Below are positions 1-32,335 of a DNA stretch of 32,335 nucleotides, one piece after another. The translations under genes and the position numbers were made by a program. The stretch comes from Lentisphaerota bacterium (lineage in GTDB: Bacteria > Verrucomicrobiota > Kiritimatiellia > PWTM01). Position 1 is the stretch's first letter. Every line of letters starts with the position of its first letter. The stretch lies in assembly GCA_016873715.1 (NCBI GenBank), contig VGWF01000050.1, positions 1 through 32,335 of the forward strand. The letters run 5' to 3'. The notes beneath the pieces are model-generated. The model ran no database searches. It had not been told where the DNA came from and was given only the letters and a program-made list of their open reading frames with translations.

Positions 1-1
1 C

Positions 2-118
2 CCCGTGAAGTACATCGTCCAGCCCGGCGGCTCGGTCCGCGACGAGGCCGTGATCGCCGCGTGCGACCGCTTCGGCATCGCGATGGCGTTCACGGGCATG
101 AGGCACTTCCTGCACTAG
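2..118 (+). CDS. purH: PurH (AICAR transformylase/IMP cyclohydrolase), C-terminal fragment
   Basis: Only the last 38 residues lie in the window; the gene begins upstream of base 1. The frame reads through IQPGGS-type ([10 protein letters not shown]), [12 protein letters not shown] and FTGMRHFLH before a TAG stop. These match the conserved C-terminus of bifunctional PurH, which performs the last two steps of IMP synthesis: formyl transfer to AICAR, then ring closure. The fragment belongs to the AICAR transformylase domain. The PGGS...RD and MRHF motifs are strongly conserved in the family. The downstream gene starts 142 bases later across a repeat region, so co-transcription is uncertain. Confidence 0.93.
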
Positions 119-241
119 GAAAGCACGGAATCCCAATTCCGAAGCACGAAACTAATTCGAATTCCAAAGCAAGGAATCTCAAGCAGGGCACGAATTCCAG
201 GACCGTGCGTCCGATGGGGATTTGAGATTTCGTGCTTCCTC
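119..241. repeat. Imperfect ~24-nt repeats with an inverted copy
   Basis: Three imperfect copies of a GAAGCACGAAATCC/GAATTCC-type unit lie between 119 and about 203. A reverse-complement copy (GGATTTGAGATTTCGTGCTTCC) lies at about 219-240. Left and right ends pair at roughly 20 of 24 positions, so the block could fold into a stem around a loop of about 75 bases. The A/T content is clearly higher than in flanking genes. It fills the whole gap between purH and the lipoprotein gene and runs almost to that gene's -10 box. Confidence 0.7.
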
Positions 242-247
242 CTGTGG

Positions 248-253
248 TAGGGT
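248..253 (+). promoter_or_regulatory. Candidate -10 box, possible leaderless start
   Basis: TAGGGT lies exactly 6 bases before the ATG at 260, so a transcript starting 6-7 bases downstream would begin at the start codon. There is no Shine-Dalgarno sequence. The -35 is unclear: TTGAGA at 222-227 would need a 20-base spacer. The same -10-to-start spacing recurs at other first genes in this window. Confidence 0.35.
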
Positions 254-259
254 ACCGGC

Positions 260-877
260 ATGAAACTCCCGGCCCCGACCGTTCTCCTCGTCGCCGCGCT
301 GGTCGCCTCCTGCGGCCGTCGCGATGCGGCGCCCCGCGTGTACACCGAGCCCGCCCCCGCGGCCCCTGCGCCGGTCGCGATGCCGCCGGCCGCAGCGCCG
401 CCGCCCGCCGCCGCGATGCCGGCGGGCAACGTCCCGATGCCGCCCCCGGCGGAGGTCGCGTGGACCGTGCCGGAGGGCTGGACCGCCCGTCCCGCCGAGG
501 GGATGCGCCTCGCGACGTTCGTCGTCGAGGAGGGCGGCAAGCCCTACGAGTGCGCGCTGACCTCGCTGGCCGGCGAGGCGGGCGGCGTGCCGGCCAACGT
601 GATCCGCTGGGCCGGGCAGATCAGCCTCGCCGTGCCGCAGGAGAAGCTGCGCGCGTTCGTCGACGCGATCCCGGAGCGGAAGACCACCGCGGGGGCTCCG
701 CTGTGGATCGCCGACTTCACGGCCCTGGACGACGGCCGTCCGGCGGACGCGCCGCAGATGATCGCCGCGATCGTCCGGCGTCCCGCCGACACCCTCTTCC
801 TCAAGCTGACCGCGCCGAAGCCCGTCATCGGGGCCCGGCGCGCCGCCTTCGAAGCCCTCGCCGCCTCGCTTCGATAA
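260..877 (+). CDS. Lipoprotein of unknown function with Pro/Ala-rich linker
   Basis: The 205-residue product starts with a short basic/hydrophobic leader ending in the lipobox LVASC, with Cys19 as the predicted lipidated residue. A low-complexity Pro/Ala/Met stretch follows at about residues 28-65, a typical membrane-to-domain spacer. The folded domain at about 67-205 opens with VAWTVPEGWTARPAEGMRLATF and contains AGGVPANVIRWAGQ. It resembles small exported proteins I associate with Planctomycetes/Verrucomicrobia that have a 'P.GW......MR.A.F' opening and a 'GG...NV.RW..Q' motif, but I cannot name a function. It is probably anchored on the periplasmic side. The subtilase gene follows after 8 bases, so the two are likely co-transcribed. 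The ATG at 260 is preferred because it begins a complete lipoprotein signal. Confidence 0.8.
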   Translation: MKLPAPTVLLVAALVASCGRRDAAPRVYTEPAPAAPAPVAMPPAAAPPPAAAMPAGNVPMPPPAEVAWTVPEGWTARPAEGMRLATFVVEEGGKPYECALTSLAGEAGGVPANVIRWAGQISLAVPQEKLRAFVDAIPERKTTAGAPLWIADFTALDDGRPADAPQMIAAIVRRPADTLFLKLTAPKPVIGARRAAFEALAASLR

Positions 878-885
878 GCTCTCGG

Positions 886-2454
886 ATGAACACAAGGGCG
901 CAAAGAACGCGAACGCCGGAAGGGCGCGGCCGGACGAAGGCCCCGGGGTGTCCGTGCCCCTCCCTGCCCGTCCGTGTCCGTTCCGCGGGCCTCCTCCTTT
1001 GCGCCCTTTGCGTCTTCGTGTTGTCCGCCACCGGCGCCGGGGCGGCGGAGGTGCAGCTTCGCGGCGACCGCGCCGTGATCCGGGCGGAGGGCGAGCCGCT
1101 GGCGGCCGTGCTGGCGGAGTTCCAGCGGCTCGGCGTGCGCGTGCGCATGGACCCGGACATCGACCGTCGCGTGACCGTCGACCTGGGCGCCCGCGACACG
1201 GATGGCGCCGTCCGCGCGCTGATCGAGCCGCTCGGGTACGCGCTGTCGTGGACCGTCCTCCCCGGCCCGGAGGGGACGATCCCGCGTCTCGACGAGATCC
1301 GCGTCTTCGCGCCCGGCGCGGCGCACCGGGCCGTTCCGCTGAAGACCCGCACGGCGCGGCTCACGCTCTCCCGCGGGGCCGGCGGCAAGGGGCCGCTGCA
1401 CGTCGACCGCGAGGTCCTCCTGACGCTGAAGAAGGGCGTGTCGACAGGCGAGTTCCTGCAGCGGCTCGCAAAATGGAACGCCTCGCTCGTCGACGCCATG
1501 CCGCAATGGGGCGTCTACCGCATCCGCCTGCCCCCCGGCGCCGACACGCTCGCCGTCGCCGCGGCGATCCGGCGCGATCCGATCGTGGCCGGGGCCGAGG
1601 CGAACTACGCCGTGCGGATGCCCGCGGGGACCGCGATGAGCGGCGCGGCCTCGACCTCCGCGGGAACGGCCGCCGCCGCGGTCGACCCCTCGTCGCCGCG
1701 CGTCGCGGTTCTCGACACGGGCCTGAGCCTCCCCGCGGGCTGGTCGATCGCGCTGGCCGGCGCCTACGACGCGACCAGCCCCGGCGGCGACGCGGCGGAT
1801 CCCGTCGGCCACGGGACGCAGATGTCGCTGCTGGCCTCGGGCGCGGTGCTGCCCGACGGCGTCGCGGCCTCCGGCGCCGCGCAGGTGCTCGCGGTGCGGA
1901 CGTTCGACGCCGACGGGGTCACGTCCAACTGGGACCTGCTGCGGGCGGTGGGCTACTCGATCGACAGCGGCGCGCGGGTCGTCAGCCTCAGCTGGGGCAC
2001 CGACACGCCGAGCGATTTCGTGCGCGACGCGGTCGCCTCGGCGCAGGAGCAGGGGCTGGTCGTGGTCGCGGCCGTCGGCAACGAGGCGACCGGGAAGGCG
2101 GAGTACCCCGCAGCCTACGACGGCGTGATCGGTGTCGCCGCGACCGTGCCGTCGGGGCAGCCGTGGGAGAACTCGAACCACGGCGACTTCGTCGACCTCG
2201 CCGCGCCGGGCACCGCGCAGCTTCCGGTCGGCTACAACGGCCCGCCGGGCCGCTACGCCGGGACGTCCGCCGCGACGGCCTACACCGCCGGGCTGATCGC
2301 GCAGTGGATGACGCGGAACCCCGGGGCGACGTCCGCGCAGGCGGTCGAGGCGCTGAACGCGTCCCTCACCGACGCCGGCGATCCGGGCCGGGATCCGAAG
2401 TACGGCATCGGGGCCCTCGACGCCAACGCGGTGTCGAAACTCCTGGGCCACTGA
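886..2454 (+). CDS. Secreted S8 (subtilisin-like) serine protease with N-terminal STN-like domain
   Basis: The 522-residue product has a signal peptide at about 31-53 (hydrophobic core AGLLLCALCVFVLSA, cleavage near AGA/AEV). A short alpha/beta domain at about 56-125 resembles the secretin/TonB STN domain (GEPLAAVLAEFQRLGVRV, VTVDLGARD). A connecting region follows, then a subtilase domain from about 270. The catalytic triad is visible: Asp277 in VAVLDTG, His309 in GHGTQ and Ser461 in GTSAAT, with oxyanion Asn399 in VGNEA. The protein should be an active exported endopeptidase; its substrate is unknown. The open frame extends upstream, but the ATG at 886, 8 bases after the lipoprotein stop, is the sensible start. 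The signal-peptide region is built from the inverted dispersed repeat described separately. The STN-S8 combination is unusual to me. Confidence 0.88.
   Translation: MNTRAQRTRTPEGRGRTKAPGCPCPSLPVRVRSAGLLLCALCVFVLSATGAGAAEVQLRGDRAVIRAEGEPLAAVLAEFQRLGVRVRMDPDIDRRVTVDLGARDTDGAVRALIEPLGYALSWTVLPGPEGTIPRLDEIRVFAPGAAHRAVPLKTRTARLTLSRGAGGKGPLHVDREVLLTLKKGVSTGEFLQRLAKWNASLVDAMPQWGVYRIRLPPGADTLAVAAAIRRDPIVAGAEANYAVRMPAGTAMSGAASTSAGTAAAAVDPSSPRVAVLDTGLSLPAGWSIALAGAYDATSPGGDAADPVGHGTQMSLLASGAVLPDGVAASGAAQVLAVRTFDADGVTSNWDLLRAVGYSIDSGARVVSLSWGTDTPSDFVRDAVASAQEQGLVVVAAVGNEATGKAEYPAAYDGVIGVAATVPSGQPWENSNHGDFVDLAAPGTAQLPVGYNGPPGRYAGTSAATAYTAGLIAQWMTRNPGATSAQAVEALNASLTDAGDPGRDPKYGIGALDANAVSKLLGH
888..1026. 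repeat. Inverted pair of the GCAAAGaACGC dispersed repeat inside the subtilase N-terminus
   Basis: The left arm at 888-912 (AACACAAGGGCGCAAAGAAC and following) and the right arm at about 995-1025 (CTTTGCGCCCTTTGCGTCTT and following) are imperfect reverse complements, matching at roughly 80% when one or two gaps are allowed. The left arm also matches 10785-10820 in the fixC-fixX gap. The repeat lies wholly inside the first 47 codons of the protease, so it encodes the N-terminus and the hydrophobic signal-peptide core. Confidence 0.65.
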
Positions 2455-2477
2455 CCCGCCCCGCACACCGGGGACTC

Positions 2478-2540
2478 CCCCTCGCCCCCCGCCCCTCGCC
2501 CCTCGTCCCTCGCCCCTCGTCCCTCGCCCCTCGTCCCTCG
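2478..2540. repeat. Heptad array: nine 7-nt units (CCCCTCG/TCCCTCG)
   Basis: Nine consecutive 7-base units stay in register: CCCCTCG, CCCCCCG, CCCCTCG twice, then TCCCTCG and CCCCTCG alternating, ending in TCCCTCG. The array fills the gap between two convergent genes and stops 2 bases before the thuA-like stop codon. I see no hairpin with a U-tract here, so the gap has no classical terminator. Confidence 0.85.
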
Positions 2541-2542
2541 TC

Positions 2543-3313
2543 CTACTCCGCCGCGCCGATCGCCCAGCGGATCCCGCCGATCAGGTGCTTGCGGAACAGC
2601 GGGTCGGCGTAGTGCTCCTTCTTGTGGCCGAGCGCCGTGTAGAAGCTGCGTCCGCCCTCGAACTCGTGGCACCACGCCAGCGGGTAGGGCTCGGGAAGGT
2701 CGAGCCCGGCCGGCGGCTTGCCCGGCTTCTTGAGGCTGGCCTGGTTGCCGGCAAGCAGCACGCGCACCTTCGTGTTGCGTTCCTTCACGGTGTAGAACTC
2801 ATCCGTCCACGTCCAGGGTCCGTCCGGAAGGTGCGCGGTCGAGGGATGCTTGCGGTCGACGACCTGGATCGTGAACTCCTGCATCGGGTGGTGCCACGCG
2901 AACGTGCCGCCGATCAGCCCCCAGTACCACGGCCACTTCCGCTCGGACCCGGTCGCCGAATGGATGCCCACGAAGGCGCCGCCGCCACGGATGAAGGCCT
3001 TGAACGCATCCCGCTGCCCGTCGTTCTCGAACGCCTCGTTGTTCGAGTTCGAGAAGACGATCGCCTTGTACTTCTGGAGGTTGAAGACGGTGAACACCGA
3101 CGGCTGGTCGGAGACGTCGACCGCGATGCCGGCCTCCTTGCAGAGTTCCTGCAGCGCCGCGACGCTGGTGGCGATGTTGTCGTGGACGAACCCCTTGCCG
3201 TTCGTCACGTGATTGCGCGTGTAGACGAGGACGCGCGGCTCCGCCGCCTCCGCCGCAACGGCCGTTCCGATCGCCACGGCCGCGACGATCCCCAACCAGC
3301 GATTCGTTCGCAT
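2543..3313 (-). CDS. Exported ThuA-like domain protein
   Basis: The 256-residue product begins MRTNRWLGIVAAVAIGTAVA, a Sec signal peptide with likely cleavage near AEA/AEP. The rest is one ThuA-like domain (class I glutamine-amidotransferase-like fold): RVLVYTRN start, AIVFSNSNNEAF, and the family hallmark GGGAFVGIHSA, followed by WPWYWGLIGGTFAWHHP and WTDEFYT. The C-terminal segment PLAWCHEFEGGRSFYTALGH is also typical. ThuA was named for trehalose utilisation, but exported PVC members often sit with heme or sugar-degradation genes and their reaction is not established. The nucleophilic Cys of true amidotransferases is replaced. A Shine-Dalgarno (GGGAGAA) precedes the ATG at 3313, so the longer upstream open frame is not needed. 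It is divergent from plsY. Confidence 0.9.
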   Translation of the reverse strand: MRTNRWLGIVAAVAIGTAVAAEAAEPRVLVYTRNHVTNGKGFVHDNIATSVAALQELCKEAGIAVDVSDQPSVFTVFNLQKYKAIVFSNSNNEAFENDGQRDAFKAFIRGGGAFVGIHSATGSERKWPWYWGLIGGTFAWHHPMQEFTIQVVDRKHPSTAHLPDGPWTWTDEFYTVKERNTKVRVLLAGNQASLKKPGKPPAGLDLPEPYPLAWCHEFEGGRSFYTALGHKKEHYADPLFRKHLIGGIRWAIGAAE

Positions 3314-3485
3314 GAGGTTCTCCCCGGTCCGCCTTCCGGACCGCGCGAAGAAGGTGACCGCGCGTGCGGGACACGTCAAGCATGCCGCCGCCCCCGCCTT
3401 CCGTTCGCCGGCAACGATCGCCGCCGGGAGCGCCGCGGCGCGGGCGGAGCGGGCGGACTTGATGGGGGCGGGGGGATGGGCCAGA

Positions 3486-4316
3486 ATGCCGCGCATGCAG
3501 GGCGTTCCAATCGCGGTGACGATCGCCGGGGCCTACCTGGCGGGGGCGATCCCGTTCGCCTTTCTCATCGCGCGGGCGCGCGGAATCGACATCCGGACGG
3601 TGGGCAGCGGGAACGTCGGCGCGACGAACGTCTTCCGGGCGGTTGGAAAGGGGTGGGGCGTCCTGACCTTCGTCTGCGACGCCCTGAAGGGCCTGCTCCC
3701 GGCGCTCCTGGGGCCGCGCCTGCTGGAGGCGTGGACCGGCCTGCCCGCGCACCCGGCGTTCGGACTGGCCTGCGGAACGGCGGCGGTCGCGGGCCACAGC
3801 TGGCCGGTCTTCCTCGGCTTCAAGGGCGGCAAGGGCGTCGCGACGAGCGCGGGCATGCTGCTGGGCGCCGCGCCGTTCGCGGCCGCGGCGGGGTTCGGGC
3901 TCTGGATCGCCGTGTTCCTCGTCACGCGGTACGTCTCGGTCGCTTCGATCGCCGCCGCCTTCGGCGTCCCGCTCGCGGGGTGGATGGCCTACGGCCGGGC
4001 GGACGCCTGGCGGCCGTGGGTCCTGACCGCGATCGGCCTGCTCGTCATCTACCGCCACCGGTCGAATGTCCAGCGACTGATCGACGGGACGGAGCACCGG
4101 TTTGGGAAGAAGAAAGAAGACTCAACGTCCAACATCCAACATCCAACATCCAACGCCCAACACCGAACATCGAACACCGAACATCCAACATCGAACATCG
4201 AACAACGGACACCCAACACCCAGCATCCAACATCGGACACCGGACATCGGACATCGAACGGCGGATGCGGGGGGGACGACAGCGCGCCGCAGCCCGGCAA
4301 CTCTCCTCCCGCTTGA
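3486..4316 (+). CDS. plsY: Glycerol-3-phosphate acyltransferase PlsY with repeat-encoded C-terminal tail
   Basis: PlsY moves the acyl group of acyl-phosphate to glycerol-3-phosphate, the first committed step of phospholipid synthesis, in the inner membrane. The body (about residues 1-207) has the hydrophobic segments and motifs of the family: GSGNVGATN at 40-48, GHSWPVFLGFKGGKGVATSAG in the middle, and IYRHRSNVQRLIDGTE near the end. Typical PlsY ends near 200 residues, here at about FGKKKE. The frame then continues through the heptad array at 4122-4268 and adds about 68 residues of HPTSNIQ-type repeats and a Gly/Asp/Pro-rich end. The stop codon lies in a CTTGAAA repeat unit. An ATG at 3495 is an alternative start, with a weak -10 (CAGAAT) 7 bases upstream. 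gpsA, which supplies the substrate, is next. Confidence 0.92.
   Translation: MPRMQGVPIAVTIAGAYLAGAIPFAFLIARARGIDIRTVGSGNVGATNVFRAVGKGWGVLTFVCDALKGLLPALLGPRLLEAWTGLPAHPAFGLACGTAAVAGHSWPVFLGFKGGKGVATSAGMLLGAAPFAAAAGFGLWIAVFLVTRYVSVASIAAAFGVPLAGWMAYGRADAWRPWVLTAIGLLVIYRHRSNVQRLIDGTEHRFGKKKEDSTSNIQHPTSNAQHRTSNTEHPTSNIEQRTPNTQHPTSDTGHRTSNGGCGGDDSAPQPGNSPPA
4122..4268. repeat. Heptad array: 21 units of CCAACAT/CGAACAC type
   Basis: Twenty-one 7-base units run in perfect register from TCAACGT to CGGATGC. The consensus is roughly C-(C/G)-(A/G)-A-C-A-(T/C). The array lies inside the 3' part of the plsY frame. The unit contains no stop codon in any frame on this strand, and because three units equal seven codons it is read as a 7-residue protein repeat (HPTSNIQ, HPTSNAQ, HRTSNTE and so on). 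Confidence 0.95.
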
Positions 4317-4373
4317 AACGTGAAACCTGGAACTTGAGATTCCTCCACCCGGCACCCGACACCTGACACCTCC
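4312..4373. repeat. Two short heptad blocks immediately before gpsA
   Basis: Four units (CTTGAAA, CGTGAAA, CCTGGAA, CTTGAGA) at 4312-4339 are followed by four units (CACCCGG, CACCCGA, CACCTGA, CACCTCC) at 4346-4373. The gpsA ATG comes 4 bases later. The first unit supplies the TGA stop of plsY. The same order of blocks (CTTGAAA type, then CGACACC type, then a start codon) occurs before the ferredoxin gene at 10850-10932. Confidence 0.85.
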
Positions 4374-4377
4374 TCGC

Positions 4378-5376
4378 ATGCTCAACACAACGGTCATCGG
4401 CGATGGCGGATGGGGCACGGCGCTCGCGCTGGTGCTGCACCGCAACGGGCACCGGGTCCGCGTGTGGGGCCCGTTCCCGGAGTACGTCGCGGAGGTCGCC
4501 CGGCTGGGCGAGAACCCGCGGTTCCTCCCGGGGATCCCGCTGCCGCCGCAGATCGGATGGACCGCCGATCCCGCCGCGTCCGTGGCGGGGGCGGACCTGG
4601 TCGTGCTGGCGGTGCCGTCGCAGTACTTCGCGGACACGCTGCGCCGGCTCGCGCCGGCGTGGCCGGCCGGCGCCCTCGCGGTCAGCGTCACGAAGGGCCT
4701 CGACCGGCTCACCCATCACCGGATGTCGTCGGTGGCGGAGGACATCCTGGGCTCGCGGCCGGCCGTCGCCCTCTCCGGCCCGAGTTTCGCCGAGGAGGTC
4801 GCGAAGGGGCTGCCGACGGCGGTCGTGTCGGCCTGCGCCGACCCCGGGCTGGCGGCGCGGGCGCAGGACGCCTTCTCGAACGCCGCCTTCCGCGTGTACA
4901 CGTCCGACGACGTCGTCGGCGTGGAACTCGGCGGCGCGTTGAAGAACGTCATCGCCATCGCGGCCGGCGCGTGCGACGGTCTCGGCCTGGGTTTCAACAC
5001 GAAGGCGGCGCTGGTGACGCGCGGCCTCGCGGAGATGACCCGGCTCGGCGTCGCGCTCGGCGCGCATCCGCAGACCTTCGCGGGCCTGAGCGGCACGGGC
5101 GACCTGATGCTGACCTGCTTCGGGCGTCTCAGCCGCAACCGCGCCGTCGGCGAACGCCTCGGGTGCGGCGAGCGGGCGGAGGACATCCTCCGGGGCATGG
5201 CCCAGGTGGCGGAGGGCGTGACGAACTGCGACAATGCGGCGGCCCTCGCGCGCGACGCCGGCGTCGAGATGCCGATCGCCGACGCGGTGCGCGCGGTGGT
5301 CCGGGGCCGCCTGGCCCCGCGCGAGGCGGTCGCGCGCCTGATGGCGCGGGATCCGCGGCCGGAGCGGGACAAATGA
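4378..5376 (+). CDS. gpsA: Glycerol-3-phosphate dehydrogenase [NAD(P)+]
   Basis: The 332-residue cytosolic enzyme reduces dihydroxyacetone phosphate to sn-glycerol-3-phosphate, the backbone that PlsY then acylates. The length is normal for GpsA. An N-terminal Rossmann motif is present (VIGDGGWGTALA, residues 6-17). SVTKG at 103-107 and SGPSFAEEVAKG at 133-144 follow. The C-terminal catalytic domain contains GALKNVIAIAAG with catalytic Lys189, LSGTGDLMLTC, and SRNRAVGERLG. There is no visible Shine-Dalgarno; the ATG follows the heptad block directly, and no promoter is obvious, so transcription probably continues from plsY. Adjacent plsY-gpsA pairs are common in bacteria. Confidence 0.96.
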   Translation: MLNTTVIGDGGWGTALALVLHRNGHRVRVWGPFPEYVAEVARLGENPRFLPGIPLPPQIGWTADPAASVAGADLVVLAVPSQYFADTLRRLAPAWPAGALAVSVTKGLDRLTHHRMSSVAEDILGSRPAVALSGPSFAEEVAKGLPTAVVSACADPGLAARAQDAFSNAAFRVYTSDDVVGVELGGALKNVIAIAAGACDGLGLGFNTKAALVTRGLAEMTRLGVALGAHPQTFAGLSGTGDLMLTCFGRLSRNRAVGERLGCGERAEDILRGMAQVAEGVTNCDNAAALARDAGVEMPIADAVRAVVRGRLAPREAVARLMARDPRPERDK

Positions 5377-5431
5377 CCGGGCCGGGCCACGGGCCGGCGG
5401 CCAAGCGGGGCGGAGCCCCGGAGGGACGGAC

Positions 5432-6454
5432 ATGAACCGACAGGCAGCATGGACGGCGGCGGCGGTGTGCGTCATCGCGGCCGGGTGCGACACCTTCCAG
5501 ACCCTGAAGACCGGCCCGGACGGCAAGCCGGTCTCGGGCCTGATGAACAGCGAGCGCGAGATCCGCTCCTTCATCGGCCGCGCGCGGGATCCGCGGGAGT
5601 TCGCGATCACCATCACGCTGAACGAGGACGGCGCCCCCGTGATCGTCAATGCCAACCGCTGCCGGAACGGCCTGGAGGCGGTGTCGTCCTTCGTATCGCC
5701 GCCGCACACGGCCCTCCCGGTGCTGGACGGCGCGGTCAACGGACTCCGGGCGCGGATCCTCGTCGACCCGACGTCGAGCGCGAACTGGACGTCCATCGAG
5801 CGCGCGCGGGCCTACGGTCTCATCGCCCTCGCGCCGCCGCTGATCGGCGGACTGCCCCAGCACGTCGTCGACCAGGTCCGGGGCACGCTGTGCGTCGCGC
5901 CGACGATGGCGCTGGACGTGCTTCCGATCGACGCGGCCCTCTTCTACGCCCGCGCCTCGCGGGGGCCGCTGTGGCCGCTCAGCCGGTCCGCGGACGCGCA
6001 TGACGCCGACTTCGTGATCGGATGGAGCATGCTCCGCTCGTTCCAGGCGGTCCGCTGGGACTTCGGGGGGCGCGTGGTCTCGTTCTCGACGCGGCCCTAC
6101 GCGGCGGACGAGGACCGCCTACTGGGCCGCGTGCAGCTCGAGAAGGACTTCAGCGCCCTCGTCGTGAAGGGCATGATCGAGGGCAAGACCAAGCCGATCC
6201 TCATCGACCTGGCGGGCGACTACGAGATCGCGGTCGACGAGTCCACGATGGACCTCATGAAGCAGGTGTCGCTCGGCGACCTCGTCCTGCGCGACCTGCG
6301 TCCGACCACCCTCGATGCGCACGGCCTCGGCTACGCCGGCGTTCCGCACGTCGGCCTGCGGGCGCTGTCGAAGTACCGCCTGATTCTCGACAACCGCCGC
6401 AACGAGCTTCTGATCGAGGCCCCCACGGCCGCGTCGGTGCGCGCGGCGCCGTAG
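5432..6454 (+). CDS. Lipoprotein with two aspartic-protease-like halves, catalytic motifs degenerate
   Basis: The 340-residue product has a lipoprotein signal (VIAAGC, Cys19). Two halves look like retropepsin/clan AA folds. The first contains ARILVDPTSSANWTSIERARAYGL, where an active enzyme would have VDTGS (Asp112 kept, Thr-Gly lost), and closes with FVIGWSMLRSFQAVRWDF. The second contains KPILIDLAGDYEIAVD (Asp259, no DTG) and closes with GVPHVGLRALSKYRLILD. The layout parallels the next gene, which keeps DTGS, so I read this one as a probably inactive paralogue. This rests on pattern recognition, not a profile search. A good Shine-Dalgarno (GGAGGGA) precedes the ATG; the next gene starts 13 bases after its stop. 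Confidence 0.72.
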   Translation: MNRQAAWTAAAVCVIAAGCDTFQTLKTGPDGKPVSGLMNSEREIRSFIGRARDPREFAITITLNEDGAPVIVNANRCRNGLEAVSSFVSPPHTALPVLDGAVNGLRARILVDPTSSANWTSIERARAYGLIALAPPLIGGLPQHVVDQVRGTLCVAPTMALDVLPIDAALFYARASRGPLWPLSRSADAHDADFVIGWSMLRSFQAVRWDFGGRVVSFSTRPYAADEDRLLGRVQLEKDFSALVVKGMIEGKTKPILIDLAGDYEIAVDESTMDLMKQVSLGDLVLRDLRPTTLDAHGLGYAGVPHVGLRALSKYRLILDNRRNELLIEAPTAASVRAAP

Positions 6455-6467
6455 CCGGAACGATTCG

Positions 6468-7619
6468 ATGCAAGCCCGCGGCGGGATGCGGCACAACGGC
6501 GAACCGACCCGGACGAAGGACGTGAGCAGCTCCAGGCTCCAGGGACGTGACGCGGGGGGCGGGGGAGAAGGGGAGACGCCCGGCCGGCCCGGGCCGCGGC
6601 TCCGCGCGGGCGCGGGAATCCTCCTGGCGGCGGTCTTCGCGTCGGGCTGCCTGACGCTGCCGTCGCCCGATCCCGCGGACACCGCCCGCGCGCCGGAATC
6701 CCTCGGCATCCGGCTCGAGACCCGCGGCGCGGCCCTGCACGCCGCGCCCGTGAACGTGGTGGTCGGCCGCGAGCCCGCGACGCTGCCGTTCTGTCTGCGC
6801 CCGTTCGAAGAGGCGGCGCCGATCGTCCGCGTCCGGGTCAACGGCCACACCGTCCTCGCGCTCGTGGACACGGGATCGACGGCGACGCTGATGGACTCCG
6901 CCGGCGCGGCGAGGGTCGGCGTTCCGGCCCTGCGGTCCGCGGCGCCGGCCGACGGCGGACTGCTCCGCCTGCCCTCGCAGGGGCTGGGCGCCCGGTTCAA
7001 CGCGTGGCTGGGGATCGCGCCCGGGGTGCAGGCCGGCGGCGTGACGGTCACGAACCTCGTCGTCGGCATCCTCGACCCGAAGACCGATCTCGGCGCCCGC
7101 GGCTGGATGGCCGGGCATCGCGTCGAGATGCTGCTGGGGGCCGACTTCCTGCGGCTCTGCGGCCGGGCGGTCTGGGACGTCTCCGGCGACCGCATCGCCC
7201 TGGCCCCGCCGGCCTCGATCCTGCCGGAGGGCGGCGCCGCGCTCGACCCCGCGCATGTCGTGCCCGTATGCCGCGTGCGCGTCGGCGACGACCGCGAGGT
7301 GCCCGCCGGCATCGACAGCGGCGGCGCCTTCGGCTTCTGGGTGCCCGGCCCGCTGTTCCGGGGCGCGAAACTGCCGCAGCCCGGGCCGGAGGGGCGGATC
7401 GTCCTCAGCGAGGGCATGGGCGGCCGCGTCGTCTCCACCACCGCCGGCACGGTCGACCTCCACCTCGGAGGCGCGCGGATCGGGGGCGTCCCGATGCTCA
7501 TGGGCGCCACCGGGCACGGCCACGCGCACCTGCCCTACGCGCTGCTCGGCCGCGCCGCCCTCGCCGGCCGCATCGTCAGCTTCGACTTCGACCGCGGAAT
7601 CGTCCACGTCGCGCCGTGA
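6468..7619 (+). CDS. Lipoprotein with tandem retropepsin-like aspartic protease domains
   Basis: The 383-residue product has a lipobox (AAVFASGC, Cys61) after an unusually long N-terminal extension that contains repeat-like DNA (CCAGGCTCCAGG at 6532-6543). Domain 1 has VNGHTVLALVDTGSTATLM with catalytic-type Asp134-Thr-Gly-Ser and the closing motif MLLGADFLRLCGRAVWD. Domain 2 has VPAGIDSGGAFGFW (Asp283-Ser-Gly) and the closing motif ALLGRAALAGRIVSFDFD. Retropepsin-like enzymes usually dimerise, each subunit giving one Asp; two halves in one chain could form a pepsin-like site by themselves. The start is uncertain: ATG 6486 and GTG 6522 are in frame and would still leave the lipoprotein signal. 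It is probably in one operon with the degenerate paralogue 13 bases upstream. Confidence 0.75.
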   Translation: MQARGGMRHNGEPTRTKDVSSSRLQGRDAGGGGEGETPGRPGPRLRAGAGILLAAVFASGCLTLPSPDPADTARAPESLGIRLETRGAALHAAPVNVVVGREPATLPFCLRPFEEAAPIVRVRVNGHTVLALVDTGSTATLMDSAGAARVGVPALRSAAPADGGLLRLPSQGLGARFNAWLGIAPGVQAGGVTVTNLVVGILDPKTDLGARGWMAGHRVEMLLGADFLRLCGRAVWDVSGDRIALAPPASILPEGGAALDPAHVVPVCRVRVGDDREVPAGIDSGGAFGFWVPGPLFRGAKLPQPGPEGRIVLSEGMGGRVVSTTAGTVDLHLGGARIGGVPMLMGATGHGHAHLPYALLGRAALAGRIVSFDFDRGIVHVAP

Positions 7620-7637
7620 GGCCGCGCCGCGGACGCC

Positions 7638-7821
7638 TCACCTGCGGCCGGAGTGAACGAAGGGGTTGCCGCAATCCTCGCAGAGGTGGAACTCCGAAAG
7701 CTTGATCAGGGTCTGGGGTTGGTCGGACGGGACCGTGCGGACGCGCGCCGAGCCACTGCTCCATGGCGCCATTGTCGTCCGCGGAGGATGTGAACACGGG
7801 AGTCATGTCGTCGGTCCGCAT
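7638..7821 (-). pseudogene. Small CxxC protein gene interrupted by a one-base frameshift
   Basis: Read on the minus strand, ATG at 7821 opens MRTDDMTPVFTSSADDNG, then GAMEQWLG, with GC-rich third positions. Near 7743-7753 (a GCGCGC run) coding quality moves to another frame, which continues RVRTVPSDQPQTLIKLSEFH and ends LCEDCGNPFVHSGRR with TGA at 7638-7640. The intact product would be about 60 residues with a C-terminal CEDC knuckle, possibly metal-binding. I do not recognise a named family. The break could be a true mutation or an assembly error in the GC run. It is convergent with the protease-like gene, whose stop is 18 bases away. Confidence 0.5.
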
Positions 7822-7871
7822 ACTGCCCGGCTCCGTCGCCTGCACCAAGGCGCCCGTCCGCCCGCCCGGGG

Positions 7872-7955
7872 TTTCCAGACCTTGGAAGCCCGCCCCCCAT
7901 CCCCGTCCAACCCTTGGAACTTCCGAACCTGCGAACCTCTGAGCCAGCGAACCTC
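7872..7955. repeat. TTCCA/TGGAA palindromes followed by 8-nt CGAACCTC repeats
   Basis: Two small palindromes, TTCCAGACCTTGGAA at 7875-7889 and TCCAACCCTTGGA at 7908-7920, precede about four octamers (TTCCGAAC, CTGCGAAC, CTCTGAGC, CAGCGAAC). It is related in style to the 7-base arrays but has an 8-base step. Together with the broken small gene it fills the gap from 7620 to the ABC ATPase gene. Confidence 0.55.
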
Positions 7956-7966
7956 CTCCTTTCCGC

Positions 7967-7995
7967 GTGCCGCCGGGGCGGGGGTCTGGTATGAC
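7967..7995 (+). promoter_or_regulatory. Candidate promoter of the ABC ATPase gene
   Basis: TATGAC at 7990-7995 lies 7 bases before ATG 8003, and GTGCCG at 7967-7972 gives a weak -35 with a 17-base spacer. If this is the promoter, the transcript would be leaderless and start at 8003, and ATG 7991 would lie inside the promoter. Confidence 0.35.
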
Positions 7996-8002
7996 TCCGG
8001 GC

Positions 8003-9100
8003 ATGCCGGTCGGGGTCTCCATCGAGAAGGTCGTGAAGCGGTTCGGCGGGCTCGCCGCCGTGGACGGCGTTTCGCTCGAGATCGAACCCGGCGAGCTCTT
8101 CTTCCTGCTCGGGCCGAGCGGGTGCGGCAAGACGACGCTGCTGCGCTGCATCGCCGGCTTCCACCGGCCCGACGAGGGCCGGATCCGGCTGGGCGGGACG
8201 GACATCACCGAGGCGCCCCCGCACCTGCGGGACACGGGCATGGTGTTCCAGTCCTACGCGCTCTGGCCGCACATGACGGTCCGCGAGAACGTCGCGTTCG
8301 GCCTCGAGATGCGGAAGCTGTCGCGCGCGGAGGTCCGCCGCCGGGCCGACGAGGCCCTCGCGCAGGTCCGCATGGCCGACCGCGCCACGCACCGGCCCGC
8401 GCAGCTCTCCGGCGGCCAGCAGCAGCGCGTCGCCCTGGCCCGCGCGCTGGTGGTCCACCCGAAGTGCCTGCTCCTGGATGAACCGCTCTCGAACCTCGAC
8501 GCGAAGCTGCGGATCGAGATGCGCTCGGAGATCCGTCGCATCTGCAAGGAGGCGGGCCTGACGGCGATCTACGTCACGCACGACCAGAAGGAGGCGATGT
8601 CGATCGCCGACCGCCTCGCGATCCTCAACAACGGGCGGGTCGAGCAGTGCGGCCGGCCGAACGACGTCTACCAGCGCCCCGCCAACCGCTTCGTCGCCGG
8701 CTTCATCGGCGAGACCAACTTCCTCGAGGGTCGCGTCGCCTCGCGCTCCGGCGCCGGCGGACGGATCGAGACCGCCTGCGGGCCCCTCGACGCGGCCGAC
8801 GCCGGCGGGGCGGCCGAAGGGGCGTCCGTGACCCTGGCGCTCCGCCCCGAGGCCCTGCATCTCGCCCCGGCGGCGGACGGATCCTCCGCGCCGAACGCGC
8901 TCTCCGGCGACGTGGTCGAGACGGCCTACCTCGGGGAGGTCGTCCAGCAGCAGGTCCGCCTGCGGGCGGCCGCGGGCTCGCCGGCCCCGCCCCCCTTCCG
9001 CGTTTTCGAGCTGCGCCCGACGGTCGTCGCCCGCGACGGCCGCGCGGAACCGGCCGTCCTCTCCATCGCCCCCGCCGATGTCGTGGTACTGAGCCGGTAG
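8003..9100 (+). CDS. ABC transporter ATP-binding protein (PotA/CysA/FbpC-like importer class)
   Basis: The 365-residue product has all nucleotide-binding motifs: Walker A GPSGCGKTT (37-45), Q-loop Gln83 in MVFQSYALWPHMT, signature LSGGQQQR (135-142), Walker B LLLDEP (156-161), D-loop SNLD and H-loop His193 in VTHD. A C-terminal TOBE-like regulatory region (about 235-365) with ALRPEALHL marks the importer subgroup that energises uptake of polyamines, iron, sulfate or sugars. The substrate cannot be told from sequence alone. No permease or binding protein lies nearby, so it is an orphan ATPase that must pair with distant membrane subunits. ATG 7991 is an alternative start giving 4 extra residues; 8003 is preferred because of the -10-like box just upstream. 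Confidence 0.9.
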   Translation: MPVGVSIEKVVKRFGGLAAVDGVSLEIEPGELFFLLGPSGCGKTTLLRCIAGFHRPDEGRIRLGGTDITEAPPHLRDTGMVFQSYALWPHMTVRENVAFGLEMRKLSRAEVRRRADEALAQVRMADRATHRPAQLSGGQQQRVALARALVVHPKCLLLDEPLSNLDAKLRIEMRSEIRRICKEAGLTAIYVTHDQKEAMSIADRLAILNNGRVEQCGRPNDVYQRPANRFVAGFIGETNFLEGRVASRSGAGGRIETACGPLDAADAGGAAEGASVTLALRPEALHLAPAADGSSAPNALSGDVVETAYLGEVVQQQVRLRAAAGSPAPPPFRVFELRPTVVARDGRAEPAVLSIAPADVVVLSR

Positions 9101-9155
9101 ACGCCCCGCCCGGGCCGCTTCCCGGGTACGGACACCTGCATGAGGTGCGCATGGA

Positions 9156-9237
9156 CACGGCCGCGACGGAGCGCGGCCCTCCAACGCAAGGGGTCCGGTC
9201 GTGCGTTCCTGGAGGGCCGCGCTCCGTCGCGGCCGTG
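9156..9237. repeat. REP-like palindrome: perfect 28-bp inverted repeat
   Basis: The arm at 9156-9183 (from CACGGCCGCGACGGAG to CCCTCCA) is an exact reverse complement of the arm at 9210-9237. The 26-base loop contains a further 5-bp pairing (ACGCA at 9184-9188 with TGCGT at 9202-9206). The rest of the gap between the ABC ATPase and fixC genes (9101-9384) shows no gene; it has a small CACCT/AGGTG hairpin at about 9134-9148 and GC-rich filler. There is no U-tract after the stem, so it is more like a REP/MITE-type element than a terminator. Confidence 0.85.
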
Positions 9238-9384
9238 CGGGGCCCCCGAAGCACTAGGGGCGGGTTTTCAAGCGCCGTCCGACGTGGATCCGGGGCAAGG
9301 CCCCGCGCTTGACTTCCAAGGCCGAAAACGCGACAAATCGCGCCTTTGGCGCGCAAAACGGGGCGCGCGGGTGTGGCGGAGCGC

Positions 9385-10713
9385 ATGAGCGACGACGACC
9401 AGGTCAAGATGGATGCGATCGTGGTGGGCGGGGGTCCTGCGGGGCTCTCGGCCGCCTACGCGATGGCCAAGGCCGGCCTGGAGGTCATGCTCGTCGAGCG
9501 CGGCGAGACCTGCGGCTCGAAGAACGTCGGCGGGCTGGTCTACGGGACCGTGCTCAACAAGCTCATCCCGAACTTCTTCGAGAAGGCCCCGATCGAGCGT
9601 CCGGTGTCGCGGCGCACGCTGGTCTTCCTGGGCGAGGGCGAGCACGTCTCGATGAACTTCGGGGCGGACGAGTGGTCCCGGCCGCCGTTCAACAACACGT
9701 TCGTCGTCCACCGCTCGCAGTTCGACCGCTGGTACTCGAAGCAGGCCGAGGCCGCCGGGGCGAACCTGATCGAGGGGATGGTGGTCGAGGACCTGGTCTA
9801 CGAGGGCTCCAACGGCGGACGCAAGGCCGTCGGCGTGAAGCTGCGGGGCGACGAGGAGTTCCGGGCGGACGTGGTCGTGCTGGCCGACGGCGCCAACTGC
9901 CTCGTCAGCGAGAAGGCGCGGGCGGACCTCGGCCTCAAGCCGGGCCTCGTGAAGCAGGAGTACGCGATCGGCGTGAAGGAGATCCTCGGCCTGCCGCGCG
10001 GCACGATCGAGGACCGCTTCAACCTCGACCCGCACGAGGGCGTCGCGATCGATTTCTTCGGCACCCCGTTCGAGGGGCTGGTCGGCGGCGGGTTCCTGTA
10101 CACGGCGAAGGACTCGATCCACCTCGGCTTCGCAGCGCGCATCGAGTCGCTGACGCACGCGGGGCTCAGCCCGAACGAGGTCATGGACGTCCTCAAGGCC
10201 CATCCCGTCGTCCGCAAGTACATCCGCGGCGCCGAGCTGCTCGAGTACTCCGCCCACATGATCCCCGAGGGCGGCTACAACGCGGTGACGGAGCTGCACG
10301 GCAACGGCGTGATGATCACCGGCGACGCCGCGGGCTTCGTGAACATGTCGATCTACAAGGAAGGCACCAACCACGCGATGGAGTCGGGCGTCTGCGCCGC
10401 CGAGACCGCGATCGAGGCGAAGAAGCGCGGCGATTTCTCCGCGCAGGGCCTCGCCGGCTACCGCGACCGCCTGAACCAGGGCGTCGTGATGAAGGATCTC
10501 AAGAAGTACCGCAAGGTGTCCGAGGTCCTCGAGGGCTCGCCGGACCTGCTGTCGCTCTACCCGAAGAAGGTCAACCGGCTGATGATCGATCTCTTCACGG
10601 TCGGCTCGCAGACCAAGTCCGAGACGCAGAAGCGGGCGATCAAGGCGTTCCTGACCGGGCTGCCGAAGTTCAGGGCGATCCGCGACCTGATCCGCGCCCG
10701 GCACCTTGCCTAG
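9385..10713 (+). CDS. fixC: Electron transfer flavoprotein-quinone oxidoreductase, FixC type
   Basis: The 442-residue flavoprotein takes electrons from reduced ETF and passes them to quinone. The FAD-binding GxGxxG is clear (IVVGGGPAGLSAAYAMAKAG, Gly15-Gly20), followed by VERGETCGSKNVGGLVYG and FVVHRSQFDRW. A second FAD motif, MITGDAAGFVNMSIYKEGTN, and GVMKDLKK-like C-terminal helices fit FixC/ETF-QO. The chain is shorter than mitochondrial-type ETF-QO because the iron-sulfur domain is a separate gene (FixX-like, next). Substrate and partner genes (ferredoxin, EtfB, EtfA, acyl-CoA dehydrogenase) follow in order. ATG 9385 with GGAG upstream fits better than the ATG at 9346, which would add 13 non-conserved residues. 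Confidence 0.93.
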   Translation: MSDDDQVKMDAIVVGGGPAGLSAAYAMAKAGLEVMLVERGETCGSKNVGGLVYGTVLNKLIPNFFEKAPIERPVSRRTLVFLGEGEHVSMNFGADEWSRPPFNNTFVVHRSQFDRWYSKQAEAAGANLIEGMVVEDLVYEGSNGGRKAVGVKLRGDEEFRADVVVLADGANCLVSEKARADLGLKPGLVKQEYAIGVKEILGLPRGTIEDRFNLDPHEGVAIDFFGTPFEGLVGGGFLYTAKDSIHLGFAARIESLTHAGLSPNEVMDVLKAHPVVRKYIRGAELLEYSAHMIPEGGYNAVTELHGNGVMITGDAAGFVNMSIYKEGTNHAMESGVCAAETAIEAKKRGDFSAQGLAGYRDRLNQGVVMKDLKKYRKVSEVLEGSPDLLSLYPKKVNRLMIDLFTVGSQTKSETQKRAIKAFLTGLPKFRAIRDLIRARHLA

Positions 10714-10928
10714 GACGCGGACGGAAGGCGGAAACGGAGACTCGGAGAACGCAGAGGCAAACACCGGAAGGCCGGACGGACGACGAAACACCAGGAAGCA
10801 AAGGACGCGAAGAGCGGAAGGAAGACGAACGCGGGCGGTCCGCCCCCAACTTGAAACCTGAAACCCGACACTCGCCACCCGCCACTCGCCACTCACCACC
10901 CACCACTCGTCACTCGACACCCGACACT
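10714..10928. repeat. fixC-fixX gap: purine-rich dispersed repeat plus nine-unit heptad array
   Basis: The block at 10714-10848 is strongly purine-rich and includes, at 10785-10820, a copy of the GCAAAGGACGCGAAG-type repeat also found at 888-924. Two heptads (CTTGAAA, CCTGAAA) at 10850-10863 lead into nine in-register units at 10866-10928: CGACACT, CGCCACC, CGCCACT, CGCCACT, CACCACC, CACCACT, CGTCACT, CGACACC, CGACACT. The ATG of the ferredoxin gene follows 3 bases later, and its first codons (ACACCCGAC) still look like repeat units. There is no Shine-Dalgarno between array and ATG. Confidence 0.85.
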
Positions 10929-10931
10929 CCC

Positions 10932-11231
10932 ATGACACCCGACGAAAAACTCTCGCTGGCCGACAAGCTGTACCGGACGAAGTACGAGCCGGACCCCGGC
11001 CATCCTCACGTGACGGTGGACGCGGCCTCGCTGAAGAAGGCGAAGACGCGCAAGATTCTCAAGGCCTGCCCGGCCGGGGTCTACACGAAGGATCCGAACG
11101 ACCCGGAGAAGGTCGCGGTCTCGCACGAGAACTGCCTTGAGTGCGGCACGTGCCGCCAGGCGGGCGCCGACGAGGGCGTCGAGTGGAAGCAGCCGGACGG
11201 CGGCAAGGGCGTGAAGTACAGGTACGGATGA
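10932..11231 (+). CDS. fixX: FixX-like ferredoxin, partner of FixC
   Basis: The 99-residue iron-sulfur protein corresponds to the separate ferredoxin domain of ETF-quinone oxidoreductase. Four cysteines that can hold one [4Fe-4S] cluster are visible: Cys46 in KACPAGVY and Cys68, Cys71 and Cys74 in NCLECGTC. The C-terminal VEWKQPDGGKGVKYRYG matches the family ending (W..P.GG.GV.YRYG). It should relay electrons inside the FixC complex. The N-terminal codons merge with the upstream heptad array, so the true start could be slightly different, but ATG 10932 gives a normal family length. Confidence 0.92.
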   Translation: MTPDEKLSLADKLYRTKYEPDPGHPHVTVDAASLKKAKTRKILKACPAGVYTKDPNDPEKVAVSHENCLECGTCRQAGADEGVEWKQPDGGKGVKYRYG

Positions 11232-11234
11232 GAG

Positions 11235-11262
11235 GGATGAAGGATGAAGCCTGAACCCTGAG
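11235..11262. repeat. Short heptad block before etfB
   Basis: Four in-register units (GGATGAA, GGATGAA, GCCTGAA, CCCTGAG) begin 3 bases after the ferredoxin stop codon. Bases 11263-11322 hold no further repeat and end with a weak GAGAACGAGAG ribosome-binding region for etfB. Confidence 0.6.
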
Positions 11263-11322
11263 AAGGGGACGGGTTTCGCCGGCGGGGTCCGAGACGATCC
11301 CGCGCATCGGGAGAACGAGAGC

Positions 11323-12120
11323 ATGGCGATCAACATCGTGGTGGTGGTGCGCGAGGTGTGGGACACCCGCGATCTGTCGGGCAGCGTGCTCGACGGCGCC
11401 GGGGCGGTCCGCGCCGGAGCGATGGAAACGCGGTTCGAACCGGAGGATCTCAACGCCCTCGAGGCGGCGCTGCGGATCAAGGACGCGCAGGGCGCGCAGG
11501 TGACGGCGATCGCCGTCGGCGAGACGCGCAGCGTGGACGTCCTCCGCGAGTGCCTCTACCGCGGCGCGGACAAGGTGGTCCGCGTCGGCGCCGACCCGGC
11601 CGGGCTGGACGACCAGGCCCTCGCGGCGCTGATCGCCGGCGCGATCGCGAAGGCCGGCCCCTGCGACCTCGTGCTCGTCGGCACCGCGGTGCCGGACGCC
11701 GAGAACTCGCTGCTCGGTCGCCACCTCGCCGCCGCCCTCGGCGTCCCCGCGGTCTCGTGGGTCGACGCGGTCGAGGAGGTCGGCCCCGGCCGCGCCGTCG
11801 CCAAGCGCGCGGTGGAGATGGGCTACGAGTTCGTCGAGGTCCCGTTCCCGGCCCTGCTGTCGATGGGCGTCGCCCTGCTCGAGGACGACCCCCGCGCCCC
11901 GCGGCCGGCGAAGGCGATGCTGAAGCTCAAGATGAAGAAGGCCGAGGTGCCGGTGGTCAGCCCCGCCGACGCCGGCGCCGCCGATCCCGCCGCGCTCGTC
12001 GCGATGAAGGTTGCGACCATGGAGGCCATCGCGCCGCGCGTGATCGAGTCGCAGCAGGTGGATCCCGAGAGCGAAGCCGCCCTCAAGGGCATGCTCGACG
12101 CCGTCCTGAAGGGAGAGTAG
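11323..12120 (+). CDS. etfB: Electron transfer flavoprotein subunit beta
   Basis: The 265-residue product has the family start INIVVVVREVWDTRD, the region ETRFEPEDLNALEAALRIKD, and the characteristic GYEFVEVPFPALLS plus RPAKAMLKLKMKKAEV near the C-terminus. With EtfA it forms the soluble heterodimer that carries electrons from acyl-CoA dehydrogenase to FixC. EtfB may also hold a nucleotide (AMP or a bifurcating FAD); I cannot decide which from sequence alone. It is 3 bases upstream of etfA, which indicates translational coupling. Confidence 0.95.
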   Translation: MAINIVVVVREVWDTRDLSGSVLDGAGAVRAGAMETRFEPEDLNALEAALRIKDAQGAQVTAIAVGETRSVDVLRECLYRGADKVVRVGADPAGLDDQALAALIAGAIAKAGPCDLVLVGTAVPDAENSLLGRHLAAALGVPAVSWVDAVEEVGPGRAVAKRAVEMGYEFVEVPFPALLSMGVALLEDDPRAPRPAKAMLKLKMKKAEVPVVSPADAGAADPAALVAMKVATMEAIAPRVIESQQVDPESEAALKGMLDAVLKGE

Positions 12121-12123
12121 CCG

Positions 12124-13092
12124 ATGCCCAACGTCCTCGTGTTCGCGGAAGTCAACGACGGCGTCCTCCACGACGTCAGCCTCCAGTGCCTCTCCGCCGC
12201 CCGGCAGGTCGCCGGCGCGGGCGGCAGGGTCTCGTGCCTCCTCGCCGGCCACGGCGTGGCGGGCCTCGCCCCCGCGCTGGTCGCGGCCGGCGCGGACTCC
12301 GTCGCGGTGGCGGACGACGAGCGCCTCGCGGCCTATGTGACGGCGCCCTTCGCGAAGGCTGTCGGCGCGTGCCTTGACGCGAATCCGGCCGACCTCCTGC
12401 TGCTCGCGGCCTCGACGGTCGGCAACGACCTCGGGCCGGCGGTCGCCGCCGCCCGCAAGGCCGCGTGCGCGGTCGATTGCGACGGCGTCGCCGCGCAGGG
12501 CGGGACGATCTCGCTGCGCCGCGCCGGTTACGACCGCAAGGTCATGACGACGTTCGTCCCGGCGGCCGCCGGCCTCGTGGTCGGCACGCTGCGCGACGGC
12601 GCCGCCCCGGCCCCCGCCGCCGATGCGGCCCGGCAGGGCGCGATCGCCCCGCTGGCGCTCGACCTGACGCCGGCGGAGCTGGTCTCGAAGGTCCTCCGGC
12701 GCGACGTCGCGAAGAAGACGGTCAACCTGAAGGACGCGAAGATCATCGTCGCCGCCGGCGCGGGCGTCGGCAGCCCCGACGGCCTGGCGCTGGTCCGCGA
12801 GCTGGCGCAGGCGCTCGGCGCCGAGATCGGCGCGACCCGCGCGGTTGTCGACGCGGGCTGGCTGCCGGCCGACCACCAGATCGGGCAGACCGGCGCCACG
12901 GTGCGGCCGGACGTCTACCTCGCGTGCGGCATCAGCGGCGCGGTCCAGCACCGCGTCGGCATGATGGACGCCCGCACGATCGTCGCGATCAATTCCGACG
13001 CCAACGCGCCGATCTTCAAGATCGCGCACTACAAGATCGTCGGCGACCTGAAGGTCGTCGTGCCGAAGCTCGCGAAACTGCTGAAGGCGTAG
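12124..13092 (+). CDS. etfA: Electron transfer flavoprotein subunit alpha
   Basis: The 322-residue FAD-binding subunit starts after a GGGAGAG ribosome-binding site at the end of etfB. The N-terminal ETF domain (VLVFAEVNDGVLHDVSLQCL) is followed by the C-terminal FAD domain: VAAGAGVGSPDGLALV, GATRAVVDAGWLPADHQIGQ, then TVRPDVYLACGISGAVQH and IVAINSDANAPIFK, all strongly conserved. It forms the ETF heterodimer with EtfB and links the dehydrogenase downstream with FixC/FixX upstream. Length and motifs are normal. Confidence 0.96.
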   Translation: MPNVLVFAEVNDGVLHDVSLQCLSAARQVAGAGGRVSCLLAGHGVAGLAPALVAAGADSVAVADDERLAAYVTAPFAKAVGACLDANPADLLLLAASTVGNDLGPAVAAARKAACAVDCDGVAAQGGTISLRRAGYDRKVMTTFVPAAAGLVVGTLRDGAAPAPAADAARQGAIAPLALDLTPAELVSKVLRRDVAKKTVNLKDAKIIVAAGAGVGSPDGLALVRELAQALGAEIGATRAVVDAGWLPADHQIGQTGATVRPDVYLACGISGAVQHRVGMMDARTIVAINSDANAPIFKIAHYKIVGDLKVVVPKLAKLLKA

Positions 13093-13096
13093 GGAG

Positions 13097-13237
13097 GTTT
13101 CAGGTGCCAGGCTCCAGGTGTCGGAAGGAGGCGCGGCCCGGCCCGGGACCCGCGGCCCCCCGTCGATCCTGCCGGCCGGCGCCTGGCGCTTTCGCCCCGT
13201 CCGTCCTGACGCCCGACACCTGACATCCGACACCCGG
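13097..13237. repeat. Facing pair of four-unit heptad blocks before the acyl-CoA dehydrogenase gene
   Basis: On the plus strand, 13210-13237 reads CGCCCGA, CACCTGA, CATCCGA, CACCCGG. The reverse complement of 13097-13124 reads CCGACAC, CTGGAGC, CTGGCAC, CTGAAAC. The inner words CAGGTGTCGG (13115-13124) and CCGACACCTG (13213-13222) pair perfectly, giving a possible stem around an 88-base GC-rich loop. The dehydrogenase ATG follows 9 bases after the right block. Confidence 0.75.
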
Positions 13238-13246
13238 AGAACTGCG

Positions 13247-14944
13247 ATGCCCAACTACTACACCGACAACAAGGACCTGGCCTTCATCATGGACCAGGTG
13301 ATGGACTGGAACGCGATCCTCGCGATGAAGGAGACGTTCGGCGACGCCGAGTGCCCCTACGCCGACGCGGAGGAGGCCAAGGCGACGTTCCTCGAGATGC
13401 TGCGCGATCCCGTCGGCGAGCTGGCGGCGAACCGCATCGCGCCGCGCGCCGAGGAGATCGACGACATCGGCTGCAAGTGCGAGAACGGGCAGGTCATCTT
13501 CCCCGAGGCGCTGCAGCGGAACCTGAAGGACCTCTGCGACGCGCAGCTCATGGGCATGACCATCCCGCGCCGGTTCGGCGGGCTGCAGTTCCCCGAGACG
13601 GTCTACACGGCGGCGATCGAGGTCGTGTCGCAGGCCGACGCCTCGCTGATGAACTTCTTCGGCCTCCAGGGCGGCATCGCCGAGACGATCAACGAGTTCG
13701 CCACCGAGGAGCTGAAGGAGCAGTACCTGCCGCGCATGAGCACCGGCGAGTTCACCGGCGCCATGGCGCTGACCGAGCCCGACGCCGGCAGCGACCTGGC
13801 CGCGGTGCAGACCCGCGCCAAGGGCGGCGAGGGCATCACGGCCCAGCAGGATCCCGTCACGGGGATGTGGATCATCAGCGGCGCGAAGCGCTTCATCACG
13901 AACGGCTGCGGCGACGTGATCCTCGTCCTCGCGCGCAGCGAGGACCCCGCGAAGAAGGGCGGCGGCCGCGGGCTGAGCTTCTTCCTCGTCGAGAAGGGGC
14001 CGAAGGTCAAGGTGCGCCGCATCGAGCACAAGCTCGGCATCCACGGCTCCCCGACGTGCGAGATCTACTTCGACGAGTGCCCCGCGTACCTGATCGGCAG
14101 CCGCGGCATGGGCCTGGCCCGCTACACGGCGTGGCTGATGCTCGCCGCCCGCCTCGCGATCGGCGCGCAGGCGCAGGGCATCGCGCAGGCCGCGCTGGAG
14201 GAGGCCGAGAAGTACGCGAAGGAGCGCGAGCAGTTCGGCAAGCCGATCCGGGACTTCCCGCAGGTCGCCGCGATGCTGGCCGACATGCGCATGCGCTGCG
14301 AGGCCGCGCGCGCGGTCCTCTACGCGACGAGCGAGATCGTCGACCTCCACCAGGGCGCCGAGGCGAAGGGCCTGAAGGACGAGACGCGCCGCTACGGCCG
14401 CATCGCCGAGTCGCTCACGCCCATCGCCAAGTACTACACGACCGAGGTCGCCAACCGCATCTGCTACGACTCGCTGCAGATCCACGGCGGCAACGGGTTC
14501 ATGCAGGAGTACCCGATCGAGCGCCTCTACCGCGACGTCCGCATCACGAACATCTACGAGGGCACCTCGCAGATCCAGGTCAACTGGGCCGTGTCGCGCC
14601 TCGTGCGCGGCGACGTGGACGATGTCATGGACGGCCTCGCGAAGCACGTCTTCGCCGACGCCGACCTCGCGCGGCTCCAGGGCGAGATCCTCAAGGCCTT
14701 CGAGAGCTACAAGTCGGTCGTCGCGTGGCTCAAGGACAAGGAGGTCGCCTTCCGCGAACTCGTCGGCCCGAACGTCACGGACATGTTCGTGGACATCTAC
14801 GCCGCGTTCCTGCTCCTCCGCCACGCGGAGAAGTGGGAGTACAAGCGCAAGGTCGCCGCGCGCTTCATCCGCCAGCTCGGGCCGCGCGTCGCGATGAACC
14901 GCGACCTCGCCCTCAACGCGCAGTTCGACACGCTCGCGCCGTAG
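13247..14944 (+). CDS. Acyl-CoA dehydrogenase, long (~565-residue) type
   Basis: This FAD enzyme oxidises acyl-CoA to enoyl-CoA and gives electrons to ETF. Visible family motifs include the FAD/substrate motif GAMALTEPDAGSDLAAVQTRA, WIISGAKRFITNG, EREQFGKPIRDFPQVAAMLADM, the segment QIHGGNGFMQEYPIERLYRDVRI-like, and NIYEGTSQIQ with the catalytic-base Glu of the YEGT motif. It is longer than ordinary acyl-CoA dehydrogenases (about 380 residues), with an N-terminal lead (YYTDNKDLAFIM) and a C-terminal helical extension (about residues 450-565), as in the large DmdC/FadE5-like subgroup. The substrate chain length is unknown. The start with GGAGAACTGCG-ATG is clear. It is the last gene of the ETF operon and is followed by a terminator. 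Confidence 0.94.
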   Translation: MPNYYTDNKDLAFIMDQVMDWNAILAMKETFGDAECPYADAEEAKATFLEMLRDPVGELAANRIAPRAEEIDDIGCKCENGQVIFPEALQRNLKDLCDAQLMGMTIPRRFGGLQFPETVYTAAIEVVSQADASLMNFFGLQGGIAETINEFATEELKEQYLPRMSTGEFTGAMALTEPDAGSDLAAVQTRAKGGEGITAQQDPVTGMWIISGAKRFITNGCGDVILVLARSEDPAKKGGGRGLSFFLVEKGPKVKVRRIEHKLGIHGSPTCEIYFDECPAYLIGSRGMGLARYTAWLMLAARLAIGAQAQGIAQAALEEAEKYAKEREQFGKPIRDFPQVAAMLADMRMRCEAARAVLYATSEIVDLHQGAEAKGLKDETRRYGRIAESLTPIAKYYTTEVANRICYDSLQIHGGNGFMQEYPIERLYRDVRITNIYEGTSQIQVNWAVSRLVRGDVDDVMDGLAKHVFADADLARLQGEILKAFESYKSVVAWLKDKEVAFRELVGPNVTDMFVDIYAAFLLLRHAEKWEYKRKVAARFIRQLGPRVAMNRDLALNAQFDTLAP

Positions 14945-14968
14945 GCCGCGGGTCACGGCCGCGATGAG

Positions 14969-14997
14969 CCCCGCCCCTCCGGCGGGGTTCCTCGTTT
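14969..14997. terminator. Hairpin terminator between convergent acyl-CoA dehydrogenase and coaX genes
   Basis: CCCCGCC (14969-14975) pairs with GGCGGGG (14981-14987) around CCTCC, followed by TTCCTCGTTT. The stem is short but GC-only and ends the plus-strand operon; it overlaps the coaX stop codon region at its right edge. Confidence 0.6.
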
Positions 14998-15752
14998 CAG
15001 CCGCGGGGGCCGGCGCGCAGGATGGAGACCATCCCCCGGAACGTGAGGTCGCGGTCGACGCGCGCGGAGGGGATGGCGCGGCGGACGAGCGCCGCGGCGC
15101 CGCCGGTGGCGACCAGGAGCGCCCCGCGGAGCCGGCGGTCGGACACCATCCGGCCGGCGATGCCGCGGATCATGCCCGCGTAGCCGGCATCCGCCGCCAG
15201 CCGCATCGCCTCCCCCGTGCTCCGGCCGACCGGGCCGCGCACGGGACGCATCGCCAGGCGCGGCAGCCGCGCCGTGCGGTCGGCGAGATAGTCGAGCATC
15301 ATCGCGGGTCCCGGCGCGATCGCGCCGCCGATGAAGACCCCCTCCGCCGTGACGGCGTCGATCGTCGTGGCGGTGCCCGCGTCGATCACGATCACCGCGC
15401 GGCCGCGCAGCCCGGCGACGCCGGCCAGGTTGGCCAGGCGGTCCGCGCCGAGCGTCTCCGGGCGCGGGTAGTCGAGGCGGATGCCGAGATCCAGGTCATG
15501 CCGGACCCCGACCACGGGCGCCAGGCCGGCGGCCGCGAGCGCGCGCCGCCACGCGCGCCCGGCGCGGGGGACGACCGACGCCACGACGGCGCCCGCCGCC
15601 GGGCCCGGCCGCAGCTTCGCCAGCGCGCGCCCCGCGAGGGCGGCCGTCGCCCCGCGCGTCGGCACGACGACGCGCCGCGCCACGCGCCCGCCCGCCATCA
15701 GCGCCGCCGTGGTGTTCGTGTTCCCGATGTTGACCGCGACGATCCGGTTCAT
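14997..15752 (-). CDS. coaX: Type III pantothenate kinase
   Basis: The 251-residue cytosolic enzyme phosphorylates pantothenate in the first step of coenzyme A synthesis. Visible type III motifs are the N-terminal AVNIGNTNT phosphate loop, LDYPRPETLGADRLANLAG, the central VIDAGTATTIDAV, and GGAIAPGPAMM. Length is normal. A Shine-Dalgarno-like GGAG lies upstream of ATG 15752. It follows a 59-residue gene by 16 bases on the same strand, and both appear to use a promoter between birA and that small gene. Co-localisation of birA and coaX is common in bacteria. Confidence 0.95.
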   Translation of the reverse strand: MNRIVAVNIGNTNTTAALMAGGRVARRVVVPTRGATAALAGRALAKLRPGPAAGAVVASVVPRAGRAWRRALAAAGLAPVVGVRHDLDLGIRLDYPRPETLGADRLANLAGVAGLRGRAVIVIDAGTATTIDAVTAEGVFIGGAIAPGPAMMLDYLADRTARLPRLAMRPVRGPVGRSTGEAMRLAADAGYAGMIRGIAGRMVSDRRLRGALLVATGGAAALVRRAIPSARVDRDLTFRGMVSILRAGPRG

Positions 15753-15768
15753 CGTCCGCCGCTCCACT

Positions 15769-15948
15769 TCACACCCCCCGCCGCGCGAACTCAGGAATCC
15801 GGTCCCGCTTCCACGCGTTGAGTTCCCCGTGGGAATCGAACCGGCGCGAGCGGAAGCCGGGGTGGCCGGGGAAACGGGGCGCGGGGACGACCCTGGGGCC
15901 GGCCGCCCGGATCCGGATCTTCGCCCGGGGATCGTCCGTGAACTTCAC
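15769..15948 (-). CDS. Small basic protein of unknown function (59 residues)
   Basis: A GTG-started frame encodes MKFTDDPRAKIRIRAAGPRV (initiator shown as Met), continuing PRFPGHPGFRSRRFDSHGEL and ending NAWKRDRIPEFARRGV. It is rich in Arg, Lys and Pro, with no signal peptide or membrane segment. I do not recognise a family. Support for a real gene is a good -35/-10 pair with the start codon 6 bases after the -10 box, a normal codon pattern, and a position 16 bases ahead of coaX in the same direction. A longer frame extends upstream into birA in another phase, but its composition there is that of a shadow. Confidence 0.6.
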   Translation of the reverse strand: MKFTDDPRAKIRIRAAGPRVVPAPRFPGHPGFRSRRFDSHGELNAWKRDRIPEFARRGV

Positions 15949-15954
15949 GGCGCG

Positions 15955-15982
15955 AGTATACGCCCGTCCCCGCCACCGGCAA
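15955..15982 (-). promoter_or_regulatory. Sigma70-like promoter for the small gene and coaX
   Basis: On the minus strand TTGCCG (complement of 15977-15982), a 16-base spacer and TATACT (complement of 15955-15960) form a good promoter. The GTG start at 15948 lies 6 bases after the -10 box, so the transcript would be leaderless. The promoter sits in the 50-base gap after birA. Confidence 0.6.
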
Positions 15983-15998
15983 TGCCGTCCCTCGCCGC

Positions 15999-16673
15999 TC
16001 ATCCCCTCCCGGGCACCTCCGGCGTGCCGCCGCGGGCGGTCCACTCGACCATGAGCGCGGCGCCCCACGTCTCGAGGCGGACGCGGTAGAGCGACGCCAG
16101 CGCGTCGAGCACCGCCGCCGCTGCGTCGGCGAGCGCAACGGATGCGCCCTCCATCGCGCAGGAGGTCGCGCGGCCGTCGAGGTCCGTCCCGATCCAGTCG
16201 GCCGGCCCGTGCGCGACGTTGAGGCCGATGCCGACGACGGCGAACTCGATGCGGTCGCCGCCGAGGCGCGGTTCGACCAGCACGCCGGCGATCTTCCGGG
16301 CGCCGACGTGGACGTCGTTGGGCGCCTTGATACGCGCGCCGCGCACGCCGAGGCGGTCCAGGGCCCGCGCCACGGCGAGCGCGGCCACCATGGAGAGCCA
16401 GCCGGACTCGTGCGAGGGCCAGGGCGGGCGCAGGACGACCGAGACGTAGAGCCCCTTGCCGCGATCCGATCGCCAGGTCCGTTCCATGCGCCCGCGCCCG
16501 CGGGTCTGCTCCAGCGCGAGGACGCACGTCCCCTCCGGCGCGCCGGCCATCGCAAGATCCTTGGCGCGGTCCTGCGTCGAGGGCAGCCGCGCGTGCACTT
16601 CGAGGTGTCGGCCGAAGAGGGATGCGCCGCCAAGCGCCGCCTGGAGGCTGCCGGCGGTCGGGACGTCCGTCAC
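15999..16673 (-). CDS. birA: Biotin-[acetyl-CoA-carboxylase] ligase (monofunctional BirA)
   Basis: The 224-residue enzyme activates biotin with ATP and attaches it to a lysine of biotin carboxyl carrier protein. It starts with the catalytic domain (LPSTQDRAKDLA at 30-41), with the biotinyl-AMP loop QTRGRGRMERTW (57-68), the GLYVSVVLRP strand, KAPNDVHVGARKIAGVLVE with catalytic Lys116, and VVGIGLNV. The N-terminal winged-helix repressor domain of E. coli BirA is absent, so it should not act as a DNA-binding repressor. The GTG start at 16673 overlaps the nadC stop as GTGA, indicating coupled translation. Confidence 0.92.
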   Translation of the reverse strand: MTDVPTAGSLQAALGGASLFGRHLEVHARLPSTQDRAKDLAMAGAPEGTCVLALEQTRGRGRMERTWRSDRGKGLYVSVVLRPPWPSHESGWLSMVAALAVARALDRLGVRGARIKAPNDVHVGARKIAGVLVEPRLGGDRIEFAVVGIGLNVAHGPADWIGTDLDGRATSCAMEGASVALADAAAAVLDALASLYRVRLETWGAALMVEWTARGGTPEVPGRG

Positions 16674-17509
16674 GGGAACTCCAGCGACAGGTCCGCCGCC
16701 GGGGCCGAGTGCGTGAGGGCGCCGACGGAGATCGCATCGACGCCCGTCGCCGCGACGCGGGCGACGGTGGCGAGCGTGATCCCGCCCGAGGCCTCCAGCT
16801 TCGCGCGGCCGGCGTTGATCGCCACGCAACGGCGCAGCCGGGCCGGCGTCATGTTGTCCAGCAACACCCAGTCGGGCGAGGCGGCAAGCGCGTCGCGCAG
16901 CTCGGCTTCGGTCTCGACCTCGATCTCGACGGCGAGCCGGGGGAACCGGGTGCGTGCCGCGCGGACGGCGTCCGCCAGCGACCGCCGCTGCCGGCCGGCC
17001 CAGAACGCGCGGTGGTTGTCCTTGATCAGCACGCGGTCGAAAAGGCCGAAGCGGTGGTTGGTCCCGCCGCCGCACGCCACGGCATGCTTCTCCAGCGCGC
17101 GCAGGCCCGGGGTGGTCTTGCGCGTGTCGAGGATCGCGGCGCGGTGCGGCGCGCCCCGGCGGACGAACTCGCGCGTCAGCGTCGCGATGCCGGTCATCCG
17201 CTGCATGAAGTTCAGCGCGGCGCGCTCGCCCGTCAGGATGCCCCGCGCCGGGCCGTCGAGCGCGATCAGCGTGTCGCCGGCCTTCGCCGCCGCGCCGTCG
17301 CGGACCTTCACGGTGCAGCGGATCCGCGGGTCGACCCGGCGGAAGACCTCGCACGCGACGGCCGTGCCGCAGACGACGCAGGCGTGGCGCGCGACGATCG
17401 CCGCGCGCGTCCGCGCCCCCGCGGGCACGAGCGCCAGCGTCGTCGCGTCGCCCCGGCCGACATCCTCGCGCAGGGCGGCGCGGACGATGGATGAAAGGGG
17501 GGCAGCCAT
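16670..17509 (-). CDS. nadC: Quinolinate phosphoribosyltransferase (decarboxylating)
   Basis: The 279-residue cytosolic enzyme makes nicotinate mononucleotide from quinolinate and PRPP in de novo NAD synthesis. Hallmarks include ERAALNFMQRMTGIAT, ILDTRKTTPGLRALEKHAV, CGGGTNHRFGLFDRVLIKDNH, VEIEVETEAE, VLLDNMTP, and the C-terminal LEASGGITL and GVDAISVGALTHS. Length is normal. ATG 17509 is chosen because the conserved N-terminus (LSSIVRAALREDVGRGDAT) begins there; an upstream ATG would overlap vapC. It starts 4 bases after the vapC stop, so it may be co-transcribed with the toxin-antitoxin pair, and overlaps birA by 4 bases. Confidence 0.95.
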   Translation of the reverse strand: MAAPLSSIVRAALREDVGRGDATTLALVPAGARTRAAIVARHACVVCGTAVACEVFRRVDPRIRCTVKVRDGAAAKAGDTLIALDGPARGILTGERAALNFMQRMTGIATLTREFVRRGAPHRAAILDTRKTTPGLRALEKHAVACGGGTNHRFGLFDRVLIKDNHRAFWAGRQRRSLADAVRAARTRFPRLAVEIEVETEAELRDALAASPDWVLLDNMTPARLRRCVAINAGRAKLEASGGITLATVARVAATGVDAISVGALTHSAPAADLSLEFP

Positions 17510-17513
17510 CGCG

Positions 17514-17951
17514 CTATGTCGCCTCCAGGGGATCCCACAGCCTCGCAAACCCGAAGCCCTCGAAGTCGGCCATGTTCCGCGTGGCGAAGTCCTCCACCCC
17601 GTGATGGCGAAGCGTCAGGGCCAAGCGCGCGTCGTAGATCCTGTGTCGCGCGAATCCCTTCTGCGCTGCGCGTTGCCAGAGGTCGTTCATGAGATTCCCC
17701 GGGTAGTCGAGGATCCGCCAGAAGCGGTTCCGCCGGTAGCCTTGGATCAACTCGACGGCTTCCGCCGGGGACAGCGGCCGCTCGAGAAGGGTTGGATTCC
17801 GCAGAAGACCGTAAAATTCGACGAGTGAAAGTTCGCAGAGGGAGAAGTCCCGGTCGGATGCGTGGGACGCGAGAAACCCCCGTGCCTTATCATGGAGCGG
17901 GCTGCGCGGACAGGCCGCGTGGAAGAGGATGTTGGTATCGCACGATGTCAC
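17514..17951 (-). CDS. vapC: PIN-domain toxin (VapC-like)
   Basis: The 145-residue product is a PIN-domain ribonuclease candidate. The acidic residues expected around one metal site are present: Asp5 in SCDTNILFHA, Glu45 in LSLVEFYGLL, Asp107 in RIYDARLALTL, and Asp129 in ATRNMADFEGFGF. VapC toxins cleave tRNA or rRNA and are blocked by a partner antitoxin. The GTG start at 17951 overlaps the antitoxin stop as GTGA. The local base composition looks less GC-rich than in neighbouring nadC and uvrB, which fits horizontal arrival. All metal-binding residues seem intact, so it may be active. Confidence 0.85.
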   Translation of the reverse strand: MTSCDTNILFHAACPRSPLHDKARGFLASHASDRDFSLCELSLVEFYGLLRNPTLLERPLSPAEAVELIQGYRRNRFWRILDYPGNLMNDLWQRAAQKGFARHRIYDARLALTLRHHGVEDFATRNMADFEGFGFARLWDPLEAT

Positions 17952-18220
17952 GTCCGCTTCCTCAATGACACCAGGTCGGACGGCACCTCGCCCTCGTTCG
18001 CCAGCGCGCGCCACTCCGATTCCGGAGCCAGGATGCGGCCGGGGTCGCGCATGACGGGTGGCGACCACTGGGCGGGACGGCGGCCGACCTCCGGATGCGA
18101 CCGGAGCAGATCGCCGACCGCCCTGCGGATCACCTCCGTCAGGCTGGACTCCTCCTCGCGGGCGATCTGCTTCACGCCCTCGTACATCCGCGTCGACAGT
18201 TGGATTTGGGTGCGAACCAT
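17948..18220 (-). CDS. vapB: Ribbon-helix-helix antitoxin (VapB-like)
   Basis: The 90-residue product begins MVRTQIQLSTRMYEGVKQIA, followed by REEESSLTEVIRRAVGDLL: a beta strand then two helices, typical of ribbon-helix-helix DNA-binding proteins. The C-terminal half (about 45-90) would be the toxin-binding tail. Such antitoxins neutralise the toxin and repress their own promoter. ATG 18220 is chosen over an upstream ATG at 18238 because it matches the fold start and lies 6 bases after a strong -10 box. It is translationally coupled to vapC. Confidence 0.85.
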   Translation of the reverse strand: MVRTQIQLSTRMYEGVKQIAREEESSLTEVIRRAVGDLLRSHPEVGRRPAQWSPPVMRDPGRILAPESEWRALANEGEVPSDLVSLRKRT

Positions 18221-18250
18221 ACAGCAATCATACAGCACATCGTTTTGCTG

Positions 18251-18254
<4 letters not shown>
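18221..18254 (-). promoter_or_regulatory. vapBC promoter with candidate operator repeats
   Basis: On the minus strand a perfect -35 TTGACA (complement of 18249-18254), a 16-base spacer and TATGAT (complement of 18227-18232) precede ATG 18220 by 6 bases, predicting a leaderless mRNA. ACAGCA and TGCTGT at 18232-18237 and 18246-18251 form an inverted repeat, and GCTGTATG occurs twice as a direct repeat; these are good candidates for autorepression by the antitoxin. The -35 box overlaps the uvrB stop codon. Confidence 0.75.
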
Positions 18255-20344
<2,090 letters not shown>

Positions 20345-20350
20345 GCGGAG

Positions 20351-20379
20351 AGAATAGCGGAGGAACGCCCGACGGCGAA
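20351..20379 (-). promoter_or_regulatory. Candidate uvrB promoter, leaderless
   Basis: On the minus strand TATTCT (complement of 20351-20356) lies 6 bases before the uvrB ATG. TTCGCC (complement of 20374-20379) is a weak -35 with a 17-base spacer, and it is the edge of the heptad array. There is no Shine-Dalgarno. Confidence 0.45.
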
Positions 20380-20554
20380 CACCGAACAACGAACATCGAA
20401 CACCGAACGAGGACTCAACATCCAACATCCAACACCCAACCTCCAACACCCAACACCCAACCTCCAACACCCAACACCCAACATCCAACACCCAACACCC
20501 AACATCCAACACCCAACATCTGACACCCAACATCCGACACCCAACCTCCAACTG
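20376..20554. repeat. Heptad array, CCAACAC orientation: 5 + 20 units
   Basis: Five CGAACAC-type units (20376-20410) and, after a 4-base interruption, twenty in-register units (20415-20554) of CCAACAT, CCAACAC, CCAACCT and variants. Within the second part the triplet pattern CCAACCT-CCAACAC-CCAACAC recurs, suggesting higher-order duplication of 21 bases. It lies just upstream of uvrB. Confidence 0.95.
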
Positions 20555-20624
20555 ACAGCCAAGGCCCGACGGTCAACACCCGAAACGTCCCTTCTGCCTA
20601 TCACTCATCGCCCCCCCCCTCACC

Positions 20625-20788
20625 GTTGGCTGTTGGGTTCCGGCCGTTCGATGTTGTCCGTTGTCTGCTGGCCGTCCGCAGTTGGATGTTGGATGTTGGT
20701 TGTTGGATGTTGGATGTTGTCCGGGTCTGGCCGTTCGATGTTGGATGTTCGATGTTCGGTGTTCGATGTTCGTTGTTCTCCGTTGGCT
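20625..20788. repeat. Heptad array, GTTGGAT orientation: 15 + 8 units
   Basis: Fifteen units (GTTGGCT, GTTGGGT, GTTCGAT, GTTGGAT and variants) fill 20625-20729. After a 3-base shift, eight units fill 20733-20788. It is the reverse-complement type of the array at 20376-20554, so the two face each other around a 70-base spacer (20555-20624) that contains a run of nine Cs but no gene. The last unit provides the -35 of the next promoter. Confidence 0.95.
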
Positions 20789-20811
20789 CCCGGGCTTCCT
20801 CGGGCTAGCAT
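20783..20811 (+). promoter_or_regulatory. Promoter for the tandem paralogue genes
   Basis: TTGGCT (20783-20788), a 17-base spacer, and TAGCAT (20806-20811) form a sigma70-like promoter. The -35 hexamer is the final unit of the heptad array. The predicted start near 20818 leaves a 30-base leader with GAGGTG before ATG 20848. Confidence 0.5.
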
Positions 20812-20847
20812 GCCGTGGTTCCCGGGGTTCCGGGGTGCGAGGTGACC

Positions 20848-21918
20848 ATGGCTGCCGTCGAACTGACCGTTGCCGCGTTGATGGCGATGACGACGAACCT
20901 CCAGGCCAGCGCGGCCGCGGCGGAGAAGCTGGACTTCGAGCGCGCGGCGGCCGAGGCGGCCCGCGTCATCGAGGTCACGAACGCGCCGCCGCACGTGGTC
21001 GAGGCCGCGCGCATCCTCCGCGCCCGCGCGCTGCTGCGCGGCGGGGACCGGGAGTCCGCGGTCCGGGACCTCCAGTGGGTGAGGGCCAACGCGGTTTCGG
21101 AGGGCCTGCGCCAGGAGGCCGCCGCCGAACTCCGCCGCCTCGAGGGGCCCCCGGCCGCGTCGACCCGGTCGGTGCGTACGCCGCGCCGCACCTGGTCGAT
21201 CCTGACCTCCTCGCTGGCGCGGGGCGACCATGCCGGGGCGCTCCAGTGCGTCCAGGGTCCGCTCCGCCGGCTCGCCGAGGCGCTCGGCGGCATGGCCCCC
21301 GCGGTCACGGGCGCGCCATCGCGCGCGGTGTCCGGCCTGGCCTGGGCGGCCGGGGAGTGGCGGGGCGCGAAGATGGTCGAGACGGTCGACGGCGACACCG
21401 GAACCCTGACGCTCGAGAGGAACGGGCTGCGCATGACGCTCTCGGCGCGGAACGCCGGGGATGCCTGGGTCTTCCACGACCTGGTTTCGCTGGAGTGCCT
21501 GGACGCCGAGCCGGCCGCCGCCCCGGTCCCGGGCGCGGCCGAAGCCGCGCCGAACGCGCAGGTGGCGTTCAACTTCGTCGGAGGCGACGCGATGGCCTTC
21601 CGGGCCGGCGGAGGCATCGTCGCCGTCAACGGACGGGTCATCCACCTCGGCGCGGGGTTCGACGGCAACATGCAGGTCCGGGTGGACTCCGCGACGGCGG
21701 CCGCCGCAACCACGAACGCGCCCCCGGTCGACGAGACGCGGCGCGCGGAGATCGAGGCGCTGATCCGCGATCTCGGCGCTCCCGCCGCCGATACCCGCGC
21801 CCGGGCCCGCGCGAAGCTCAAGGAACTCGGTCCCGCGGCCCACGGCATACTCAAGGAACACCGGGCCGACGCGGACGTGGAGATCGCCACCACGGTTCGG
21901 GAGCTGCTCGGCGAATGA
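20848..21918 (+). CDS. Unknown protein, helical N-terminus, C-terminal HEAT-like segment (paralogue 1)
   Basis: The 356-residue product has no signal peptide. Residues about 1-100 are Ala-rich and helical, TPR-like (LDFERAAAEAARVIEV, ARILRARALLRGGDRESAVR). A middle region (about 165-290) looks beta-rich: LTLERNGLRMTLSARN, VAFNFVGGDAMAFRAGG. The C-terminal about 55 residues (EIEALIRDLGAPAADTRARA to TTVRELLGE) resemble the short HEAT-like pattern in which a chain splits into 'lgs.d...R..A...L..lG'. The next gene shares the N- and C-terminal parts. I do not recognise a function. The start is chosen for the GAGGTG ribosome-binding site. Its stop overlaps the next ATG (ATGA). Confidence 0.75.
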   Translation: MAAVELTVAALMAMTTNLQASAAAAEKLDFERAAAEAARVIEVTNAPPHVVEAARILRARALLRGGDRESAVRDLQWVRANAVSEGLRQEAAAELRRLEGPPAASTRSVRTPRRTWSILTSSLARGDHAGALQCVQGPLRRLAEALGGMAPAVTGAPSRAVSGLAWAAGEWRGAKMVETVDGDTGTLTLERNGLRMTLSARNAGDAWVFHDLVSLECLDAEPAAAPVPGAAEAAPNAQVAFNFVGGDAMAFRAGGGIVAVNGRVIHLGAGFDGNMQVRVDSATAAAATTNAPPVDETRRAEIEALIRDLGAPAADTRARARAKLKELGPAAHGILKEHRADADVEIATTVRELLGE

Positions 21919-22841
21919 GCGAGCCCGCGGAACTGACGCTGGCGGCCGTCCTGGCGCTGACCGCGCATTTCCAGGCGGGCGTCGATGCGATGAAGGCCGG
22001 GGATCCGGCCCGGGCGGCGACGGAGATGACGGCGGTCATCCGGGCCGAGCCCGGCCTCCCGGAGCTCTCGGCCGGCGCCCGGCTGCTGCGCGGCCAGGCC
22101 CTCAAGGCCCGGTCGAAGACCGCCGAGGCCCTCGACGACTTCCGCTGGCTGGCGACCCGCGACGTCGCGCCGGATATCCGCAAGAAGGCCCGGGAGGAAT
22201 ACGCCGCGGCGGGAGGGAAGCCGGAGTCGCTGGCCCCCGAAGTCCCGCCGCTGGCCGAGTGGAAACGGCTGCAGGAGGCGATCCGCGGCGAGCAGGGACG
22301 GCAGGTGTGGAACTGGCTGGCCGGTCCGTTCGGCCGGTCCCTGCGGATCCTCGGCGGGATGATGGGCGAGGAGCTGGAGGCGGGCGACGTCGCGTTCTGG
22401 TTCGCCGAGGACGAAGCGGTGCTCGTCGGCCAGGCGATCGACGAGGCGGCCGGCACCGCGCGGCTGACGTTCCGGGAGGACGAGCAGACCATCCATGTGG
22501 ACTGGACCCAGGACGGCGCCCGCTGGCTCATCTCCGGGCTCCAGCACGAGGACGGCGGGGGCGGGATCCCGCAGCTCGCCGTCACCGACGTTCCCCGCCT
22601 GTCCTCCGAAGGGGAGAAGGACGAGGCGCCGGCCGCCGGAGCCGGCCTCACGCCCGAGTTGAAGGCGGAGATCGACACCTGCATCGGCCGGCTCGGCGCG
22701 GCCGACGCGGCGGTGCGCGCCGGGGCGCGAGCGCGGCTCCGCGAGATCGGCGAAGCCGCCAAGCCCCAGTTGAAGGCCCGCGCCGGCGACGGCGATCCCG
22801 AAATCGCAACCTCGATCCGCGAACTGCTCGGGAGGCCGTGA
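21915..22841 (+). CDS. Unknown protein, paralogue 2 of the preceding gene
   Basis: The 308-residue product opens SEPAELTLAAVLALTAHFQA, parallel to VELTVAALMAMTTNLQA in the upstream protein, and ends EIATSIRELLG, parallel to EIATTVRELLG. A TPR-like helical region covers about 1-100 (KAGDPARAATEMTAVIRAEP, LLRGQALKARSKTAEAL). The middle region (ELEAGDVAFWFAEDEAVLVG, TIHVDWTQDGARWLISGL) differs from that of its neighbour. Tandem duplication followed by divergence of the central domain is the likely history. It is predicted to be cytosolic. Translation is coupled to the upstream gene through ATGA. Confidence 0.75.
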   Translation: MSEPAELTLAAVLALTAHFQAGVDAMKAGDPARAATEMTAVIRAEPGLPELSAGARLLRGQALKARSKTAEALDDFRWLATRDVAPDIRKKAREEYAAAGGKPESLAPEVPPLAEWKRLQEAIRGEQGRQVWNWLAGPFGRSLRILGGMMGEELEAGDVAFWFAEDEAVLVGQAIDEAAGTARLTFREDEQTIHVDWTQDGARWLISGLQHEDGGGGIPQLAVTDVPRLSSEGEKDEAPAAGAGLTPELKAEIDTCIGRLGAADAAVRAGARARLREIGEAAKPQLKARAGDGDPEIATSIRELLGRP

Positions 22842-23081
22842 CCCCCCGCGCCCGCGCGGCGCGGCCGTCACAACGCGCGGCGGCGCCACCCGGCCTCGCG
22901 AACGCCGCGCCACGAGCCGCCCCCCCCCCGCCGTCCCGGGATCATGCGACCGGCCGGGCCGGCGGCCCGGCCCCACCACGGATTCCCCGGGAACGATGGG
23001 CCGGGCGGAAAGACCGCACGAGCGTTTTTGTCCTTGCCGCAACGGACCGGAAACGCGCGCAAAAAAAAATTAAGAAAACCG
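22842..23081. other. Non-coding GC-rich gap
   Basis: No gene is convincing here. A small hairpin CCGGGCC/GGCCCGG lies near 22957-22973 without a U-tract, and GCGG/CCGC followed by GCGTTTTTG at about 23008-23036 could be a weak terminator. An A-rich stretch (23061-23078) stands out sharply from the GC-rich surroundings just before the next promoter. Confidence 0.4.
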
Positions 23082-23111
23082 TTGCCATTGGAACCACCGC
23101 ACTGCTATCGT
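23061..23111 (+). promoter_or_regulatory. Promoter with A-tract for the giant repeat protein
   Basis: AAAAAAAAATTAAGAAAA at 23061-23078 resembles an UP element. TTGCCA (23082-23087), an 18-base spacer and TATCGT (23106-23111) follow. The start codon is 87 bases further on, so the mRNA would have a leader of about 80 bases ending in an AAGGGG ribosome-binding site. Confidence 0.5.
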
Positions 23112-23198
23112 AACCACATTGGGTTGGAGTCTCTACCTTTCGTGGGGTGTGGATTGAGAATGCCGCCGCGAGGAATCGTGGAGCGCAAGGGGTGCAGC

Positions 23199-26100
23199 AT
23201 GAAGCGGATCATGTCGGGTCTCGTTGTCGTCGCGATCGTTCTCGGTTCGTTCGGCGCGCGAGCGCAGGAGGAGATCTGGGACGGCGGTGGCGCCGCGGGC
23301 GGCGACGTCAACTGGAGCGCCGGCGCGAACTGGCTCGACGATTCCGCGCCGATCGCCGGGAGCGCGCTGATCTTCGCCGGTGCGCTCGACACGACCAGCA
23401 CGAACAACCTCGCGGGCACCGTCGCCATGTTCACGTGGATGGCGTTCTCGAACTCGGCGTTCACCCTCCTCGGCAATCCGTTCACGATCACCAGCGCCGG
23501 CGGCATGACGAACGACGCGGCCGCCAACCAGAACATCATCAACGTCGTCACCGCGAACGTTGCGCAGACATGGCACAGCGCCCTCGCGACGCGGACGATC
23601 ACCCTCAACTCCAACGTCGTCCTGAAGGGGAATCTCACGCTGACCGGCGGCGGCAACTTCACCTTCAACCAGCCGATCTCCGGGGCCTTCTCCCTCACCG
23701 TCGCGACGACGGGAACGGTGGCCAACATCGCCGCCACCGTCTTCAACCACACCAACACCTATTCCGGCAGCACGTTCATCACGGCGAGCAACCGGGTCCA
23801 AGCGGCCGGCAACGGGATGCCGGGCACGGGATCGATCATCATCAGCCCCGGCGGCCAGTTCTACATTTCGGGCACCGGCCGTACGTTTGCGAACAACTTC
23901 AGCATCTCCGGCAACGGCGTCGCGGACGCGGCCGCGATCGGCTACCTCGGGGCGCTCCGGCTCGACGGCGGCCATACGCTGAACGGCATCATCACCGCCG
24001 CCGCGCCGTCGCGGATCACCGCGTATACCGCGAACGACAACACGATCAACGGTCGGATCATCGGCTCGTCGACCCTGCAGAAGACCGGCGTGGGCACCCT
24101 GAACCTGAACAACCTCACGAACCTCGGCTTCACGGGCAAGTGGGAGGTCTATTCCAACGGCCTTCTCCGTGCGCGGTCGGACACGTCGCTCGGCGCGGTT
24201 CCGGGCGTCACCACGGCGGACGCGATCACGCTGAACAACGGCGCGAGGCTCATGAACAATAGCTCGCCGCTGGTGATCCACGCCAACCGCGGCATCACGC
24301 TCGCCTCGACCGGCGGCGCGTTGCAGTCCGGCTGGTGGACGGACGTCAAGGTGAACAGCATCATCGCCGGCCCCGGCGCGCTGACCATCGCCCAGGACGC
24401 CACCCCGGGCTGGATCATCCTGGCCGGCCAGAACACCTTCGACGGCACCCTGACCATCGACGCCCGCCTGCGCCTGGGCGTGAACGACGCATTGCCCAAC
24501 GGCACGGGCAAGGGGAACGTCCTGCTCAACCCCGGCAACGCGCTTCTCAACAACGGCAACCTGCGCGTGATGGACATGAACGGCTTCTCCGACACCATCA
24601 ACGCCCTCAACGGCGGCGGCGCGCTGACGAACAGCCGCGGCAACGCCGTGCTGACGCTCGGCGACAACAACGCCAGCGGTTCCTTCACCGGCAGCGTCGC
24701 CGCCGCGGCCAACGGGACGCTCCGCCTCGTCAAGATCGGTGCGGGCGCCCAGACGCTGCTCGGCGACATCCGCAACGGTGTCGGCCTGCATATCGCCTCG
24801 GGCTTCATGATCGCGACCGGCAGCTTCGGGGCCGGGGTTTCGTCGGATGCGTCGGGCGTTCTGGTCGCCCGTGATGCGGCCGCCGGCCGGGTTTCGACCC
24901 CGGGCACGATGGCCCTGACGAACGCGAGCCTCTCGTTCAACCCGGGCGCGGGTGCCGAGGGCGATCTCTACGCGGCCAACGACATCGAGCTCAACGGAAC
25001 CGTCAATGTCTACGTGACGCCGTTGAAGGCCATCGACAGCACGCCCTTCCTTCTCTTCTCCTACACGAACAGCATCGCCGGGTCGGCAGCCAGCCTCAAC
25101 GTGCAGCCCGCCGGCACGCGCTACACGGCCTTCACCGCCAGCGACGTCGCCGGCGGCATCGCGATCGCCATGACCGGCTCCGGAGGCCCGGCGACGCTCA
25201 ACTACATCGGCACGAATGCCGCGTGGGACGTCACGAACGCGGCGAGCTTCTACAACACCGGCACGACCTCGACCGACGTGTTCTACCACGCGGACACCGT
25301 GGTCTTCGACGCGGACGTGAAGACCAACGTCGTCAACCTGACCGGCGCGCTCGCCCCGGCCAGCGTGATCGTCGGGGGGCCGACGAACCTGACCTTCCAG
25401 GGCACCGGCCGGCTCTCCGGCCTGGCCACTATTTACAAGGGCGGGACCAACATCCTCGCGATCAACAACGCCAACGACTTCGACGGCGCGGTCGTCGTGA
25501 CCGGCGGCGTGCTGCGGGCCGGCAACGCGAGCGCCCTCGGTTCCACGATGGGCGCAACCTGGGTCACCAACGGCGGCACGCTCGACGTCAACGGCCAGAA
25601 CCTCGGCCTGGAGGACTTCTACCTCGGCGGCGCGGGCGCCGGCGGCACGGGCGCGGTGATCAATACAGGTGGTCAACAAGTGAACGCGATGCAGCGCGTC
25701 ACGCTGGTCGCCGACACGGTCATCGGCGGGGCGGTCCGGTTCGATATCCGCCACGCCGGCATCCTGTGGCCGACGAACAACGCCTTCCTGAGGACCGACG
25801 GCGGGATCTACAGCCTGACCAAGACCGGCACGGCCGAATTCGCGATGCCGAACGTCAACGTCAGCGACGGCATCGGGAACATCTTCATCGACTCCGGCCT
25901 GCTGCGCTCCGAGACCGGCACGACCGGCCTCGGCAACCCGGCCTACACGGCACGGGTGGCCCGCGGCGCGACCCTCGACATCTACAGCCATACCAACGCC
26001 ATCAACAAGTACATCACGCTGGAGCACGGCTCGCGGCTCACGTCGCAGGTCGGCGCCAATGCCGCGCTGAACGTCCTGCTGGGAACCGTGACGCTGAACG

Positions 26101-29100
26101 GATGGGCGACGAACGAAGTGCGGGGCGGCCACCAGACGCTCGCCGGCACGATCACCGGGGCCGGGGGCTTCACGGTCCTCAGCAACGGTACGACCTACAT
26201 CACCGGGACCAACGACTGGACCGGCGGCCTGATCGTCAACACGAACGCGAACCTCAACGTCGGCAAAAGCGGCCTCGGCGGCACCCTGGGCAGCGGCTCG
26301 GTGACGAACTTCGGCAACCTCTACTTCACGCGCACCAACGCCTACACGATCGCCAACGAGATCGTCGGCCGCCCGGAGGCGCTGATCGCCAAGCAGAATC
26401 TCGGCACGCTGACCCTCGACGGCATGGCGGCCAATTACCTCGGCAACTTCCAGCTCCAGGGCGGCACGCTGCTGATCGGGCCGAGCTACGTCAGCGGCAC
26501 CAACCAGATCGAGTTCACGTCCACGAACGCCGTCATCGCCTCCTCCGACGGCACGGCCCGCACGATCAGCAACCTGACGTGGTGGACGCAGGGACCGCAA
26601 ATCGGCGCCGGTGGCGATCTCACGTTCTCCGGCGTGACCCACAACAACGGCGTCGCGAGCAAGGCGATCAGCGTCTCGAACAGCCTGACCCGCTTCACGG
26701 GCACTCTCTACGGCGTCGGCACGGTCGCCAAGCGCGGGCCCGGCGAACTGCGGTTCGAGAACGCCGTGAGTGCGTCGAGCTTCACGAACCTCGAGGGCCG
26801 GCTGACGCTGACCGGCGCGGGAGCCTTCACCCACGCAACGGCGGCGCTGACGTTCAATCAGGGCTCGGTCTTCGACGTCGCGGGCGTCACGGGCGGCTGG
26901 TACCTGCGGCAGGGCCAGACGCTGCGCGGCAACGTCGGCGTGGTCGGCGATTCGCTCATCAGCAACAGCTTCGTCCGTCCCGGCGCCTCGGCCGGGACGA
27001 TCACCTTCAGCAACAACGTCACGTTCAGCAACGCGGACGTCGAATTCGAGCTGGCCTCCGACGGAACGCCGGGCGCCGGGATCAACGACTACATCGAGAC
27101 GATCGGCAACCTGACGCTCTCCGGCGTCAGCACGGTGCGGGTGGTGGCGCTGAACAACCAGTTCGCGCCCACGCACGTCCTGTGGACCAACGGCGGGACG
27201 CGGACCGGCGGCGCGGCGAACCTGCTGCTGGCCAACGTCGGGATCATGACCAACAGCCGGTACGGCTTCGCGATCAGCGACGCCGACCCGCAGCGGATCG
27301 TGCTCAACGTCTCCGGAAGCGCCAAGGCGCTGACGTGGCAGGGCGGCGCGACCGGCTTCTGGAACGCCAAGGGCTCGACCAACAACTTCCTCGACGGCGT
27401 AACGCCCGACGCCTTCTGGCAGGCCGACTCGGTGACCTTCGGCGGCAGCGCGACGCGCCGGACGGTCACGATCGCCGAGCCCGTCGCCCCCGGGCTCGTC
27501 ACGGTCTCGGCGCCGTACACGCTCGCGATCGCCGGCTCGGGCAAGATCACGGGCGGCGCGACGCTTCTGAAGACGGGGGATGGGGCCCTCATCATCAACA
27601 ACCCGCACGATTTCACCGGCGCGACGCTCATCAGCAACGGCATCGTCCAGGCCCGCGCCAACACCGCGCTCGGCACCGCTGCCGGCGGGACCTACATCGC
27701 GGCGGGCGGCACGCTGGACACGTACGGCAACAACCTCGGCTACGAGCACGTCTACGCGGTCGGAGCCGGCTACACCAACGGCGGCGCGATCGTCAACCTG
27801 AGCGGCGTCGCGCAGACTCAGACGCTGCGGCGCGTGACGCTGACGGGCGATACGACCCTCGGCGGCGTTTCGACGTGGGATCTCCGCGGCGTGAACATCG
27901 CGGACGGCTGGCTCAGCACCGGCGGCAATGCCTACAACCTGATCAAGGTCGGCACCAACACGATCCGCCTCGTGGATGTCGCCGTCGACGCGGCGCTGGC
28001 CGACATCGAAATCCGGCAGGGCGTCCTCGGGTTCGAGGCGTCGACCCCCGGCCTCGGCAATCCGATGAAGACCCTGACGGTCTACCCGACCGCCAGCCTG
28101 TGGTTCAACTCGATCAACGCCCCGGTCGCCAAGAACGTCATCCTGCAGGACGGCGGCGGCATCTGGCTCCAGGGCGGCGCGATCGGCAGCAGCCAGAACT
28201 TCTTCACCCAGCCCGTCGTGCTCAGCAACGGACTGGGCATCGTGGACGGCGGCGCCAACGGGCTTTTCAGCCAGTTCACCGGCGCCGGCGGGCTGCGCAA
28301 GCTCGGCGCCGGCGAGGTGTGGCTGACCGGCACGAACGACTTCACCGGCCAGTTCCGGATGAGCGCCGGAGCGCTGCGGCTGATCAGCAATGGCTCGATG
28401 ACCGCGGTGTCCGGCGTCCTCATGGAGGGTGGAACGCTCCACCTCGACAACAGCCGTGACAATCTCGGCAACCGCCTCAACGATGCGGCCGGCATCACGG
28501 GGTGGGGCGGCACGATCAACTTCGCCACGGCCAACAGCATCGGCGTGACGGAATCGATCGGCAACGTCCTCATGGAGCGCGGCGGTCTCACGATCAACCT
28601 TGAGATGCCGGTGGCCTTCGGGACGACGTCCACGGTGTTCATCGCCGGCCTCTCGCAGCAGCAGGGGATCCTGAACTTCACCTTCGGCAATTCGGGCACG
28701 TTCTTCCCGGGGCAGAATCCGTCGAACAACTACGGCGCCCACATCATGGTCGGCGGGCTGACGAACGGCCAGACGATCCCGTGGGCGACGGTCAACGGCG
28801 CGGGTTTCGCCCGCTACAGCACGACGAACGGCATCTACGCGCCGCTGGAGATCGCCGAGTTCAACGCCGCGGCCGACCAGACCGGCCAGGATCTCCGCTT
28901 CACGTTCGAGCGCGACGGCGGCGCCAACGTCCTCACGGCGAGCCGGTCGATCAACACGATCGTCGTGTCCAACCAGTACAACACGTTCATCGACCTCGCC
29001 GGCAACGACCTGACGCTCTCGGGCGGGGGCTACCGCCAGCTCGGCAACGAGAACTTCATGATCACGAACAGCGGCGTCGGTGGCTCGCTGATCGCCGGGG

Positions 29101-31688
29101 ACGCGGTCTTCTTCGTCAACAGCTCCACCACCCGCCTGGCGTCGGCGGCCACGCTGACGAGCCTCGCCAAGGAGGGCGGCGGAACGCTGATCGTTCTCGG
29201 CAACCTGAGCTACACGGGGCGGACCGCGATCAACGGCGTCCTGCAGGTCGGCGAGGGCGGAGCGGCGTCGATCCCGACCGACACGCCGGTTTACAACCAC
29301 GGCACGCTGAGGTTCCGCACGACGACGGATCTGGACTTCTCGTCCAACATCCGGGGCCTCGGCGGCATCGAGAAGTTCTTCCTCAACACGCTGACGCTCT
29401 CCGGCACGAGCAACCTGATCGGCGGAAGCTTCAATATCTACAGCGGCGCGGTGGTGTTCGCGGCGGGAAGCTCCACCTACATGACGAACATGAACGGCAC
29501 GTTCGCCATCGGGTCCTCCAACACAAGCCCGATCGCAACGATGACGATCAAGCCGGGCGCACTGCTCGATCTCGGCGCCATCAACAACTTCTTAGGAGCC
29601 AACTACGCGCCCAACAACCACAGCATCATCAACCAGGAAGGCGGCACGTTCCTCATCGGGTCCACCAACCTGAACAACGTCCGGTTTGCTCACTGGCCCG
29701 GCAGCAACATCTACAACATGGCCGGTGGGCTGCTGGTGGTGTCGAACCGCCTGACGCTGGCATGGGACGGCCGGAGCTACTTCAACCAGAGCAACGGCAC
29801 GGTCAAGGCCGGACAGATCACCCTGACCCCGCTCGACGGCACCGCCCGGGTCCGGACCTCGCAATGGAATCTGGTCAACGGCACGCTGTTGCTCGGCACG
29901 GGCGGCATGACGGTCAATTCGAACAACATGACCGCGCCGCAGCAGTTCAACGTCGGGAGCGGAACGCTGGCCGCGTGGAAGACCAACACGCAGGTTTCGC
30001 AGCGCATTCCGGTCAACATCAGCGGCGCGCTGACGCTGGACGGCGTCGCGGGCGACACGGTCGAGATGCTCGGCCGCACGGCGGGCGCGGGCGCCATCAC
30101 CAAGATCGGCGCGGGCACGGCGATCCTGGCGGGAACCAACCTGCACCTGGGCGGCACGACGATCAGCAACGGCACGCTCGCGGTCAAGACGGGCAATGCG
30201 CTCGGGTCGGGCACGCTGACGATGTCCGGCGGCACGCTGAACCTGAGCCTCGCCGGCCTCAACGAGGCGGATCTCGCCGGCAACTTCAACCAGAACACGA
30301 ACCCGGTGGGCACGGTGACGCTGGGTACCTCCCTGGCGCACTTCGAGCAGAGCGTCTCCAGCGGGCAGTTGGCGGGCAACGCGACGGCGGGGTATCGCGG
30401 GTTCCTCGTCGTCGGCGGGCCGACGAACGTCACCTACACGTTTGCCGAGAGCTTCGACGACAACGTGATGCTGCGGATCACGACGGGCGGGGTCGTCAAC
30501 ACGGTCCTGAACAATACATCGTGGAACACGCCGACCAAGGGCACGATCACGCTGGCGCCGGGCCGCTACCTGTTCGACCTGCGCGTCGGCAACGGCGCCG
30601 GCGGCGGCGGCGCGGCCGGGCACGGCTGGTGGACCAACGTGTGGACGATGGGCTTCGGTTACGACCCGCAGGGCCGGGACCAGGAAATCGTCGGAAACTA
30701 CATCAAGATGACCGATCCGGGCGACGGCAGCCTGTTCCTGTCCGACACGAACGGGTTCACGGTGCCGAATACGGTCGACGTGACGGCGGATTCGGCGATC
30801 AGCCTGATCGGGGCGGGCGGCGCGAAGATGACGATGTCCGGCCCGTTCGGCATCGGGTCGCAGCGGCTGACGGTGACCAACACGGGGGCCGGCGCGTTGG
30901 CCCTGACGGGGCCGATGACGCTCTCCGGCTCGCCGACGTTCGATGTGGTGACGAACGTCACGGTCACGGCGGCCGGCGCGATCGGCGGCGGCGCCAACGG
31001 CATCAACAAGGCCGGCCCCGGCACGCTGCGCCTGACCGGGACGAACACCTACACGGGCACGACCCGCGTCATGGACGGCGTGATGGAACTGGCCGAGTTC
31101 GGCGAGATCGGATCGAGCGCGACACTCCGGATCGATGCCGGGGCGAAGTTCGTCGCGACGAACAACGCCGGGGGAACGATCCACCTGGTCTCCGGGATGA
31201 CCCTGCAGGGCAACGGCACGTTCGAGGGCGGCCTGATCACCGACCCCGGCTCCGCCGTCGCCCCGGGCGTCGGCGCCGCCGGAAGCCTGACGGTGATGGG
31301 CAACATGCAGGCGGAGAACGTGACCACGTTCTCGATCGAAATCAACGGCACCACGCCGGGAACGCAGTACGACCAGCTGGCGTTCGGCGGAGGAAACACG
31401 TACACGCTGACGCTGAACAGCCCCGATCTGCAGGTGCTGCTGGGCTACACGCCGGCCTACGGCAGCACGTTCGCGATCGTCTCGGGCTTCGGGACGCTGG
31501 CGGGCACCGGCGAGTTCAACGGCAAGACGGACGGCTCGACGTTCACGGTCGGCGCGACGGAGTTCCAGATCGACTACAACCCCAACGACATCACGCTGAC
31601 GGTGGTGCCCGAGCCCGCGAGCCTGGGCGTCATGGGCCTGCTCGGCATCGCCGGCTGGCTGCTCCGCCGTCGCGCCCGCACGCACTGA
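23199..31688 (+). CDS. Giant exported beta-strand-repeat protein with PEP-CTERM sorting signal
   Basis: The 2,829-residue product begins MKRIMSGLVVVAIVLGSFGA, a Sec signal (cleavage near RAQ/EE). The bulk is Gly/Asn/Thr-rich with repeats of the autotransporter-associated type, roughly 'KxGxGtLxLxGxNxYtGxTxxxxG': near residues 293, 510, 745, 875, 1177, 1457, 1700, 1990, 2302 and 2602 (the last INKAGPGTLRLTGTNTYTG). Larger modules opening with W..G....W....NW occur at about 26 and 1378, with a related start at about 665. The C-terminus has VPEPASLGVMGLLGIAGWLL followed by RRRARTH: PEP motif, membrane helix, basic tail. There is no autotransporter beta-barrel. Such proteins are thought to be processed by exosortase and sent to the envelope or matrix; no exosortase is in the window. 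ATG 23199 has an AAGGGG site; a longer frame upstream is not needed. A structural or adhesive role is inference. Confidence 0.93.
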   Translation: MKRIMSGLVVVAIVLGSFGARAQEEIWDGGGAAGGDVNWSAGANWLDDSAPIAGSALIFAGALDTTSTNNLAGTVAMFTWMAFSNSAFTLLGNPFTITSAGGMTNDAAANQNIINVVTANVAQTWHSALATRTITLNSNVVLKGNLTLTGGGNFTFNQPISGAFSLTVATTGTVANIAATVFNHTNTYSGSTFITASNRVQAAGNGMPGTGSIIISPGGQFYISGTGRTFANNFSISGNGVADAAAIGYLGALRLDGGHTLNGIITAAAPSRITAYTANDNTINGRIIGSSTLQKTGVGTLNLNNLTNLGFTGKWEVYSNGLLRARSDTSLGAVPGVTTADAITLNNGARLMNNSSPLVIHANRGITLASTGGALQSGWWTDVKVNSIIAGPGALTIAQDATPGWIILAGQNTFDGTLTIDARLRLGVNDALPNGTGKGNVLLNPGNALLNNGNLRVMDMNGFSDTINALNGGGALTNSRGNAVLTLGDNNASGSFTGSVAAAANGTLRLVKIGAGAQTLLGDIRNGVGLHIASGFMIATGSFGAGVSSDASGVLVARDAAAGRVSTPGTMALTNASLSFNPGAGAEGDLYAANDIELNGTVNVYVTPLKAIDSTPFLLFSYTNSIAGSAASLNVQPAGTRYTAFTASDVAGGIAIAMTGSGGPATLNYIGTNAAWDVTNAASFYNTGTTSTDVFYHADTVVFDADVKTNVVNLTGALAPASVIVGGPTNLTFQGTGRLSGLATIYKGGTNILAINNANDFDGAVVVTGGVLRAGNASALGSTMGATWVTNGGTLDVNGQNLGLEDFYLGGAGAGGTGAVINTGGQQVNAMQRVTLVADTVIGGAVRFDIRHAGILWPTNNAFLRTDGGIYSLTKTGTAEFAMPNVNVSDGIGNIFIDSGLLRSETGTTGLGNPAYTARVARGATLDIYSHTNAINKYITLEHGSRLTSQVGANAALNVLLGTVTLNGWATNEVRGGHQTLAGTITGAGGFTVLSNGTTYITGTNDWTGGLIVNTNANLNVGKSGLGGTLGSGSVTNFGNLYFTRTNAYTIANEIVGRPEALIAKQNLGTLTLDGMAANYLGNFQLQGGTLLIGPSYVSGTNQIEFTSTNAVIASSDGTARTISNLTWWTQGPQIGAGGDLTFSGVTHNNGVASKAISVSNSLTRFTGTLYGVGTVAKRGPGELRFENAVSASSFTNLEGRLTLTGAGAFTHATAALTFNQGSVFDVAGVTGGWYLRQGQTLRGNVGVVGDSLISNSFVRPGASAGTITFSNNVTFSNADVEFELASDGTPGAGINDYIETIGNLTLSGVSTVRVVALNNQFAPTHVLWTNGGTRTGGAANLLLANVGIMTNSRYGFAISDADPQRIVLNVSGSAKALTWQGGATGFWNAKGSTNNFLDGVTPDAFWQADSVTFGGSATRRTVTIAEPVAPGLVTVSAPYTLAIAGSGKITGGATLLKTGDGALIINNPHDFTGATLISNGIVQARANTALGTAAGGTYIAAGGTLDTYGNNLGYEHVYAVGAGYTNGGAIVNLSGVAQTQTLRRVTLTGDTTLGGVSTWDLRGVNIADGWLSTGGNAYNLIKVGTNTIRLVDVAVDAALADIEIRQGVLGFEASTPGLGNPMKTLTVYPTASLWFNSINAPVAKNVILQDGGGIWLQGGAIGSSQNFFTQPVVLSNGLGIVDGGANGLFSQFTGAGGLRKLGAGEVWLTGTNDFTGQFRMSAGALRLISNGSMTAVSGVLMEGGTLHLDNSRDNLGNRLNDAAGITGWGGTINFATANSIGVTESIGNVLMERGGLTINLEMPVAFGTTSTVFIAGLSQQQGILNFTFGNSGTFFPGQNPSNNYGAHIMVGGLTNGQTIPWATVNGAGFARYSTTNGIYAPLEIAEFNAAADQTGQDLRFTFERDGGANVLTASRSINTIVVSNQYNTFIDLAGNDLTLSGGGYRQLGNENFMITNSGVGGSLIAGDAVFFVNSSTTRLASAATLTSLAKEGGGTLIVLGNLSYTGRTAINGVLQVGEGGAASIPTDTPVYNHGTLRFRTTTDLDFSSNIRGLGGIEKFFLNTLTLSGTSNLIGGSFNIYSGAVVFAAGSSTYMTNMNGTFAIGSSNTSPIATMTIKPGALLDLGAINNFLGANYAPNNHSIINQEGGTFLIGSTNLNNVRFAHWPGSNIYNMAGGLLVVSNRLTLAWDGRSYFNQSNGTVKAGQITLTPLDGTARVRTSQWNLVNGTLLLGTGGMTVNSNNMTAPQQFNVGSGTLAAWKTNTQVSQRIPVNISGALTLDGVAGDTVEMLGRTAGAGAITKIGAGTAILAGTNLHLGGTTISNGTLAVKTGNALGSGTLTMSGGTLNLSLAGLNEADLAGNFNQNTNPVGTVTLGTSLAHFEQSVSSGQLAGNATAGYRGFLVVGGPTNVTYTFAESFDDNVMLRITTGGVVNTVLNNTSWNTPTKGTITLAPGRYLFDLRVGNGAGGGGAAGHGWWTNVWTMGFGYDPQGRDQEIVGNYIKMTDPGDGSLFLSDTNGFTVPNTVDVTADSAISLIGAGGAKMTMSGPFGIGSQRLTVTNTGAGALALTGPMTLSGSPTFDVVTNVTVTAAGAIGGGANGINKAGPGTLRLTGTNTYTGTTRVMDGVMELAEFGEIGSSATLRIDAGAKFVATNNAGGTIHLVSGMTLQGNGTFEGGLITDPGSAVAPGVGAAGSLTVMGNMQAENVTTFSIEINGTTPGTQYDQLAFGGGNTYTLTLNSPDLQVLLGYTPAYGSTFAIVSGFGTLAGTGEFNGKTDGSTFTVGATEFQIDYNPNDITLTVVPEPASLGVMGLLGIAGWLLRRRARTH

Positions 31689-31712
31689 CCGGGACGGCGA
31701 TCCGCCGGGGAA

Positions 31713-31760
31713 CTCCGGCATCCGGGCGTCCATGGCCCGGATGCCGGAGTCTTCGTTTCC
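31713..31760 (+). terminator. Strong hairpin terminator after the giant gene
   Basis: CTCCGGCATCCGGGC (31713-31727) pairs perfectly with 31735-31749 around a 7-base loop, followed by TCTTCGTTTCC. It begins 24 bases after the stop codon. Confidence 0.8.
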
Positions 31761-31798
31761 ACGCCGAACGACTGCATGACTCGTGGGGTCGTGTGGTT

Positions 31799-32163
31799 GT
31801 GAAGACGATCACGTTGACGGATGAGGCGTGCGGACGCCTGGCCGACACGGCCTTTCTGATCGACCTCTGGCGGGAGCAAGGCAAGCCCGGCGTGGCGGGG
31901 TGGCGGCCGGACACGACGTCCGGGCACTCGCCGGGTTCCTGGGGGGCTGTGCCGTCGTTCACAGCACGGAGGCGATCGTGCGCCGCCATGCGGAGCTCTA
32001 CGCGGAGGTCCGGAGAAACCGGCTGGCTGCGGGGACGAACGACCTCTGGATCGCCGCGTGCGCCCTGCCCCTGGAGGTGCCGTTGATCGCGCGGAACACG
32101 CGGGACTTCGGATTGCCGGCGGGCCTTACGATCCTCGACTACGGCGGTGCGCCGGGCGGGTGA
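31799..32163 (+). pseudogene. Decayed VapBC-type toxin-antitoxin locus
   Basis: From GTG 31799 the first frame reads VKTITLTDEACGRL, the typical start of a VapB antitoxin, and runs directly into ADTAFLIDLWREQGKPG, the start of a VapC PIN toxin. About 60 residues of antitoxin therefore appear deleted and the two starts fused. Soon after, near 31890-31920, the coding signal moves to another frame: VRALAGFLGGCAVVHSTEAI and then RRNRLAAGTNDLWIAACALP, VPLIARNTRDFGLPAG, ending LTILDYGGAPGG. These are the C-terminal PIN motifs (Asp in TNDLWIAA, RNTRDF). The central segment with the conserved Glu is missing. The remnant's 3' end overlaps prmA on the opposite strand. It is almost certainly non-functional. 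Confidence 0.7.
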
Positions 32164-32335
32164 ATTCGAGCCCGCACCATTCGCCGTCGCCGTCGCGGAC
32201 GATCTCGGACAGGCCTTCCGCGGCGTAGGCGTCGGCCACGGCGTCGGCCTCGATCTCGCGGATGCCGCTGAGCAGGAGGGTGTGGCGGGTGGCGGCGGCG
32301 AGGGCGCGGGCCGACTCGAGCAGGAGCGGGCCGGC
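32126..32335 (-). CDS. prmA: Ribosomal protein L11 methyltransferase, C-terminal fragment
   Basis: The minus-strand frame open at the window edge gives 69 residues: AGPLLLESARALAAATRHTL, then LLSGIREIEADAVADAYAAE, then GLSEIVRDGDGEWCGLEF, and a TAA stop at 32126. This matches the end of PrmA-type SAM-dependent methyltransferases ('...lilSGil..qad.v...y...g......r..geW..l...'), which trimethylate ribosomal protein L11. The 5' part lies outside the window. The last residues (TRPAHRRSRGS) are encoded over the antisense of the toxin remnant, so the original C-terminus may have been altered. Confidence 0.7.
   Translation of the reverse strand, partial: AGPLLLESARALAAATRHTLLLSGIREIEADAVADAYAAEGLSEIVRDGDGEWCGLEFTRPAHRRSRGS

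Follow-up and report, generated by a model that had tools for sequence, protein, structure and literature searches.

In the stretch of DNA analysed here (32,335 nt; the window), the reading frame of plsY continues beyond the end of the enzyme into an array of heptad repeats (unit RACAYCS) at the junction with gpsA, and is predicted to provide PlsY with a disordered C-terminal tail (Table 1). The tail is very probably the outcome of a generic process, in which a gene without a stop codon at the edge of an array is read through. Judged from the DNA, the tail is present, but it appears to be one instance of a broader, partly known phenomenon.

Table 1. Coordinates of plsY, its tail and neighbourhood in the window, and other genes of the genome with in-frame heptad arrays.
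Feature	Location	Strand	Remarks
plsY body (glycerol-3-phosphate acyltransferase)	3495..4118	+	Residues 1-208, ending ...EHRFGKKKE; PF02660, TIGR00023, 5xj5, AlphaFold
In-frame C-terminal tail (predicted)	4119..4316	+	65 codons and TGA stop; open frame, pLDDT, codon score
TCA codon at array edge	4122..4124	+	Register in which four other genes of the genome have a TGA stop
RACAYCS heptad array, 20 units	4124..4263	+	No stop in any of the three sense frames
Second heptad run (TTGAAAC GTGAAAC CTGGAAC TTGAGAT)	4313..4340	+	Its TGA gives the stop of the tail; from sequence
gpsA	4378..5376	+	PF01210/PF07479; adjoins plsY as in most relatives
KamA-type radical SAM aminomutase	L268:1554-2804	+	In-frame insert of ~48 residues, partly heptad-encoded
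Sulfatase	L093:2097-3869	-	Two separate in-frame heptad-encoded inserts
Topoisomerase VI-B	L137:1082-2809	-	Heptad-encoded linker, variable among relatives
MurU/AmgK-like protein	L100		In-frame array, 32 units
Ferredoxin-like protein	L124		In-frame array
Proteins of unassigned family	L108 (plus strand), L240, L267		In-frame arrays

The plsY frame is uninterrupted from its ATG to the TGA at 4314-4316. The predicted protein has 273 residues, whereas members of the family usually comprise ~195-235 residues and end near EHRFGKK; this departure concerns the tail and not the family membership. Full-length matches to PF02660 (E = 1.8e-53; 181.5 bits against a curated cut-off of 24.1) and TIGR00023 (E = 3.2e-48; 164.1 bits against 137.2) end at residues 197 and 206, respectively (numbered on the translation from 3489), and the solved PlsY of A. 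aeolicus (5xj5), which itself finishes near the same motif (EHRFG), is alignable up to residue 205. These end points agree with an earlier note on this DNA, which had placed the end of the body near residue 207, at the normal length of the family. The motifs GSxNxGATN, GHxxPxxxxFxGGKG, and the C-terminal H..N..R...G.E are invariant columns in an alignment of 34 sequences, and the AlphaFold model of the body has pLDDT values mostly above 90 up to residue ~200.

The tail that follows GKKKE has 65 residues (DSTSNIQHPTSNAQHRTSNTEHPTSNIEQRTPNTQHPTSDTGHRTSNGGCGGDDSAPQPGNSPPA). The earlier note had given about 68 hydrophilic residues derived from repeat DNA; the hydrophilic character was confirmed (GRAVY -1.6), but only ~48 residues are repeat-encoded, and the final 17 (GCGGDDSAPQPGNSPPA) are not. 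Tryptic peptides predicted from the tail include TSNTEHPTSNIEQR. In the AlphaFold model, pLDDT falls to 43-58 from about residue 211 onward and the tail is without secondary structure, which predicts that it is disordered. The codon score per codon is -0.30 in the tail versus 0.36 in the PlsY body; among the gene ends of the genome (mean 0.33, sd 0.14), only 2 of 646 score as low. Such a distance from the coding usage of the genome is expected of raw repeat DNA that has not been shaped as coding sequence. PlsY has seven membrane helices; the enzyme has been expressed with a C-terminal eGFP, and two UniProt entries represent natural C-terminal fusions to another domain (PMC5700162), so that a free tail is likely to be tolerated. 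The predicted tail is probably tolerated rather than selected, and may be selectively near-neutral.

The units of the 20-heptad array core stand in perfect register, with C invariably at positions 3 and 6 and either G or C at position 7. The period-7 self-identity of the array is 0.78, compared with 0.31 in shuffled sequences (maximum 0.46 in 5000), and Tandem Repeats Finder detects the array with scores from 112 (period 7) up to 129. The unit is stop-free in all six frames; as seven is also not divisible by three, every frame is open across the array. Three heptads correspond to seven codons, as had been noted from the sequence. The frame is indeed open throughout the 21 heptads counted previously, but the core of the array comprises 20, so that both the count and the coordinates given earlier were right to within one unit. 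Between the array and the second heptad run lies non-repeat DNA (4264-4312). The frame then stops in the first CTTGAAA-type unit of that run, in agreement with the earlier reading; CTTGAAA as an array family was sought across the genome, but three perfect units in a row were not found. The RNA of the array folds less well than its own shuffles (z = 1.25) and is thus not unusually structured. Neither a promoter nor a terminator pattern was found around plsY and gpsA, and searches of their junction for structured RNA and for known RNA families were likewise negative.

The tail is confined to this genome among those compared. The genome (5.13 Mb; a draft of 289 contigs), from an uncultured bacterium, groups with Kiritimatiellota, and the closest named PlsY loci are those of Kiritimatiellales, Kiritimatiellae, and Verrucomicrobia/Lentisphaerae MAGs; the relatives include eight genomes of the same family and none of the same genus. 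When the tail was sought in the PlsY of relatives, it was absent from all 50 loci (48 genomes) of the class, where PlsY ends 0-25 residues past the core and usually just before gpsA, and also from 62 PlsY loci of named genomes, where the longest extension has 20 residues. Counting the window, 51 loci were compared; in 38 of them a GpsA motif follows plsY within 900 nt, and its distance from the plsY stop is at most 40 nt in 28 of these 38. In the window, the GDGxWG region of GpsA is 79 nt from the plsY stop with the tail and would be ~290 nt away without it; gpsA itself begins ~270 nt beyond the PlsY body and 61 nt beyond the stop of the tail. The short spacing in the relatives implies that the repeat-bearing DNA occupies a junction that is tight elsewhere. 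In one distant member of the class (G057, locus L035), an AGTGACG-type heptad run directly follows the plsY stop, indicating that the junction bears such arrays also in other genomes, there behind an intact stop codon.

Heptad arrays are abundant throughout the genome. An oriented search of 2.31 Mb (~45% of the genome) yielded 152 arrays with 1463 heptads of the RACAYCS unit, and a single detector applied to a sample of 0.42 Mb found 53 period-7 arrays but only 0-5 arrays for each of six other periods. Five consecutive RACAYCS units were matched in 15 of 58 genomes, with 428 matches in this genome versus 60 in the next. Other period-7 families are also present (CCCTCGY, CACTCGM, and AGAGCRR), and the window itself contains intergenic CCCTCGY and CACTCGM arrays (2474-2550 and 10847-10930), which are unlike RACAYCS. 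As in bacterial intergenic heptad arrays in the broad sense, most of the RACAYCS arrays are intergenic and few lie within genes. They are preferentially located behind genes, with same-strand gene ends 0-30 nt 5' of an array in 23 cases and near ends on the opposite strand in 3, a coding-strand placement near stop codons of the Xanthomonas/Nostoc type. Of the 134 arrays outside genes, 104 lack a stop in each of the three sense frames, so the openness of the array under PlsY requires no special cause. Nevertheless, read-through is not the rule: among ~30 genes that abut an array, only plsY and the gene of the L240 protein, which has no known family, read into it at the C terminus.

The tail of PlsY therefore does not stand alone. 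The claim that a heptad array is translated as a tail of PlsY holds at the level of sequence, but it overlooked about eight other genes with in-frame arrays and the many genes with an array behind them. In the aminomutase, 63 residues replace the 15 found in 2a5h, directly after the CRHCTRR of the CxxxCxxC motif. The sulfatase has 78 residues where 7oze has 11 (~67 extra), and its second insert is located near residue 209. The L240 protein provides the second case of a C-terminal array-derived tail. When only genes whose coding signal is solid are counted, nine, among them plsY, have the array in sense orientation and encode hydrophilic peptides, whereas two have it in antisense orientation and encode DVGCWML-type peptides. 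This bias is only suggestive, because few genes are involved and they were called with a home-made codon model rather than a published caller. Further array-spanning frames (L108 on the minus strand, L123, L131, and L089) have weak coding scores and were set aside as probable non-genes. In the topoisomerase VI-B of a relative (G040, locus L154), the same linker seems, judged by its sequence (LKPETGNLKLR...FQVSGFSSQVSS), to hold a different heptad family.

The proposed origin of the tail begins with a spreading or slippage-prone RACAYCS repeat that would have arisen at the junction of plsY and gpsA. Without a stop at the array edge, PlsY would be translated through the array to the TGA in the neighbouring heptad family, presumably also in vivo. 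The result would be a disordered, hydrophilic tail on an end of PlsY that is cytoplasmic by homology, a place that should tolerate additions, and the same process would insert repeats in frame into other proteins, at loops, linkers, and termini that are permissive. The register of the array edge hints at a way in which the stop could have disappeared. A stop codon is present at the array edge in 18 genes; in 4 of the 18, it is a TGA that spans two units, with its first two bases at positions 6 and 7 and its last at position 1 of the following unit (TGA-AC). PlsY enters the array in the same register with TCA-AC, and across the genome C and G are about equally common at position 7 (780:636). 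In the simplest scenario, the stop once belonged, or would have belonged, to the array, and may be absent because the first unit has a C at its variable G/C position.

The same register lends some plausibility to a consensus or assembly error, in which case the true plsY would have a stop at the array edge and the tail would not exist. A single-base difference at 4122-4124 (TGA instead of TCA) would end PlsY there, as it does the four genes with TGA in that register, and the genome is a draft of many contigs. Against an error speaks that the units of the array differ from one another, so that the array is not a collapse-prone perfect repeat, and that an error would have to recur in the about eight other genes with in-frame arrays, three of which were checked against solved homologues. 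An erroneous frame shift was rejected as the cause of the tail, because the array has no stop in any of the three frames, so that shifting the frame would not bring an early stop back. Overall, an error is improbable, and generic read-through of the array remains the favoured origin.

It is even less probable that the tail was selected because it keeps ribosomes moving through the array, places termination 61 nt rather than ~270 nt from gpsA, and thus preserves coupling and avoids an untranslated gap. The tight spacing of plsY and gpsA in relatives would fit such a role, as would the array RNA, which is not unusually structured, and the negative search for promoter and terminator patterns around both genes. 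However, most genes that precede an array stop before it, and the codon usage of the tail is unlike that of the genome. A function of the tail itself, such as binding of a partner or the membrane, would have a parallel in the two natural fusions of PlsY to another domain (PMC5700162), but is very unlikely, given that the tail is absent from all relatives examined, is predicted to be disordered, has a composition set by the DNA repeat, and shares its peptide type with unrelated proteins.

Comparable repeat systems are known from other bacteria. Cyanobacteria have short tandemly repeated repetitive (STRR) heptads, which form seven-base, degenerate, intergenic arrays of variable copy number; the RACAYCS arrays resemble them in type but differ in unit and lineage. 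The palindromic elements of Rickettsia are repeats of ~100-150 bp that are inserted in frame into genes and translated at permissive sites. By contrast, the region at plsY is a heptad array rather than a hairpin, and does not belong to these elements. A precedent is provided by the TAACTGA arrays of Beggiatoaceae, which are mostly intergenic, with some overlapping stop codons. Some of those in stop-free orientation are translated into heptapeptides, one case being the extreme C terminus of the essential MurG (MacGregor 2015, PMC4679880). Both systems place heptad arrays in frame at the end of an essential enzyme (in PlsY, by prediction). However, TAACTGA contains stops in all frames of one orientation, whereas RACAYCS is degenerate and stop-free in six frames. 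Moreover, TAACTGA is found mainly before start codons, whereas RACAYCS arrays often follow stop codons and occur also inside enzyme domains; among 74 RACAYCS arrays with a same-strand gene downstream, only 10 end within 30 nt of the start of that gene. Together with their different unit, this sets them apart from the TAACTGA family. In Xanthomonas and Nostoc, GGGAATC and GGGGA(C/T)T arrays near stop codons form G-quadruplexes and are under-represented in coding regions (PMC4692102), whereas RACAYCS lacks a G-tract on either strand and is not a member of this group. The precedents in Xanthomonas/Nostoc and in MurG place the tail of PlsY in an already known kind; the present genome goes beyond them in how many arrays it carries in frame and in having some of these within conserved domains of enzymes.

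The case illustrates how non-coding repeat DNA may become protein: with a unit that is stop-free and of a length not divisible by three, only a missing stop is needed. The occurrence of several cases in one genome, including conserved enzymes, renders the tolerance of proteins towards repeat-derived insertions testable. More tentatively, stop-free heptad arrays might be a standing source of translated sequence in this lineage, expanding in frame at gene ends and inside genes, for the most part oriented so as to yield hydrophilic HPTSNIQ-type peptides. They would continually supply housekeeping enzymes with new tails and linkers that are disordered, while selection acts as a filter on orientation and site; this generalization is possible rather than probable. 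A literature search returned no report on heptads in Kiritimatiellota. For annotation, the case serves as a warning that tails or N-terminal extensions composed of HPTSNIQ or DVGCWML are repeat DNA. Upstream of uvrB in the window (20365-20787), arrays of both orientations are present, and an open frame lengthens UvrB by ~70 residues upstream of its likely start, largely of the DVGCWML type; this extension is a trap for gene callers. The window also contains one open frame of ~2,840 codons (23160-31688) with autotransporter-like repeats and a PEP-CTERM-like end (C terminus VPEPASLGVMGLLGIAGWLLRRRA).
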